64,000 nt of DNA from Geothermobacter ehrlichii (GTDB lineage Bacteria; Desulfobacterota; Desulfuromonadia; Desulfuromonadales; Geothermobacteraceae), in the NCBI RefSeq assembly GCF_008124615.1, contig NZ_VNIB01000008.1:1-64000 (forward strand), given 5' to 3'. Each line of letters opens with the position of its first letter. Position 1 is the first letter of the stretch. A model generated the notes under the pieces. That model was not told the origin of the DNA. It was given only the letters and a program-made list of their open reading frames with translations, and did no database searches. Shown one piece after another: positions 1-64,000 of this stretch. A program made the translations under genes and the position numbers.

Positions 1-129
1 AAGAAATCGGACTTCATCCTGGCGATCAACACCGACCCTGAAGCGCCGATCGGCGAGGTGGCGGACGTTCTGGTGGTGGCGGACGTCAAGCAGTTCGTGC
101 CGGCGCTGACGGAGCGGTTACAGGGATAA
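1..129 (+). CDS. etfA: Electron transfer flavoprotein alpha subunit, C-terminal end (partial)
   Basis: The window opens inside this reading frame, so only the last 42 residues and the TAA stop at 127-129 are present. They contain the sequence [19 protein letters not shown], the conserved C-terminal FAD/AMP-contacting end of EtfA proteins. EtfA pairs with EtfB to pass electrons from acyl-CoA or other dehydrogenases to a membrane quinone reductase or, in anaerobes, to bifurcating partners. The upstream part, including any fused ferredoxin domain, lies outside the window. The family assignment is firm for so short a piece because this motif is highly specific; which Etf subclass it belongs to cannot be told. 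Confidence 0.85.
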
Positions 130-210
130 CATAACGCCATTCCGGCAAGACCAAACCGGAGGCAAAGTAAATGAATAAGGCGATATTAGGTTGATCTGCT
201 AATTAAACAA

Positions 211-657
211 ATGGAGCATTCTTTGACGACAAAGGACTTTACATATTTTCGTGCCATAATTGAGGAACAGATTCCTTTTCATCGGCTCCTCGGCGTTAAA
301 GTGCGTTTTTTGGGGGAAGGGGTATGCACCCTTTACGTCCCCTTTCGAGAGGAACTTGTTGGCGACAGCATGAGAAGTACACTTCATGGCGGTGTTCTAT
401 CGACACTTATCGTCACTTGCGGTGGATTTGCAGTCTGGTCCATGTGCAATTTTAACGACAAGATTTCTACCATAGACATGAGGGTGGATTATCTGAGACC
501 TGCATTTGACAGTGATTTGGTTGCAGAGTCGCGCGTGAGATTTGTTGGCAACAGGGTGGGTAATGCCCATACTGTAGTTTATCCTGATGGAGCTCCGGAT
601 AATATCCTCGCCGAAGGCCGGTCCGTCTATAACATCAAAAGGGAATCGCCGCGGTAA
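211..657 (+). CDS. PaaI-family hotdog-fold thioesterase
   Basis: A 148-residue protein of the single-hotdog PaaI/YbgC type, predicted to hydrolyse acyl-CoA thioesters in the cytoplasm. The central sequence STLHGGVLSTLIVTCGGFA carries the HGG motif at the start of the hotdog helix that holds the thioester, and the following IDMRVDYLRPA strand is typical of the family. Length matches the family (about 130-150). No Shine-Dalgarno is visible before the ATG at 211, so the start is the least certain part. Base composition is clearly lower in GC than dnaX or the oxidoreductase downstream, which together with the transposase scar directly after it hints at acquisition. The substrate is unknown. Confidence 0.75.
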   Translation: MEHSLTTKDFTYFRAIIEEQIPFHRLLGVKVRFLGEGVCTLYVPFREELVGDSMRSTLHGGVLSTLIVTCGGFAVWSMCNFNDKISTIDMRVDYLRPAFDSDLVAESRVRFVGNRVGNAHTVVYPDGAPDNILAEGRSVYNIKRESPR

Positions 658-674
658 TCACGTAAGCTTCCCCA

Positions 675-809
675 TCAAGCAGACAGTTGAAAAGTAGAGT
701 TTTCAGCGTTCTTTGACATGTATTCGGCAGGCGTCAGATCCCCCAGGGAATCGTGAGGACGCTGCTCGTTGTAATCGATCATCCACCAGTAAGATGCTTT
801 CCGGACTTC
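675..809 (-). pseudogene. IS3-family transposase (OrfB) C-terminal remnant
   Basis: Read on the minus strand, 809 to 675 encodes an uninterrupted 44-residue tail containing DYNEQRPHDSLGDLTPAEY and a TGA stop. This is the hallmark C-terminus of IS3-family OrfB integrases (rve domain; the family reads YN..RPH.SLG..TP..Y). Everything upstream of these residues (the DDE catalytic core and OrfA) is absent. The homology stops at about 809, directly against the terminator stem that begins at 811. It is therefore a dead insertion-sequence scar, not a gene. Confidence 0.85.
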
Positions 810-810
810 A

Positions 811-845
811 GCCGGGTTGCGTATGCAACCCGGCCTGACTTTTTT
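811..845 (+). terminator. Rho-independent terminator
   Basis: A perfect 10-bp stem, GCCGGGTTGC at 811-820 and GCAACCCGGC at 825-834, closes a GTAT loop and is followed by ctgac and a run of six T (840-845). It reads on the plus strand and would end transcription coming from the thioesterase or etf side before the GGDEF-EAL gene. Confidence 0.8.
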
Positions 846-993
846 ATGTGACGTGGTACGCTCTTGGTGCGCTTGGAAACGAAATCTGGTGCCGAATGTG
901 TGGGTTGCCGGCAGGATATGGCATCAGCGGGTAAGCGCGGGATTTGGCGGGATGTCATTTTGGTTAAAGCGGTGACGCCGGCCGGTCGATAAG

Positions 994-3285
994 ATGAATG
1001 TGAGCCTGCATGGGCAGGCGACCGATAGGCTGGCATCTGGCACTCTCGAGGATTTGTTGGTGAACCCGCATTTGCAGATATCGTCGACTGGTGAGATGGT
1101 GGAGGCAGATTTCGGGACTTCGTCCGGGCCCGGGGCGTCCATGTCTGCCCGGGACGAGGAACAGGACCGTTACCGCCTGCTGGTCGAGGCGGCCAGTGAC
1201 GTCTTCTACCAGATCGACGGCGATGGGGTCTGGATCTATCTCAATCCGGCCTGGGAAGAAGTGACCGGATTTCCCGTCGCCGCCAGCCTCGGTTCGCCGT
1301 TCCGCGACAGCGTCTATCCCCCCGATACCGCCAGGGCGCAGAGCCTGCTCGAGACGGTCCTGGTCGGCGAGGTGCCCTGCATCAAGACCGACCTGCGGCT
1401 GAAGACGGCCACCGGCAGCTACCGCTGGGTGGAGATGGTCGCCCGTCCCTTCGGCCGGGTGGGGAAGGGGATCACGGGCGTCGCCGGAACCCTGCGCGAC
1501 GTGACCGCCAAGCGGCTGGCGGAGGAGGCTCTGCGGGAAAACGAAGAGCGCTACCGGCGGATTTTCAGCAACATCCAGGACGTTTACTTCGAGTCGAGCA
1601 TGGGCGGGCTGATCATCGAGGTCAGTCCGTCGGTCGAAAGGGCGCTCGGTTTTCGGCGCGACCAGCTGATCGGCATGCCTTTCGGCATGCTGTGCGACGA
1701 TCCGAACCAGGCGGCGGAAATCCGCAAGGCCCTGCTGCAGGAAGAACGCCTGAAGGATTTCGAGATCAATCTCCGGCAACGGCGCGGCCGGGTCATCGCC
1801 TGTTCGATCAACGCCAGCCTGGTGCGCGACGAAAAGGGCAAGCCGCTGAAGCTGGTTGGCTCCATTCGCGACATCACCGAGCGCAAGGAAGCGGAACAGG
1901 AAATCCGCAAGCTGGCCTACCACGACATTCTCACCGGCCTGCCCAACCGCAGCCTGTTGCGGGACAGGCTGCAGCAGGCCCTGGCCCAGGCCCGGCGGCA
2001 CAAGCGGGCCCTGGCGCTGCTCTTTCTCGATCTCGACCGCTTCAAGGATGTCAATGACACCCTGGGGCACGATGCCGGCGACATCCTGCTGCAGATGGTG
2101 GCCGCCAAGCTCAACTCCTGCGTTCGCCAGAGCGATACCGTCGCCCGGCTCGGAGGGGACGAGTTCGTGATCCTGCTCACCGCGGTGAAGAACGAACGCG
2201 ACCCGGCCATTGTCGCCGAAAAGGTGCTGCGGCTGCTGAGCGAGCCGTTCGAGCTGAACGGCAAGGAAGTCTTTACTTCGACCAGCGTCGGCATCTCCAT
2301 GTTTCCCTACGACGCAGCCGACGCCGACAGCCTGCTCAAACATGCCGACATGGCCATGTACGAGGCCAAGGAGAAGGGGCGGGGCAATTTCCAGTTCTTC
2401 TCCGAAGAGATGAACCGCAACGCGCTCGACCGCAATGCGCTGGAGCACAAGCTGCGCCGGGCCATCGAGGAGGAGCAGTTCGAACTCTACTACCAGCCGC
2501 AGTGGGACATGCACAGTCGCACGCTGATCGGGGTCGAGGCGCTGATCCGCTGGAGGCATCCGCAGGACGGCCTCATCTCTCCCGGCCGTTTCATCCCGGT
2601 GGCCGAGGATACCGGCCTGATCCGTCCCCTCGGCGAATGGGTGCTCCGGACGGCCTGCGCCCAGGTCAGGGCCTGGCAGGACCAGGGTTATCCTCCGGTG
2701 CGGGTGGGGGTCAACATCTCCGGCCGCCAGTTCCGCCAGCCCGACCTGGTGGAGATGATCGACCGCATCCTCGCCGAGACGGGCCTCGATCCCTGCTACC
2801 TGGAGCTGGAGCTGACCGAAACCTACCTGATGGAAGATGCCCGGTCGACCAGCCGGATCCTGGAGTTTCTCAAGGTGCGTGGCGTCGAGCTGGCCATCGA
2901 CGACTTCGGCACCGGTTACAGCTCTCTCAACTACCTGAAGCACTTCCCCATCGACCGGATCAAGATCGACCAGTCCTTTGTCCGCGAGGTGACCAGCAGC
3001 CGGGATGACGCCGCCATCGTCGAGGCGATCATCGCCATGGCCGGCAGCCTGGAGCTGGACGTCATCGCCGAGGGGGTGGAAACGGCGCAGCAGCTCAAGT
3101 TTCTCAAGGCGAAGGGATGCCGGGAGATGCAGGGCTACTTTTTCGCCCGGCCGATGCCGGCCGACGAGATGTCCCGCTACCTCGAGGAGCACCGCGAACG
3201 ACTGCGGATTCCGCGTCGTGGCCTCAAGGATGACCTGTCCGAGCTGTCACTGGAAGTCGAGTACGCGCCCCGCCTTTTTCACTGA
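994..3285 (+). CDS. PAS-PAS-GGDEF-EAL cyclic-di-GMP signalling protein
   Basis: A 763-residue cytoplasmic protein that should make and/or break cyclic di-GMP. Two PAS/PAC sensor domains occupy about residues 60-300 (RYRLLVEAASDVFYQIDG; RYRRIFSNIQDVYFESS). A GGDEF domain covers about 305-470 with intact GGDEF, and an RQSD I-site lies exactly five residues before it, so feedback inhibition by product is possible. An EAL domain covers about 490-740 with GVEALIRW, ELTET and DDFGTGYSS motifs intact, so both activities look catalytically competent. No transmembrane segment is seen. Starts at 994, 1096 and 1141 (MSARDEEQ) are all in frame and none has a good ribosome-binding site; the first residues may therefore be over-called. 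It stands alone between the terminator at 811 and tRNA-Ser. Confidence 0.9.
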   Translation: MNVSLHGQATDRLASGTLEDLLVNPHLQISSTGEMVEADFGTSSGPGASMSARDEEQDRYRLLVEAASDVFYQIDGDGVWIYLNPAWEEVTGFPVAASLGSPFRDSVYPPDTARAQSLLETVLVGEVPCIKTDLRLKTATGSYRWVEMVARPFGRVGKGITGVAGTLRDVTAKRLAEEALRENEERYRRIFSNIQDVYFESSMGGLIIEVSPSVERALGFRRDQLIGMPFGMLCDDPNQAAEIRKALLQEERLKDFEINLRQRRGRVIACSINASLVRDEKGKPLKLVGSIRDITERKEAEQEIRKLAYHDILTGLPNRSLLRDRLQQALAQARRHKRALALLFLDLDRFKDVNDTLGHDAGDILLQMVAAKLNSCVRQSDTVARLGGDEFVILLTAVKNERDPAIVAEKVLRLLSEPFELNGKEVFTSTSVGISMFPYDAADADSLLKHADMAMYEAKEKGRGNFQFFSEEMNRNALDRNALEHKLRRAIEEEQFELYYQPQWDMHSRTLIGVEALIRWRHPQDGLISPGRFIPVAEDTGLIRPLGEWVLRTACAQVRAWQDQGYPPVRVGVNISGRQFRQPDLVEMIDRILAETGLDPCYLELELTETYLMEDARSTSRILEFLKVRGVELAIDDFGTGYSSLNYLKHFPIDRIKIDQSFVREVTSSRDDAAIVEAIIAMAGSLELDVIAEGVETAQQLKFLKAKGCREMQGYFFARPMPADEMSRYLEEHRERLRIPRRGLKDDLSELSLEVEYAPRLFH

Positions 3286-3369
3286 TTTCCGCCGCCGGCC
3301 GGACTGCTTGACTCGCGCCGGCAAAAGCCTTTACAGCCACAGGGCCATCGTGTATGCTACGCAACCTGC

Positions 3370-3624
<255 letters not shown>

Positions 3625-3758
3625 CTAAGTAGATACAGAGCGGGTTCCGGCAAGGGAACTCGCCGATTCCTGCATCCAGGTCAGGCGTCGAAGGGGGCCG
3701 TCCCTTGATTTCGACCCTTCCTGCTTGCCCTCTTCGTGGCGGCCGGCCTTGCCGTCAG

Positions 3759-3869
3759 AAGTGACAGCCGGGTCCCGCGCAACGGGCGGTTGTGAACCCC
3801 GTCAGGCCCGGAAGGGAGCAGCGGTAGCAACTTTCCCCGTGTGCCGCGGGGGTGCCTGGCTGTCACTTG
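3759..3869 (+). ncRNA. ffs: Signal recognition particle RNA, small bacterial type (4.5S)
   Basis: The sequence GTCAGGCCCGGAAGGGAGCA followed by GCGGTAG is the universally conserved apical domain of SRP RNA that binds Ffh. The closing helix pairs AAGTGACAGCC (3759-3769) with GGCTGTCACTT (3859-3869), giving a single long hairpin of about 111 nt, the usual size of the small bacterial form. It lies just ahead of dnaX, a position it has in many bacteria. It targets ribosomes making membrane proteins to FtsY at the membrane. Confidence 0.95.
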
Positions 3870-3909
3870 TGCCGGCAATGTCCAGCCGGATTCTGCACGG
3901 AGAAACCGC

Positions 3910-5583
3910 ATGTCCTATCTGGTCCTGGCCCGCAAGTGGCGCCCGCAATCCTTCGCCGACCTGATCGGCCAGGAACACGTCAGCCAGACCCTCGCCAACG
4001 CCATCCGCTCCGGCCGGGTGCACCACGCCTTTCTCTTCACCGGCGCCCGCGGGGTGGGCAAGACCTCGGCGGCCCGCATCTTCGCCAAGGCCCTCAACTG
4101 TGAAACCGGCGTCACCGCCGAGCCGTGCAACCAGTGCTCTTCCTGCCTCGAGATCGCCGAGGGGAACGGCACCGACGTTCTCGAGATCGACGGCGCCTCC
4201 AATACCGGCGTCGACGACATCCGCGACCTGCGGGACAATATCCGCTATCTGCCCTCGAAGTCGCGGTTCAAGATCTTCATCATCGATGAAGTGCACATGC
4301 TCTCCATCAATGCCTTCAACGCCCTGCTCAAGACGCTGGAGGAACCGCCGGAGCATGCCAAGTTCATTCTCGCCACCACCGAGCCGCACAAGATTCCGAT
4401 CACCATCCTGTCGCGTTGCCAGCGGTTCGATTTTCGCAAGATTCCCCTGAAGCGGGTCGTCGATCGGCTGCGGCAGATCGTCGACGCCGAAGGGATCGAC
4501 ATCAGCGACGGCGCCCTGGCCATGATCGCCCGGCGGGGTGAGGGGAGCATGCGCGACGCGCTGTCGGCCCTCGACCAGGTCATTGCCTTTTGCGGCGACC
4601 GGGTACCCGACGAAGACGTGCGCGGCCTGCTCGGATTCATCGACCGCCGGCTGCTGTTCGAAACCCTTGAGGGGCTGATCCAGCGTGACTGCCCGCGGCT
4701 GCTCGACCTGGTGCGCCGGGTCGACCATCTCGGCTACTCCTTCCGCCAGTACTGCCGCGATCTGGCCGAGGCCTGCCGGTCGCTGGTGTTCTGCCGCATT
4801 CTCGATGACCCCGAAGAGGCTCTCGACGTCACGCCGGAAGAACTGGACGAGCTGAAGGCGCTGGCCGGGCAGACCAGCCTCGAGGATCTGCAGCGGCTGC
4901 AGGGCGCGCTGCTCAGGCTGGAGCCGGAGGTGGCCGCCGCCTCGATGCAGTACCTGGCGGTGGAAAGTTCCCTGCTGCGCCTGGCGCTGCTGCCGCCGGC
5001 CGAGGATGTCGGCACCCTGCTGCGCAAGCTGACCGACCTGGAAAAACGGCTGGCGGGGATGGTGGCGTCCGGCCCGGCCGGCGGCGTGCCCCGCCCGGCT
5101 TCACCGCCCCCTTCACGCGACCGACAGGAGCCGGCTGCAAAAAAGGCTGAGGCCCCGGTCGCCCCGATGCCCGCGTCGGGCGGGTGGCCGGGGCTGATCG
5201 AACAGGTCCGAGGCACTCGTCCCCTGCTGGCCGCCATCCTGGAAAAGGCGAGTCCCCTCAGGCTGGAACCGCCGGAGATCGAGATCGGCCTGCCGAAAGG
5301 CTCCTTCGAACTGGTTCAGCTCGGCGACCGCGACATGCAGCAGGACGTGGCCCGGCTGGCCTCCGACTATTTCGGCTGCCCGGTGAATCTCAGGGTCCGG
5401 GGTATCGAGCCCGACCGGGAGCCGGCGCCGCCCTCGCTGGCCGAGGAGAGGCGGCGGCAGGAGTCGGATCGCAGGCGGCGGCTGCGGGAGGACGCCCTCG
5501 GGCATCCCCTCATCCGCTCGGCGCGGGAGATATTCGGGGCCGAGGTGCTTGACGTGCGCCCCATCGACAAGGAGTTCGTCTGA
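3910..5583 (+). CDS. dnaX: DNA polymerase III subunits tau (full length) and gamma (frameshift product)
   Basis: The clamp-loader ATPase of the replicative polymerase. The ATG at 3910 gives the conserved MSYLVLARKWRPQSF start; the longer frame upstream runs through SRP RNA and was rejected. Walker A GARGVGKT lies at residues 45-52. A zinc site is formed by Cys64, Cys73, Cys76 and Cys79. Walker B (FIIDEVHML) and the SRC sensor (LSRCQRF) follow. A proline/alanine-rich linker at about residues 385-430 leads to the tau-specific C-terminal domain. The full protein has 557 residues. Codons 411-412 form an A-AAA-AAG slippery site with upstream Shine-Dalgarno and downstream stem, so a 413-residue gamma form is predicted. 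ybaB and recR follow, the standard bacterial order. Confidence 0.95.
   Translation: MSYLVLARKWRPQSFADLIGQEHVSQTLANAIRSGRVHHAFLFTGARGVGKTSAARIFAKALNCETGVTAEPCNQCSSCLEIAEGNGTDVLEIDGASNTGVDDIRDLRDNIRYLPSKSRFKIFIIDEVHMLSINAFNALLKTLEEPPEHAKFILATTEPHKIPITILSRCQRFDFRKIPLKRVVDRLRQIVDAEGIDISDGALAMIARRGEGSMRDALSALDQVIAFCGDRVPDEDVRGLLGFIDRRLLFETLEGLIQRDCPRLLDLVRRVDHLGYSFRQYCRDLAEACRSLVFCRILDDPEEALDVTPEELDELKALAGQTSLEDLQRLQGALLRLEPEVAAASMQYLAVESSLLRLALLPPAEDVGTLLRKLTDLEKRLAGMVASGPAGGVPRPASPPPSRDRQEPAAKKAEAPVAPMPASGGWPGLIEQVRGTRPLLAAILEKASPLRLEPPEIEIGLPKGSFELVQLGDRDMQQDVARLASDYFGCPVNLRVRGIEPDREPAPPSLAEERRRQESDRRRRLREDALGHPLIRSAREIFGAEVLDVRPIDKEFV
5126..5195 (+). promoter_or_regulatory. Programmed -1 ribosomal frameshift signal in dnaX
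   Basis: Three elements are visible in the right order and frame. AGGAG at 5126-5130 is a Shine-Dalgarno-like stimulator. The slippery heptamer A-AAA-AAG ends at 5145 and is read as ..A AAA AAG in the tau frame. After a six-base spacer, GCCCCGG at 5152-5158 pairs with CCGGGGC at 5188-5194 around an inner hairpin GCCCG/CGGGC (5169-5173 with 5177-5181). Slipping back one base reads GGC then TGA at 5148-5150, which ends the gamma subunit one residue later. This is the same architecture as the well-known Escherichia coli dnaX signal. Confidence 0.8.
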
Positions 5584-5623
5584 ACCGACATCAATCGCCC
5601 GCAAGGGCATGCGGAGGAAGAAA

Positions 5624-5938
5624 ATGGCAAAAGGACTGGGCAACATCATGAAGCAGGCGCAGCTGATGCAGAAGAAGATGATGCGCCTGCAGGAGGAGCT
5701 GGCCGAACGCGAGGTCGAGGCCTCGGCGGGCGGCGGCATGGTGACGGCGGTGGTCAACGGCCGCCAGCAGCTGCTGTCGCTGACGATCGACCCCGGCGTC
5801 GTCGACGCCGAGGATGTCGAGATGCTGCAGGATCTGGTGCTGGCGGCGGTCAACGAGGCGCTGAAGAAGAGCCAGGAGATGATGCAGGAAGAGATGGGCA
5901 AGCTGACCGGCGGGCTCAACATCCCCGGAATGTTCTGA
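5624..5938 (+). CDS. ybaB: YbaB/EbfC-family nucleoid-associated protein
   Basis: A 104-residue DNA-binding protein that forms a homodimeric tweezer-like fold and is co-conserved with dnaX and recR. The sequence KGLGNIMKQAQLMQKKMMRLQEELA is the typical basic amphipathic N-terminal helix, followed by GGGMVTAVVNG and LTIDPGVVD of the central sheet. The ATG at 5624 was chosen because GGAGGAAG sits just before it; the frame can be read further upstream but that part overlaps dnaX with no such signal. It follows the dnaX stop by 40 bases and is likely co-transcribed. Confidence 0.93.
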   Translation: MAKGLGNIMKQAQLMQKKMMRLQEELAEREVEASAGGGMVTAVVNGRQQLLSLTIDPGVVDAEDVEMLQDLVLAAVNEALKKSQEMMQEEMGKLTGGLNIPGMF

Positions 5939-5949
5939 ACCGGCTTTGC

Positions 5950-5982
5950 CAACGCCTCCCTTCGCGGGAGGCGTTGCTGTTT
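5950..5982 (+). terminator. Probable terminator after ybaB
   Basis: AACGCCTCCC at 5951-5960 pairs with GGGAGGCGTT at 5966-5975 around a TTCGC loop. The following tract (GCTGTTT) is only weakly T-rich, so termination may be partial. recR has its own candidate promoter downstream. Confidence 0.5.
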
Positions 5983-6103
5983 GGGAGGGCCAAAGCGTCT
6001 TTTGGTGCCGACGAAAGTGACGATAAAACCTTGATTCCTGGTGCGAAACCGTGGTATTACAACTGGGCTGGCCTGACCAATTTACCGGCGGCTTTTAAGG
6101 TCG

Positions 6104-6132
6104 TTGTAAAGTTTTTTTGGTGATCCTATAAA
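6104..6132 (+). promoter_or_regulatory. Candidate sigma-70 promoter for recR
   Basis: TTGTAA at 6104-6109 and TATAAA at 6127-6132 are separated by exactly 17 bases in an AT-rich stretch 40 bases before the recR start. There is no direct proof of use, but the spacing and the nearby hairpin at 5951 both suggest recR is separately transcribed. Confidence 0.5.
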
Positions 6133-6174
6133 AATAAAACGGCGTTCCATATTGTTGGATTTTTGCGAAATCTC

Positions 6175-6774
6175 ATGCTAGACTCCATCCCGTCTTTCGC
6201 CCGGCTGGTCGCCGAACTGGCCAAGTTTCCCGGTGTCGGCAAGAAGACGGCAACCCGGTTGGCTTTCTCGCTTCTGTCACGTCCGCAAGCGGATGCGGAG
6301 GCCCTGGCGGAGGCCGTTCTCGACCTGCACAGAAATATCGGGTTTTGCTCGGTCTGCTTCCACATGACCGAGGTCGATCCCTGTCCCATCTGCCGGGATC
6401 CGGCGCGGGACGAGCGGCTTCTGTGCGTGGTCGAAGAGCCGCAGGATCTGCTGGCCATCGAGCGCAGCCGGTCGTTCCGCGGTCGCTATCACGTGCTGCA
6501 GGGAGTGCTGTCGCCCCTTGACGGTATTGGCCCGGATGATATTCGTATCAGCGAGCTGATACGCCGCCTGCGGAAGAGCGCGGTGGAGGAGGTGCTGATC
6601 GCCACCAATTTCACCGTCGAGGGGGACGCCACGGCGCTCTACCTGGCGGAGCAGATCCGACCGTTGAACCTGCGGGTGACCCGGCTGGCGCACGGGATAC
6701 CCACCGGCAGCGATCTCGAATTCATCGACGACGCCACCGTTCATCGGGCGGTGGAGGGGCGGCGCGAGCTCTGA
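6175..6774 (+). CDS. recR: Recombination mediator protein RecR
   Basis: A 199-residue protein that acts with RecF and RecO to load RecA at gaps in damaged DNA. An N-terminal helix-hairpin-helix (LAKFPGVGKKTATRLAFSLL) is followed by a four-cysteine zinc finger (CSVCFHMTEVDPCPIC), a Toprim domain (LLCVVEEPQDLLAIERS) and the Walker B-like C-terminal segment with RLAHGIPTGSDLEFIDD. The ATG at 6175 was preferred to the TTG at 6163 because family members begin ML.SIPS. It is the third gene of the conserved dnaX-ybaB-recR group, although a promoter candidate lies between it and ybaB. Confidence 0.95.
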   Translation: MLDSIPSFARLVAELAKFPGVGKKTATRLAFSLLSRPQADAEALAEAVLDLHRNIGFCSVCFHMTEVDPCPICRDPARDERLLCVVEEPQDLLAIERSRSFRGRYHVLQGVLSPLDGIGPDDIRISELIRRLRKSAVEEVLIATNFTVEGDATALYLAEQIRPLNLRVTRLAHGIPTGSDLEFIDDATVHRAVEGRREL

Positions 6775-6912
6775 CTGTTTTTTTTCTCTTGTGGTGTATA
6801 CTGCATACCGTACGCTCCTGTCGCGAACCAGCTCGAAACTCCGCCGCTCATTGGGGAGAGTGACGGACAGGACAGGTTGACAACCAGTCATCAAGCCAAA
6901 AGGAGGACGTAT

Positions 6913-10500
<3,588 letters not shown>

Positions 10501-10528
10501 GCTGAAAGCCCGGTATGCAAATGGCCGA

Positions 10529-10564
10529 GATCCCCGGCGCACAAGCGCCGGGGATCTTTTTTTT
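10529..10564 (+). terminator. Rho-independent terminator of the pyruvate:ferredoxin oxidoreductase gene
   Basis: AGATCCCCGGCGC pairs with GCGCCGGGGATCT across an ACAA loop, and a run of eight T follows (10557-10564). It reads on the plus strand, 30 bases after the stop codon. Confidence 0.92.
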
Positions 10565-10677
10565 CGACCGGTTCCATCCCGGTTCGGAAGCGGTCCCTGG
10601 CGGGTAAAGTCCTTGCCCGTACAGGGGTTTGATGCTATATAACGACGGATGCGCAAACCTGCCGAAGGAGCTTTCGC

Positions 10678-11178
10678 ATGTTCGGGACCCATACCTCTCC
10701 CTTTGTCATGTACGAGGAGGAACTTCAGCAGATCAACACCGTGCTGGACAAGCTGCTGAGGGAATCAAACTCCAAGGTCATCTTTCTGGTTGACAAGAAC
10801 GGTCAGCTCATATCGTCCACGGGGGAGACCGAGCACCTTGACACCACCAGCCTCGCTTCGCTGACCGCCGGCAACATCGCCGCCACCGGCGGCCTGGCCA
10901 AGCTGATCGGCGAGAAGGAATTTTCCATCCTCTTCCACGAAGGGGAGAAGGACAATATCCACATCTCCATCGTCGCCCAGCGGGTGATCCTGGTCGTCAT
11001 CTTCGACCAGCGCTCGTCCCTGGGCCTGGTCCGCCTGCGGGTGAAGAAGGCCAGCGACGAACTGGCCCGGATTTTCGAGGCGCTGAGCCGCAAGACCGAG
11101 CAGCTGGAAAGGGCGGGCCAGACCCAGAGTCCCTTCGCCGAAATCACCGACGACGACATCGACAACCTGTTCAAGTGA
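10678..11178 (+). CDS. mglB: Roadblock/LC7-domain protein MglB, GTPase-activating partner of MglA
   Basis: A 166-residue protein with a Roadblock/LC7 fold: NTVLDKLLRESNSKVIFLVDKNGQLI at the start, then the GNIAATGGLAKLIGE helix and the FSILFHEGEKDNIHISIVAQRVILVVIF strands. In myxobacteria MglB stimulates GTP hydrolysis by MglA and helps set the lagging cell pole. AAGGAG lies seven bases ahead of the ATG at 10678. The gene is followed after 14 bases by mglA, the canonical order, so they form one transcriptional unit. The 35-residue C-terminal tail beyond the Roadblock domain is acidic and probably flexible. Confidence 0.88.
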   Translation: MFGTHTSPFVMYEEELQQINTVLDKLLRESNSKVIFLVDKNGQLISSTGETEHLDTTSLASLTAGNIAATGGLAKLIGEKEFSILFHEGEKDNIHISIVAQRVILVVIFDQRSSLGLVRLRVKKASDELARIFEALSRKTEQLERAGQTQSPFAEITDDDIDNLFK

Positions 11179-11192
11179 CGGGGTAGCGGATC

Positions 11193-11780
11193 ATGTCCTT
11201 CATCAACTACGCATCGCGGGAGATCAACTGCAAGATCGTCTACTACGGGCCCGGACTGTGCGGCAAGACCACCAACCTGCAGTACATCTACCAGAAGACC
11301 GACCCAGCGGCCAAAGGCAAGATGATCTCGCTGGCGACCGAAACCGAGCGAACCCTCTTCTTCGACTTTCTGCCCCTGGCCCTGGGGGAGATCCGCGGCT
11401 TCAAGACCCGTTTTCACCTCTACACCGTGCCCGGACAGGTCTTTTACGATGCCTCGCGCAAGCTGATCCTCAAGGGGGTCGACGGCGTCGTGTTCGTCGC
11501 CGATTCGCAGGAAGAGCGCCTCGACGCCAACATCGAAAGCCTGATCAACCTCGAGGAAAACCTCGAAGAGCAGGGCTACAAGCTCGAGAACCTGCCCTTC
11601 GTCGTCCAGTACAACAAGCGCGACCTGCCCAACGTCACCCCGGTGGAAGAACTGCGCCGGCTGCTCAACCCCAGGGGCGTGCCCGACTTCGAGGCCTGCG
11701 CCACCACCGGCGAGGGGGTGTTCGAAACCGTCAAGGCGGTCGCCAAGCTGATTCTGCTCGAGCTGAAAAGGGGAGGATAA
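11193..11780 (+). CDS. mglA: MglA-type small GTPase
   Basis: A 195-residue Ras-like GTPase. Walker A is GPGLCGKTT (residues 19-27). The switch II region has the MglA-specific [13 protein letters not shown] in place of the eukaryotic DTAGQE, the base-recognition motif is NKRD, and there is no lipidation site. In Myxococcus it controls motility polarity and works with MglB, encoded directly upstream here. Polarity or type IV pilus control is therefore the likely role. Length and motifs are complete. The region between its stop and tRNA-Asn carries a separate promoter. Confidence 0.92.
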
Positions 11781-11833
11781 ACAAGGAGTTGCGCCCTGCC
11801 GGCCGGCGGAGGTGACGGAGGTCATTTTCTGGC

Positions 11834-11862
11834 TTGACACCGGCATTCTGTCAGTGTATATA
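11834..11862 (+). promoter_or_regulatory. Sigma-70 promoter for tRNA-Asn
   Basis: A consensus -35 TTGACA at 11834-11839 and TATATA at 11857-11862 are separated by 17 bases and lie 30 bases before the tRNA. This is a strong match in a GC-rich genome. Confidence 0.8.
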
Positions 11863-11891
11863 TTCGTTCGCTCCACCAAGGTGGAGTTTGT

Positions 11892-11967
11892 TCCCCGATA
11901 GCTCAGTTGGTAGAGCAGGTGGCTGTTAACCACCCTGTCGCAAGTTCGAGTCTTGCTCGGGGAGCCA
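11892..11967 (+). tRNA. tRNA-Asn (anticodon GTT)
   Basis: A 76-nt tRNA. Acceptor TCCCCGA (11892-11898) pairs with TCGGGGA (11957-11963), followed by discriminator G and encoded CCA (11965-11967). The anticodon stem GGTGG/CCACC closes loop CTGTTAA with anticodon GTT at 11925-11927. D-loop AGCTCAGTTGGTAGAGC and T-arm GTTCGAGTC are standard. It marks the left edge of the accessory region. Confidence 0.96.
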
Positions 11968-11976
11968 GATTGATCA

Positions 11977-12007
11977 GGCCCGCAGGAGAAATCCTGCGGG
12001 CCTTTTT
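11977..12007 (+). terminator. Rho-independent terminator after tRNA-Asn
   Basis: AGGCCCGCAGGA pairs with TCCTGCGGGCCT around a GAAA loop, followed by five T. It reads on the plus strand only; nothing T-rich follows on the other side to stop the converging hipAB transcript. Confidence 0.9.
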
Positions 12008-12023
12008 GCGTTTGCCCGCAAGG

Positions 12024-12320
12024 TCAGCTGTGTTCTTCAGGGTTCCGCCAGGAGGGCGGCGGCAGAAATGTCACTTTCAGTCCGAAGGGGGCGGCAATCT
12101 TTTCCAGGGTCGCCAGGGTGGGGTTGCCCGTTCCGGTTTCGAATTCAGCCAGAATGCGCGGGGAAATGCGGGCCACTTTCCGGGCGTATTCCTTCTGGCT
12201 CATGCCCAGGATTCGGCGCATTCTCCGGGTGGCTTCCCGGATGTCGATGGCGCCGGTTGCCAGATCCCTGTAGAGGGTCTCTTTCAGCCTGGTCATTTCC
12301 TTCAGTTCGGGTCGTTTCAT
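12024..12320 (-). CDS. HipB-like helix-turn-helix antitoxin
   Basis: A 98-residue Xre-type repressor with the helix-turn-helix at about residues 38-75 (RRILGMSQKEYARKVARISPRILAEFETGTGNPTLATLEKIA) and a short basic start. HipB proteins bind operator palindromes and neutralise HipA. Its ATG overlaps the end of hipA by four bases (ATGA), so the two are translationally coupled. Here the antitoxin is the second gene, whereas classical hipBA puts it first. Its downstream end runs toward tRNA-Asn. Confidence 0.8.
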   Translation of the reverse strand: MKRPELKEMTRLKETLYRDLATGAIDIREATRRMRRILGMSQKEYARKVARISPRILAEFETGTGNPTLATLEKIAAPFGLKVTFLPPPSWRNPEEHS

Positions 12321-13621
12321 GGGGTTCCTCCCTGCACGGTCCTGGCCCTGGCGGCGTCAAGTCCCCTGGCAACCTCTCCGATCCAGCCGGCCAGCCGTTC
12401 GATGAGGTCGTCATCGACCCGGCAGTCGTGCATGATGTCGGGTAATGTTCGAACCTTTTCGGCCTGGGACGAGAGCCAGTCGCGGGTTTCCTGCGGGTCG
12501 AGGCCATAGCGGAGTTTTTCCGCGATGGCGCCCCACTCCGGCTGGTTGCCGGGAACTTCGTCCTGCCAGCGGGTGACCCGGCTGATGCCCTCGGGATCGA
12601 GAAACATCGGGGCGAAATCAAAGACAGGAGAAAGGGCGATCTTGTCGGCCTGTCGCAAGATGGCGCTGTTGCGGCCGTGGTTGTCGGTATTGCGCAGTGC
12701 CAGGTTCAGAATGTCCCTGAGCAGATATTCCCGTAATTCCGCGGCCGGATCGGTGGCGGCCCTGGCTAGGGCCTGGCAGTAGATTTCATGATGGACGGCG
12801 GCTCCGAACCCGGGGATATTGGCCAGGGCGTAGAGGCTGTGCATCCCGTGGCGAACGACCCTGCCAGATTGAACGGCACGATCAAACCGTGGCACAAAGA
12901 GGGTGTCGTTCTGGTATTCCAGGGGAGCGCCGGTCCGAATGCCGAAGCGACGGGCGACCTCGAGATAGGGGGCCTCGTTTTTCAGAACCTTCCGGTTGCG
13001 CGGATTCGAGCGTTTGCCGCGGGGGAATTTCACCAGCCAAAACTTGCTGATACGCTCGTCGGGCAGTGCGCCCTCCGCGTGAAACATGCCGTTGAGGTCT
13101 TCGACCAGCAGGTATTTGGGGGCCTCCCCCTGTACGCTCGATGCGCCAGCGACATGGGCGCCCCGTTCGGCGGCGTATTCAAGAAAGTTTTCCTGCTGTT
13201 CGAGGATGTCCAGCTTGGTAAACCCGGCCCTGAACTGATCGGGAGGGGGAGGGAGGATCGCTTCGGCAATCCGGAGGTGCCCGGGAGGATTGCCGGCACC
13301 TTTGGTCAGCATGTGCCAATCCAGGTGAGGGCCGTCGCCGGGTGCCTGCAGGCGTTGCAGCCAGGCCCGCCGACCGGCGCCCGAGGGGAGCAGGTCGACC
13401 AGAAAGGCTGGCCAGGTTTCGAACTGAAACAGCTCGAACCCGACTTTCAGGCCGGGAACAATTTCGGCCCGGGGATTGTCGAGGTTGGTAACAGCGTAGT
13501 CGACATCGTATTGCAGCCGGCAGGGCCCCTCGACTCCCCTTTCAACCGTTGCCGGGTAGGGTTCGAAGGTCGCGGCCACCTGCCAGCGACCGTTGAGATA
13601 GGCTTCAATATGGCAGATCAT
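12317..13621 (-). CDS. HipA-family serine/threonine kinase toxin
   Basis: A 434-residue HipA-type kinase. The N-terminal subdomain ends with LVDLLPSGAGRR, a glycine-rich loop reads GASSVQGEAPKYLL, the catalytic loop is LRNTDNHGRN near residue 310, and the metal-binding DFAPMF (in SPVFDFAPMF) follows about 20 residues on. All key residues are present, so it should be active. In Escherichia coli HipA phosphorylates glutamyl-tRNA synthetase and induces persistence; the target here is unknown. The ATG at 13621 lies eight bases from a perfect inverted repeat that is probably the operator. The pair lies at the left edge of the accessory region. Confidence 0.85.
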   Translation of the reverse strand: MICHIEAYLNGRWQVAATFEPYPATVERGVEGPCRLQYDVDYAVTNLDNPRAEIVPGLKVGFELFQFETWPAFLVDLLPSGAGRRAWLQRLQAPGDGPHLDWHMLTKGAGNPPGHLRIAEAILPPPPDQFRAGFTKLDILEQQENFLEYAAERGAHVAGASSVQGEAPKYLLVEDLNGMFHAEGALPDERISKFWLVKFPRGKRSNPRNRKVLKNEAPYLEVARRFGIRTGAPLEYQNDTLFVPRFDRAVQSGRVVRHGMHSLYALANIPGFGAAVHHEIYCQALARAATDPAAELREYLLRDILNLALRNTDNHGRNSAILRQADKIALSPVFDFAPMFLDPEGISRVTRWQDEVPGNQPEWGAIAEKLRYGLDPQETRDWLSSQAEKVRTLPDIMHDCRVDDDLIERLAGWIGEVARGLDAARARTVQGGTP

Positions 13622-13628
13622 GTTGGTT

Positions 13629-13650
13629 CACAATAGTGGTCTATATTGTG
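13629..13650 (-). promoter_or_regulatory. Probable operator of the hipA-hipB pair
   Basis: CACAATA at 13629-13635 and TATTGTG at 13644-13650 form a perfect 7-bp inverted repeat with an 8-base spacer, starting eight bases upstream of the hipA ATG. HipB-type proteins are known to repress their own operon through such palindromes. Confidence 0.6.
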
Positions 13651-14052
13651 AGATTTTAAGAGTTTTGGTCCACTAAAGTAAGCTTTTTGTTGTTTTTAGC
13701 TTGATAATCGATAGGTGTCAATTCACTATCGTGAATCAAAAGAGGGGGATTGGCAAGAAAATTTTTACCGTGATGGCACGGTTGCCCTGTTCCTGTGCCG
13801 GCATCCCCAGGGTTTGCGGTGTCTCCAGATGCCTGGAGGATGATTCCGAAAACTGGTATGGTCAGTTTGTTCTCTATGGTCGTTGACGCGATTTTCTGGG
13901 TCGGCGGGGCTTGCAGCGCTGCCACTGGCTGAAAGCGGATATCGGCGACCGGTTCGTCGTCCAGTGATATCGATTGCAGATCCCGGCCACCGAAGAGGTG
14001 GTGATCGGGCAGCCGTCATCGAAACACTGTCTGCCGGCGGGAAGGAGGGGTC
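13651..14052. other. Intergenic region between hipA and the 324-residue unknown protein
   Basis: About 400 bases with no convincing gene. It starts AT-rich and must hold the divergent hipA promoter. ATTCAC/GTGAAT at 13721-13736 is a second, shorter palindrome with a TATC centre. The right part is GC-rich and may contain decayed coding sequence: a 24-codon stretch beginning ATG at about 13854 and ending TGA reads MVSLFSMVVDAIFWVGG, but it has no ribosome-binding site. GGAAGGAGGGG lies just before the next start. Confidence 0.4.
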
Positions 14053-15027
14053 ATGAGCAAGGACAGCGAGAACAAAGACGGCAAGGGGGTTTTGATTCCG
14101 TTTCGCTCCCGGCAAAAGGGCGGCACGAAGGATGACGCCGGCGTCGAAGAGAAAACGCCGGAGTCCGCGCGTGAGGCGTCCTGTCAGGACGCGCAGGAGG
14201 TTGGGAAGCCGGTCGACCGTCCCCCAAAAGAAGACCGGCAGAAGCATCCGGAAAAGCGGGGCAGAAGCCGGGAGGCGGAGGAGATGTCCCGAAAGGTCAT
14301 GGAGGCCATCGCAAAACAGCCCCCCATGTCGCCGGAAGAATTTTCCCGGCAGACGAAAAAGCTTCTTGAAAAGGCCCGGCCCATCATTTCACGCAAAGAA
14401 CGCAGCAGTTATTCCGCAATCCGGGACGTCAAGACGGGCCATTGTCCGGACGTGCTGACCTCCCGGCTTGACGCCGACCCGCGCCCGGAAGGAGAGGCGC
14501 TGCGGTCTCTGCTGCACCTGTGGCTGAAGATCTTTGGCACGCCCAAGCAGTACGGCACCAGCGGCAGGGAGCTGCTGCGGTTTCTGCGGCCCGTTCTCGA
14601 AGGCCGGGTCGTCGCCGTTCTGGAACAGCTCGAGGCCTCGAGCGACTCCAGAGACCGCAAGGTTGCCGAAATTCTCCGGGAATACGGTCTGAAGTGGCAC
14701 TCGCCCGGCCTTCTCCCCGCCAACATTCTGGCCAGGGTAGACTTCGGCTGGATCGGTATCGAGATGGGCAACCCGAGCGTGGATCCCGCCGAGGGAACCA
14801 TCATTGTCGAAACCCCCACCGTCCCGGTCCTGGAGGAATTCATCCAGGGCCTCGGCGGAACCAAGCAGAGCAATCCCTATTTCGCAACGGGCTTTTACAA
14901 AGTCGAGAACCAAATCCTGGGGTACATTGAAAAAGCCCGCCTGTTGGCCAGAGAACACGAGCTCTACGTCAGTATTCTCGACTGGAGAGGCATCGTGGTG
15001 TGGAAAAAGGGCGGGTGGCAGCGATGA
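14053..15027 (+). CDS. Unknown protein with disordered basic N-terminus and a globular C-terminal domain
   Basis: A 324-residue protein behind a strong AAGGAGG. I do not recognise the family. Residues 1 to about 115 are rich in K, R, E, S and P with no hydrophobic core and are probably disordered. Residues about 140-324 look folded, with alternating hydrophobic segments such as LLHLWLKIFGTPKQYG, LLPANILARVDFGWIGIEMG and ENQILGYIEKARLLAREHELYVSILDWRG. No catalytic motif, signal peptide or transmembrane segment is seen. It ends 46 bases before the convergent sspA. Its GC content resembles the host rather than the Ssp genes, so it may be an older resident of this region. Confidence 0.6.
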   Translation: MSKDSENKDGKGVLIPFRSRQKGGTKDDAGVEEKTPESAREASCQDAQEVGKPVDRPPKEDRQKHPEKRGRSREAEEMSRKVMEAIAKQPPMSPEEFSRQTKKLLEKARPIISRKERSSYSAIRDVKTGHCPDVLTSRLDADPRPEGEALRSLLHLWLKIFGTPKQYGTSGRELLRFLRPVLEGRVVAVLEQLEASSDSRDRKVAEILREYGLKWHSPGLLPANILARVDFGWIGIEMGNPSVDPAEGTIIVETPTVPVLEEFIQGLGGTKQSNPYFATGFYKVENQILGYIEKARLLAREHELYVSILDWRGIVVWKKGGWQR

Positions 15028-15072
15028 TGCGGTGTCTTCTCTTTGGAAGTAGCGTTTGGGATTTCCCGTTTG

Positions 15073-16236
15073 TCAGCTTCTTCTCAGTTTTGTGACGCCG
15101 TCGACAATGATTTCAACGGCTTCTTCGACCTCTTGGCGAGTACTCATTCGGCCAAGGCTGAACCGGATGGATGATTGGGCCTCCTCGTGAGAGCAGCCGA
15201 TTGCTCTTAAGACGTGAGATGGCTCTACGATGCCGCTGCTGCAGGCTGAACCTGAAGATGCAGCTATTCTGGGTTGGAGAACGGCGATGAGATCTTGGGC
15301 GTTGATGCCGGGAAAACAAAGATTGATGTTCCCTGGGTGCCGTCGGGGCCAGCTGGGGCCGTTTAGATTGATGTCATTTATGCGGGCCTGGAGCATTTCA
15401 AAAAACAGGTTCCGAAGAGAGGCAATGCTCTGATTTTCACATGTGAAGTGTTCTTTGATGAGTTTTGCGGCCATTCCCATCCCTACGCACAGGGGGGCAG
15501 GAAGGGTTCCGCCCCTAAGTCCGTTTTCTTGTCCCCCGCCATAAATAATTGGTTCTATGTGCTTTTGTAATTCTCTGCTGATGTAAATGGCTCCTATTCC
15601 TTTGGGGCCATAAATTTTATGAGAAGAGAGAGATAAGATATCGATACCGCTTCGTAGAACGTCAATCTCCATCGCTTGAGGAGCTTGTGAAGCGTCGCTA
15701 TGAAAAATTGCACCAGATTTTCTGGCAATTTTCCCGATTACGTCTAGGTTTTGTACGGTGCCAATTTCATTGTTTACAGCAATTATTGAGATAATAAATG
15801 TATCTTCATTGGCATTGTTGCTCAGCCACTCAATGTCTATAAAACCGTTGTTGTCAACAGGTATTTTTACAACTTCAAGCGAAAATTTTTTCTCTAATTT
15901 GTGGCATATAGACAAGATGCTTTTGTGTTCGATGCTGCTTATAAATATTTTTTTTCGAGGGCCAGTGTAATGTTCGACTAGGCCTAAGAGCGCGAGGTTG
16001 TTTGATTCTGTTGCTCCCGAGGTGAAAACAATCTCGTCGCTATCGGCGTTAATAAGCTGAGCAATTCTCTGTCTCGCAGTTTCAACGGCTTTTGCTGCTT
16101 GCCATCCGAACCAGTGCTCTGCCGAATGTGGGTTGCCAAAAGAAGCGGCATAGTAGGGGGTTAGCTCGGCTAAGACCTTAGGGTCTGTCGGGGTCGTTGC
16201 TTGATAATCCAGATAAATCGAATTGCCAATTTTCAT
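15073..16236 (-). CDS. sspA: Cysteine desulfurase of a DNA phosphorothioation system (SspA/DndA type)
   Basis: A 387-residue pyridoxal-phosphate enzyme that takes sulfur from cysteine as a protein persulfide. The pyridoxal lysine is Lys207 in SSHKIYGPKG, and the active cysteine is Cys332 in SGSACSSG. The start YLDYQATTPTDPKV, the FTSGATESNN motif and the GGGQENGLRGGT motif are all family hallmarks. The ATG at 16236 was chosen because homologues begin just before YLDYQATTP; a GTG 19 codons upstream runs into the promoter region. Housekeeping IscS is unlikely, since no iscU, iscA or iscR is adjacent. Instead the gene is divergent from sspBCD, as in known Ssp loci, where SspA feeds sulfur to SspD. 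GC content is well below the host average. Confidence 0.85.
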   Translation of the reverse strand: MKIGNSIYLDYQATTPTDPKVLAELTPYYAASFGNPHSAEHWFGWQAAKAVETARQRIAQLINADSDEIVFTSGATESNNLALLGLVEHYTGPRKKIFISSIEHKSILSICHKLEKKFSLEVVKIPVDNNGFIDIEWLSNNANEDTFIISIIAVNNEIGTVQNLDVIGKIARKSGAIFHSDASQAPQAMEIDVLRSGIDILSLSSHKIYGPKGIGAIYISRELQKHIEPIIYGGGQENGLRGGTLPAPLCVGMGMAAKLIKEHFTCENQSIASLRNLFFEMLQARINDINLNGPSWPRRHPGNINLCFPGINAQDLIAVLQPRIAASSGSACSSGIVEPSHVLRAIGCSHEEAQSSIRFSLGRMSTRQEVEEAVEIIVDGVTKLRRS

Positions 16237-16272
16237 GGTAGTGACTTTTTCTGTCGCAAATGAGGTGTACGC

Positions 16273-16289
16273 CTGGAAAGGCCTTCCAG
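16273..16289. promoter_or_regulatory. Palindromic operator candidate 1 of the sspA/sspB intergenic region
   Basis: CTGGAA-N5-TTCCAG, a 17-bp inverted repeat just upstream of the -35 of the sspB promoter and 37 bases from the sspA start. The same arms and spacing recur at 16329-16345, with the two centres 56 bases apart. A repressor bound at both would cover the promoter between them. Confidence 0.6.
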
Positions 16290-16295
16290 ACACAA

Positions 16296-16324
16296 TTGAC
16301 AGTACAAAAGCGTTAGGATATTTT
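16296..16324 (+). promoter_or_regulatory. Sigma-70 promoter for sspBCD
   Basis: TTGACA at 16296-16301 is a perfect -35, and TATTTT at 16319-16324 is a fair -10 with a 17-base spacer. It lies between the two CTGGAA-N5-TTCCAG palindromes, 32 bases before the sspB ATG. Confidence 0.7.
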
Positions 16325-16328
16325 CAAG

Positions 16329-16345
16329 CTGGAACATGTTTCCAG
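16329..16345. promoter_or_regulatory. Palindromic operator candidate 2, overlapping the sspB Shine-Dalgarno
   Basis: The second CTGGAA-N5-TTCCAG copy. Its right arm runs into the AGGAGG at 16344-16349 that precedes the sspB ATG, so binding here could block transcription start, and the same fold in RNA could mask translation. Confidence 0.6.
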
Positions 16346-16355
16346 GAGGGAATAT

Positions 16356-17315
16356 ATGCCGGTTACACAATTGTTATCAACCCAATATAGGCCCCACTTT
16401 ACAGGGCATGAAACCTTTCCTTTGCGCTATGGTTGGCTGAAAAAAGCCTACGATGCCGTCGTAACTAGTCGAAATAAAAAAGAAAAGAAGTCCGTCTTCA
16501 ATGAGGATGATGCTGTGGCTCGGTTTGGTGTTGGTAAAAACATGGTGGCATCCATGCGCCATTGGGCGACGGCGACAAGGGTTCTTGAAGAAAATGCGAG
16601 CGGCACGCTATTGCCTGGCGAGGTGGGCGAAAGGCTCTTCGGAAATACGTTGGGTGACCCTCTCGATCCCTATTTGGAAAATCCCTCGTCCCTTTGGGTC
16701 CTTCATTGGCAACTCTGTCGTCATTCCAGTAAGACGACGTGGCACTTTCTGTTCAATTATTTTCACGCGGAAGAGTTTGAGCGGAGCGTCCTTGTTGATG
16801 CTCTTTTGAAGTTGGCACAGGAGAAAGGATGGGGACGTGTCTCCGCAGCTACGGTCAAGCGCGATGTTGAGTGTTTATTGCGTTGCTACGTTCCTAAGCC
16901 GGAGACAGCCAAAACCACCCCTGAAGACACTCTGGAATGCCCTTTGGCCGAGCTTGGGTTGATCAAGATGACTGGCAAGCGGGACGGGTTTCGATTGGCG
17001 CGGGGAAGCAAGCCAACGTTGGGTAATGGCGTGTTCCTCTATGCGCTGGTTGATTTTTGGGCCGAGTCTCGCTATGCGGATCTGAACCAGCTCCCCTTTG
17101 AGGCCATTGCTTACGAACCTGGATCGCCAGGGCGCATCTTTCTTCTTGATGAAAACGACCTTGCGGAAAGGTTGACAAAAATTGAGATCTATTCGGATGG
17201 AGTTTTAAGTTGGTCTGAGACCTCTGGAATTCGAGCGATTATCAAAAATCCAGGACGAGGTCTAAGAGGGAAATCGACGAGGCTGGGGTATATCCATGAC
17301 GACTACCAAAGGTAA
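16356..17315 (+). CDS. sspB: DUF4007 protein, SspB-type component of DNA phosphorothioation
   Basis: A 319-residue protein starting six bases after AGGAGG. The N-terminal stretch FTGHETFPLRYGWLKKAYDAV followed by ARFGVGKNMVASMRHWATATRVL is the hallmark of DUF4007, the family of SspB. In characterised single-strand phosphorothioate systems SspB is a DNA-nicking protein that recognises the modification motif. The C-terminal part (PGSPGRIFLLDENDLAERL) is also typical of the family. No classical nuclease motif can be picked out by eye, so the activity rests on family knowledge. The gene overlaps sspC by 20 bases, indicating coupled translation in an sspB-C-D operon. Confidence 0.85.
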   Translation: MPVTQLLSTQYRPHFTGHETFPLRYGWLKKAYDAVVTSRNKKEKKSVFNEDDAVARFGVGKNMVASMRHWATATRVLEENASGTLLPGEVGERLFGNTLGDPLDPYLENPSSLWVLHWQLCRHSSKTTWHFLFNYFHAEEFERSVLVDALLKLAQEKGWGRVSAATVKRDVECLLRCYVPKPETAKTTPEDTLECPLAELGLIKMTGKRDGFRLARGSKPTLGNGVFLYALVDFWAESRYADLNQLPFEAIAYEPGSPGRIFLLDENDLAERLTKIEIYSDGVLSWSETSGIRAIIKNPGRGLRGKSTRLGYIHDDYQR

Positions 17316-20300
17316 AAGCAACCTGGCGAGCATCGTTTCGATTGCTCCACGATTTCAGCGGGCCATTCGCATTGATATGGATCTTGGCAAGCCCGAAGCC
17401 TTGGAGGGTTTTATTTGCCCCCAGTCCTCAATCAACGCCTTGCTTGGGATGGCGAGGCATGTTTCGCAAACGGGGCAGTGTGCTTTTACCTGGACAGGTC
17501 CCTATGGGAGTGGCAAGTCGAGTTTGTTGGTTGCGCTTGGGGCTTTGCTGAGTAATAAGCCGCAGGCCGTTGCGGCAGTGGCGGCGTCGGTTGGCCAGGA
17601 GAATGTGGAAGAAATTTTAGCGGCACTCCCTCCCAAGAAAAACGGATGGAACGTTTTGCCCGTGGTGGGTCGCCGTGATGATCCCGCACGGGTGATATTT
17701 GAGGCGATAAAAAATCAATTTGGGAGGAAAGTTGCGGGGGAACAGGATTTAAATGACGGTGAAATTATCGAGTTGCTTTTCAAGATCGCCCAAGAGAAAA
17801 AGACAACCCGTGGGGGACTCATCGTGTTTATCGATGAGATGGGGAAATTTCTCGAAGCAGCGGCCAATCAAAATAAAGACATCTATTTTTTTCAGCAGCT
17901 AGCAGAAACAGCATCACGTAGCAATAACCGTCTGATAGTCATTGGGGCTTTGCATCAAGCCTTCAGTGAGTACGCCCACCGTCTCTCGCGAGAGATGCGT
18001 GATGAGTGGTCGAAAATACAGGGCCGGTTTGTCGATTTGCCCATCAACGTTGCTGGCGAAGAACAGTTAGAGCTGTTGTCCCGGGCCATATCAACCCAAA
18101 AGACGTCGACAACCAAAGAGATTTCGAGACAAGTTGCTGACATTATAGCCCGCAACCGACCGGGAGTGTCCGAAAGTCTTGCCCAGACTTTGGAGGCGTG
18201 CTGGCCGCTGCATCCTCTCGTGGCTTGTTTGCTTGGCCCCATATCGCGCAGGCGGTTTGGCCAAAACCAAAGAAGTCTTTTTGGTTTCTTGAACTCGGCA
18301 GAGCCTGCCGGGTTTCGGTACTTTTTGGAGAGGGCTACCGAGGACGATCTGTATGACTCGGATCTGCTCTGGGACTACCTTCGCTACAACCTTGAGTCGG
18401 CCATTTTGACATCTCCCGACGGTCATCGCTGGGCCTTGGCAGCCGAGGCTGTTGACCGTTGTGAACTGCAGGTGTCGAAGGGTGATTATTCACGGATCCT
18501 GAAGGCGATAGCCCTTATCGATATGTTCAAGGGCACCTCTGGATTGATGGCAAGTCCCGCTCTTTTGAAGGCTTGTTTCTTTGATCTGCCAGAGGCAGAA
18601 ATCGACCGCATTCTCGAACAGCTTCGGAAATGGTCTCTTGTTATTTATAAGAAACACCTTGGGGCATACGCAATTTTTGCCGGCAGTGATTTTGATATCG
18701 AAGAGGCGATCAACCGTGCACGTTCCGAAATTGGTGAGGTTGATTTCGATGAACTGAAAGAATTGGCTGGTATTCAACCGATATTGGCCAAGCGGCATTA
18801 CCATGAAACAGGGGCTTTAAGGTGGCTTGATGTCAGTCTTTTGCCCGCCAATCAGCTCAAGGCAAAGGGCATTGACAGCCCATTGGAAAAAGGCGCTTTC
18901 GGGCGTTTCGTGCTTCTCGTCGCTACTGAGAACGAAACAAGAGAAACGTTGGAAGCCCTTTGTGGCGAGGTGTCTGCCAAGCCACATGACTATCCTGTGA
19001 TTATAGGCGTTTCCAAGCAGGCCTGGACGATCAATGCCTTGGCTACCGAGATCTTGGCGCTGAAGAAGGTTTATGAGGAAAGCTCAGAGCTCTCAGGTGA
19101 TGCGGTTGCTAGAAAAGAGATAAGGGCCAATTTGGCCGAGGCTCAGATTCAGCTCGAGGCCGAGCTGAATAAAGCCTTTGACCAAGCATGTTGGTATGGC
19201 CCTTTTGGGAAAAAAGAGGTCAGCCGCCCTGGGCTTAGTGTGTTGGCGTCCGACCTCGCAGATGAGGTGTTTGAAGCTTCGCCCAGGATACATAACGAAT
19301 TGTTAAACCGCATAAAACCTTCGAGCAATGCTGTTGCGGCCCAGAACAATCTGTTGCGGCTGATGGTCACCAAAGAAGGTGAACCACGTTTAGGGATCGA
19401 AGGTTTCCCTGCTGAGGGGGGATTGTTTGCGTCAATCATTGAAGAAAGCGGGCTCTACCAAGGCAAGCCTCCTGTTTTTCACCCCCCTACACCTGCTCGA
19501 GACAAGTGCCACCTTTTGCCGGCCTGGACGGCTGCAGACGACTATTTAAAAGCAAACGCCAATCGATCTGTCGCTCTGAATGAGGTTTTTGATCTGTGGA
19601 AAGATGCCCCTTACGGCATCAAAGACGGGCTGCTTCCGGTTCTTGGTGTGGCCTATATTTTGACCCGAAGAAGTCAGCTCGCTTTTTACCGTGAGGGCAT
19701 TTTTCAAAGCCGGTTGACGGACCTCGATGTTGAAATCCTGGCCAAAAATCCCCAGGCCATCCAGGTTCGTTATATGAACTTGTCGGAACTGTCCAAAAAA
19801 CTGCTTTCGGGGATGGCAGACATTGTGCGGGATTTGGACAGCGTCAATGTCCTTGAAAATCTTGAGCCTATTGATGTTGCGCGAGGGCTGATCGCTGTTT
19901 ACGACCGCGTTCATCCTTGGGCCAAAAGGACCATGCGGCTTTCGAAGGATGCCATACGAATCAGGAACTTGTTCAAAAAGGCAAACGATCCCAACAAGTT
20001 TCTGTTCGATGACATCCCAGGGTTGTTAGGAAAAAATATCTCCGCTGCTGAGGAAGACGGCATAAAAGAGGTTGTCCAATTTATTCATAATGGATTGAAA
20101 GAAATCTTAAGTGCCTATCCCACAGAGCTTGCGCGGATTCGAGACCTGATGCTCGCAGAGTTGCAGGTGCCCAATCTCTATCCCCAGACCTTGGCAAATC
20201 TGAGGGAGAGAGCCGAAAACATAAAAGATGTTTCTGGGGATTTTCGGCTTGAAGCTTTTATTGTGCGCCTAGCAAAGTTTAAAGGAACGGAAGCGGACGT

Positions 20301-20682
20301 TGAAGGGCTGGCTAGTTTGGCTGTTAACAAGCCGCCACGAAGTTGGATTGACGCTGACATTGACCGTGCCAAAGTTGAGATTGTGGCTTTGGCGCAGCAG
20401 TTTATCCGCATGGAGACTTTTGCCCGGATCAAGGGGAGAAAAGACAAGCGGCAATCATTGGCAGTGATGGTCGGTCTGAACGGCCGCCCCGAGCCTCTTC
20501 AAAAGGATTTCGAAGTTTCAGAAGAGGACAGGGCCAAGATTGATTCTCTCGTTGCGAAGATCGATGCCGCAATGACAGCGGATGAAGATGAAAATGTCGT
20601 ATTGGCTGCAGTTGCTGAATTTGTAGCCAAATATATTGAGGCAAGATCTTTGCTGAAAAAGAAAGCAGTTGGTTCGTCATGA
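17296..20682 (+). CDS. sspC: Large P-loop ATPase, SspC-type component of DNA phosphorothioation
   Basis: A 1128-residue ATPase. Walker A GPYGSGKS is at residues 68-75 and Walker B LIVFIDEMGKF at 175-185. The remainder is long and mostly helical with no other recognisable catalytic motif. In known Ssp systems SspC is the ATPase that works with the nicking protein and the sulfur-inserting enzyme during modification. The gene begins inside sspB and ends four bases inside sspD, so all three are tightly coupled. It belongs to the broad class of very large defence-island ATPases; the position between DUF4007 and SGGKDS genes is what identifies it. GC content is near 50 per cent, below host genes but above the nuclease module downstream. 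Confidence 0.82.
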   Translation: MTTTKGKSNLASIVSIAPRFQRAIRIDMDLGKPEALEGFICPQSSINALLGMARHVSQTGQCAFTWTGPYGSGKSSLLVALGALLSNKPQAVAAVAASVGQENVEEILAALPPKKNGWNVLPVVGRRDDPARVIFEAIKNQFGRKVAGEQDLNDGEIIELLFKIAQEKKTTRGGLIVFIDEMGKFLEAAANQNKDIYFFQQLAETASRSNNRLIVIGALHQAFSEYAHRLSREMRDEWSKIQGRFVDLPINVAGEEQLELLSRAISTQKTSTTKEISRQVADIIARNRPGVSESLAQTLEACWPLHPLVACLLGPISRRRFGQNQRSLFGFLNSAEPAGFRYFLERATEDDLYDSDLLWDYLRYNLESAILTSPDGHRWALAAEAVDRCELQVSKGDYSRILKAIALIDMFKGTSGLMASPALLKACFFDLPEAEIDRILEQLRKWSLVIYKKHLGAYAIFAGSDFDIEEAINRARSEIGEVDFDELKELAGIQPILAKRHYHETGALRWLDVSLLPANQLKAKGIDSPLEKGAFGRFVLLVATENETRETLEALCGEVSAKPHDYPVIIGVSKQAWTINALATEILALKKVYEESSELSGDAVARKEIRANLAEAQIQLEAELNKAFDQACWYGPFGKKEVSRPGLSVLASDLADEVFEASPRIHNELLNRIKPSSNAVAAQNNLLRLMVTKEGEPRLGIEGFPAEGGLFASIIEESGLYQGKPPVFHPPTPARDKCHLLPAWTAADDYLKANANRSVALNEVFDLWKDAPYGIKDGLLPVLGVAYILTRRSQLAFYREGIFQSRLTDLDVEILAKNPQAIQVRYMNLSELSKKLLSGMADIVRDLDSVNVLENLEPIDVARGLIAVYDRVHPWAKRTMRLSKDAIRIRNLFKKANDPNKFLFDDIPGLLGKNISAAEEDGIKEVVQFIHNGLKEILSAYPTELARIRDLMLAELQVPNLYPQTLANLRERAENIKDVSGDFRLEAFIVRLAKFKGTEADVEGLASLAVNKPPRSWIDADIDRAKVEIVALAQQFIRMETFARIKGRKDKRQSLAVMVGLNGRPEPLQKDFEVSEEDRAKIDSLVAKIDAAMTADEDENVVLAAVAEFVAKYIEARSLLKKKAVGSS

Positions 20683-21509
20683 AAGAGAAACATGTGTTGG
20701 GTATTTCCGGAGGGAAGGATAGCGCCGCTCTCGCTGTATATATGCGGCAAAATTACCCCGAGTTGGACATTGACTATTTTTTTACGGACACTGGAAAGGA
20801 GCTACCCGAGGTCTACGAGTTTTTGGGGCGCCTCGAGGGGCTGTTGGGAAAACCGATTTTGCACCTGAACCCCGACCGGGACTTTGATTATTGGCTGAAG
20901 CAGTTCAATTATTTTCTCCCTTCGCCGCAGACACGCTGGTGTACGAGGCAGTTAAAGCTCAGGCCTTTTGAGCAATGGGTAAAGCCTTTTCTAGACGATG
21001 GCTACAAGGTCTACAGCTATGTGGCGATAAGGGCAGATGAAGAGTTTCGTGGGGCCTACAATTCCAAGCATGAAAACCTCATTATCAGATTGCCTTTTAA
21101 GGAGGAAGGCATCGACAAGGCCGGGGTGCATGAGATTTTGGAAGTCAGTGGTTTAGGTCTGCCCGCGTATTATGAGTGGCGAACGAGAAGTGGCTGCACC
21201 TTTTGCTTTTATCAACAAAAGATCGAGTGGATAGGTTTGCTTGAACGCTATCCTGAAGCGTTTGAAGAGGCCATGTCCTACGAAAAGACCGCCCTAGAGC
21301 ATGATTCGCCCTTTACATGGTCAGAGGGGGAATCGCTTGAGCAGCTGTCAAGGCCCGAGAGGATTGAGCAAATCAAAGAGGACCACCGTAAAAGACTAGA
21401 AAAAATAAAGGCTCGGCGTTCCATAAATCCTTTGAGGCCGAACGCCGAGCCTATTGATAATGATGATTTATATGGTCAGGCTAAAGTGTGCTTGTCGTGT
21501 CATAAATAA
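20679..21509 (+). CDS. sspD: ATP-pyrophosphatase/sulfurtransferase, SspD (DndC-like) component
   Basis: A 276-residue PAPS-reductase-like enzyme that activates the DNA backbone with ATP and inserts sulfur. The PP-loop SGGKDS is at residues 10-15. Five cysteines likely hold an iron-sulfur cluster or sulfur relay: Cys88 (TRWCTRQ), Cys173 and Cys176 (SGCTFCFYQQ), and Cys271 and Cys274 (VCLSCHK at the very end). DndC-type proteins share the loop and the CxxC pairs. The ATG overlaps the sspC stop by four bases (ATGA). Coding bases 21409-21452 form a 13-bp perfect inverted repeat. CysH and CysD were rejected because no sulfate-assimilation genes are near and the operon is that of Ssp. Confidence 0.87.
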   Translation: MKEKHVLGISGGKDSAALAVYMRQNYPELDIDYFFTDTGKELPEVYEFLGRLEGLLGKPILHLNPDRDFDYWLKQFNYFLPSPQTRWCTRQLKLRPFEQWVKPFLDDGYKVYSYVAIRADEEFRGAYNSKHENLIIRLPFKEEGIDKAGVHEILEVSGLGLPAYYEWRTRSGCTFCFYQQKIEWIGLLERYPEAFEEAMSYEKTALEHDSPFTWSEGESLEQLSRPERIEQIKEDHRKRLEKIKARRSINPLRPNAEPIDNDDLYGQAKVCLSCHK

Positions 21510-21538
21510 GAGTTGATTATTGGCGGTCGTTTATGGGC

Positions 21539-23569
21539 TTAGTCGTCGTTTTCCTCGTCGATGTCTTCATTATCATTTTGTTCGATAGTTGTTTTCTTGA
21601 CAGACTCGGAGATAAAAGCTTTTTCTGTGGCCTTTACAATTAAATCATCACTTAGCGGATTGAGGCCACATTTTTGGAGTGTGCGCTTTAGTTCATTGAT
21701 CGATTCATTTATGTAAGTCTTTACAAGATCTACTCCAGGTTCTTCCATTGGATTTGTTGCCTTGAATCCATCTATTTTAGATTTGACTTTACGTTTTACC
21801 GCCATGAAGTCTGGACTGTATCTAATGGTATCAATGTTATCAAAATATTTGTTCTTTGTATTGCTTTGAACAACCCTAAGAAATAGATTCCTCATCTGTA
21901 TCCAAAGTTTAGGGTTAAGCTCGCTGCCAATTGCTTCTTTTTTTAAGTCTGTTAAGATAAAAATCCAGTTTTCAGCTGGAAGCTTGTTTAGGGCATTCAC
22001 AAAAAGATTGTCGGACGTTGTTTCTTTGTTCCCGGTTTTTATTTTTCCCCAACCGGTTTTCTCAGAAAAATAGCTTAGGGCCATTAGCATTCCAGTTATT
22101 GATGCTTTGGTTGTCAAAGTATTATAAGCATTGTCAACTAAGTTGTGGACTTCTTCTTGAAATAGCCCTTTTCTTAGCTCAATGAATTTTGTTTCGAGTT
22201 CTTTGATCCCGTCTATGTATGTTTTAGCCGAGGCAGGTGCGTTTGCGCCAACTTTCTCAAAAGACATATAATTAGAAAACAGCCCTTCTCCTCCACAATA
22301 TATTGTAGTCCATATTTCCTGTAAGACAGCAGAGCTTTTGTAGACATGTTTTCTGAGCTCTTCGGTTGCATTGATATGTTTTTCAAACAAAATAAACTTT
22401 GACAATAAATTGTAAATAATTTTGTTTATGGTTTTGTTTAGAGCATCTTGTATGTTTGATGTGGTGAATTTTTCGCTTAGATCTGGCTTTTCATTTTCCT
22501 CTAGGGTGTCAAAAAATTTTTCAAGCCTATTCAAGTTGCTTTGTTGTTTATATGAATCCCTGCTTATTTTGTGGGTTAATATGTTGAATTCGTCTTTTCC
22601 AATGGCAAACATTGAACATGCATAATGGATAATCACTGGATCAAAAAGATATACTTTTGATAGAGTTTCGCCATCAGAATCAAATCCGCTTTGCAGTAAG
22701 GAAAGATCTTTGCTGGAAAATGATTTAGACGAAAGCAGAGAATAAAAGCTCGATGTGCAAATTGAACTTAAATCGTGATCGTCAAGTAATATGTTTCTTG
22801 CTTCATTGACTTTTTTTGCATTTGTATTGACATCAACAAAAAGTCTTCTTGAAATAGTAAGAGGGGACACCTCTTCTTCTCCGCATCTCTCGAACCAAAC
22901 TAATGTAACAGGCAGTTCTGATTTGAAGTTTTCCGGAGGTTTTGGGCAATTGCTGTAAAAAGGTTTGTATACGCTTGACTTTTGGCTAGTAACGTCGTCA
23001 AAGGTGTTAGTTAGGTATCGAAAGGCATTGGCCCTGTGTTGACCGTCAAGTACTATTAGATCTGTATTGTCGCTGTCTATGCTTATCTGACCTAGGGCAA
23101 TCTTATTTCCTTTGGAATCTTCAAAAAGTTCAACAGTCCAATAGTCACCGTAGTTCAATTTTAAACCATTTTCCCCTTCGTTTGTTCTCTCTGGGTATTT
23201 TATGTTGCCTCCATTTCCGTTTGTCAAAAATCCCTTTGGTGAGAGTGCAACCAAAATACCGGGGAAAAAACCAGTACCAACTGGATTGCTTAGAAGATAG
23301 GGAATGAGGTCGTTGGCGACTCTAAAATCACTCAAATCTCTCTGTAGGAGAGAGGACATGTCCTTTATTTTGTCGGCAGATATCCTTTCTCTAACTGGCT
23401 TAAGTTCCTGTAGAAGGCTCTTTGAGTTTCCTCCGTCACTTGCATCGTTTGCCGACGCTTTAGTACTAAAGTGACATATTTTCCATTTAGATGTTGGAAG
23501 AACGGTAAATTCACCTAAAATTCCGTAAAGCCGAAATAGTTTTTTTTCAATAGATGTTCCAAGTTTCAT
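21539..23569 (-). CDS. DGQHR-domain protein, probable phosphorothioate sensor/effector subunit
   Basis: A 676-residue AT-rich gene convergent with sspD. The motif DGQHR lies at residues 175-179 in DLIVLDGQHRANAFRYL, which places it in the DGQHR/DndB superfamily, related to the ParB/sulfiredoxin-like fold also used by DUF262 in SspE. The region after it (LPVTLVWFERCGEEEV, ISRRLFVDVNTNAKKV) matches that family; the remaining 400 residues are helical and end in an acidic tail (NDNEDIDEENDD). ATG 23569 was chosen over an upstream codon because AAGGAGG lies five bases before it, inside the end of the GIY-YIG gene. It may sense phosphorothioate DNA and license its partner nuclease, or act as a DndB-like regulator. 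Only the family is certain. Confidence 0.75.
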   Translation of the reverse strand: MKLGTSIEKKLFRLYGILGEFTVLPTSKWKICHFSTKASANDASDGGNSKSLLQELKPVRERISADKIKDMSSLLQRDLSDFRVANDLIPYLLSNPVGTGFFPGILVALSPKGFLTNGNGGNIKYPERTNEGENGLKLNYGDYWTVELFEDSKGNKIALGQISIDSDNTDLIVLDGQHRANAFRYLTNTFDDVTSQKSSVYKPFYSNCPKPPENFKSELPVTLVWFERCGEEEVSPLTISRRLFVDVNTNAKKVNEARNILLDDHDLSSICTSSFYSLLSSKSFSSKDLSLLQSGFDSDGETLSKVYLFDPVIIHYACSMFAIGKDEFNILTHKISRDSYKQQSNLNRLEKFFDTLEENEKPDLSEKFTTSNIQDALNKTINKIIYNLLSKFILFEKHINATEELRKHVYKSSAVLQEIWTTIYCGGEGLFSNYMSFEKVGANAPASAKTYIDGIKELETKFIELRKGLFQEEVHNLVDNAYNTLTTKASITGMLMALSYFSEKTGWGKIKTGNKETTSDNLFVNALNKLPAENWIFILTDLKKEAIGSELNPKLWIQMRNLFLRVVQSNTKNKYFDNIDTIRYSPDFMAVKRKVKSKIDGFKATNPMEEPGVDLVKTYINESINELKRTLQKCGLNPLSDDLIVKATEKAFISESVKKTTIEQNDNEDIDEENDD

Positions 23570-23570
23570 A

Positions 23571-24227
23571 TTACCTCCTTCCAAATACTGGATTGAAAAT
23601 CGTGTTTAAGAATGTTTCGCAATATAGAAGGTCTTCAGTTACCTTTTTTATACACTCTTGGTGGCAATTTATTGATCTGCTGATACAGTTGTCAATGCAC
23701 TTCCTTGGAATAGTGAACTTAACAAATAGGCAATCTGTTGACAATTTTTTGGGCCAGATTTTTGCTAGTCTGAGGCCAAAATATTCTGATTCAACATCAG
23801 AGTCTGCGGGTATTTCTGTGGATAGATCTGGATTGAGTTTCCCTAGCTGTTTTTCAAACTGACGTTTATGAGTTGTGAGCCTTTTGTTTAAATTTGTGGA
23901 TATTCCTATATATAAAGGGTAGTTTACGCTAAAAATAGAGTCTGAGAATAAAGTGACGTCATCTAATGAGTTGGTATTGATATTTCCTATTTGTTTTTTT
24001 AGTTCGCCTTGGTATTTTAATCGAAGTGTAGACTTTACTTCTGCCTGGATTGAAATATTTCCGAATAGGGATAGCAGGTGATGCATTTGATGTTTTTTCT
24101 TAATTCTTATGTGCCAACTGTATATCCCTGGTGTACTTTTTATGGCAGCAATTTTTTCGTATGGACAAACATAGCTTATAAAATTTTCACCATATAGAAA
24201 ATCAATTTTTATCTCTTTATATTCCAT
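23571..24227 (-). CDS. GIY-YIG endonuclease, partner of the DGQHR protein
   Basis: A 218-residue protein with the four GIY-YIG landmarks: GIY at 34-36 (STPGIYSWHI), YIG at 106-108 (NYPLYIGIS), the catalytic arginine Arg116 in TNLNKRLTTHK, and a late acidic residue Glu204 in ETFLNTIFNPVFGR. GIY and YIG are normally about ten residues apart; here about 69 residues are inserted, which may form an extra recognition element. The stop TAA is one base from the ATG of the DGQHR gene, and the final codons (GGA AGG AGG) supply that gene's ribosome-binding site, so the two proteins are made together. The gene is very AT-rich. Its placement next to sspBCD suggests it cuts DNA lacking (or carrying) phosphorothioates. 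Confidence 0.75.
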   Translation of the reverse strand: MEYKEIKIDFLYGENFISYVCPYEKIAAIKSTPGIYSWHIRIKKKHQMHHLLSLFGNISIQAEVKSTLRLKYQGELKKQIGNINTNSLDDVTLFSDSIFSVNYPLYIGISTNLNKRLTTHKRQFEKQLGKLNPDLSTEIPADSDVESEYFGLRLAKIWPKKLSTDCLFVKFTIPRKCIDNCISRSINCHQECIKKVTEDLLYCETFLNTIFNPVFGRR

Positions 24228-24310
24228 GTCTTTAATTTTTTTGTGAATAAAGCATGCTTGGTAGCTTTAAAAATAACCAAGAAATAATGAGTATATTTTT
24301 AATTGCATGT

Positions 24311-24338
24311 ATAGTATTTTGTAATCATTTTTTAACAA
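24311..24338 (-). promoter_or_regulatory. Candidate promoter for the GIY-YIG/DGQHR operon
   Basis: On the minus strand TTGTTA (24338-24333) and TACTAT (24316-24311) are 16 bases apart, 84 bases before the GIY-YIG start. The whole gap 24228-24393 is AT-rich and also holds an inverted repeat, CTTGGT at 24257-24262 with ACCAAG at 24276-24281, between promoter and start, which could be an operator. The NERD-helicase gene upstream reads in the same direction, so read-through is possible too. Confidence 0.4.
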
Positions 24339-24393
24339 TGGTGAGTGGGGTGTTGTTCGAATAACTAGCCATGTAGTGTGTTTGTGAATGTTT

Positions 24394-25998
24394 TCAAAGA
24401 GTATGTCTAAGTTTTTTGACTTCCACAATCCTCACCACATCCGTCGCCCGAGTTAAGGCAATATGCATTCGCACATCCTTGCGGTCCTTGACCAGTCTCA
24501 GGTCTGTAACAATGATCGCCGGTCGTTCAAGCCCTTTGAACCGTAGAAATGTGTCGGCAACAATATTCTCCGTCATGGTCGGATCGTCCGCGCGTACGAC
24601 GGGTGTGTTGCCGATTCTGTCAACTCTGGCGATGCCGTCGCTTGCGGTTTGTCCGCGCAGTGACAAAATCGCAATATCTTCTGGAGCGAAACCCTCTGAG
24701 CGTAATCTGGTGATTTCCTTTTCGAGTTCCTTTAGTGCAGTTGTTTCCCCCTTTGAGGTGATAAAACCAATCGTTCCATCCTTGATTCCTTTTTGCAGTC
24801 TCTCCTCGTCATAGGGCTGCTGACGTATCTTGCGGGAATATTCCATGACGGCAGGAGGGCAGCGGTAACATCTAGTGAGACAGAAGCGCCCTCCCTGGGC
24901 CGTCCATTCGGGGATACACCGGTCGTTCCAGAATGCCTGGGCCGGATCGTAAAAGATCCAGCAGGTCTGATCCAACCCGAGCGCCTCGACCAGCACCCAG
25001 TCGTTTTCTGTCAGGTCCTGGGCTTCGTCCAGGATGATGACTTCGGGGGCATCCTCTTTTTCGGGAAGGGCGTCGGCTGCGGCATGCAGAGAGACATTGA
25101 ACCAGAACTCTGTCGTTGTGGGTGGGGAGTCGATCAGATTTGCTTTTTGCAGCAGGTGAACCGCATAGCGCGGCACGGTAAAGACATCAACACCGGCATT
25201 GCTCAGGGTCGGTCGTAACCATTCCGCCAGGGCATCGGTGAAGCAGAGATAGAGCACCCGCTTGCCCTGTTGGGCCATTTTCAGAGCCGCTTCGCGGGCG
25301 ATCAGGGTCTTTCCTGAGCCGGCGACTCCCTCAACCAGAAGGCGCCGATTGCCCAGCAGGCAGTCGATCAGCCGAAGCTGTTCGGCATCGAGCTTGAGCC
25401 GTTCTTCCGCATTGATTCTGGCCTTGTGTCCCAGTTTCAGCCTGGGCGCCCAGCTTTCACCCCACAGCCGGTGAAGCTGCCCGGCCCAGTTGCCGTCCGG
25501 GACGAGGAATCCGGCAGGGAAGGCCTTGTCCAGTTTGGACTGAATCGAATCGATCAGCCAGGGGATATCCTGGGAACCCAGCAGCAGCTCGCTGATGTCA
25601 TCCTGATTGGGCGGATTTGAGAAGGCGGTGTCGGGGAAGATGCTCAGTACGGCAAAAGGAACCGAGAGCAGGCCGGCTTCTTTGAGGCGGGTATGGAGCT
25701 TTCGGGCATAGCCTAGCCCCTGCTCACGTGGCCCTTTGGGTAGAAGGTGGCCGTTCTGATACCAGCGGCCATCGCGCTGCTCTAGGTGCCCTCCTTTGAC
25801 TTCCAGCACGAGGAAGCCACGGTGAGGGATGGCGAGGACAAAATCACCCTCTCCCTCCAGCCCGTCGGCCGTTCGAATACGCAGGGAATGCCAGGCCGTC
25901 CAGTCTTTGGGCAGCTGTTTTTTCAGTGCCGCATAAACCTTCTGCTCGGCTAGCGAATCCGTTGGCCGCAACTGCTCTTTTGGCCAGAGCCCCCTCAT
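24394..25998 (-). CDS. NERD-nuclease/UvrD-like helicase fusion protein
   Basis: A 534-residue protein. The N-terminal NERD domain (about residues 15-75) carries a PD-(D/E)XK nuclease core: GEGDFVLAIP with Asp52 and LVLEVKGG with Glu66 and Lys68. After a linker comes a superfamily 1 helicase: Walker A GVAGSGKT at 224-231, Walker B VIILDEAQDL, and late helicase motifs TFLRFKGLERPAIIV and IALTRATDVV. NERD-helicases are found in many phage-defence islands and on plasmids; the target is not known. It is transcribed toward the Ssp effector genes with a 166-base gap. Composition is more GC-rich than these, so it may have been acquired separately. A long hairpin lies in its leader. Confidence 0.8.
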   Translation of the reverse strand: MRGLWPKEQLRPTDSLAEQKVYAALKKQLPKDWTAWHSLRIRTADGLEGEGDFVLAIPHRGFLVLEVKGGHLEQRDGRWYQNGHLLPKGPREQGLGYARKLHTRLKEAGLLSVPFAVLSIFPDTAFSNPPNQDDISELLLGSQDIPWLIDSIQSKLDKAFPAGFLVPDGNWAGQLHRLWGESWAPRLKLGHKARINAEERLKLDAEQLRLIDCLLGNRRLLVEGVAGSGKTLIAREAALKMAQQGKRVLYLCFTDALAEWLRPTLSNAGVDVFTVPRYAVHLLQKANLIDSPPTTTEFWFNVSLHAAADALPEKEDAPEVIILDEAQDLTENDWVLVEALGLDQTCWIFYDPAQAFWNDRCIPEWTAQGGRFCLTRCYRCPPAVMEYSRKIRQQPYDEERLQKGIKDGTIGFITSKGETTALKELEKEITRLRSEGFAPEDIAILSLRGQTASDGIARVDRIGNTPVVRADDPTMTENIVADTFLRFKGLERPAIIVTDLRLVKDRKDVRMHIALTRATDVVRIVEVKKLRHTL

Positions 25999-26020
25999 TC
26001 AGAACATTCCCCAGAACACA

Positions 26021-26068
26021 AAAGGCCACCTGAAGTCCGGGACGTTGCCTCGGACGCAGGTGGCCTTT
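26021..26068 (-). promoter_or_regulatory. Long hairpin in the leader of the NERD-helicase gene
   Basis: AAAGGCCACCTG at 26021-26032 and CAGGTGGCCTTT at 26057-26068 are perfect 12-bp arms, with TCCG/CGGA pairing inside. On the minus strand the stem is followed by TTTTGTG and then the start codon 22 bases on. It could be an attenuator, a terminator from upstream DNA, or an end repeat of the acquired segment. Confidence 0.5.
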
Positions 26069-26367
26069 GAAGTTATGGTTTGATAATCAACAGTATTCCC
26101 CTCAACATACAATAACCAATCCCAAGTGCAGAGCTTAATCTACGGGTTTGATGGCAAAATGTCAATGAAACTGGCGAAATATCTGCGGGCCCGGGGAGAA
26201 GGGGTGGTTCCTGTCGCGGGGCGGGTTTGTGCGTGTTTTCGGCTTTCGTCGGATCTTGTCATCCTTTTGAGAGTTTTTTGAGATGCGTCAATTATAATCG
26301 CGCGAATTGCGGGTATTTTGTGCTGTACCTGTCGGTTTTTCGGTGTATCTTTGGGGGGCAGAGGACC
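26069..26367. other. Intergenic region at the right edge of the accessory island
   Basis: About 300 bases with no complete gene. From roughly 26158 a short open frame on the plus strand (MSMKLAKYLRARGEGVV, about 40 codons) looks protein-like but has no ribosome-binding site or recognisable family and may be a fragment. The last 50 bases are AT-rich and lead to GGGGGGCAGAGG before the next gene. No repeat of the tRNA-Asn 3' end was found here. Confidence 0.35.
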
Positions 26368-26559
26368 ATGGAAGAGAAGATCTACTGCCACATCTGCGGC
26401 GCGGAAACCTACAACGCCAAGGACCAGCTCTGCGATTTCTGCTGGGAAATGGATGTCCGCCTGCGTTTCGCCGCCCAGCATCGGCGCGAGGCGACGCGCA
26501 AGATCATCCGCATGCATTTTCCCGAGCTGACGGATCTGGGCGTGGTCGGCAAGGACTGA
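26368..26559 (+). CDS. Small zinc-ribbon protein
   Basis: A 63-residue protein with two CxxC pairs, Cys7/Cys10 (YCHIC) and Cys22/Cys25 (LCDFC), that form a zinc ribbon, followed by a basic helix (RFAAQHRREATRKIIRMHFPE). The ATG at 26368 follows a purine-rich GGGGGGCAGAGG; the frame extends 47 codons further upstream but that part looks non-coding. Small proteins of this kind are common next to unrelated genes in Desulfuromonadales, and no function is known. It is 12 bases from the glyoxalase-like gene and likely co-transcribed. Confidence 0.75.
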   Translation: MEEKIYCHICGAETYNAKDQLCDFCWEMDVRLRFAAQHRREATRKIIRMHFPELTDLGVVGKD

Positions 26560-26571
26560 GGAGGCAAGAGC

Positions 26572-26952
26572 ATGAACTGGCGCATGATCCATGTCTGCAT
26601 CCGGGTGATGGACCTGGAGAAGAGCGAGCGTTTCTACAAGGAAGCCTTCGGTTTTCGGGTGGCCCGCAAGCGGGATTTTCCCGAGGGTGGTTTCACCCTC
26701 AGCTACCTGGTCGATCCGAGCGAGAGCTTCGAGCTGGAGCTGACCTACAACTACGACCAGCAACAGCCGTATGTCATCGGCAACGGCTATTCGCACCTGG
26801 CGGTGAGTGTGGAGGATCTGGAGGCGTCGCACCGCAGGCACCAGGAGCTGGGGCTGAACCCGACGCCGCTCAAGGGGCTGAAGGGGACGGCCAGCTACTA
26901 CTTTGTTTCCGATCCGGACGGCTACCGGATCGAGGTGGTGCGGATGCGCTGA
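26572..26952 (+). CDS. gloA: VOC-family protein, glyoxalase I type
   Basis: A 126-residue vicinal-oxygen-chelate protein. Predicted metal ligands His7, Glu56, His75 and Glu121 fall at positions that closely match Escherichia coli GloA (His5, Glu56, His74, Glu122), and LEKSERFYKEAFGFRV and GNGYSHLAVSVEDLE are typical glyoxalase I sequences. It would isomerise the hemithioacetal of methylglyoxal and a thiol, detoxifying a glycolytic by-product. Thiol specificity cannot be read from sequence, and the gene symbol is therefore a family assignment. A bidirectional terminator follows at 26971. Confidence 0.8.
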   Translation: MNWRMIHVCIRVMDLEKSERFYKEAFGFRVARKRDFPEGGFTLSYLVDPSESFELELTYNYDQQQPYVIGNGYSHLAVSVEDLEASHRRHQELGLNPTPLKGLKGTASYYFVSDPDGYRIEVVRMR

Positions 26953-26970
26953 AAAACGGAAGTAACGACG

Positions 26971-27010
26971 ACACAAAAAAGGGGTCCCGACCGGGACCCC
27001 TTTTTTGTGT
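26971..27010. terminator. Bidirectional Rho-independent terminator
   Basis: ACACAAAAAAGGGGTCCC pairs with GGGACCCCTTTTTTGTGT around a GACC loop. The G/C stem is flanked by six A and six T, so it can stop both the glyoxalase transcript (plus) and the small membrane protein transcript (minus). Confidence 0.93.
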
Positions 27011-27027
27011 CAGACAACGTCGCCCTG

Positions 27028-27291
27028 CTAGTGGCCGGCCACCTGGTTGCGGCGCCGGTTTGGCGTTTCGCTGCGCACCCGCACCACGGCCCGCTGCCGC
27101 TTCCGGTCGCGGAGCTTGTCGACGGCGACGGCCGCCAGCACCAGCATGCAGAAGAAGATCGCCAGCGCCGCGAGCACGTTGCAGGCGATCAGGGTGGCGA
27201 ACCGGATATTGTCGAAGCCCGTTTCGGTCATGGCCAGGGCCGGTTGGGCGAGGGTGAGCAGAAAGAGCGGAATCATCAGTAAACGCTTCAT
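27028..27291 (-). CDS. Small exported or membrane protein of unknown function
   Basis: An 87-residue protein with a signal-like start (MKRLLMIPLFLLTLAQPALA) and a single long hydrophobic segment (FATLIACNVLAALAIFFCMLVLAAVAV), then a basic tail. ATG 27291 was chosen because AAAGGAGA lies eight bases before it. No family recognised. Topology suggests either cleavage after ALA and one membrane span, or two spans. The 35-bp palindrome at 27416-27450 lies upstream and could control it. Confidence 0.65.
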   Translation of the reverse strand: MKRLLMIPLFLLTLAQPALAMTETGFDNIRFATLIACNVLAALAIFFCMLVLAAVAVDKLRDRKRQRAVVRVRSETPNRRRNQVAGH

Positions 27292-27415
27292 GGGACTCTC
27301 CTTTGTCAACATCGTCGATCCGTTGCCGCGCAGTCTAGATGGATCGAAAATGTGCCGACAGCGCTATCCGCGCACGGTTCGGCACCGGTTGTCACGTCTG
27401 GGGGTGTGCGTTCGC

Positions 27416-27450
27416 ACACAAAATATAACCAATATGGTTATATTTTGTGT
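27416..27450. repeat. 35-bp near-perfect AT-rich palindrome
   Basis: Arms of 16 bases (from ACACAAAATATAACC to its exact complement) flank a three-base centre ATA. It lies 33 bases after the end of the sigma-54 activator gene and 125 bases before the small membrane protein start, both on the minus strand. There is no adjacent T run and the stem is AT-rich, so an operator is more likely than a terminator. Confidence 0.8.
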
Positions 27451-27482
27451 TGAGCCGCCTGTCAAGGGGGAGAAAACGGTTT

Positions 27483-30308
27483 TCAGGTCAGACGGATGGT
27501 CTTGTAGAGAAAGTTCTTGAAGCGGTAGAAGACCTTTTTCTCTTCCGCATCGCCGTTTTTGGGATCGCAGGCCCGAAGCAGGACGGCAAGTCGGGGCATG
27601 CTGGTGGCGCCCTGGCTTTTCGCCTGCGCGATCAGGCTGCGCACCACGTCGCGGGAGATGCGGTTTTCGCTGTAGGGCCGGTAGACGCCGCTCCAGAAGG
27701 TCTCTTCGCCCTGGCGGATGCGCTGCAGGATTTCCCCGGCCAGTCGGCGGGTCAGTTCCTCGGCGGAGCCGGTGTCGGCGGCGGAGCCGGACGTCGCGCC
27801 GGCCGGGCCGATGGCGGTGCGGATCGTTTCCTCGTCGATGGTGTGGGCCCGGCGGAAGAAGAGGGCGCGGACCAGGATGCTGCGCAGCTCGCGGATGTTG
27901 CCGCTGTAGTGGTGGGCGGCCAGCAGGTCCTTGGCGGCGGCGGTGAGCTGCGGCGGATGTTCGGGCTCGCCGGGCCGGCGGTAGATGCGGTAGAGCCGGC
28001 CGAGGAAATGCACCGCCAGGTCGGGGATGTCCTCGCGCCGCTGGTTGAGGGAGGGCACCTCGATGGTCAGTTCCGACAGCCGGTGGTAGAGGTCCTCGCG
28101 AAAGCGCCCCTCGCGGATCAGCCTGCCCAGGTCCTTGTTGGTGGCGGCCACCAGCAGGACGCGGGCGTAGCGGGTGCGGTTCTCGCCCAGGCGGACGAAG
28201 CCGCCGTTATCGAGAAAACGCAGCAGCTGCACCTGGGTCTTGGGGTCGGCGTCGCCGATCTCGTCGAGGAAGACCACGCCGCCGTGGGCCTCTTCGAGGA
28301 TGCCCTGGCGGTCGGTGTGGGCGCCGGTGAAGGCGCCTCTCTTGTGGCCGAAGAGTTCCGAGTAGGTCAGCTCGCCGCTGTAGGCGGCGATGTTGGTCTT
28401 CTTGACCGGCAGTTCCTTTCTCGGGCCGAAGCGGGCCTGGTACATCTCGTTGAGCCGCGAGAAGATGTTGTTGAAGATGAATTCCTTGCCGCTGCCGGTT
28501 TCGCCGGTGATGAGGATCGACGGCAGGCCGAGGGTGGCTTCCTCGAGGTTGCGCTGGTGCCAGAGGGCCATGCGGTTGAAGATGGGCGGCGTGACCTGCT
28601 GGATGAAGTGGACGATTTCCCGGGCGCGCGGGGCGTTGCCGATGATGTTGCCGAGACGGTAGGAGCTGACGCTCGGATCGCGGTAGCCGACATCCGAGCG
28701 CAGCTGCTCCACCTCGGTGGTCAGCTGTTCGATACGCAGCAGATCAAAGATGTGGCGCGAGATCATGCGCTGGATGATCTGCAGAATCCGCTGGTGTTCG
28801 TCGGTGAAGTAGTGGGGGCGCAGCGAGTCGAGACAGATGACCGCCAGCACCCGGTCTTCGTAGAGGACCGGCACGGCCAGTTCGCTGCGGATGTCGGGGG
28901 TGATCATGCGGTAGAAGCCGCGGCTGCCCTTCTCCTCGGTGGTGTCGCCGATCAGCTGCGCCTGGCCGGTGGCCGCCGCCAGGCCGGTGAGGCTGCGTTC
29001 CTCCGGCGGCAGGTCCTCGGCGCCGACGCGAATCGGGGGGATGTCCCGCTTCAGCCATTCCTTGATCTTCGCCCCGGTCAGGCTGCCGTCCTTTTCCTCC
29101 ACCACCAGCCAGCGTTCGCCTTCCTGTTCCCGCACCAGGGCAATGCTGCCGGTATCGGCGCCGATCAGTTCGGCTGCCTTGGACAGTACCCGCGCCAGGA
29201 AGGGCTGCAGCCCGGAGAAGCTTTCCTGCAGCAGGGTGTTGATCTCGGCGAGCACCTGGATCTCCATGTGTTCGCCGCCGATCTCCTGGATGACCCGCTC
29301 GGCCATTTCGGCATGGGCCTCGAGCAGCCCCTGCTCGAAGGGGCTGAAGCGGTAGGCCTCGGAGGTGTAGTAGTTGACCAGGCAGCGCACCCGCCGGGTC
29401 CGGGGATCGTAGCGGGGAACGACGTAGAGGGACTGCAGGCCCATCTGCTCGGTCAGGTAGCGCTTCTGCAGCTCCTGCCGCGGCAGGTCCTCGATGTAGA
29501 TCGGGTGCAGCAGCCGGTCGTCGCTGATGGTGCCGTCGCGGCTGATGTAGCGCGACAGCAGGGAGTGGCCGGCGCCCAGCTCGATCTGCCGTTCGGCTTC
29601 GTAGCGGCGCTTGATCTCCTTGTCGGGGGAGTAGGAGGCGAGGATCTCCAGGTAGCTCCCCTCGGGGTTGGCGGGCCGGGGCACCAGGACCGAGGCCAGG
29701 GTCAGCTTGTCGATCAGGCGCACCGCCGAGCGGACCATGAAGAAGGCGGCCTGCTGGCTCTTGGCGGCGTCGATTTCGCGGGCCAGCAGAATCTGCTGGT
29801 GGTACTTGCGGGCCTGATCGATGACGCCTGCGGCGTCGTCGAGAAACTGGCGCAGGGTCTCGATCTCCTCGTCGCCGGGCAGTTGCCGGCGCCGGCTGCT
29901 GTCGAGACAGAGGACGCCGACGGCGCGTCCCTGGTGGACGATGGGCAGCTGGCAGGTGGCCTGGATGCCGAATTCGCCGGCCAGGCTGCGGGCGGTGCGG
30001 CTCGGAAAGCGGTCCGGTTCGAGCACCTGGACCGGCTCCTGGTTGAGATAGACCTGCGAAACGAGGAAATCGCCGCTGTTCAGGGGAAAGCTGCGCTGGC
30101 GCAGGCTTTCGATGTGGGGGCCGGTGGCGGCGGCGCAGGTCAGGCGGCCGGCGGTCAGGTCTTCGAGGTAGATGCGCACCCGGCTCTGGCGGGTGATGAG
30201 GGTGGTGGCGTCGAGTACCAGGTGCAGGATGTCCTCGAGGTTTTCCTTGTCGAAATCGCGCAGCCGGGCGCTGATGCGGGCCAGGCGGTTGGTGCGGACG
30301 CTGTCCAT
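27483..30308 (-). CDS. GAF-domain sigma-54-dependent transcriptional activator
   Basis: A 941-residue regulator. Two or more GAF-like sensor domains occupy the first ~540 residues (QATCQLPIVHQGRAVGVLCLDS; RSELAVPVLYEDRVLAVICLDS). The AAA+ sigma-54 interaction domain follows, with Walker A GETGSGKE near residue 600, GAFTGA near 660, and FLDEIGDADPKTQVQLLRFLD. The GAFTGA loop is intact, so contact with RNA polymerase sigma-54 is expected. No Fis-type helix-turn-helix is obvious in the C-terminal 130 residues, so DNA binding may be atypical. ATG 30308 follows AAAGGAGC; the frame extends upstream but lacks this signal. Target genes are unknown. Confidence 0.85.
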   Translation of the reverse strand: MDSVRTNRLARISARLRDFDKENLEDILHLVLDATTLITRQSRVRIYLEDLTAGRLTCAAATGPHIESLRQRSFPLNSGDFLVSQVYLNQEPVQVLEPDRFPSRTARSLAGEFGIQATCQLPIVHQGRAVGVLCLDSSRRRQLPGDEEIETLRQFLDDAAGVIDQARKYHQQILLAREIDAAKSQQAAFFMVRSAVRLIDKLTLASVLVPRPANPEGSYLEILASYSPDKEIKRRYEAERQIELGAGHSLLSRYISRDGTISDDRLLHPIYIEDLPRQELQKRYLTEQMGLQSLYVVPRYDPRTRRVRCLVNYYTSEAYRFSPFEQGLLEAHAEMAERVIQEIGGEHMEIQVLAEINTLLQESFSGLQPFLARVLSKAAELIGADTGSIALVREQEGERWLVVEEKDGSLTGAKIKEWLKRDIPPIRVGAEDLPPEERSLTGLAAATGQAQLIGDTTEEKGSRGFYRMITPDIRSELAVPVLYEDRVLAVICLDSLRPHYFTDEHQRILQIIQRMISRHIFDLLRIEQLTTEVEQLRSDVGYRDPSVSSYRLGNIIGNAPRAREIVHFIQQVTPPIFNRMALWHQRNLEEATLGLPSILITGETGSGKEFIFNNIFSRLNEMYQARFGPRKELPVKKTNIAAYSGELTYSELFGHKRGAFTGAHTDRQGILEEAHGGVVFLDEIGDADPKTQVQLLRFLDNGGFVRLGENRTRYARVLLVAATNKDLGRLIREGRFREDLYHRLSELTIEVPSLNQRREDIPDLAVHFLGRLYRIYRRPGEPEHPPQLTAAAKDLLAAHHYSGNIRELRSILVRALFFRRAHTIDEETIRTAIGPAGATSGSAADTGSAEELTRRLAGEILQRIRQGEETFWSGVYRPYSENRISRDVVRSLIAQAKSQGATSMPRLAVLLRACDPKNGDAEEKKVFYRFKNFLYKTIRLT

Positions 30309-30445
30309 GGGGCTCCTTTGTGAGTTGCTGTTCAACTCAGTGAGTATAGGGGGCGACGGCGAGGGTGTAAAGGGGCGGCTGGCCGGCGGCACGGTTTTGC
30401 AGTAGACTTTCCTGTCGGTGGGCACGACACAGGGAGGTGTTCGGC

Positions 30446-30949
30446 ATGGAGAAGCGGACGGAGGAGGGGATGCGTTATGAAATCGAGCGCAAGTTCCTGG
30501 TGCGGGACGATTCCTGGCGCGGCCGGGACGAAGGTGTCCGCCTGCGCCAGGGGTATCTGAGCGTCGATCCCGAGCGGACGGTGCGGGTGAGGCTGGTTGG
30601 CGACCGGGGCTGGCTGACCATCAAGGGGGCATCCGTCGGCAGTGTGCGGCCCGAATTCGAATATGCCATTCCCGCCGCCGAGGCGGCCAGCATGCTCGAG
30701 CATCTCTGCCTGCGGCCGCAGATCGAGAAGATCCGCTACCGGATCGAGCATGCCGGCCTGCTGTGGGAGGTCGACGAGTTTCTCGGCGAGAACGCCGGCC
30801 TGGTGCTGGCCGAGATCGAACTGGCCGACCCGCGGCAGCCGGTGACCCTGCCCCCCTGGATCGGCGAGGAGGTGACCGACGATCACCGCTACAGCAACGC
30901 CTGGCTGAGCCGGCATCCCTTCCGGCACTGGGGAGCCGACCCGAACTGA
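30446..30949 (+). CDS. CYTH-domain phosphohydrolase (triphosphate tunnel metalloenzyme)
   Basis: A 167-residue protein with the diagnostic EIERKFLV motif near the N-terminus and the alternating charged strands of the tunnel fold (TVRVRLVGDRGWLTIKG, KIRYRIEHAGLLWEVDEFLG, LVLAEIEL). Such enzymes hydrolyse inorganic triphosphate or related substrates; some make cyclic nucleotides, but simple triphosphatase activity is commoner in this short bacterial type. ATG 30446 sits eight bases after AGGGAGG. It is divergent from the sigma-54 activator gene. Confidence 0.85.
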   Translation: MEKRTEEGMRYEIERKFLVRDDSWRGRDEGVRLRQGYLSVDPERTVRVRLVGDRGWLTIKGASVGSVRPEFEYAIPAAEAASMLEHLCLRPQIEKIRYRIEHAGLLWEVDEFLGENAGLVLAEIELADPRQPVTLPPWIGEEVTDDHRYSNAWLSRHPFRHWGADPN

Positions 30950-31060
30950 GGCGCCATGGCGCCGGCCGCCGTTTGACCGTCCCAGACCCCCAAGGTAAAC
31001 TGGAAGCAGGTTCGCACTGCGCCCTGCCGGCGTCGCTGCCGGGCCTGGGAAGGCGGAAGG

Positions 31061-32125
31061 ATGCCGAAGAAAACCATTGCCTCCTTTGCCGTTTCCCGCC
31101 TCGAGATTCTGGATGAGCAGGGGCAGGTGGATGAGCGGCTGATGCCGGACCTGGACGATGACGACCTAGTCCGCATGTACCGGCTCATGCTGTTGACCCG
31201 CCTTTTCGACCAGCGCGCCCTGCATCTGCAGCGGGAAGGGCGGCTGGGGACCTACCCCTCGGTGCTGGGACAGGAGGCTTCCCAGGTCGGCAGCGCTTTC
31301 GCCCTGCACCCGGGCGACTGGTTCTTCCCCGCCTTTCGCGAACTGGGGGTGTTCCTCACTCTCGGCTATCCCCTGTCGGAAATCTACCAGTACTGGAACG
31401 GGGATGAGCGCGGACTGCTCTGTCCCGAGAATCTCCACATCTTTCCCATCTGCATCGCCGTCGGTACCCACATCCCGCACGCCGTCGGCGCCGCCATGGC
31501 GGCACGCTGCCGGGGGGACGGCATCGCCGTCGCCTGCTATTTCGGCGACGGTGGCACCTCCAAGGGCGATTTCCACGAGGGCCTGAACATGGCAGGCGTC
31601 TTTCAGGCGCCGGTGGTCTTCATCATCCAGAACAACCAGTGGGCCATTTCCGTGCCGCGCCGCCGCCAGACGGCGGCGACGACCCTGGCGCAGAAGGCGA
31701 TCGCCTACGGCATTCCCGGCATCCAGGTCGACGGCAACGACGTGCTGGCCGTCTTCCAGGCGACGCGTCAGGCCCTGGAACGGGCCCGTCAGGGCGAGGG
31801 GCCGAGCCTGATCGAGTGCGAGACCTACCGCCTGGCCGACCACACCACCGCCGACGACGCCCGGCGCTACCGCGATCCGGAGGAGGTGCAGCGCTGGCAG
31901 CGGCGTGACCCCCTGCTGCGCCTGCGGCGGCTGCTGCAGCGGCGCGGGTTGTGGAACGACCGGCTGCAGGTCGAGGCGGAGGAGGAGATCCGCCGGCGTC
32001 TCGACCGGGCGGTGGCGCGGGAGGAAGCGACGCCGCCGGCCACGGTCGAGGATGTCTTCCGCTACACCTACGCCGAGCTGACCCCGAGGCAGCGGCGCCA
32101 GCTGCGGGAGCTGAAGCATGGCTGA
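31061..32125 (+). CDS. pdhA: Pyruvate dehydrogenase E1 component, alpha subunit
   Basis: A 354-residue thiamine-diphosphate decarboxylase subunit. The TPP-binding motif GDGGTSKGDFHEGLN is followed by APVVFIIQNNQWAIS, and the phosphorylation-loop region is RLADHTTADDARRYR. The stretch TLAQKAIAYGIPGIQVDGNDVLAV closely resembles Gram-positive-type E1 alpha of pyruvate dehydrogenase, so pyruvate is preferred over branched-chain ketoacids, though these families overlap. It overlaps pdhB by eight bases. The host also has pyruvate:ferredoxin oxidoreductase (6913-10500), giving two routes to acetyl-CoA. No E3 gene is in this operon. Confidence 0.85.
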   Translation: MPKKTIASFAVSRLEILDEQGQVDERLMPDLDDDDLVRMYRLMLLTRLFDQRALHLQREGRLGTYPSVLGQEASQVGSAFALHPGDWFFPAFRELGVFLTLGYPLSEIYQYWNGDERGLLCPENLHIFPICIAVGTHIPHAVGAAMAARCRGDGIAVACYFGDGGTSKGDFHEGLNMAGVFQAPVVFIIQNNQWAISVPRRRQTAATTLAQKAIAYGIPGIQVDGNDVLAVFQATRQALERARQGEGPSLIECETYRLADHTTADDARRYRDPEEVQRWQRRDPLLRLRRLLQRRGLWNDRLQVEAEEEIRRRLDRAVAREEATPPATVEDVFRYTYAELTPRQRRQLRELKHG

Positions 32126-33083
32126 AATGAACATGGTCGAGGCCATCAACCTGGCTCTGCGCGAAGAGATGGAGCGGGACGCCGACGTGCTGGTTCTCGG
32201 CGAGGATGTCGGTCGTGACGGCGGGGTGTTCCGGGTGACCGACGGCCTGTTCGAGCGTTTCGGCGGGGAGAGGGTCATCGATACGCCCCTGTCCGAGTCG
32301 GCGATTGTCGGCGTGGCGATCGGCATGGCCGCCTACGGGCTGAAACCGGTGGCCGAAATCCAGTTTCTCGGTTTTATCTACGGCGCCATGGAGCAGCTCT
32401 TCAGCCATGCCGCCCGTCTGCGCAGCCGTTCGCGTGGACAGCTGCACTGCCCGCTGGTGGTCCGGACACCCTACGGCGGCGGCATCAAGGCGCCGGAACT
32501 GCACGAAGAGAGCAGCGAGGCCCTGTTCTGCCACATGCCGGGTCTGAAGGTGGTGGTCCCCGCGACGCCCCGCTACGCCAAGGCCCTGCTGCAGGCGGCG
32601 ATCAGGGACCCCGATCCGGTCATCTTTCTCGAGCCGACCCGGCTCTACCGCCTGCTGCGCGAGGAGGTTCCCGCCGGGGATATTCCGGTGGAGCTGGGGC
32701 GGGCGCGCATTGCCCGGGCCGGCGGGGAGGTGACGCTGGTCGCCTGGGGGAGCATGCTGGAAAAGGCCCTGCGCGCCGCGGAAGGATTCGACGCCGAGGT
32801 CATCGATCTGATGACCCTGGTCCCCTTCGACAGCGAAACGATTCTGGCCTCGGTGGAAAAGACCGGCCGGCTGGTGGTGGTACACGAGGCGTCGCAGACC
32901 GCCGGTTTCGGGGCGGAGATCGCCGCCACCGTCGCCGAAGAGGGAATCTGGTTTCTCAAGGCGCCGGTCAGACGGGTCACCGGCTGTGACGTGGTGCTCC
33001 CCCTGCCGCTGCTTGAGGACTACAACCTGCCGACGGCGAAGCAGATCGCGGCGGCCGTCGAGGAGGTGCTGGCCTTTGACTGA
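32118..33083 (+). CDS. pdhB: Pyruvate dehydrogenase E1 component, beta subunit
   Basis: A 321-residue partner of PdhA. The transketolase-like fold is shown by EMNMVEAINLALREEMERD, VLGEDVGRDGGVFRVTDGL, TPLSESAIVGVAIGMAAYG and the C-terminal LVVVHEASQTAGFGAEIAA. It forms the alpha2beta2 heterotetramer that decarboxylates the ketoacid and loads the lipoyl group of E2. The ATG lies inside the pdhA end (ATGGCTGA), and its own stop overlaps the pdhC TTG start, so stoichiometry is set by translational coupling. Confidence 0.87.
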   Translation: MAEMNMVEAINLALREEMERDADVLVLGEDVGRDGGVFRVTDGLFERFGGERVIDTPLSESAIVGVAIGMAAYGLKPVAEIQFLGFIYGAMEQLFSHAARLRSRSRGQLHCPLVVRTPYGGGIKAPELHEESSEALFCHMPGLKVVVPATPRYAKALLQAAIRDPDPVIFLEPTRLYRLLREEVPAGDIPVELGRARIARAGGEVTLVAWGSMLEKALRAAEGFDAEVIDLMTLVPFDSETILASVEKTGRLVVVHEASQTAGFGAEIAATVAEEGIWFLKAPVRRVTGCDVVLPLPLLEDYNLPTAKQIAAAVEEVLAFD

Positions 33084-34317
33084 CCGCCGATTCGAATTCG
33101 TGCTCCCCGATCTGGGCGAAGGGGTAACCGAGGCCGAAATCAGGGCCCTGCACGTCAGCGTCGGCGATCGGGTCGATGAGCACCAGACGGTGTTCGAAGT
33201 CGAAACCGACAAGGCGCTGGTGGAGGTGCCTTCGCCGCGCGCCGGCATCGTTCGCGAGATCCGCTGCGCCGAAGGGGAGAAGGTCGCCGTCGGCCGGGTT
33301 CTGCTGGTCATCGAAATGGAAGGCGAGGCCGCGGCGTCCGGGATGGCGGCGCCCAGGCCTGCCGCCGGCATTGTCGGCGTGCTGCCTGAAGCGCCTGCCG
33401 TTCCCGCGTCACCGGCCGCCGAACCCGGAGCGGCCGGGCCGCCAGCGCCGGGAACCAGGGCCATGCCCCGGGTGCGCCGACTGGCCCGCGAGCTGGAAGT
33501 CGACCTGCAGACCCTGACCGGAAGCGGCCCGCAGGGCAGTATCGTCGAGGCGGATGTGCGGGCCACCGCTGGCCGGAATTCCGGCGAAGCTGGTGTCTGT
33601 GGGGGCGGCGACCGGGTGGTACGGCGAATTCCCCTGACGGGATTGCGACGCAGCATCGCCGAGCATCTGCTCGAGGCCCAGCGCCGTACCGCCTTCGTGA
33701 CCAGTATGGCAGAGGTCGACGTGACCCGTCTCTGGGGGATGAAGGCGCGGCTGGCGGAACATCTGGCCGGGCGCGGCATCAAACTGACCTTTCTGCCGTT
33801 TTTCATGAAGGCGGTTCAGCATGCCCTGGTTGAATTTCCGCTACTCAATGCCCGGGTCGATGAAGCGGCCGGCGAGATCGAACTGCTGGCGGATTGTCAT
33901 CTCGGGGTGGCGGTCGACACCAGTGAAGGGCTTCTGGTTCCGGTGGTGCGGGATGTCGGCCGCAAGAGTGTGGCCGAGTTGGCAAACGAACTGCAGCAGC
34001 TGGCGCAACTGGCAGAGACCCGGCAGATCACCCGGGAGCAGCTGCGGGGAAGCAGTTTCACCCTGACCAATTTCGGCGCTTTCGGTGGCAGTTTTGCTAC
34101 TCCGGTGATCAATCATCCCAACGTCGGGATTCTCGGCTTCGGCGGCATTGCGGAAAAACCCTGGGTGGTCGACGGCGAGATCCTGCCCCGGCGGATCCTG
34201 CCGATGTCGCTGACCTTTGATCACCGCGTGGTCGACGGCGCCGAAGCGACCCGGTTCCTGGTCCGGGTCGGTCAGTTTCTGGAGGACCCGGAGCTGCTGC
34301 TGGTCGAGAGCCGCTGA
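33076..34317 (+). CDS. pdhC: Dihydrolipoamide acyltransferase (E2) with TTG start
   Basis: A 413-residue acyltransferase. One lipoyl domain occupies residues 5-80, with the lipoylated Lys46 in VETDKALVEV. A peripheral-subunit-binding domain lies near residues 130-165 (MPRVRRLARELEVDLQTLTGSGPQGSI), and the catalytic CAT domain near 185-413 has the active-site motif DHRVVDGAEATRF. The TTG at 33076 is the likely start: AGGAGG lies eight bases ahead, and translation gives exactly the expected N-terminus; the longer frame upstream lies antiparallel to real pdhB sequence. Its last 46 bases overlap the convergent dehydrogenase gene. Confidence 0.87.
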   Translation: MTDRRFEFVLPDLGEGVTEAEIRALHVSVGDRVDEHQTVFEVETDKALVEVPSPRAGIVREIRCAEGEKVAVGRVLLVIEMEGEAAASGMAAPRPAAGIVGVLPEAPAVPASPAAEPGAAGPPAPGTRAMPRVRRLARELEVDLQTLTGSGPQGSIVEADVRATAGRNSGEAGVCGGGDRVVRRIPLTGLRRSIAEHLLEAQRRTAFVTSMAEVDVTRLWGMKARLAEHLAGRGIKLTFLPFFMKAVQHALVEFPLLNARVDEAAGEIELLADCHLGVAVDTSEGLLVPVVRDVGRKSVAELANELQQLAQLAETRQITREQLRGSSFTLTNFGAFGGSFATPVINHPNVGILGFGGIAEKPWVVDGEILPRRILPMSLTFDHRVVDGAEATRFLVRVGQFLEDPELLLVESR

Positions 34318-35417
34318 ACGGCTCTGGGCCGGCCACCGTTGCCCATCGCCTGCAGGACGCGCTGCCGGGCGATCCGCTCGGCGGTCTGCCGGGGCAGCCT
34401 TCCTTCCTGTTGTGACTGGACCAGAATTCTTTCCGTGTTGCTTAGCAGTTTTTCCTCGATGCGGCGGAACGCCTCGTCCTTGTCCGCTCCCCGGTGTTCC
34501 GCCTCGGCCATGATCAGACCGCCGGCGTTGGCGATGACGTCGGGAACGACCAGCACGCCCCGCCCGGCGAGCGCCTTTTCCGCCTGCAGGGTGGCGGGGA
34601 TGTTGGCGCCCTCCAGCACCATGCGCGCCCGGATCTGTTGCTGATTGTCTTCGCGGATGACATCGGCGGTCGCCGCCGGCAGCAGAATGTCGCAGTCGAC
34701 GCCGAAGATGGCGTCCCGTTCCAGCAGGCTGCCGCCGGCGGCCGCTACCGGGTCGTCGCCGGATGCCCGTGCCGCCAGGGCGGCGTCCAGATCGAGGCCC
34801 TGCGGGTTCCAGGCGGTGCCCTGGCGGTCGCTCAGGGCCACCAGAACGGCTCCTTTTTGGGTGAGGAAGCGGGCGGCGGCGCTGCCGACATTGCCGAACC
34901 CCTGGACAGCGACCCGCGCGCCGGCCAGCGGCATGTCGAGATGGCGGCAGACGGTTTCGGCACAGACGGCGAGACCGAAGCCGGTGGCGCCGAGCTGATC
35001 CAGCGGCAGTCCGCCCAGGTCGGCGGGAAGACCGACGGCGCGGCCGGTTTCCTGGCGGATCCAGGTCATGCTGGTTTCGTCGCTGCCCATGTCGGGGGCC
35101 GGGATGTAGTCGCCGATATCGGCGATCAGCCGGGCGAACCGGCGCACTACCGTTTCCGTGTCCGGATCGCGGGAGTCGAAGACGATGCCCGCCTTGCCGC
35201 CGCCGAGGGGCAGGTCGGCGATGGCGCTCTTGAAGGTCATGGTGCGGGCCAGCCGCGCCACTTCCTCCGGCGTCACCTCGGGGGTGATGCGCACGCCGCC
35301 GAGCGCCGGGCCGCGGGCGGTGTTGTCGATGACCAGCCAGGCGTGAAACGGAATCGACGGATCGTACAGGTGCATTACCCTGGCCGGCCCGATGGAGTCG
35401 TAGCGGATGCGGTCCAT
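34272..35417 (-). CDS. Glu/Leu/Phe/Val-family amino-acid dehydrogenase
   Basis: A 381-residue NAD(P)-dependent dehydrogenase that interconverts an amino acid with its 2-oxoacid and ammonia. Family motifs are GPALGGVRI, the active lysine loop LGGGKAGIV, APDMGSDETSM and the Rossmann motif VAVQGFGNVGSAAARFL. Substrate specificity (glutamate versus branched-chain) cannot be decided by eye. The lysine-rich glutamate hexamer extensions are not obvious, and the last ~20 residues (STSSSSGSSRN) look like read-through into the overlap with pdhC. The gene converges on pdhC with a 46-base overlap. Confidence 0.8.
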   Translation of the reverse strand: MDRIRYDSIGPARVMHLYDPSIPFHAWLVIDNTARGPALGGVRITPEVTPEEVARLARTMTFKSAIADLPLGGGKAGIVFDSRDPDTETVVRRFARLIADIGDYIPAPDMGSDETSMTWIRQETGRAVGLPADLGGLPLDQLGATGFGLAVCAETVCRHLDMPLAGARVAVQGFGNVGSAAARFLTQKGAVLVALSDRQGTAWNPQGLDLDAALAARASGDDPVAAAGGSLLERDAIFGVDCDILLPAATADVIREDNQQQIRARMVLEGANIPATLQAEKALAGRGVLVVPDVIANAGGLIMAEAEHRGADKDEAFRRIEEKLLSNTERILVQSQQEGRLPRQTAERIARQRVLQAMGNGGRPRAVQRLSTSSSSGSSRN

Positions 35418-35473
35418 GCTTCAACTATAGCAGTACGGAACGGGCCTGCCAGCCGCCGCCCCGCCGGAAGGCA

Positions 35474-36643
35474 TCACCTGGCGGCCGAGGTGACCCGCTC
35501 GAGCACGCGCAGGAAGTTGTGGGTGAGTTGGGGGTTGAGCTTGCTGCCGGCGTTCTGCAGCAGGATCTGCGAGATATGGTGAACCTGCATCGAGCCGCGA
35601 TAGGCCCGCTCGGTGCGCAGGGCGTCGAAGACGTCGGAGATGGTGGTCAGCTGGCTGCAGATGTTCTGCTTCCAGCCGGCGGGGACCTGCGGGTAGCCCT
35701 GCCGGTCGTACTGGATGTGGTGTTCGTAGGCAACGATCACCGCCAGCCGCGGCACTCCCGGGGTCTCCAGCAGGTAGCGGGCGCCCCTGACCGGATGCTG
35801 CCGGACCAGCTCCCATTCCCGTTCGTCGAGCTGCCCTTTCTTGGTCAGGATCTCCTCGGGGACGAAGAGCTTTCCCATGTCGTGCAGCAGGGCGGCCACG
35901 CCGATGTCGTGCAGCATCTGGCCGCTGATGCCGAGGGCCATGGCCTGGGCGATGTTCAGGGTGCAGACGTTGATCGAGTGGGTGAAGGTGTATTCGTCGA
36001 GTTCGCGCAGCGGGGCCAGGGCGAAGAAGGAGCCGGCCTCGCTGGTGAAGGCGGCGACGAAACGGGCGACGATTTCCGAAATCCCCACCACGTGCAGATG
36101 TCTTTTCTTGCGGACCGTCTCGCAGATTTCGGCGAAGCGGGCCAGCTCCTCTTCCGGGATCTCCTCGACCCCCGCCACCTCGGGCAGGTCCTCTACGGTG
36201 AAGTTGCTCTCGTCGATTTCGCCGCCGGCGTCAGGGCGGCTTTTGCCGTCACTGTAACGGATCTCGACCCGGCCGAGACGCAGGTTGGCCGAGGCGCGGA
36301 TGCGCGCATCGGCGGCGGCTTCGCTCAGCTGGCGGATGAACTGGCGCAGTTCTTCGCCATCGAGTCCGGGCAGCAGTTTCAGGTGGCTGATGCCGAAGCG
36401 GCGCAGTTGCCGGGCCAGCCGGTCGATGTACATGCCGCGCCCGAGCGAGCGCCCGTCGGCCACCAGCTCGTCCTCGATGAAGAGGAGGGACAGGCCGGCG
36501 TCTTTTGTGCCGGTGACGGCGGCGGCCGCCAGTTCGCACAGCCTTTTTACCTGGGCGTGTTCGACGCCGTAGAGGCCGGCGGTGGCCAGGGCGGTGGCCA
36601 GGTGCCGGCAGAAGGTCCGGGCCGGGTGGCGTTCCCGGTTCAT
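35474..36643 (-). CDS. HD-GYP-type phosphohydrolase
   Basis: A 389-residue protein. The C-terminal half holds an HD-GYP domain: YTFTHSINVCTL, the HD pair in LLHDMGKLFVP near residue 255, RQHPVRGA, EHHIQYDRQGYP and ISDVFDALRTERAYR. The diagnostic H..DRQGYP residues are present, so cyclic-di-GMP hydrolysis is plausible. The N-terminal 190 residues are not recognised beyond a helical scaffold. It overlaps the HEAT-repeat gene by four bases (ATGA) and is translated with it. Together with the GGDEF-EAL protein at 994 the window carries two cyclic-di-GMP enzymes. Confidence 0.85.
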   Translation of the reverse strand: MNRERHPARTFCRHLATALATAGLYGVEHAQVKRLCELAAAAVTGTKDAGLSLLFIEDELVADGRSLGRGMYIDRLARQLRRFGISHLKLLPGLDGEELRQFIRQLSEAAADARIRASANLRLGRVEIRYSDGKSRPDAGGEIDESNFTVEDLPEVAGVEEIPEEELARFAEICETVRKKRHLHVVGISEIVARFVAAFTSEAGSFFALAPLRELDEYTFTHSINVCTLNIAQAMALGISGQMLHDIGVAALLHDMGKLFVPEEILTKKGQLDEREWELVRQHPVRGARYLLETPGVPRLAVIVAYEHHIQYDRQGYPQVPAGWKQNICSQLTTISDVFDALRTERAYRGSMQVHHISQILLQNAGSKLNPQLTHNFLRVLERVTSAAR

Positions 36644-38850
36644 GGCCGCCTCCGGCGCAGCCTGCGCATCTTTTCGGCCTGCCGGTCCTGCCGGGCCAGC
36701 AGGATTTTCTGGGCGGCATCGCCCAGCCGCCCGCCATTGGCGGCCAGAAGCTCGAGCAGGTCCTGTACCTTTCTGAACGGATAGCGCTCCAGTGATTCGA
36801 CGATGGCCAGCTTGAGTTTGGCCAGACCCTGCAGGTGCAGCAGGCTCTTGTCGTTGAGAACCTTTTCCAGCACCGGCAGGGCGGCCGGATCGCCGAGGGC
36901 GGCCAGTTCGGTGACCGCCCGGTGCTTCAGTTCGAGCATCTCCCGGCTGTAGTCGGGTTTTTCCATCAGGGCGATCAGGGCATCGCGCAGCGGTTCCGCC
37001 AGGGGACGGCGGACCTGTTCCATGGCCCAGCGGCGACGGCCGGGGTCGTCCCCGGCCAGTTCGTCGGCCAGGATCAGGTCGGCCTCGGCGTCGTCGAACT
37101 GGCGCAGCGCCTTGAAGACCTCGAGCCGCACTTTCGGATGGGGGTGACGGCGCAGGGCGCGGATGGCGTAGAGGGCGACCGGATCGGCCAGCCGCTGCAG
37201 GATGACCAGCATGTTGCGTACGACGAACCAGCGGCTGTCGCGCAGCCGGGCCAGCACCGGTTCGCGGATGGCGTCGCCCATCTCGAGCAGGCGGTCGATC
37301 AGGAAGCGGCGCAGGGCGCGCCGTTTTTCCACCGCCAGCCGGTCGAGCATCGGTTCGATGAAGGGAGGGCCGATCTGGCGGATCAGCTCCTCGATGCCGG
37401 CGAAACGTTCCTTGTCCCAGACGCTGAGCACTTCGAGGATGTGGTCGAGCAGTTCCCGTTCGCCGAGGACGCGGACCACCTCTTCCGACAGACCATCCCG
37501 GGTTGCCCGCGTCAGCCGCTGGTGCAGATCGAGCAACACGTCGAACTGGCCGAGTTCGACGAAGTAGTAGATCAGTTCGATCAGTTCGGTGAGCAGCCTG
37601 TCGCGGCCCTCGTGTTCGCTCTCTTGTCGCAGCAGGTCGAGCAGGATGCTGCAGACCTTGGTTTCGACCTGCTCGTTCGCCAGCTGTTCGCGGATCTCGA
37701 CGCTTTCCCGGGTCTCGAGGGGGGGGATCTCTTCCAGGGAGACGATGCTGTGCAGCAGGTGCTGGTAGGTGCCGGGGACGTAGCGGTCGGGGTCGTCTTC
37801 CCTGAACAGGGAGCGCAGGTGCCGGCCGAGTTCGGCGCTGGAAAGGATCTGCTCCCCGGTTTCGGGAGGCGGCTGTTCGGCGTGCTGCGACAGCTTGCCG
37901 AGCAGGTTCATGATGGTTGGGGGAATGGTCAGCCGCTGCTGGTTGACGTCCTCCAGAGCCTGGAACAGGGCGTCGTTGGAGAGATGGGCGATGACGTCCT
38001 CGGCTATGTCCTCCCTGGCGGCCAGGGTGTTGAAGGTGCTGGCGAGAAACTGGCGGCGCAGATCGGGGCTGAGGCTGCTGACGAAGTTGCCCAGTTTTTC
38101 CATCGATTCCGTTCGGTAGGACTGGCAGCGCCCTTCCCGGTCGAGTTCGCGCAGAAAGCTGGTGATGGTCTCTTCGTAGCTGGCCAGGGTTTCTTCCGCC
38201 CGCCCTCCGTCCCGGCGCCGGTTCAGGTACTTGGCGACCAGTTTCGGATCGACCACCCGGGCGGCGGTCTTCTCGCCCTGCGGGTCGAGTGTGCCCTCCA
38301 CCAGTCCGCCGACGAAGAGGTCCCAGAGGGATCCGGCCCTTTCCTCCTCGAGTTCGGCGTCGGCGGCGCCGATCTCCGCCTCTTCGCAGATGCTGAAGGC
38401 GCTGTAGTCGATGCCGGAGATGTCGATGTGCCGCAGGTCGAGATCGCGGCAGGCCGCGGCCAGGCCGCCCCTGTCAGCCAGTTCTTCGGGCCGGCTGACC
38501 GCCAGCCGCTGAAAGCGGAGCAGTTCGTCGCTGGTCAGTCCGGTTTCGAAGGTGATGGCGGCGATGCCCAGGTCGAACAGTTCGCTCGCCAGCTTGCGGA
38601 AGACCGGATTCTTTTCGTCCAGCACCGAGCCGTGCACCAGGATGCTGTCGCGGGCGATGCCGAGGGTCAGCCTGGGACGGAACTCGAGCAGGTTGGCCAG
38701 AAGATCGACCATGGCCAGGGCCGATTTGCGTACCAGGGGATGGTCGTCGGGGTAGGAGAGGGTGTGCTGGCGGGAGATGTTGAAGGCATAGATGAACCTG
38801 GTCAGCACCCGGGTGTCGAAATCGACGCTGTGGGTTGCGGTCTCGTCCAT
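36640..38850 (-). CDS. HEAT-repeat protein, partner of the HD-GYP protein
   Basis: A 736-residue, almost entirely helical protein. The C-terminal third has clear HEAT-like repeats (DSRWFVVRNMLVILQRL, HPHPKVRLEVFKALRQFDDAEAD, ALGDPAALPVLEKVL), which build a superhelical binding surface. The N-terminal part (LTRFIYAFNISRQHTLSYPDDHPLV) resembles the start of the neighbouring HD-GYP protein in style, suggesting a related scaffold. GGGAGGGG precedes the ATG. No catalytic motif. It probably acts as a scaffold for the coupled HD-GYP enzyme. Confidence 0.75.
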   Translation of the reverse strand: MDETATHSVDFDTRVLTRFIYAFNISRQHTLSYPDDHPLVRKSALAMVDLLANLLEFRPRLTLGIARDSILVHGSVLDEKNPVFRKLASELFDLGIAAITFETGLTSDELLRFQRLAVSRPEELADRGGLAAACRDLDLRHIDISGIDYSAFSICEEAEIGAADAELEEERAGSLWDLFVGGLVEGTLDPQGEKTAARVVDPKLVAKYLNRRRDGGRAEETLASYEETITSFLRELDREGRCQSYRTESMEKLGNFVSSLSPDLRRQFLASTFNTLAAREDIAEDVIAHLSNDALFQALEDVNQQRLTIPPTIMNLLGKLSQHAEQPPPETGEQILSSAELGRHLRSLFREDDPDRYVPGTYQHLLHSIVSLEEIPPLETRESVEIREQLANEQVETKVCSILLDLLRQESEHEGRDRLLTELIELIYYFVELGQFDVLLDLHQRLTRATRDGLSEEVVRVLGERELLDHILEVLSVWDKERFAGIEELIRQIGPPFIEPMLDRLAVEKRRALRRFLIDRLLEMGDAIREPVLARLRDSRWFVVRNMLVILQRLADPVALYAIRALRRHPHPKVRLEVFKALRQFDDAEADLILADELAGDDPGRRRWAMEQVRRPLAEPLRDALIALMEKPDYSREMLELKHRAVTELAALGDPAALPVLEKVLNDKSLLHLQGLAKLKLAIVESLERYPFRKVQDLLELLAANGGRLGDAAQKILLARQDRQAEKMRRLRRRRP

Positions 38851-38949
38851 CTTCGGTTCCCCTCCCTGCCGGCAAGACGGCGGCCGGGCGGCCGCGACCG
38901 ACAGGATACACCAGCCTCTCCTTTCATGAAAGGGGACGAAAGGGGGAGC

Positions 38950-41235
38950 TCAGCTGAACTTGCCGGTCAGGTTGTTGTCGATGACGTAGATGCAGACTTC
39001 TTTGGCGCCCTTCTTCGAGTAGTTGTGTCGCTCGCAGAGGTTCTGGATCAGGTAGCTGACGTCCTCGCGGATCTTGCGGTCGTAGGTCCTGAATTCCTCG
39101 CGCTCGTAATCCTTGATAGCGCGGCGGAAGTTTTCGTTCTCGAGGAAGGGATCGAGGGCTTTCTCCTTGAGGCTGTCAACATAGCGTTCGTAGAGGCGCC
39201 GGTACAGCTCGGTTTCGGTCAGGGGGTGCCCCTCGACCATGATCTCCTGGGTCAGGGTGCGGGCGGTGTATTCCTTCTGCGTTTCCAGGCGGAAGGCCTG
39301 GCGCTGTTCGCTGGACGCCCCGGCGCCGAGCAGGCGGTTTTCGATGGTGGAGAGGAACTCCTCGGTCACTTCGACCTTCTGGCCGTTGAAGCGGTTGGTG
39401 ACCTTGCTGCCGAGATCGTAATTGAGGGCGAACAGGTAGTTCTGGATGTCGTTGGAGATCTGTTCCTCGTTGTAGTAGTAGAGGGATTCGCGCACTTCCT
39501 GCAGTACCGTGTAGTCGTACATGCGCAGCAGCGAATCCATGAAGCCCTCGGGGAGCTGCTTCTTCAGCTCCGGGTGGGTTCTGGAGAAGAAGCGGACCAC
39601 CGTGGTCATGTCGATCAGCTGATCCTTGCGCGACATGGTGGAGAAGAGGTCGTTGAAGATGCGGATCGAGTCGCGGCCGGAAACACCCTTGAAGCCTTCG
39701 GTTTCCGATTCGGCAATGATCTTGCGCCGGCGCTTGGCGGTGAGCCGCTTGCGGTCTTCGCTGGTCAGCCATTCGGGGATGTGGCCGGTGAATATCTCCA
39801 TCTTCAGCAGCAGCAGGTTTTCGTCGCAGTACAGGGCGTATTTCTTCGGATCCTCGATCCAGTCGAGCATCGCCTGTGAGGTTGGGTTGAGCCGCGAGGC
39901 GATGATCACCCGGGCGAAGTTGTGCAGCACCCGCGGCAGGAAGGCCTCTTCGATATGTTTGCCGAAATGGTGCCGGTAAATCTCGACCTCAGTCTTCAGA
40001 TCGAGCACGTAGGGGATCTTGATGGTTTCGGTGCGGTCGGTGAAGGACTGGAAATTTTCGATGTTGTCCCGGTCCTCCGGGTTGAGCAGGGCGATGAACA
40101 TGGAGTTGACGTTCTCCTCGATATCCTCGACCTTGTGCACGCCCTCGCTGATGATGTTGTGCAGCTCGAAGAAGCGGTCCTTGTTGTGCGACTTGATGTC
40201 CATCAGGGCGTAGATGCCGTTGTTGGTCCTGGCGAACCGCGAATAGATGTAGCGCACCCGGTTGCTGTCCCGCAGGATGTCGTCGATGCGCGACTGCAGG
40301 ATGGGGTTGGTCAGGATGCTCTCCTTGGCCGGGGCATCGCCGGGGCTGAAGACGCTGATCCCCTCACCGAGCCGTCGGTTGAAGCGGAAGGGGCGGGCAT
40401 GCAGCATCTTCAGTACTTCGGCCGGACTGCCGAGCTTGTCGAGCAGGGCCTCGTAGAGGGAAGTGCAGATGGTGCAGGCCTGGTCCCTGAATACCCACTC
40501 GTATTCTTTTTCGGTGAAGATCTCGTACTTGTGCTTGGTGTTGGCGAACAGGTCGTCGATGAAGGAGCGGCGCAGCTCCTTGGGCACGATGAGAATCGGA
40601 CTGTCATGGCTGGGGCAGGGAACTTCCACGATGTGGGCCGATTCGTAGGCGTTTTTCTGCGCCTGGATGATGTCGTCCTGCAGGCTGGCCGTCTTGTCCA
40701 GCATTTGCGACAGCCGGTTGATCAGCAGACTGGTTTCCCGTTCGTCGAAACGGATGAGCACCTCCTTGTCGAGCCGCCACACCGCCTCGTAGCGGCAGCC
40801 TTCCGGGCTGTTGGCGTATTCCTCGAACTTTTTCAGCAGGTTGTTGAGAAAGGTGCTCTTTCCGCTGCCGTGCGGCCCTTCGAAGATGTAGATCTTGTTC
40901 TGCTGGGCGCTGCGCTGCAGGGTGCCGGCCAGGGCGACCAGCCGGTTGGCGAAGAGCCGGTCGGCGAAGAAGGGGCGGTCGGTGTCCTCGACGAAGAGGC
41001 GGCTGCAGTCGTAGGCCATGTAGTGGATCGACTCCGGGTCCCCCTCGTATTCGTCCGTGCCGGCCTCGATGCAGGTCTGGATCAGGTCGGAAAAGACCTG
41101 GAAGACGTTACGCAGGACCAGGGCCGGATTGCGGCTGAGGTGCTCGAGGTACTGCTCGAAGCGGATGGTCTGCGGCTTCTTCTGCCGCCGCAGGGAGCGG
41201 TCGATGTTGGTCAGGGCCTGGTCGATCTTTTTCAT
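38950..41235 (-). CDS. PrkA-related AAA protein kinase, second paralogue
   Basis: A 761-residue P-loop protein, Walker A GPHGSGKST near residue 122, related to the PrkA serine kinase that is encoded at 44657-46720 but longer. It includes FADRLFANRLVALAGTLQRS, IYIFEGPHGSGKST and a distal region with IFNDLFSTMSRKDQLIDMTTVV that fits the PrkA C-terminal kinase-like part. ATG 41235 overlaps the SpoVR stop by four bases; the same frame continues far upstream but there is antiparallel shadow of spoVR. In Bacillus and Escherichia coli PrkA/YeaG acts in starvation and sporulation stress. The specific role of this paralogue is unknown. Confidence 0.75.
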   Translation of the reverse strand: MKKIDQALTNIDRSLRRQKKPQTIRFEQYLEHLSRNPALVLRNVFQVFSDLIQTCIEAGTDEYEGDPESIHYMAYDCSRLFVEDTDRPFFADRLFANRLVALAGTLQRSAQQNKIYIFEGPHGSGKSTFLNNLLKKFEEYANSPEGCRYEAVWRLDKEVLIRFDERETSLLINRLSQMLDKTASLQDDIIQAQKNAYESAHIVEVPCPSHDSPILIVPKELRRSFIDDLFANTKHKYEIFTEKEYEWVFRDQACTICTSLYEALLDKLGSPAEVLKMLHARPFRFNRRLGEGISVFSPGDAPAKESILTNPILQSRIDDILRDSNRVRYIYSRFARTNNGIYALMDIKSHNKDRFFELHNIISEGVHKVEDIEENVNSMFIALLNPEDRDNIENFQSFTDRTETIKIPYVLDLKTEVEIYRHHFGKHIEEAFLPRVLHNFARVIIASRLNPTSQAMLDWIEDPKKYALYCDENLLLLKMEIFTGHIPEWLTSEDRKRLTAKRRRKIIAESETEGFKGVSGRDSIRIFNDLFSTMSRKDQLIDMTTVVRFFSRTHPELKKQLPEGFMDSLLRMYDYTVLQEVRESLYYYNEEQISNDIQNYLFALNYDLGSKVTNRFNGQKVEVTEEFLSTIENRLLGAGASSEQRQAFRLETQKEYTARTLTQEIMVEGHPLTETELYRRLYERYVDSLKEKALDPFLENENFRRAIKDYEREEFRTYDRKIREDVSYLIQNLCERHNYSKKGAKEVCIYVIDNNLTGKFS

Positions 41236-42851
41236 GCCGCGTCCAGTTCTTCCCGCTTGAGTTGACGCTGCTGCATCCGGTAGCGGACTCGGATCCACTT
41301 CGGTTCGGCAGGTTCCCCTGAGCGGGACGGCGGAGCCGGCGCCATTTCGTGGGTTTCGAGTTCGACCGGCCCGCCCCAGAGATATTCGATCCCGATCATG
41401 GTTCCGTGGATGTACTCCTGCACCAGCGGCCGTCCCTCGAAGACGTGTACCAGTTTCAGGGTTCCATTGTCGCTGCTGCTGGCGTCGATGCGGATGCGGG
41501 GTGGATGGTAGAGGCTGTCGAGCAGCATGCGGCGGTAGTCTTCGGCCCGCCGGCTGCCGACCCGGTATTCCCAGACCATCCGCTCCTCGTTGAGCCGCTT
41601 TTCGCTGACGAAAAGCCGGTAACGGTCGATGAAGTCCTGGTCGACGAACTGGTTGATGAAGAGGAAGTCGGACAGGTTCTCCCGCACCAGGAAGATGGTC
41701 TCCTTCCCCCGGCCGGTATTGCGGTCGAAGCCGGCCCGCTGGTGCCGGTCGCGCAGTTTCTGGTAGTCCCAGTCGAGCTGGCCGCGGTCGGCCTTCTCCT
41801 CGATGTGGCGGAAGAGGCGCAGGCCGATGGCATAGGGATTCAGGCCGACCCGCGGCAGGGCGGTGACGAAGGCGTTGACCCGGGCGAAATTGATTTCGTG
41901 ACCGCGGATCCGGTCGTCGGTGAGGAAGAGCTCCTCGTGCCAGTAGCTGGCCCAGCCCTCGTTCATGATCTTGGTGCGGATCTGCGGCTGGAAATAGAGG
42001 CTGGTGTTGCGTACCACGTGCAGGACCGACTGCATCCACTTGTTCTCTTCGCGGTTGAGGAATTCGGAATGCTCCAGCAAAAAGAGCATCAGGTCGTCGT
42101 CACGTTTCGGACGACTGGCGACATGCTTCTGGTAGAGGGCTTCGAATTCGGGATATTTCTTGACCGTGTCGGCGAAGAAGGCCTGTTCGCACAGCTCGCC
42201 CGCTTCCCGGACGCAGGCGTTGTAGCGGTCGATCTCATCGAGATATTCCCGGGTTCGAACCTTGCGTATCTGTTGCAGAAAGATGTCGAAATAGTAATCG
42301 ATCCGGCTGCTGGCCTTGATCTGGCGGGGGCGGTGCAGGTCGCCGAGCAGGCCGTGATAGTCGACCAGATTGTCGATGCTGAGCGAAAATTCGATCACAT
42401 AGTCGACCCAGCGGCCGTAACGCGACCGCAGCTGGGCGATCAGCCGTTTGTCGGCCAGGGCCTGGGCGGTGAAATCGAAATCCCAGGTGTGGCGGAAATA
42501 GAGATTGTTCTGGAAAAAATCGATATGGGCCAGAACGTGGTAGAAGATCATCACGTTCAGCCAGTCCGGATTGTTGTCGTTGTAGAAGGAGATGGCCGGC
42601 CGGGTGTTGATGACCGTCTCGAAGGGGTTGTCCGGGTAGAGTTCGTAACGCCCCCGCTCCCGCATAACCTCGACGTCATGCACCCAGTAGTCGTACATGG
42701 TCGGGATCATGTTCTTCGGCGTCAGCTCGAGCAGGTCCCGGTTGGAGACGATGTATTCCAGCGTCTCGTCGCTGAAAGAGAGGCCGGCGTCGCGCGCCCG
42801 CTCCTTGCAGCCTTCCATGATTCGTTTGGTGTGCTGGTCAATCAGTTCCAT
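41232..42851 (-). CDS. spoVR: SpoVR-family protein
   Basis: A 539-residue SpoVR/YcgB protein. Family sequences include LTPKNMIPTMYDYWVHDVEVMRERG, VINTRPAISFYNDNNPDW, VMIFYHVLAHIDFFQNN, MNEGWASYWHEELF and GLNPYAIGLRLFRHIEEKADRG. SpoVR is part of a conserved stress/stationary-phase set with PrkA and DUF444, first linked to spore cortex formation in Bacillus, but it is also present in non-sporulating proteobacteria. ATG 42851 was taken as the start; a GTG nine codons upstream is also possible, and neither has a strong ribosome-binding site. A 378-base repeat-rich gap separates it from the DUF444 gene. Confidence 0.9.
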   Translation of the reverse strand: MELIDQHTKRIMEGCKERARDAGLSFSDETLEYIVSNRDLLELTPKNMIPTMYDYWVHDVEVMRERGRYELYPDNPFETVINTRPAISFYNDNNPDWLNVMIFYHVLAHIDFFQNNLYFRHTWDFDFTAQALADKRLIAQLRSRYGRWVDYVIEFSLSIDNLVDYHGLLGDLHRPRQIKASSRIDYYFDIFLQQIRKVRTREYLDEIDRYNACVREAGELCEQAFFADTVKKYPEFEALYQKHVASRPKRDDDLMLFLLEHSEFLNREENKWMQSVLHVVRNTSLYFQPQIRTKIMNEGWASYWHEELFLTDDRIRGHEINFARVNAFVTALPRVGLNPYAIGLRLFRHIEEKADRGQLDWDYQKLRDRHQRAGFDRNTGRGKETIFLVRENLSDFLFINQFVDQDFIDRYRLFVSEKRLNEERMVWEYRVGSRRAEDYRRMLLDSLYHPPRIRIDASSSDNGTLKLVHVFEGRPLVQEYIHGTMIGIEYLWGGPVELETHEMAPAPPSRSGEPAEPKWIRVRYRMQQRQLKREELDAA

Positions 42852-42901
42852 TGCTACCGGGAAACGGTCTTTTTCCACGATCTCTGCGTTGTCTGCGCGC
42901 G

Positions 42902-43108
42902 GTCTGCGTCGACGTAGTTTTGGCTACGCCTCCTTGACCCGTGCTCGACGCCTTGACCTCGTGGAAAAATCCTCGTTTCTGTCACCTTTCTGCACGAGTT
43001 GTATGCCGGTGCACAGTCTGCGTCGACGCAGCTTCTGCTACGCCTCCGGCGCCTTCGCTCGGCTTCCTTGATTTGACAAAAAACTCCTCGCTCCGGATTC
43101 CTTTCCGC
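42902..43108. repeat. Two imperfect 92-bp direct repeats
   Basis: 42902-42993 and 43016-43108 share GTCTGCGTCGACG, a small hairpin (CGTAG/CTACG in copy one, GCAG/CTGC in copy two), CTACGCCTCC and then a looser T-rich part. The start-to-start distance is 114 bases. The segment lies between the DUF444 and SpoVR genes, with no coding potential. The form suggests a dispersed palindromic repeat that has been duplicated locally. Confidence 0.65.
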
Positions 43109-43140
43109 TTGGGTTCGTTCGGCGTTCAGGCCAGTCTTTT

Positions 43141-43259
43141 CTCGTCCCTCGTCCCTCGTCCCTCGTCCCTCGTCCCTCGTCCCTCGTCCCTCGTCCCTCG
43201 TCCCTCGTCCCTCGTCCCTCGTCCCTCGTCCCTCGTCACTCGTCACTCGTCACTCGTCA
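43141..43259. repeat. Heptanucleotide tandem array, 17 units
   Basis: Thirteen exact copies of CTCGTCC (43141-43231) are followed by four of CTCGTCA (43232-43259). The last unit contains the TGA stop of the DUF444 gene (43257-43259). The unit is seven bases, so gain or loss of units would not keep a reading frame, but all lie outside the gene apart from the stop. Slipped-strand mispairing is expected to make the copy number vary. Confidence 0.95.
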
Positions 43260-44627
43260 CTCCGAAATCAACTTCTTGATCCCCTCGATGATGCGTGCCT
43301 CGTCGCTGTTTTCGCTCAGGGTGTCCTTGCGCAGCAGGTTTTTCGCGTCCTTGAGCAGGCCCGATTTGTGCAGGTACTTGTCGACTTCGGTGTTGCCGGC
43401 CTCGGTGTAGGCATGTTCGGCGATGGTGATACCGACCCGACTGGCGTAGCGCAGCATGCGTTTCAGTTCGGGGATGGTCTTCTTGCCGGTGGTGTCCCAG
43501 TCGTCGCCGTCGGTGCCATGAAAAACGTAGATGTTGTAGTCGCGCTCCAGGCTTTCCCGTTCGACGATCTCGTTCACCAGCCGGTAGGCGGAGGCGACCT
43601 CGGTGCCGCCGGCGACCTTGGAGTTGTAGTAGGTGTAGAAGTCCTCGACCTCCCTGGCTTCGGTATCGTGCAGGATGAAGCGGGTCTCCACCTGCCTCTG
43701 GTACTGGTAGAGCAGCCAGCTGTAGATCAGCACGTGCTGGGTGCAGACGACCTCGGTCGCCTTGCCGCCCATGGAGCCGGAATAGTCGCGGACAAAAAAG
43801 ACCATCGCCTGGGATTCGTAGTCCTTCTCCTGCGACAGGACGCGATAGATCCGGTCCCGGGGGGCGATGATAAATTCGCTGGTGTCGATCTCGTCGAAGT
43901 CGGGCAGCCGGCCCAGTCCGATATTGGTTTCGAGAATCCTGCGCAGAGTGGCCTTCTTGTCGAGTACCTGGCCGGAGCCGCGGTTCCGGTCGGTCAGATC
44001 ATAGGTATAGCGGGTCAGCGAGCGCTTCTTCCCCTTGTCCTTGAGGTTGGGCAGTTCGAACTTTTCGGTAAGGATTTTGCCGAGGTCATAGGCGTTCGAT
44101 TCGAGCTCGTGGGCACCACCGCCCCCCTGGCCGGCCTGGCCGGAGCCGCTTTCGCCCTGCTGGCGCACCGGCTGCTCGCCGACCAGCTCCCCCTCCTCGC
44201 CGTCTCCCGAGCCGCCGGAGGTCGATTCGGTTGGCGGCCCGGCGCTCATGTCGTGCAGAAATTTCTCCTCGACCGTGGTCGGAACCACCACCACCTTGTC
44301 TTCTCTGCCGCGGCCCGGGCGGACCATGCGGCCGACCCGGATCTTGCGCGGAAAGCCGTCCTCTTCGCGCTGCCGGTCCCGCTCGAGCAGTTCGTCGAGG
44401 GTGTGGATGCGGGCGGCGTAGCTGCCGGCGGGGCGGGTCAGGGCCTGCAGCGCCGCCAGGTCGTTCCAGGCGTAGAGACTGTCGACGATCGGCACCGTTT
44501 GCCCGGGGGGGGCCGGCAGGTCGTGGTGCCCTTCGTGACGCAGTTCACGCAGGATCATGCGCTCCTGTTCCGCCGTGAGCCCCGCTCTTTTCAGCTGGTG
44601 GTAGCGTTGCCAGAGCTTCTGTTTCAT
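43257..44627 (-). CDS. yeaH: DUF444 (YeaH/YhbH) von Willebrand-like protein
   Basis: A 456-residue member of the YeaH/YhbH family that accompanies PrkA. The C-terminal half holds a MIDAS-like motif DYSGSMGG in QAMVFFVRDYSGSMGGKATEVV and later GTDGDDWDTTGKK. A glycine/glutamine-rich linker precedes it (GQAGQGGGG region). ATG 44627 was chosen since homologues begin just there; the frame extends upstream through prkA shadow. It follows prkA by 29 bases and is surely in its operon. The stop codon lies in the heptamer repeat. Confidence 0.88.
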   Translation of the reverse strand: MKQKLWQRYHQLKRAGLTAEQERMILRELRHEGHHDLPAPPGQTVPIVDSLYAWNDLAALQALTRPAGSYAARIHTLDELLERDRQREEDGFPRKIRVGRMVRPGRGREDKVVVVPTTVEEKFLHDMSAGPPTESTSGGSGDGEEGELVGEQPVRQQGESGSGQAGQGGGGAHELESNAYDLGKILTEKFELPNLKDKGKKRSLTRYTYDLTDRNRGSGQVLDKKATLRRILETNIGLGRLPDFDEIDTSEFIIAPRDRIYRVLSQEKDYESQAMVFFVRDYSGSMGGKATEVVCTQHVLIYSWLLYQYQRQVETRFILHDTEAREVEDFYTYYNSKVAGGTEVASAYRLVNEIVERESLERDYNIYVFHGTDGDDWDTTGKKTIPELKRMLRYASRVGITIAEHAYTEAGNTEVDKYLHKSGLLKDAKNLLRKDTLSENSDEARIIEGIKKLISE

Positions 44628-44656
44628 GCCGGTGGCCGTTCGTCGGGGGTCGGGGG

Positions 44657-46720
44657 TCAGGATTCGTCCTCCTGGGTGCAGAAGTACTCGATGGTCTTCT
44701 GGGCGCAGGTACGGCAGTAGCCGAGTTTTTCCAGCATGGTGCTGATCATGCGGTCGTAGAGTTTCTGGTTCTCTTCGTTGGTCCGGTTGGCCAGGGCGCC
44801 GATCAGGCTGCCGGCGCCGGCGATGTCCGACTTCAGCCGTACGTCGGTGACTGCCTTGACCAGCTCGAGGTTGTCCATGAAGTCGTAGTTTGGATCGACG
44901 GTGATCTTCTGGCCGTAGATCTTGCGGATGGAGGTGCGGAAGGTCTCCCGCTGTTCCTCCGTCTTCAGGCCGAGCAGTTCCTCGACACTCTTGACGAAGC
45001 GCTCGTCGATCTTGATCGCCTTCAGTTCGCCGGTCTGCGGATCCTTGTATTTCCACATCTTGTCCGGCCCCAGGTTTTCGGCGTCGATGCCGATGATCAT
45101 GTTGACGTAGTTCATCACGTCCTTGCGGATGGCCATCGGCTCGTCCATGTAGGCATTGAACATCTCGGTCATCACCCGTTCCCGGTAGAGACTGCGGGCG
45201 ATCTTGAGGTCCTCGAGGTACTTGGCCCGGTCGTTGGCGTCGGGCACGTAATCGAGGATCACCCGCTCAAGGGCTGGGAAAAAGTCGATGGCGACCATGC
45301 AGTGACCCTCGTTGGTTTCGGAGCTTTCGCCGAGCAGCTGGATGGCCCGGCCCAGGTTGCGTTGCCCAAGGCCTTTCTGGCCGAACCGCTTGGTGATGTC
45401 CGGGTCCTGGTTGAGGGTGTCGATCACCTCGGCCAGGGTCTTGATGCTCTTTTCGCCGGCGACTTCGCCGGCGGCCAGCTTCATGGTTTCGATCGGGGTC
45501 AGCTTCTCCGACCGGGGCAGCCGGGTGAGCACCGCGGCCACCGAGGCGGCGTAGTTGAGATTCGGGTCCTGGTGCAGCGCCTCGCGGCTGAGGGTGGTCT
45601 TGGTTTCTGAGCCGATGGCGTAGGCGGTCAGTTCCCGCTGGCGGATGTAGTCGGTGTTGTGGGAGACGTAGCAGACGCGGCAACGGTCGATGATCGGCGC
45701 CTCTTCCTTCTCCGCCAGGAAGCGGTTGAACTCGGAATTGTTGCTGGTGGCGACGATCATGGTATCGATGGGCCACTTGTAGCCGTCGATTTCGATGGTG
45801 CGGTTCTGGATGACGGCGAGATAGACCTGAACCAGGTCCTTCTTGTTCTTGAATATCTCGTCGGAAAAGTGGATGCCGCCGCCGGCGACCCGCGCCAGGG
45901 CGCCGCGGCGCAGGTCGAAGCGGTAGGGGTTGTTGGTGTCGGTAATGTGCAGCAGCCGCTGGATCGATTCTTCGCCGAGCAGGTCGACGGCCGAAGAGGT
46001 GATCTTGTCCTTGGCCGAATACTTGCCGGTTATGGTGCCCAGGCTTTCGGTCATCGGCACCGGCACGATCTCGATGAATTTGAGCATCTCGTCGATGTTG
46101 CCGTCGCAGTAGCGGCGGATATTGTTCCAGATGTACTCGCTGCAGGCGCCCAGCGGCCGGTAGTCGCGGTAGAGCTGGTCGATGTCGGCGTCCTTGAAAC
46201 CGCCCTTGGCGGCAAGCCATTCCTTGCTCTGCTCGATGGTCTCGCCGACGTTCATGGCCAGCACCATCGGGTCTTCGTAGGTCTGGGATTCGATTCGCGA
46301 CAACTTGCCGTAGCCGCCGATCTTTTCCAGGCCATTGAAGGCGAAGGTGTACTTGCGGTTTTCCGGCCGGGCGAGAAACCGCCGGTAGCAGCTGCAGAGG
46401 AACTCGACGAAGAAGGTCTTGCCGTTGCCCGGTTCACCCACCAGCACGAAGGCCATTTCCTTCGAGGAGCCGCCCTCGGCGGCGTCCTTGACGAAGGAGA
46501 CGAAGCTGTTGATCTCGTCGAACATGCCGATGACGTGTTTGTTTCCCCGGCGGAAGATGCTGAAATCGTAGGTGGTCTTGCCGTTGACCACGACCTTGCT
46601 GATCTCCTGTTCGAGAATCATGCGCGCCACGCCCTGAACGGAGTTCTCGAACCGTCTTTTTCCCGCCCTGACTGCCTTGAGATGATGAATCAGTGTCGGA
46701 GCAACAGGTCGCGTCGCCAT
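44657..46720 (-). CDS. prkA: PrkA-type serine protein kinase
   Basis: A 687-residue PrkA protein with an N-terminal AAA domain (Walker A VGEPGNGKTFFVEF near residue 96) and the C-terminal kinase-like domain. Family motifs include FEIVPVPMTESLGTITGKYSAKDKITSS-like sequence, GGIHFSDEIFKNKKDLVQV and EKEEAPIIDRCRVCYVSHNTDY. It phosphorylates unknown proteins during nutrient stress; in Escherichia coli YeaG and YeaH work together. GGGAGGAG precedes the ATG. It leads the operon prkA-DUF444-(repeats)-spoVR-second prkA-like gene. Confidence 0.92.
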   Translation of the reverse strand: MATRPVAPTLIHHLKAVRAGKRRFENSVQGVARMILEQEISKVVVNGKTTYDFSIFRRGNKHVIGMFDEINSFVSFVKDAAEGGSSKEMAFVLVGEPGNGKTFFVEFLCSCYRRFLARPENRKYTFAFNGLEKIGGYGKLSRIESQTYEDPMVLAMNVGETIEQSKEWLAAKGGFKDADIDQLYRDYRPLGACSEYIWNNIRRYCDGNIDEMLKFIEIVPVPMTESLGTITGKYSAKDKITSSAVDLLGEESIQRLLHITDTNNPYRFDLRRGALARVAGGGIHFSDEIFKNKKDLVQVYLAVIQNRTIEIDGYKWPIDTMIVATSNNSEFNRFLAEKEEAPIIDRCRVCYVSHNTDYIRQRELTAYAIGSETKTTLSREALHQDPNLNYAASVAAVLTRLPRSEKLTPIETMKLAAGEVAGEKSIKTLAEVIDTLNQDPDITKRFGQKGLGQRNLGRAIQLLGESSETNEGHCMVAIDFFPALERVILDYVPDANDRAKYLEDLKIARSLYRERVMTEMFNAYMDEPMAIRKDVMNYVNMIIGIDAENLGPDKMWKYKDPQTGELKAIKIDERFVKSVEELLGLKTEEQRETFRTSIRKIYGQKITVDPNYDFMDNLELVKAVTDVRLKSDIAGAGSLIGALANRTNEENQKLYDRMISTMLEKLGYCRTCAQKTIEYFCTQEDES

Positions 46721-46854
46721 GGATCTCCTCCCGTCGGTTGGTCGGTTTTGCCGGCTGTATCAAAAAGTATAGCCGTTCCTGGTTGCTTTTCTAGGCGGGG
46801 AGAGGGGGAGCGAAGGCGGACAGGGAGGGAGCGTAAACGGATGGAAACGGCCGG

Positions 46855-48912
46855 TCAGAGCAGTCCGAAGCGGGCCTGGACGTCGTCCGGTGCCCGGTCG
46901 TAGCGGGCGAATTCCATGGTGAAGGTTCCCCGGCCGCGGGTGGCGCTGCGCAGTTCGGTCATGAAGCCGAACATCTCCGAGAGGGGGACTCTGGCCCGCA
47001 CCAGTTCGAACTCGCCCTGTGGATCGACGGCTTCGATCTGGCCGCGTTTCTGTTGCAGCGAGCCGAGAACCTTGCCGGTGGATTCGCCGGGAGTGGTGAT
47101 TTCGAGGTTCATTACCGGCTCCAGCAGCAGAATCCCGGCCTGGCGGGCAGCCATGGCCAGGCCCCGCTGGGCTGCGGCGCGCAGGCCGGTTTCGGTGGTG
47201 CCATCCTCCACCGGAACCTCGAGCACTTCGACGACGAGATCGGTCAGCGGGTAGCCGGTGCACACACCGGCCTGGCAGGCCAGGGCGAGGCTTTCGCGCA
47301 GGGTCTGCCGCCAGGGCTCGGGCAGGTCGAGCCGCTCCGGCAGATCGATGTTGCAGCCGGCGCCCCGCGAGGCGGGGCTCAGCCGGAGCCTGATTTCGCC
47401 GGACTGGACCCGGCCTTCGGCCTCGCGCTGGAAGGTTTCGTGGTGTTCGGCAGGGCCGCGCAGGGTTTCGCGGTAGACGACCTGGGGCCGTCCGGTCAGG
47501 ACCTGCACGCCGAAATCGTCGGTCAGCCGGCGGATGGTGACCTCGAGGTGCAGTTCGCCCATGCCGGAGAGGATCGTCTGTCCGGTCTCTTCATTCTCGT
47601 GCACGCGAAAGGTCGGATCTTCCCACTGCAATTTTTCCAGGGCCGGAAAGATCCGGTCTCGATCGTCCACCCGGCGCGGTTCGATGGCGATGGAGACCAC
47701 CGGCTCGGGGATGCTGAGGCCGCTGAGGCGGACCGGCTGCTCGACGGCGCAGAGGGTGTCGCCGGTCAGGGCGTTCTTCAGGCCGGTGGCGGCGACGATG
47801 TCGCCGGCGCAGGCCCGGTCGAGCCGCTCCCGCTTGTGGGCGTGCATGCGGAAGAGCCGGGCGATCTTCTCCTGTTCGCCGGTCCGGCTGTTGAGCAGCG
47901 TAGTGCCCGGTTCGATGCTGCCGGCGTAGAGCCGCAGGTAGGTCAGCTTGCGTCCCTCGTCGGAGATGACCTTGAAGGCCAGGGCGCAGGCCGGCCCTTC
48001 GGGGTCGCAGGTGATGTCGAGGCTTTCATCCGGGCGGTCGAGGGGGTGGGCGGTCGCCGTCGGGCGATCGAGGGGGGAAGGGAGAAAGAGGCCGATGGCG
48101 TCGAGCAGCGGCTGCATCCCCCTGTTGCGCAGGGCGCTGCCGAGAAAGACCGGAAAGATCTCGCCGGCCAGGGTGCCCCGGCGGATGGCGGCGACCAGGC
48201 GCTCGGTAGTGACCGGTTCCCCCTCGAGAAAGGCGGTCAGGATCTCTTCGTCGTAATCTGCGGCGACCTCTACCAGCCGTTCACGAGCTTCGGCGACCTC
48301 CGCCGCCAGCTCTTCCGGCACCGGCGCTTCCTCCGGCGGCTGTTCCGGCTTGTCGCCGAACAGCAGGGCGGTGCCGCGCAGCAGGTCGACGATGCCGCGG
48401 AAATTTCCCTCTTCGCCGACGGGCCACTGCATCAGGACCGGCCGGGCCATGAGCTGACTGCGCATCTGCTCGAGTACGGCGCGAAAGTCGGCCCCGGTGC
48501 GGTCCATCTTGTTGATCAGGCAGATGCGGGGCACATTGTAGCGCCCCGCCTGCCGCCAGACCGATTCACTCTGTGACTGCACCCCCTCGACAGCGCTGAA
48601 AATGGCGAGAGCGCCGTCCAGGGCCCGCAGCGAGCGTTCGACCTCGATGGTGAAGTCGATGTGTCCGGGGGTGTCGATCAGGTTGAACCACCAGTCCTTC
48701 CAGTGGCAGACGGTGGCGGTGGCGGTGATGGTGATGCCGCGCTCCTGCTCCTGATCCATCCAGTCCATGGTGGCGGAGCCTTCGTGCACTTCGCCCATCT
48801 TGTGGATTTCGCCGGTATAGAAGAGGAACCGTTCCGAGACGGTGGTCTTGCCGGCGTCGATATGCGAGATGATGCCGAAGTTGCGGATTCTGTCGAGCAC
48901 GGGAAGGGTCAT
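46855..48912 (-). CDS. Elongation factor G paralogue (EF-G2-like)
   Basis: A 685-residue translational GTPase with all five EF-G domains. G1 HIDAGKTT at residues 17-24, G2 [11 protein letters not shown]3 DTPGHIDF, G4 NKMD; domain IV and V sequences [12 protein letters not shown] and [13 protein letters not shown]. It differs from housekeeping FusA in domain IV and in lacking neighbouring rpsL, rpsG and tuf, so it is a paralogue, perhaps a stress or ribosome-recycling factor. It overlaps the upstream unknown gene by four bases and is co-translated with it. Confidence 0.88.
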
Positions 48913-50750
48913 GGCCGGACCTCGCTGTTCAGCCCCCGGCGCAGGTTGTTGAGAACCTCCGGATCAATCCGGTTCTGTTCGCAGTATTCGCGTTCCAGCT
49001 CCTCGACATGGAAACGGTCGAGGCCGCTGTTCTCGAGAAAATCCTCGCGCAGGGCCAGGTTGCGTCCGGAGATGATTTGCGGCAGCAGGCTGTGCAGGTA
49101 GATGGCCTCTTTCTTGATGTTGAGCAGCACGTCGCGGAACAGCTTCTTCGGAATCTCGCCCTGCCAGATCCCCTTGTTGCCGAATTCTTCGCTCAGCTCC
49201 CGCCGCAGGGCCTCCTGCTCGGCGCGGGTGTTGTATCGCGAGTAGAGGTTGCGGATGCGGTCCTTGACCTGGTCGAGCAGCCGCTGGTAGAGCTGCTCTT
49301 CGACGGCGATCTCCTCTTCCTGCTCCAGCAGCTGACGGATGGTCAGGCTGCCGTCGGCGATGGCGGCCAGTCCCAGGCGCAGCAGCTCCACCTTTTTGCG
49401 ACCGTAGCGGCCGAGATAGGCGTTGCCGAGGATGCCGGCGAAGAAGAGGCGATCGAAAAGGCCTTTTTCCAGTTGTTCGAAGGCATTCCGGTTGCCGAGC
49501 AGGCTGCGGATGGTCTCTTCGCTCAGGCGCATCCCCTCCATGAAGGCCAGCCGGTTGATATGGGTGGAGACGCTGTCGTAGCGGTCGAAATAGGTAATGA
49601 TGTGAGAAAAGCTTTCCAGCAGGGACAGGTCGGCGCCGTCGCGGATGCGCTCGTCGCAGATCTTGCCGGTTTCGAGCAGCAGCTGCTCGAAACCGTGGTC
49701 GCGGTTTTCGCATGCCGTCTTCTTGGCCTCGAGCAGCTTGACCATGTCTTCGTTGGTGATGCCGGCATCGATCTGGGCGTCCTGCAGCAGGATGCCCTCG
49801 AGGATCTGCCGGGTTTCGGAGAGATAGTCCTCCTTTTCGTCCGGATGCAGAAGCCGGTCGTCGCGCAGCATTTCGTCGAGGGTGTAGAAGAGGGCGCTGG
49901 GAATCTTCTTGCGGACCGACAGGGTTTTCAGCCGGGTCAGCCGGGCGTTGTCGGCGGCGCCGATGTGTCCCCGGCGATTGCAGTCGATGAGGATGTTCTT
50001 GTACTCGTCGACGATCCGCCGGTTGTCAGGATGCCGGTACATGACATCGATGCGGATGCGTTCCTGCTGGTAGCGGTCGATGCCGAGGCCTGCCGCCAGC
50101 CGCTTCAGCTGGTTGAAGTCGGCATCCTCGATCGCCTTGCTGGCGAAGTAGAGTTCGGCGAAGGCCTCCTGGTAGGCCTTGTGGCGCTTGTGAATCAGCT
50201 TCACCAGGTAGAGGGTGCTGCGGTGGCCGATCAGTCCGATCAGTTCGCCGATCAGTTCGCTGTCGTCGCCGTGGCCGACATGGGGGCTGCGTTTGAGCTG
50301 CTTGCCCAGCAGGCGGACGATCTCCTGCTGCTGCTGGCTCAGGCGGCCGGATACCGAGCCGGAGAGGAAGAAGAAGTAGTTGCAGACCGCGTGTCCGTCG
50401 AGGAAGATCCGGTCATAGGAAAGCTGGCCGTCGGTATGGTCGGTGAAAACCAGTTCGTGCCGGTTCCGGTAGGTGGCGCCGAAGAGGACCAGGCGGTTGC
50501 GGACCTCCGCCTTGGCCATGTCGGAGAGGGGCTGGTCGACGCCGAACATGTATTCGCAGAAGGTGCCGCCGTTGCCCCGGTGCTCGAGACCCTCCGGACT
50601 CAGCAGCAGTTCGTTGCCCGGGCTGAAGAAGCGCAGGCTGGCGCCATTCTGCTCGTAGAAATAGCTCTGGCGCAGGTTGTAGCTGGCCGCGGTGGCGTAA
50701 TACTCGATGGTATTGTCAAGATGTCCGTGCAGGCGGATTTCCTGGTGCAT
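48909..50750 (-). CDS. Large unknown protein coupled to the EF-G paralogue
   Basis: A 613-residue, mostly helical cytoplasmic protein with no catalytic motif recognised. Residues 1-120 contain conserved-looking strands ([44 protein letters not shown]); the rest is long helical repeats rich in L, E and R, with a coiled-coil-like region ([21 protein letters not shown]). It may belong to the deltaproteobacterial TIGR04442-type family, but I could not check this. ATG 50750 was chosen as the first start beyond the palindromic element at 50770; two further starts upstream lie inside that element. Its stop overlaps the EF-G start. Confidence 0.65.
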
Positions 50751-50769
50751 GGTTTCGGTCCGGGATGAA

Positions 50770-50933
50770 ACCTGAATCGGTGAGTTCATCACCGGTGGAT
50801 GGCACAAGTCATTGATCTGTCAGCGTTTTTCAAAAGTCGCCGGCGAACCTGCGGGGGCGTCTGGGATTTTCTGAAAACCTGTTCAGGCCAGGCACTTGCG
50901 TTCTCCATCCGGCATGGACTCATTGATTCCGGT
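50770..50933. mobile_element. 164-bp MITE-like palindromic element, copy 1
   Basis: The element is 164 bases with long imperfect inverted arms of about 69 bases each around a 26-base centre. It begins ACCTGAATCGGTGAGTTC and ends with the complement-type GACTCATTGATTCCGGT; the centre contains CCGGCGAACCTG and GGGGGCG. It shares length, termini and most bases with 61330-61493. It sits upstream of the minus-strand unknown gene, so its RNA could fold in that leader. No transposase is encoded. Confidence 0.8.
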
Positions 50934-50972
50934 GAAAGCATTCCTCCAATTAAAACTGAATTATGTGTAAAT

Positions 50973-51782
50973 TCAAGTGGATTCTTCCGACAGGCTGTAT
51001 TCGAGGAAAATCCGCAGTCCGTCGTGGGCGAGAAAGAAACCCGCCGGCAGCTCCGGCTGGTGGCGGGGATGGTCGATTTCGTGGTTCAGGTGGGTGAGGT
51101 AGGTTTTTCCGGCGCCGATGCGTCGACCTGCTTCCACTGCCTTTGCCAGGTGGAAATGGGTTGGGTGGGGGCGCAGTCGCAGGCCGTCGAGAATCAGGAC
51201 CTCGATCCCCTCGAGCAGGGGCCACGAGCTTTCGGGAATGGCGCTGCAGTCGGTCAGGTAGGCCAGGGGACCGATGCGGTAGCCGGTCGCTTCGCCGGCG
51301 CCGTGGATCAGTGGCACCGGAACGATCCGCAGTCCGAGGATGTCGGTCGGTCCCGTCAGGATGTGCGAGCTGAGGCGGGGGCGGTAGCCTTCAGGCGCCG
51401 GATCGGCAAAGATGTAGGGGAAAACCCGGTGCAGGTGACGGATGGTCGTCTCCGAGGCGTAGACGGGAATCGGCTCCTGCCGCCAGCGGTTGAAGGGGCG
51501 CAAATCGTCGATGCCGTGGACATGGTCGGCATGGCCGTGGGTGTAGAGGACGGCGTCGATCCGGTCGATGCCTTCGCGCAGGACCTGCTGCCGCAGGTCG
51601 GTGGTGGTGTCGATCAGCAGATTGCGTCCCCGGTAGCGGATAAGCAGGCTGCAGCGGGTGCGGTTGTTGCGCGGGTCGGTGGAGCGGCAGACTCCGCAGT
51701 CGCAGCCCGGCATGGGAACGCCCGGACTGCCTCCCGAGCCGAGGACGATCGCTTCCAGAATGGTACCGGTGTCGTGGTTCAT
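50973..51782 (-). CDS. MBL-fold metallo-hydrolase (PhnP-like)
   Basis: A 269-residue metallo-beta-lactamase-fold hydrolase. Metal ligands sit in THGHADHVHGID near residues 79-90, with a further ligand region in YLTDCSAIPE and the final HLNHEIDH. A preceding cysteine motif (CDCGVCRS near residue 28) is typical of PhnP-type cyclic phosphate phosphodiesterases, but a phosphonate operon is not near. The substrate is probably a cyclic nucleotide or phosphodiester. ATG 51782 is the natural start; the frame upstream is the shadow of the convergent gene. Confidence 0.85.
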   Translation of the reverse strand: MNHDTGTILEAIVLGSGGSPGVPMPGCDCGVCRSTDPRNNRTRCSLLIRYRGRNLLIDTTTDLRQQVLREGIDRIDAVLYTHGHADHVHGIDDLRPFNRWRQEPIPVYASETTIRHLHRVFPYIFADPAPEGYRPRLSSHILTGPTDILGLRIVPVPLIHGAGEATGYRIGPLAYLTDCSAIPESSWPLLEGIEVLILDGLRLRPHPTHFHLAKAVEAGRRIGAGKTYLTHLNHEIDHPRHQPELPAGFFLAHDGLRIFLEYSLSEEST

Positions 51783-51995
51783 GGGCAGAAGTGCCGGTCG
51801 GGGGGACCGGTTATGGCTCCCATTCTGCCCGACAACGGAGGCCGCGTCCAGACCGGATCGCAGCGCGCCGGTGTTTGCCGGCCGGAATCGGTTGCGCTTG
51901 CTTCTGCCGGGCGGTGCGTCTTCGCGGTCCGGGCTGCCGGATTCCAGTTGTTTTTGCGGGAGGCCTGCCCCCATAATGAACAGGTGCAACCGACG

Positions 51996-53303
51996 ATGAA
52001 CAACAGCTGCCCCTACATACCGCCGCTCTTTCTGTCGTCCTTTACCGTCGACGAAAGCGCTCCGTTCCGGCGACATCTCAACCGGCTCGAAGTGGAAATC
52101 GGCCGGGAGGACTACCACCATCTGAAACGGGTGGAGCTGCTGGACCATCCCCTGAGTGAGGCGGAGATCGCCGGCATGGTCGATCTGACCGACCGCCTGC
52201 TGGCCACCACCCAGAACGGCTACAACCGGGAGCTGCTGAAACGGCTCGACATCCAGGTGCTGCTCGACGAGCGGACCTACCGGGTCTACTACCGGCTGCC
52301 CGACCGGGTGATCCGCTTCGTCGCCGTCTGGCGGGAGAGGGTTCTCGAGCGCTTCTTCCACCATCTGCCGCAGCAGGATCTCGGCTGGACCGGCTGCGGC
52401 GCCGGGCTGCCGGGCTTCGAGGCCCGCTACCTGCCGGACGACGCAGGCGGCTCACTGCTGCTGCGTCGCCGGGGCGGGCTGCCGGCGGACGGGACGCTGC
52501 TCACGGCGCCGCACGGTCCCTACGATCCCCATACCCTGGAGGTGGCGCTCTATTTTCTGCGGACCGGAAAGGCGGTGGCGGCGGTGATCAATCTCGGTTT
52601 CGCCGGTCGTGAGCCGCTGACCGACGCCAATCTCGAGAAACTGCGGCGCTGGGGCGTGCCGCTCAATCCGAGCAACATCGACGTCATCTATCCCTATGTC
52701 GACGAAAAGGGACGCCCCTGCAGCTACAAGACCGAGCGCAATCTGCCCCGCTTTCTGCAATTGCTGGCGCTGCCGGCGCCGGCGCTGATTCTCGATATCC
52801 ACGGCTGTGTCGGCACCTGCCGGGACGACCGCAAGGTGGTTGTCGGCCTGGGCGGCTGGCCTCCCTATGTCCGGCCGGAGGATTTCGGCCGGCTCGAGGA
52901 ACGCGGGCCGGTCCTGCACCTCTTTCCGTCGACCAGGCTGCGACGGGGACTGGAGCTGGTGCGGGAGCTGTCGGAGGAGATCTTTCTTCAGTTCTGCGAG
53001 CAGGCCGACCGTTGCTTCAATTTCGTCCTGCTCGGTGGACTGCAGGCCGTCGGTCGCCGCATCGATCCGCGCCGGCACACCGCCAGCCTGATCGAGGGGG
53101 AAGAGAGGAGCTGGCTGCCGGAGGAGGGAGTGCGCTGGCTGCCCGGCGCCGGCGCCAACGCCCTGCAGCGCAGCAAGGCGCTCGAGCTGTCGCCGCCCCC
53201 GCTGTGCCTGCACATTGAGATTCCGACGGCGATCCGCCGCCGCATGGTGCTGCGCCTGGAAGAGCTGGCGATTACCGACTCGCTGCAGTCGAGCGGCCTC
53301 TGA
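51996..53303 (+). CDS. Unknown protein with amidohydrolase-like histidine motifs
   Basis: A 435-residue protein divergent from the MBL hydrolase gene. It contains LLTAPHGPYDPHT near residue 170 and ALILDIHGCVGTCRDD near residue 265, which recall the zinc-binding motifs of N-formylglutamate amidohydrolases, but spacing and the rest are not standard, so this is only a lead. The N-terminal 150 residues (FTVDESAPFRRHLNRLEVEIGRED, YNRELLKRLDIQVLLDERTYRVYYRLP) are not recognised. No signal peptide. The very long reading frame extending upstream to 50799 runs through the 164-bp element and the antiparallel MBL gene and was rejected. Only seven bases separate its stop from the RDD gene stop. Confidence 0.6.
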   Translation: MNNSCPYIPPLFLSSFTVDESAPFRRHLNRLEVEIGREDYHHLKRVELLDHPLSEAEIAGMVDLTDRLLATTQNGYNRELLKRLDIQVLLDERTYRVYYRLPDRVIRFVAVWRERVLERFFHHLPQQDLGWTGCGAGLPGFEARYLPDDAGGSLLLRRRGGLPADGTLLTAPHGPYDPHTLEVALYFLRTGKAVAAVINLGFAGREPLTDANLEKLRRWGVPLNPSNIDVIYPYVDEKGRPCSYKTERNLPRFLQLLALPAPALILDIHGCVGTCRDDRKVVVGLGGWPPYVRPEDFGRLEERGPVLHLFPSTRLRRGLELVRELSEEIFLQFCEQADRCFNFVLLGGLQAVGRRIDPRRHTASLIEGEERSWLPEEGVRWLPGAGANALQRSKALELSPPPLCLHIEIPTAIRRRMVLRLEELAITDSLQSSGL

Positions 53304-53309
53304 CCTGAA

Positions 53310-54845
53310 TCAGACGGCCGGCTCCGGATCCTGTTCCTCTTCGCCGGTCAGCCCGCAACGGACCAGCCGGCTGCCGGCCAGATCGTCGTTCCAGCCGCGG
53401 CGGCTGTCGCGAAAGAGAATGACCAGAAAGCCGAGGCCGGCGGCGAGCAGCGAAACGAGCCCGCCGACGCTGCGCAGAAAAGCCTGGGAGAAGGTCAAAG
53501 GCGAGCCGTCTTCTCCTTCGACCCGCAGATGGAAGAGCATCTTGCCGGGCGTCTGCCCGGTCAGAAAGTGGAAGAGGGTGAAGTAGCCGAAGCAGAGGGT
53601 GAAAAAGACGATGAAATAGGGAATGGCCAGCTCGACCAGGGTTTCGACCGACGGCAGCAGACCCCGCTGTGGAGTGTCGCTCAGGGTCCATTCGCCGGCT
53701 GCCAGAAAGAGAAACAGAATCACCGCCAGAACGAGGATGTCGCAGGCGGTCGCGGCCAGACGCGCTCCCAGGGGCGGGCCGGCGGTCTCTTCATCGTCTG
53801 TCTCCGGTTCTTCGGGTTCTTCCGCAGCGGCGAGGGGTACTGCCACCGGCTCGTCCTCCGGTTCGACGAAGGAGAGCGGCTCATCCGTCGGCAAAGCCGT
53901 GCCGAGGAGTGTTTCTTCGGTTTTTTCCGCCGCCTCTTCCTCCGGTTCGGCAAAGGCGAGCGGCTTGTCGATGGCCGGCTCGGCATCCAGCAGGGTCACA
54001 TCGGCGAGGGATTCTGCCACCGGCTCGTCTTCCGGTTCGACGAAGGAGAGCGGCTCGTCCGCAGCCGGTTCGGCATCCGGCAGGGTCGCATCGGCGAGGG
54101 GTTCTGCCGCCGGTTCTTCATCCGGTTCGACAAGGGTGAAGGCTTCGGCTGTCTCCGGGGCGTCCGGATCAGCCAGCTCCTCGTCGAGAGAGGCGATCAG
54201 GTTCGCGTCGGCCGGTTCGATGGGGGAGCGCCCGAAGTCGGCGCTCCCCCCTGAATCAAAAGGGTCGGCGGGATCCTCCTGTTCTCTTTTCCCGGCGGCT
54301 GTTTCCGCTTCATCCTCACCGGCAGGTTCCTCCTGCCAGTCCGGGTCGTCGGTATCGGTGTCGAAATCGAAGTCGATATCCTCAGCTCCGTCGTCACCGA
54401 AATCGATCGGCGTCGTATCGTCCGCACCCTCTGCTTCAGCAGGGGGGACATCGGCCGACCAGCTGTCATCGCTCACGTCGTCGAGCGAAAAGCCGAAATC
54501 TTCCTCTTCGGTCGCGGTCGTGAACGTGTCACTGGTTTCCGCGACCTGTTCGCTGGCGGGTTCGGTGCTCGGGGCGGCGGCCAGGTCCTGGTTCGGGACC
54601 GTTTCGGCGGTTGTCTCCTCCTGTTCGGCCATGAAGTCGAATCCCAGGTCGAGATCTTCGGCCCCCTGCGGATCGGGCGCCTGGCTTTCGCCGGTTGCGT
54701 CCGTGGACTGCGCGGCGGCGAGCAGCTCCGGAAAGAGCAGGCTGCGCAGACCGTACTTGGCCTTGTGCTCCTGAAGATCCTGCCCGCACTTCTTGCAGTT
54801 CTCCAGAAAGTCGAAACTGGTGTAACCGCATTTAGGACACTTCAT
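53310..54845 (-). CDS. RDD-domain membrane protein with zinc ribbon and acidic repeats
   Basis: A 511-residue protein. A zinc ribbon with Cys3, Cys6, Cys17 and Cys20 lies at the start, followed by a long acidic, low-complexity linker (about residues 60-370) with about four imperfect copies of a 30-residue unit around EPLSFVEPEDEPVAE. The C-terminal 140 residues form an RDD domain with three or four membrane spans (ILVLAVILFLFLAAGEW, LAIPYFIVFFTLCFGYFTLF, VGGLVSLLAAGLGFLVILF). The start overlaps the end of rsmE by four bases. RDD proteins are small membrane transporters or anchors; the acidic repeats are of unknown use. Confidence 0.78.
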   Translation of the reverse strand: MKCPKCGYTSFDFLENCKKCGQDLQEHKAKYGLRSLLFPELLAAAQSTDATGESQAPDPQGAEDLDLGFDFMAEQEETTAETVPNQDLAAAPSTEPASEQVAETSDTFTTATEEEDFGFSLDDVSDDSWSADVPPAEAEGADDTTPIDFGDDGAEDIDFDFDTDTDDPDWQEEPAGEDEAETAAGKREQEDPADPFDSGGSADFGRSPIEPADANLIASLDEELADPDAPETAEAFTLVEPDEEPAAEPLADATLPDAEPAADEPLSFVEPEDEPVAESLADVTLLDAEPAIDKPLAFAEPEEEAAEKTEETLLGTALPTDEPLSFVEPEDEPVAVPLAAAEEPEEPETDDEETAGPPLGARLAATACDILVLAVILFLFLAAGEWTLSDTPQRGLLPSVETLVELAIPYFIVFFTLCFGYFTLFHFLTGQTPGKMLFHLRVEGEDGSPLTFSQAFLRSVGGLVSLLAAGLGFLVILFRDSRRGWNDDLAGSRLVRCGLTGEEEQDPEPAV

Positions 54846-55645
54846 AGGCGCTCCTTCCCTCCTGCCGGTTCGGGACAGGTCCTCCCCCGTGCTGTTTCCG
54901 CCGCTGCAGACGGCTCGTTCGGTGATGAAAAACGGCCAAGATCGCCGTAAAGATACTGCAAAATGCCGGCCACGACAAATCCCGCCGTTTCGGTGCGCAG
55001 AATTCGGGGGCCGAGGCTGACCGGCTGAAAGCCGTACGCTGTCGCAAGCTCGATCTCCTCGGGGCTCAGGCCGCCTTCCGGTCCGATGAGCAGGGCCGCG
55101 CTTCGGGGCGGTGTGGCAGGAAGTCTCTCCGCCAGTGGCGTGGTGGCTTCTTCCCACGGCACGAGGCGCAGATCGGCGTCGCATCCGGCCAGGCCCGCCG
55201 CCAGTTCGAGGGGCGACGACAGCCGGGGCAGCAGGTTCCTGCCCGACTGCCGGGCGGCTTCGGCGACGATGCGGTTCCATCGCTGCATCCGTCTGCCGGG
55301 TGTTTTGACCTGGCTTCGGCGGCAGAGGACCGGTACGAAGTCGCTGATGCCGATTTCGGTGCCTTTCTGCAGAACGAGTTCGAACTTGTCGCCCTTGGGC
55401 AGCCCCTGGAAGAGAGTGACCGACAGGGCGGTCTCGCTCACACGGCAACGTTTTTCGATGCCGGCCAGCGCCTTTTGGCGGTCGATTCGCAGCAGGCGCG
55501 CTTCGCACAGCAGGCCGGCGCCGTCGAGCAGGCAAATCCTGTCGCCCTGTTCCATCCGCAGAACCTGCAGGTGGCGCAGGATCTCCGGCGGCAGGCTGAC
55601 CAGATCGTCTTGCAACAGTTGCGGATCGACGAAGAAGCGGCGCAT
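54842..55645 (-). CDS. rsmE: 16S rRNA (uracil-1498-N3) methyltransferase
   Basis: A 267-residue SPOUT-class methyltransferase. Family motifs are LFQGLPKGDKFELVLQKGTEIG near residue 85, RRSQVK, LIGPEGGLSPEE near residue 190 and SLGPRILRTETA near residue 210, which form the knotted S-adenosylmethionine site. It modifies U1498 in the small ribosomal subunit. It follows prmA after six bases and overlaps the RDD gene by four, so all three are one unit. A tail of about 30 residues after the SPOUT core (PSAAAETARGRTCPEPAG) is unusual and may be unstructured. Confidence 0.93.
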   Translation of the reverse strand: MRRFFVDPQLLQDDLVSLPPEILRHLQVLRMEQGDRICLLDGAGLLCEARLLRIDRQKALAGIEKRCRVSETALSVTLFQGLPKGDKFELVLQKGTEIGISDFVPVLCRRSQVKTPGRRMQRWNRIVAEAARQSGRNLLPRLSSPLELAAGLAGCDADLRLVPWEEATTPLAERLPATPPRSAALLIGPEGGLSPEEIELATAYGFQPVSLGPRILRTETAGFVVAGILQYLYGDLGRFSSPNEPSAAAETARGRTCPEPAGGKERL

Positions 55646-55651
55646 CGTGCT

Positions 55652-56560
55652 TTACCGGCGATAGGTCAGGCAGGCCCATTCGTCCTGCAGGCGGATCTCC
55701 GGTGGGCGGGAGAAGCGCCGGTCGAACGCTTCGCGGACCGCGCCGATCCTCTCCTGCAGAATGCCGGAGAGGACCAGACTGCCGTGGTCGGCGAGGTGCC
55801 CCGTCAGTTCGTTCGCCAGACGGATGTTCTCTTCGGCCAGAATGTTGGCCAGCACCAGGTCGAATCGCCCGGCGATCTGTTCGAGAGGGGTGTCGACAAC
55901 CGTCATTCTCGCGCCCACTTTGTTGAGTTCGGCGTTCTCCACCGCAACGCGGCAGGCGTCGGGGTCGATGTCGCAGCCGACCACGCGTTCGGCCCCCAGC
56001 AGCGCCGCGGCGATGGCGAGGATGCCGGAGCCGGTGCCGACGTCGAGGACCGACCGGATTCCGCCTGCGGTGGCGGCCGCGACCACGGCTTCGAGACAGA
56101 GGCGGGTGGTGGCGTGACTGCCGGTGCCGAAGGCCATGCCGGGATCGATCCGCAGCAGAACCTGCTCCGGATTCGGCGGGGTCGGATCCCAGGTCGGCCG
56201 GATCAGCAGCGGTCCGACGGTGAAGGGCTGAAAATGCTGCTTCCAGCCTTCGGCCCAGTCCTGGGCGCCGATGGTACGCCAGCCGAGCAGGTGAACCCGT
56301 TCCATGGGAAGCCAGGAAGCGGCCTGCGCGAAGGTCTGTTCCAGATTGTGCTGCAGGGCAGACAGGGCCTGCCCGGGAAAATAGGCGCGCAGTGTCTGGG
56401 GGCCGGTTTCGGGCTGATCCGGATCGGGGGGGACAAAGGTGTCGAGCGGTCGGTCGGCGGTGATGACGCCGGCGGCTCCGGCCTCGGTCAGCAGGCAGCT
56501 GACCAGATCGACCTGTTCCGCCGGAACCTCGAGGGTGAGTTCGTACCAGCTGTCCTGCAT
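55652..56560 (-). CDS. prmA: Ribosomal protein L11 methyltransferase
   Basis: A 302-residue S-adenosylmethionine-dependent enzyme that trimethylates L11. Motif I DVGTGSGILAIAAALLGAERVVGCDID is at about residues 172-197, GMAFGTGSHATTRLCLEAV precedes it and VLANILAE is the NPF-like post-motif. An N-terminal domain (YELTLEVPAEQVDLVSCLLTEAG) binds L11. AGGGGAC lies just before the ATG. prmA-rsmE pairing is common in bacteria. Confidence 0.94.
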   Translation of the reverse strand: MQDSWYELTLEVPAEQVDLVSCLLTEAGAAGVITADRPLDTFVPPDPDQPETGPQTLRAYFPGQALSALQHNLEQTFAQAASWLPMERVHLLGWRTIGAQDWAEGWKQHFQPFTVGPLLIRPTWDPTPPNPEQVLLRIDPGMAFGTGSHATTRLCLEAVVAAATAGGIRSVLDVGTGSGILAIAAALLGAERVVGCDIDPDACRVAVENAELNKVGARMTVVDTPLEQIAGRFDLVLANILAEENIRLANELTGHLADHGSLVLSGILQERIGAVREAFDRRFSRPPEIRLQDEWACLTYRR

Positions 56561-56862
56561 GTCCCCTGTTTAGCAGAAAGAGGGACCGCCTGGCAATCTG
56601 AACCTTGACACGGGACGGAATTCGCCGTTAACTTGGACAAAAATTAATGAACGATTACCTTTTGTGGGAAAAACTGCTTCCGTTTGTGTGGCCTGAGTCC
56701 GTGGGCAATGGGATGGAGAGTGTACGTGTTTGGCCTGAACGGGCTTGTCAAAAATCGCCAGGCGTACCCAGGTTCATCGGCGACAGGCAAAAGCGTTCTC
56801 TGCGGCTTGCGCATCAGGGCAGAGCTGTTAGCCTTCTAATGATAGACAGATAAGGAGCCCGG
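56561..56862 (+). promoter_or_regulatory. Leader region of ppsR with a candidate promoter
   Basis: A 302-base gap between divergent prmA and ppsR. TTGACA at 56605-56610 and TTAACT at 56628-56633 are 17 bases apart and read toward ppsR. The remainder is more AT-rich than its surroundings, with no hairpin or riboswitch that I recognise; AAGGAG precedes the ppsR ATG. A short open frame at 56647 has no support. Confidence 0.5.
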
Positions 56863-57669
56863 ATGTCGGCCCGACGGCACATTTTTCTTCTTTCCGATGC
56901 CACCGGCGAGACCGCCGAGAAGATGGCATCGGCCGCCTTGTCGCAGTTCGACGAGAAGAACGTGCGTCTGTTGCGCATCAGCAATGTCCGCAACAAGAGC
57001 CAGATCTACCAGGCACTGGATGACGCTTTGCAGCAGAGGGCGCTGGTGATCTACACCATCGTCAACCGGGACCTTGCCCGGCTGGTGCGCGACGAATGCG
57101 ATGCTCTGGGGCTGCCGGCCATCGACCTGCTGACCCCGCTGCTGGGCCGGCTGGCGGCCTTTTTCGGTCGCTCCCCGCAACAGACACCGGGACTTCTGCA
57201 CGGGGTCGACGAGGACTACTTCCGCCGCATCGAGGCGATGGAGTTTGCCGTCAAGCATGACGACGGCCAGGAGCTGCGCCATCTCGACCAGGCCGACATC
57301 GTGCTGGTCGGGGTCTCCCGGACCAGCAAGACGCCCCTTTCGATCTACCTCTCCCACCGGGGCTGGAAGGTCGCCAACGTGCCGCTGGTCCCCGGTATCG
57401 AGCCGCCGCCGGAGCTGTTGCGGGTCGACCCCGACAAGGTCGCCGGCCTGGTCATCGATCCGCAGCGGCTGGTGGAGATCCGGGCGGCGCGCATGCGCAA
57501 CCTGGGACAGGACCCGAGACGGGCCTATGCCGATTACGAGAAGGTGGAGGAGGAGATTCGTTTCTCCCGCGCTCTGTTCCGTCGGCATCCCTGGATCGTG
57601 GTCGATGTGACCGGCAAGGCGGTGGAAGAGACGGCGAACGAGGTTCTGGTCAAGCTGCGTCTCAAGTGA
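56863..57669 (+). CDS. ppsR: Bifunctional kinase-pyrophosphorylase regulating PEP synthase or PPDK
   Basis: A 268-residue DUF299 protein. The P-loop [14 protein letters not shown] near residue 148 is the family's signature, with [21 protein letters not shown] at the start and DDYRRRIEA-type central sequence. It inactivates PEP synthase or pyruvate phosphate dikinase by ADP-dependent phosphorylation of a threonine and reactivates it by phosphate-dependent removal, which fits a host with pyruvate-centred metabolism. AAGGAG is seven bases before the ATG. Confidence 0.92.
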
Positions 57670-57752
57670 CAGCGGGCGGCGACGGAGTTCATTGGATTCG
57701 GGCATATTTCCCGGTTGTACTGCTGAGTACACAGACAAAGGAGAATGGAGCG

Positions 57753-58433
57753 ATGAGCGCGAAAATTCTGGTTGTCGAGGACGAAAAGAAGGTTGCCAGC
57801 TTCATCAAGCGGGGGCTGGAGGAAGAGGACTTTACCGTCGATGTCGCCGCTGACGGTGAAGAGGGGCTCGAGCTGGCCACCGGCAAGAGGTACGATCTGA
57901 TTCTGATGGATCTGATGCTGCCGAAAAGGGACGGGCTCGAGGTGATTCGCGAGCTGCGGCAGCAGGAGATCTTCACTCCCGTTCTCTGTCTGACGGCCAA
58001 GGACACGATCGAGGACATCGTCTCCGGTCTCGATTCGGGCAGCGATGACTACCTGACCAAGCCCTTCGCCTTTGCCGAGCTGCTGGCCAGGGTGCGGGCC
58101 CTGCTGCGGCGCGGCAGCCAGGATCGCGGGGCCGAGCTGGTCTATGCCGATCTCCGGCTCGATCCGGTGACCCACAAGGTCTGGCGGGCCGACCGGGAGA
58201 TCGACCTGACGGCCAAGGAATATGCCCTGCTCGAATACTTCATGCGCAACGCCGAGCAGGTTCTGACCCGGACCATGATCGCCGAGCACGTCTGGGACTA
58301 CACCTTCGATTCCTTCACCAACATCATCGACGTCTATGTCAACTATCTGCGCAAGAAGATCGATCGTGACTACGAGAAGAAGCTGATCCATACGGTGCGC
58401 GGCGTCGGCTACGTGCTGCGCGAGGAGAACTGA
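57753..58433 (+). CDS. OmpR-family response regulator
   Basis: A 226-residue regulator with a receiver domain (ILVVEDEKKVASFIKRGLEE, phosphorylated Asp in ILMDLMLPKRDG near residue 51, and KPFAFAELLARV) and an OmpR winged helix (LTAKEYALLEYFMRN, DVYVNYLRKKID, RGVGYVLRE). ATG 57753 follows GGAGAATGGAG; the frame extends upstream through the ppsR end. It is followed after five bases by the sensor kinase, making a typical CusRS-like pair. Target genes are unknown. Confidence 0.92.
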   Translation: MSAKILVVEDEKKVASFIKRGLEEEDFTVDVAADGEEGLELATGKRYDLILMDLMLPKRDGLEVIRELRQQEIFTPVLCLTAKDTIEDIVSGLDSGSDDYLTKPFAFAELLARVRALLRRGSQDRGAELVYADLRLDPVTHKVWRADREIDLTAKEYALLEYFMRNAEQVLTRTMIAEHVWDYTFDSFTNIIDVYVNYLRKKIDRDYEKKLIHTVRGVGYVLREEN

Positions 58434-58438
58434 GCCCT

Positions 58439-59878
58439 TTGTTTCGCTCTCTCCGCTTTCGGCTCACCTTCTGGTTCGCCCTGTCGCTGGCCGTCATCCA
58501 GGCGGCCAGCGGTTTTGTCTGGCACTGGTACCTGCAGACGGAGCTGAAGCACCAGATGCAGGAGCGGTTGCGGTTCATCGCCCAGGACGTCACCGTCTTC
58601 TGGAACGAAAGGCCGCAGGGCGGGCCGTGCCGCGAGCTGAACCGGCATCTGCGCAACAGGAACTGGAACGACTATGTGGTGATCCGCTCCCGTTCCGGCG
58701 ACGTTCTCTGTTTTTCCGACAATCTGCGTGGTTCGATGCTTCCCCTGACCGCCACCGGCCGTCAGGCCCTGCGGCACGAGCGGGAGAATTTCGAAATTCT
58801 GCAGGCGCAGCCCTTTGCCGGCCATGTGTTGATCAATCTTCCCTTCCGAGCTGGTGACGGCCGTTCTTTCCTGGTGCAGATCGCCACCGATCCCGAGCCG
58901 ATCCGGCGGCCGCTGAAGCAGCTGCGCATCATGCTGCTGACCATGAGTCCGCTGGCGTTGCTGGCCGTGGCCCTGGGTGGATGGTTTCTCGCCGGCCGCA
59001 CCCTGGCACCGGTGGTGCGGGTGACCCGTTCCATGCGCCGGATCAGTGCCGAGAACCTGCGCGAGCGTCTGCCGGTACCGGCCGGCGGGGATGAGCTGGC
59101 CCGGCTGGCTAAGACCTTCAACGACATGCTGGCCCGGCTGGAGGAGTCCTTCAGTCGCATCCGCCAGTTTTCCGGCGACGCATCACACGAACTGCGTACG
59201 CCGCTGACCATTCTCAAGGGCGAGACCGAGGTCGCCCTGCGCTGGGCGAAGAGCGTCGAGGAGTTCCGCAACGCCCTGACCTCCAACCTGGAGGAGATCC
59301 AGCGCATGGAGCGGATCATCGACAACCTGCTTCTGTTGTCGAAGAGCGACAGCGGCGAGCTGCCGCTGGAGAAGAAGCCGCTCAGCCTGTCCGACCTGCT
59401 GCAGGCGGTCTACCTGCAGACGCGGGGACTGGCCGAGGAGCGGGGACAACGGGTTGAACTCGATCTCGATGTCGACCGGGAGATCATCATCCAGGGTGAC
59501 GAGTTGCGTCTGCGGCAGATGCTGCTCAACCTGCTCGCCAATGCCGTAAAGTACACGCCCAGAGGGGGGCGCATCGACATTCATCTGTCCGTCACCGGCG
59601 AAGAGGCGGTGATCGCCATCTGCGACACCGGCATCGGCATCGCCAAAGAGCATCTGCCGCGCATCTTCGACCGTTTCTACCGCACCGACCAGGCACGCAA
59701 CCGTGAAGAGGGAGGCGCCGGACTGGGACTGGCCATCGTCAAGTGGGTGGTCGAGGCGCACGAAGGGAGGATCGAGGTTTTTTCCAGGCCCGGCGCCGGC
59801 AGCCGTTTTGTCGTTCACCTGCCACTCAAGGGCCCGGGCCGGGTGCAGCGCCGGTCCTATGTCGACGCCGACGACTGA
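58439..59878 (+). CDS. Sensor histidine kinase, HAMP type (TTG start)
   Basis: A 479-residue kinase paired with the response regulator just upstream. A first span (LTFWFALSLAVIQAASGFVWHWYL) is followed by a short ~140-residue periplasmic sensor, a second span (IMLLTMSPLALLAVALGGWFLAG), a HAMP linker, a HisKA domain with FSGDASHELRTPLTIL, and a HATPase domain with LLANAVKYTPRGG (N box), CDTGIGIAKEHLPRIFDRF and GAGLGLAIV. TTG at 58439 is the likely start, since GAGGAG lies twelve bases ahead, inside the regulator end. The architecture is that of metal- or envelope-sensing kinases. Confidence 0.9.
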   Translation: MFRSLRFRLTFWFALSLAVIQAASGFVWHWYLQTELKHQMQERLRFIAQDVTVFWNERPQGGPCRELNRHLRNRNWNDYVVIRSRSGDVLCFSDNLRGSMLPLTATGRQALRHERENFEILQAQPFAGHVLINLPFRAGDGRSFLVQIATDPEPIRRPLKQLRIMLLTMSPLALLAVALGGWFLAGRTLAPVVRVTRSMRRISAENLRERLPVPAGGDELARLAKTFNDMLARLEESFSRIRQFSGDASHELRTPLTILKGETEVALRWAKSVEEFRNALTSNLEEIQRMERIIDNLLLLSKSDSGELPLEKKPLSLSDLLQAVYLQTRGLAEERGQRVELDLDVDREIIIQGDELRLRQMLLNLLANAVKYTPRGGRIDIHLSVTGEEAVIAICDTGIGIAKEHLPRIFDRFYRTDQARNREEGGAGLGLAIVKWVVEAHEGRIEVFSRPGAGSRFVVHLPLKGPGRVQRRSYVDADD

Positions 59879-59961
59879 GCCGGCAGCGCGGCGCCGCAGA
59901 ATTCCGGGGTCTGCGGGAATGCACAGTGGAAACGGCACTTTCATGTGATAAGACTTGAAGC

Positions 59962-61335
59962 ATGCGGCTTGCCCTCAAACATCAGATCATCCTGGCGCCG
60001 GCCATCGTTCTGCTGCTGATGAGCCTGCTTCTGGGCTTTCTCCAGTACTCCTACTGGGATCTTTCCCTCAAGCGCCAGGCGTCCCGCAAGCTGACCACTC
60101 TCTTCATCGCTCTGGCGGAAGCGAATCTGGCCAGTCAGCGCATGCAGGCCCTGGCGGTGCGCTTCAGCCGGCTGGAGATTGTCGATGTCAGCCGCCTGGA
60201 GGAGCTGGCCGAGCTGCACAAGCATCTGAAGGGGGCGGCGAAACGGATTCTCGATCTGGTCACCCTGTCGGACGAGACGGAGAAGATATGGCGACAGGCG
60301 GTCGAGGATCTCGATCCGGAGCAGGGATTCGACAGCCGGCGCTTCCTCGACGCCCTCAACCGACTGCGACCCGAGCTGGAGAAGCTGTCGGAGCTGATCC
60401 AGAATGAACGGGAGCGGCTGCGGGATGTGCACAACCAGGACATCGACGCCCTGGTGGCGCGCACCACATTCGTTTCCATCGTCGTTCTCGGCTTTTCCAT
60501 CCTGCTGGGCATCTTCCTCTCCCTCACCCTGGCGCGACGGATTCTGCGCCGCATCCAGTACCTGTCGGAGAGTGCCGGCCGCATCGCCCGCGGCGACCTG
60601 ACACCGCCGAAGGCTCCCGAGATGGTGCGGGACGAACTGGACGCCCTGGCGCTCTCCATCAATCACATGACCGAAAAACTCATCCGGGTGGTCGGCACCG
60701 AAAAGCTGCTCGAAGGGGCCGAGGAAGAGCGGCGGCGCATCGCCATGGACATCCACGACCAGACCCTGGCCGATCTTTCCTCGGTACTGCGTGGCCTGCA
60801 GGAGCTGAAACAGCGGCCGGACCCGGACCGGCTGGCCCAGCTGGAAGCGGAGCTGCAGAAAACCATGTCCAGCCTGCGCGAGGTGATGAACAACCTGCAT
60901 CCGCAGAGCCTGGAGATTCTCGGGCTTGGTGCCACTCTCGAGGCGCACGTCGAACAGCTGCAGGCCAAGGACGGCGCCATGAAGTATCATTGTTATATCC
61001 AGCCGGAGCTGCAGGATCTGAAACTTCCCCGTCTGATCAGCCTGACCCTCTACCGGGTGGCGGTGGAGGCCCTGCACAACGTCATCAAGCACGCTCGCGC
61101 CAGTCGCTGCGAAATCTGTCTGGAAAAACGGGGACAAGGGCTGCTGCTGGTGGTCGAGGACAATGGCATCGGCATGCCCCGCCAGGTAGCGGGGCATGGG
61201 CGGGGCCTGAACAACATCCGGGAGCGGGCCAGGGCCATCGGGGCCAGGGTCGAATGGAAGACGTCGCGTTTTTCCAGCGGCACCCGCTTCGAACTGCTGC
61301 TGCCGCTCGCCGCGGCGGGGCAAAGTGAGACCTGA
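59962..61335 (+). CDS. NarX/DegS-type sensor histidine kinase
   Basis: A 457-residue kinase. Two transmembrane spans (IILAPAIVLLLMSLLLGFL and FVSIVVLGFSILLGIFLSLTL) enclose a ~140-residue helical periplasmic domain, then HAMP, a HisKA_3 box EERRRIAMDIHDQTLADLS and an HATPase domain with VVEDNGIGMP and GHGRGLNNIRERA. HisKA_3 kinases pair with NarL-type regulators, and one lies at 61509. The last codons and the TGA stop are inside the 164-bp palindromic element (copy 2), which separates the kinase from its regulator. Confidence 0.9.
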   Translation: MRLALKHQIILAPAIVLLLMSLLLGFLQYSYWDLSLKRQASRKLTTLFIALAEANLASQRMQALAVRFSRLEIVDVSRLEELAELHKHLKGAAKRILDLVTLSDETEKIWRQAVEDLDPEQGFDSRRFLDALNRLRPELEKLSELIQNERERLRDVHNQDIDALVARTTFVSIVVLGFSILLGIFLSLTLARRILRRIQYLSESAGRIARGDLTPPKAPEMVRDELDALALSINHMTEKLIRVVGTEKLLEGAEEERRRIAMDIHDQTLADLSSVLRGLQELKQRPDPDRLAQLEAELQKTMSSLREVMNNLHPQSLEILGLGATLEAHVEQLQAKDGAMKYHCYIQPELQDLKLPRLISLTLYRVAVEALHNVIKHARASRCEICLEKRGQGLLLVVEDNGIGMPRQVAGHGRGLNNIRERARAIGARVEWKTSRFSSGTRFELLLPLAAAGQSET

Positions 61336-61493
61336 ATCAATGTGTTCATCTCCGGCGAATAGCACAATTCATTGACCTGCCTGCACTTGGCAAAAATCAC
61401 CGGCGAACCTGTGGGGGCGCCTCAGATTTTTGCCAACCGCTTTCAGGCCAGGCACTTGCGCTCTTCATCCGGCATGAATCCACTGATTCAGGT
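61330..61493. mobile_element. 164-bp MITE-like palindromic element, copy 2
   Basis: A second copy of the element at 50770-50933, same length. The 69-base left arm (61330-61398, starts ACCTGAATCA) and right arm (61425-61493) are imperfect complements, with a perfect 12-bp inner pair TTGGCAAAAATC/GATTTTTGCCAA. The stop codon of the upstream kinase (TGA 61333-61335) lies inside the left arm, and the regulator start is 16 bases beyond the right end. Transcription of this two-gene operon must pass through the hairpin. Confidence 0.85.
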
Positions 61494-61508
61494 GAGTGAG
61501 AGGAGATC

Positions 61509-62267
61509 ATGGACAGAGTGAAAATGAACATCCTGATCGCCGAGGACAATCCGAAGGATTTCGAATTTCTCGAAAAGATGCTGGGAGAATGGGACCTCGA
61601 GCTGCAGCTGCAGCGGGCGCAGGACGGTCTGAGCGCCCTGGAGCTGGCGCTGGAGATGGATCTGCCGCTGGTGATCAGCGACATCCAGATGCCGCAGATG
61701 AACGGCATCGATTTTGCCCGCGCCCTCTGGCAACGGCGCCCCGACGCCCGCATCGTCTTCTGGAGCCAGTACAAGGACGAGATGTACGTGCGTTCGCTGG
61801 TGCGCATCGTTCCGCCGGAGACCGTATATGGCTACATCCTCAAGTCGAACACATCGGACCGCATCTCCACGGCCATCCGCACCGTGCTGCTCGACGAGCA
61901 GTGCTGGATCGATCCGGAGGTACGCAAGGTGCAGGGGCGGGCGGGCCATGCCCAGACAGCCCTGTCCGACATCGAGTACGAGGCGCTGGTCGACATCTCC
62001 CTGGGCCTGACCGACAATCTCATCGCCCAGCGGCGCTACCTTTCCCGGCGCGGGGTGCAGAGCCGGCTCAACTCTCTCTACAGCAAGCTCGGTGTCGACC
62101 AGGAGCAGTTTCAGGCCGAAAATGTCGGTGATGCCTTCAACCTGCGCAACCGCGCCGTCGCCGTCGCCCTGCGGCGCGGCCTGGTCAACGCCTTCGAGCT
62201 GAAGCACGAGGAAGAGGAGTTCCAGTCCTGGCTCAAGCGCTTCCGGGCGACCCGCAGGACGAGCTGA
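61509..62267 (+). CDS. NarL/FixJ-type response regulator
   Basis: A 252-residue regulator. The receiver domain has ILIAEDNPKDFEFLEKML, the phosphorylated aspartate in VISDIQMPQMNGIDF near residue 58, and a lysine in YILKSN. The C-terminal part (LSDIEYEALVDISLGLTDNLIAQRRYLSRRGVQSRLNSLYSKLGV) is LuxR-like but with an unusual turn, and the extra 60-residue tail (AVALRRGLVNAFELKHEEEEF) is not typical. GAGAGGAG lies just ahead of the ATG. It is the partner of the kinase at 59962. Confidence 0.85.
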   Translation: MDRVKMNILIAEDNPKDFEFLEKMLGEWDLELQLQRAQDGLSALELALEMDLPLVISDIQMPQMNGIDFARALWQRRPDARIVFWSQYKDEMYVRSLVRIVPPETVYGYILKSNTSDRISTAIRTVLLDEQCWIDPEVRKVQGRAGHAQTALSDIEYEALVDISLGLTDNLIAQRRYLSRRGVQSRLNSLYSKLGVDQEQFQAENVGDAFNLRNRAVAVALRRGLVNAFELKHEEEEFQSWLKRFRATRRTS

Positions 62268-62296
62268 CGCGGGCAGGGCCGGCAGGAAAGAAAAAA

Positions 62297-62334
62297 CGAA
62301 GGGGCTGTTCCGGTTGTCCGGAACAGCCCCTTCG
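62297..62334 (-). terminator. Terminator between the regulator and mrp
   Basis: CGAAGGGGCTGTTCCGG at 62297-62313 pairs perfectly with CCGGAACAGCCCCTTCG at 62318-62334 across TTGT. On the minus strand it is followed by six T, so it ends mrp; on the plus strand the tail is not T-rich but the stem is strong enough to hinder read-through. Confidence 0.85.
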
Positions 62335-62355
62335 CCGTCTGGAGGTTCGTTTCGC

Positions 62356-63240
62356 TCAGGCGGCTTCCGTCAGCCGCTTCAGGGCGCTGCGCGCCACGTG
62401 GCGCAGGGCCTCGGCGGCGATGCTGTCGGCATGCTCGAGCAGAAAGGGGCGGCCGCTGTCGCCCGACTGCACCAGCCGCGGATCGAGGGGGATGCGCCCC
62501 AGAAAGGGGATGTCCATCCGGCCGGCCAGCCTTTCGCCGCCGCCGCGACCGAACAGGTCGGTCACTTCGTTGCAGTGGGGACAGACGAAACCGGCCATGT
62601 TTTCGATGACGCCGATGATGTTCATCTTCAGCTGCCGGGCGAAGCTGACCGATTTTTCCACGTCGACCAGGGCGACGTCCTGCGGCGTGGTGACAATGAC
62701 CGCGCCCGCGCCCTCGCCGAGAAGCTGCGCCGCCGACAGGGGCTCGTCGCCGGTGCCGGGCGGGCAGTCGATCACCAGGACATCGAGCGGTCCCCAGGCG
62801 ACGTCGGCGAGAAACTGCTGGATGGCGCCGTGCTTCATCGGCCCGCGCATGATCATCGCCTGGTCCCGGCTTTCCAGCAGAAAGCCGATGGACATGACCC
62901 TCAGCCCCTGAAAGTCGAGGGGCAGGATGCCCTCTTCGCCCATCTGTGGCCGCTGGTCGGACATGCCGAGCATGGTCGGCAGGCTCGGTCCGTGCAGGTC
63001 GACGTCGAGCAGGCCGACCGCCTTGTCCTCGGCGGCCAGCGCCAGGGCGAGGTTGAGGGCGGTGGTGCTCTTGCCGACGCCTCCCTTGCCCGACATCACC
63101 AGGATCTTGTGTTCGATGCGGCAGAGGTTGCGGTTCAGCCGCTGGCGCATCTGGAACTGCTCGTCGCTTTCTCCCTGCTGCCGGTTGCGGGCGCTGCAGG
63201 AGGAGACGCCGCAGCTGTTGCAGTCGCTGTGATCGGTCAT
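62356..63240 (-). CDS. mrp: Mrp/NBP35-family iron-sulfur carrier ATPase
   Basis: A 294-residue P-loop protein of the Mrp/ApbC/NBP35 family. Walker A SGKGGVGKST is at residues 50-59 and the switch DVDLHGPSLPTMLG follows. Cys7, Cys10 and Cys15 (CNSCGVSSCSAR) form an N-terminal cluster as in NBP35-type proteins, and CPHC near residue 210 is the bridging CxxC that holds the transferable cluster. It delivers [4Fe-4S] clusters to apoproteins, fitting a host with many iron-sulfur enzymes. It ends at the terminator at 62297. Confidence 0.92.
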   Translation of the reverse strand: MTDHSDCNSCGVSSCSARNRQQGESDEQFQMRQRLNRNLCRIEHKILVMSGKGGVGKSTTALNLALALAAEDKAVGLLDVDLHGPSLPTMLGMSDQRPQMGEEGILPLDFQGLRVMSIGFLLESRDQAMIMRGPMKHGAIQQFLADVAWGPLDVLVIDCPPGTGDEPLSAAQLLGEGAGAVIVTTPQDVALVDVEKSVSFARQLKMNIIGVIENMAGFVCPHCNEVTDLFGRGGGERLAGRMDIPFLGRIPLDPRLVQSGDSGRPFLLEHADSIAAEALRHVARSALKRLTEAA

Positions 63241-63320
63241 GGTCGAGGTGACTCCTCTCGGATATGGATTCTGTTCCTCCTGAATCTAGGCCACCCGGTG
63301 TGCCGGGGTCAACCTCCGGC

Positions 63321-64000
63321 TCATTCCCGGGAGCGCCTGAGGATCCAGGCGACGAAGGCGACCAGGGTCAGCAGGCCCGGAACCAGGCCGATATTGAAGG
63401 CCTTGATCGTCGTTTCCAGTTCTTCGATATCGGCCCGCAGCTGGTACTGGACCTGCCGCAGCTGTTTGCGGATGCGCACCTTTTCCGCCAGGAACTTCTC
63501 CACTTCCCGCTCCTGTTCCGGGGTCAGGGTGGTGGAGCCGCTGTCCTGCCGCTTGCGTTGCAGTTCGTTCAGCCGCGACTCGGTTTCGCGCAGCTTGCGG
63601 CTCAGCTCCTGCTCCTTGGCCCGGAAGCGCATTTCCGCCTTGCGCTGCAGTTCGGCCAGCAGGGTGAACGGACGCTGGTAGCTGCCGCGGCTGCGGACCG
63701 AAATCAGGTCGGGACTGCCGCCGAGCGCCTCGAGGGCGTTGGCCACCAGGTCGGCGTTGGCGGCGGTGGGGATGGCCAGGGTCCGGCCGAAGAAATTGGT
63801 GCTCTGCACCCAGAACTTGTCCTGCAGCAGGTCGGAGTCGGCGACGACGATGAGGTGAACCGGTCCCTTGCTGCGCGACAGGTGCTCCGGCTTTTTTTCC
63901 TTGTCGGATTCGTCCTTCTTGCCGGAGGAGGTCTTTTCCTTCTCCTGTTTCGGCGGCCCCTGCACGAAGGCGCTTTCGATTTCGCCGCTGATGCGCGCCG
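63321..64000 (-). CDS. GldG-like ABC transporter auxiliary protein, C-terminal part (partial)
   Basis: The gene runs off the right end of the window; its last 226 residues are seen, ending at 63321. They include ARISGEIESAFVQG, VHLIVVADSDLLQDKFWV, LVANALEALGGSPDLISVRSRG, a long basic coiled-coil (AKEQELSRKLRETESRLNELQRKR) and a final membrane span (GLVPGLLTLVAFVAWILRR). This is the usual C-terminal arrangement of GldG/DUF4350-like periplasmic-loop proteins that accompany gliding-type ABC transporters. A lysine-rich low-complexity stretch lies before VHLIVVADSD. Its partner permease and ATPase should lie beyond 64000. Confidence 0.75.
   Translation of the reverse strand, partial: ARISGEIESAFVQGPPKQEKEKTSSGKKDESDKEKKPEHLSRSKGPVHLIVVADSDLLQDKFWVQSTNFFGRTLAIPTAANADLVANALEALGGSPDLISVRSRGSYQRPFTLLAELQRKAEMRFRAKEQELSRKLRETESRLNELQRKRQDSGSTTLTPEQEREVEKFLAEKVRIRKQLRQVQYQLRADIEELETTIKAFNIGLVPGLLTLVAFVAWILRRSRE

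Follow-up and report, generated by a model that had tools for sequence, protein, structure and literature searches.

The window, by which we mean the whole stretch of 64,000 nucleotides of Geothermobacter ehrlichii DNA that was analysed, holds two full copies of a near-palindromic element and a decayed third copy (Table 1). Copy 2 lies at the junction of a sensor kinase gene and a response regulator gene, so the original prediction placed it correctly between a kinase and its regulator. The kinase stop codon is copy 2's own TGA at 61333-61335, and from there 173 bp follow before the regulator starts. In G. hydrogeniphilus, which has no element at this place, the kinase frame continues into the regulator gene and the two genes overlap. 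The decayed third copy is intergenic, upstream of a gene at 56863, and the pair of copies first reported from this DNA was in that respect incomplete.

Table 1. Copies of the element in the window, their target-site duplications and the genes that adjoin copy 2.
Feature	Position	Strand	Remarks
MITE copy 1	50771..50932	- (strand modelled)	162 bp; from alignment, covariance model and folding
Copy 1, left target-site duplication	50766..50770	.	TGAAA
Copy 1, right target-site duplication	50933..50937	.	TGAAA
Decayed third copy	56692..56818	+	left arm readable, right arm eroded; 17 bits, E 0.041 (covariance model)
Sensor kinase gene	59962..61335	+	adjoins copy 2; named from translation
Copy 2, left target-site duplication	61326..61330	.	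TGAGA
MITE copy 2	61331..61492	-	162 bp; at the sensor kinase / response regulator junction
Copy 2, right target-site duplication	61493..61497	.	TGAGT; 4 of 5 bases match the left one
Response regulator gene	61509..62267	+	downstream of copy 2; named from translation

The element starts with CCTGAATC and ends with GATTCAGG, limits that are set by the target duplications. It had been described as two copies of 164 bp; both exist and they are similar, with a gapless alignment over the whole element at 79% identity (BLASTN), but the mobile unit is 162 bp and the outermost bases, one per side, are part of the target duplication. The inverted arms of about 69 bases in that description are palindromic indeed, but the palindrome is longer and comprises 81 mirrored column pairs across the whole unit, while the GGGGGCG centre can be seen in both copies as stated. 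The covariance model of the family was made from 109 copies of exactly 162 bp, reduced to 52 at 93% identity. It gives copies 1 and 2 E-values of 5e-37 and 3e-29, matches that are to be expected by construction since both copies are among the 52 sequences.

The two copies belong to a large family. At E<=1e-3 the covariance model places the element at 48 separate loci of the window's own genome, and 38 of these copies are full length (85 matches were merged by hand to these 48, because a palindrome scores on both strands), and a BLASTN search with copy 1 gives 40 scored matches there. A 19-base end of the element has 78 hits in the same genome and the reversed pattern, used as control, has none. 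With copy 1 as query the family is found in 17 of 98 genomes including its own, i.e. in 16 of 97 relatives, and with a copy from genome G017 as query in 47 of 277 genomes of the class, spread over 21 of 82 genera. Every one of the 47 is from the window's order (Desulfuromonadales-type) or a closer group. A scan with a core pattern gave at least 120 stretches, and those among the 80 listed come from G. hydrogeniphilus and from metagenome-assembled genomes, labelled mostly as Desulfuromonadales or Deltaproteobacteria and in one case as Desulfovibrio. The highest numbers of terminal hits among the 15 genomes counted are those of G003 and G004, from the same family as the window's genome, where the 14-base end matches 307 and 328 times with no more than one mismatch; halving these numbers suggests about 150 copies in each. 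The possibility that no further copies exist, which would have spoken against a mobile element, is thereby excluded.

Some copies have an altered structure. One in the window's own genome (C19:5872-6081) has a tandem duplication of about 24 bp in its right arm, and two short forms (66 bp at C8:110924-110989 and 82 bp at C15:62640-62721) have kept both ends and lost most of the interior. In genome G033 partial copies stand in tandem beside full ones at C1:1222531-1222793 and C6:79155-79438.

The structural marks of a MITE are present. The element has terminal inverted repeats, CCTGAATCAGTGAG...CTCACTGATTCAGG, and its size is 162 bp in 96 of 144 copies, which is below 500 bp and leaves no room for a transposase gene. 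The 144 are the copies with ends adequate for counting duplications, out of 204 model matches that remained of 214 after removal of duplicates. The direct repeats that were to be looked for turned out to be exact 5-bp duplications, flanking 55 of the 144 copies (38%) compared to 1.3% of shuffled ones, and lengths of 3, 4, 6, 7 and 8 bp are found in 0-0.7% of copies. The duplicated bases favour T in the first position and A in the last. Exact duplications are scarcer in the own genome (3 of 26) than elsewhere (52 of 118; p 0.002), and the most alike pair among the 30 aligned own copies is 92.5% identical, while G017 has copies that are 98% identical. The copies in the window's genome thus look old and fossil-like.

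To the many copies can be added sites that are filled in one genome and empty in another. The site of copy 2 is free of the element in G. hydrogeniphilus (L103), and the orthologous sites of two other own copies, L026 and L027, are element-free as well. Flanks could be aligned for eight own copies, and three of these (L013, L026 and L027) were taken as empty sites. At L002, L009 and L025 there is no element at the compared site, but unaligned stretches of 196-432 bp remain, and at L007 and L018 an element is present within the compared stretch. An empty site for L025 at L149 was rejected, the alignment being too loose. A common insertion for L007 and L094 was likewise rejected, since their duplications differ (TCCTA/TCCTG and CAATG/CAATG), and we read them as two insertions into one intergenic region. 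The full copy at L026 (C15:17682-17949) stands intergenically beside a shortened derivative of 84 bp, the element-free orthologous site being L160. Its neighbours are what we take to be an rpsP-like gene and then a gene of a ribosomal-protein/rimM/trmD-like operon.

A candidate for the transposase that moves the element is found in the IS1380 family. The transposase of G017 matches NF033539 with 301.7 bits (cut-off 180) and PF13701 with 88 bits. Fifteen loci with relatives of this transposase, the two copies in G017 among them, were compared; four of them (L238-L241) are cut by contig ends and their ends are uninformative. Nine of the 15 are units of 1,689-1,702 bp whose two ends each match CCTGAATC[A/C]GTGAG with at most one mismatch. 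Six of these nine are flanked by exact 5-bp duplications (TGGAA, TAAAA, TTATA, TTTAA, AAACG and AAAAT) and one, L229, by an exact 6-bp duplication, TAAAAG, and at L199 and L230 there is no matching duplication. Outside the nine, L237 has ends with one or two mismatches and an exact 5-bp duplication (ATATA/ATATA), and L235 has one good end. The MITE and the IS1380 elements thus have the same ends and, in most cases, the same duplication length. The similarity between their ends extends for up to 28 bp at 86% (BLASTN), while a BLASTN comparison of the interior of 10 insertion sequence units with 161 MITE copies gave nothing better than E 0.40. We therefore rejected the idea that the MITE is an internal-deletion derivative of the insertion sequence.

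The distribution of the two over genomes points in the same direction. Among the 277 genomes, 47 have the MITE and 29 an IS1380 match at E<=1e-20, and 10 have both (p 0.016, kinship ignored). Where the match is longer than 200 aa and 72% identical or better, the MITE is present in 7 of 8 genomes against 40 of the 269 others (p 2e-5), a threshold that was picked afterwards and a p-value that ignores relatedness; if two genomes whose short fragments are 75-84% identical are added (G026 and G077, both without the MITE) the link drops to 7 of 10. Eleven of the 29 genomes with a match are not members of the order, and the MITE is absent from all eleven. The protein query derived from G017 found no IS1380 match in G001-G003 or the genome of the window (E<=0.001, and E<=1e-20 in the wider search), and in G004 only a 19-aa fragment, despite the many terminal-repeat hits of G003 and G004. 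PF13701, which is above its cut-off in 3 of 16 genomes and is less telling than the G017 query, has one match in the own genome (C6:463-849), which is interrupted, scores below the cut-off and lacks ends of this kind. Judging from the ends, the duplications and the co-occurrence, the family is very probably a MITE that is mobilised in trans by an IS1380 transposase. The original prediction of a MITE-like element moved by a transposase encoded elsewhere is supported by the repeats, the duplications, the empty sites, the number of loci and the insertion sequences with the same ends in relatives.

The palindrome is more than a pair of similar ends. Over the 81 mirrored column pairs of 161 aligned copies, 67.5% are Watson-Crick pairs, and the share falls to 17-31% if the axis is displaced by 1-6 positions. 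Folded as RNA, both strands of both window copies are more stable than 200 of 200 dinucleotide shuffles each, the four folds having energies and z-scores of -88.4 kcal/mol and -10.5, -57.8 and -3.4, -76.0 and -6.2, and -70.7 and -7.0. Of the 48 pairs predicted, 27 vary on both sides with pairing kept among the 52 non-redundant copies, and 94.9% of the cells are paired, against 88.8% after shuffling (0 of 500 shuffles reach the observed value) and 28-49% in slid versions, over which the structure has an advantage, this alignment being also its source. In the 30 own copies taken by themselves there are 1575 Watson-Crick cells, where the maximum of the shuffles is 1537. Since 104 of the 161 copies came from a pattern scan that fixes letters in one arm, the other 57 were used for a re-test, and these have 2995 Watson-Crick cells against a shuffled maximum of 2759; among the 11 pairs checked, 22/141 and 72/91 are not above the shuffles and 18/145 equals their maximum. 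For the whole family, arms that vary without keeping their pairing are in this way excluded. The earlier suggestion of a selected hairpin, based on equal length and compensating changes, is half right: the covariation is real over many copies, though it may or may not bear on the two in the window, and the near-equal length reflects an element of fixed size. No Rfam family matches either window element at the gathering threshold, and the best match at a relaxed threshold, to copy 2, has 18 bits and E 0.28 where the gathering score is 70; a known Rfam RNA was therefore rejected at both thresholds.

The simplest explanation for arms that agree would be that one transposase must bind both ends, and this does account for the outer 14 bp that the MITE has in common with the insertion sequence. 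As the sole cause it is very unlikely, since pairs that change on both sides are common even at 50-80 bp from the ends (columns 55/114, 64/106, 76/95 and 78/93), deep inside the element, where no similarity to the insertion sequence was found.

The two strands of the palindrome are not equivalent. One of them folds more stably in 160 of the 161 copies, with means of -88.1 and -59.3 kcal/mol as RNA, and with DNA parameters the same strand is the more stable one, again in 160 of 161. The sole exception is copy 1 of the window, and as the 160 copies share ancestry they are not 160 independent facts. G-U pairs present in at least 10% of copies occupy 17 pair positions on the stable strand and 3 on the opposite one (p 0.003, tested against 1:1), and when pair types in at least nine copies are counted the ratio is 16 to 4 (p 0.012). 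On internal branches 60-64 changes go from Watson-Crick to G-U and 24-28 from Watson-Crick to A-C, with p 0.016-0.18 against the unpaired columns over five random tie-breakings. On terminal branches the corresponding numbers are 220 and 144, where 51-52% G-U would be expected from the unpaired columns (p 0.0005-0.002). There is no bias among the pair types confined to one or two copies (32 types of A-C and 35 of G-U). Taken together these numbers are suggestive of a preference for the fold of one strand, weakened by the lack of bias in the private types and by an internal-branch excess that is not firm, while the excess on terminal branches is.

The same counts bear on whether the arms could have been kept alike by replication itself, through template switching between the arms (quasi-palindrome correction) and with no selection on the fold. 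Such events are described (PMC8794818) and would yield paired changes in one step, and double Watson-Crick changes do occur, 20-24 of them within one internal branch and 30-33 within one terminal branch, depending on the tie-breaking. But one-sided intermediates are common, as the internal branches show, their lean towards G-U at 17 positions versus 3 is not what such copying predicts, and nine mismatches that we picked within the arms stay fixed, being Watson-Crick pairs in only 0 to 10 of 160-161 copies. They have not been erased, which argues against arm-to-arm copying as the only cause. We regard this explanation as rather unlikely. The covariation deep in the interior, the fixed mismatches, the consistently more stable strand and the surplus of G-U over A-C intermediates would together fit another reading, in which propagation depends on how one particular strand folds, as RNA or as single-stranded DNA, into a hairpin whose internal loops are fixed, while the element is carried by a DDE transposase of a kind that normally would need the ends only. 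We put this forward tentatively, as a reading that may well turn out to be wrong.

Another matter is if the single resident copies are constrained today. The private substitutions of the 30 own copies are at least as frequent in conserved columns (0.0222) as in the others (0.0184), and in paired columns (0.0219) as in unpaired ones (0.0150). On terminal branches 172 changes from Watson-Crick to mismatch stand to 364 transitions in paired columns; in unpaired columns, with transversions in place of the disruptive changes, the ratio is 61 to 139. The private changes, together with disruptive changes that are not scarce, suggest that resident copies decay freely. The lean towards G-U on terminal branches runs against this; the two approaches disagree and the question is unsettled. 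Our inference is that the hairpin, in the form of RNA or of one DNA strand, was of importance to the lineage while it spread.

If instead the element were a regulatory RNA or DNA element of the host, ERIC-like or a leader regulator, each site would be kept by selection on the host. The gene context has features that would fit. There is a gene on both sides of 143 of the 161 copies, at a median distance of about 60 bp each, with genes called by a home-made caller that errs on starts and antisense frames. Divergent neighbour pairs outnumber convergent ones by 41 to 11, and copies between genes on the same strand prefer one orientation (57 vs 34, p 0.02), the favoured one being such that the transcript bears the less stable strand. 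The covarying arms and the terminal-branch lean towards G-U on one strand would fit as well. Both orientations do occur, however, and the two window copies differ in orientation relative to their genes. Orthologous sites lack the element, private substitutions are no rarer in conserved or paired columns, the private pair types have no G-U/A-C bias, and disruptive changes on terminal branches are not scarce. Maintenance by the host at each site is thus quite improbable.

The most rational explanation, which we hold with considerable confidence, is that the element is a gene-less, near-palindromic MITE of 162 bp with ends of the IS1380 type and a covarying hairpin, presumably mobilised in trans and present as a set of fossils in the genome of the window. 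The DDE transposase would come from an IS1380-family element about 1.7 kb long that has the same ends, and it would cut or copy the MITE in trans and insert it between genes at AT-rich sites, where 5 bp become duplicated. The hairpin, with its covarying pairs and nine fixed mismatches, could have served the lineage as it spread. In the own genome fossil copies would then be left with no detectable partner insertion sequence, and one of them, copy 2, supplies a kinase gene with its stop codon.

MITEs have been found in related bacteria before. Chunjie of Geobacter uraniireducens (Chen et al. 2008, via the review PMC10969869) has about 38 copies and is like the present family, judging from the parts of the review that describe it, in being a Geobacter MITE that is intergenic with one copy in an operon. 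It differs in its length of 178-235 bp, as against the near-constant 162 bp here, the two being compared by description only, and the name IS1380 is absent from the review. ERIC/IRU and other small bacterial repeats, as treated in portions of PMC2229807, are also about 100-200 bp long, give transcripts with long stem-loops, have target duplications and occur in related genera. Most of the repeats covered there have TA ends and no known partner insertion sequence except RUP, whereas here the 5-bp duplications are AT-rich and the partner is an IS1380 element. Streptococcus pneumoniae offers a parallel in RUP and IS630-Spn1 (PMC2229807), a MITE and an insertion sequence paired through common ends, but with an IS630 partner and a TA target instead of IS1380 and 5 bp. 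The IS1380-family elements themselves (NF033539) share their 14-base ends with the MITE and, for the most part, a duplication of 5 bp, and differ from it in having a transposase gene, a length of about 1.7 kb and no detectable interior similarity. A MITE of Paracoccus yeei has, in the source excerpt, been tied to IS1182, and the MITEs of Anabaena are, in the excerpt concerned, called type II and without similarity to insertion sequences there.

Portions of Geobacter and Pelobacter genome papers (PMC2700814, PMC2996986 and PMC3543383) describe multicopy sequence families, some of them palindromic, and their supplementary alignments may hold an earlier, unnamed sighting of this family. A literature search on IS1380 and MITEs gave no IS1380-mobilised MITE among the matches listed, and one with the letters of the element's ends gave only papers with unrelated titles among the matches listed. 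The element is thus a MITE of a known sort, and an order-wide repeat that we did not find named in the literature searched. Tying such a repeat to a specific transposase family makes its mobility testable, and the covariation far from the ends makes it a test case for whether the hairpins of MITEs serve the element, the host or, if they result from template switching, neither.
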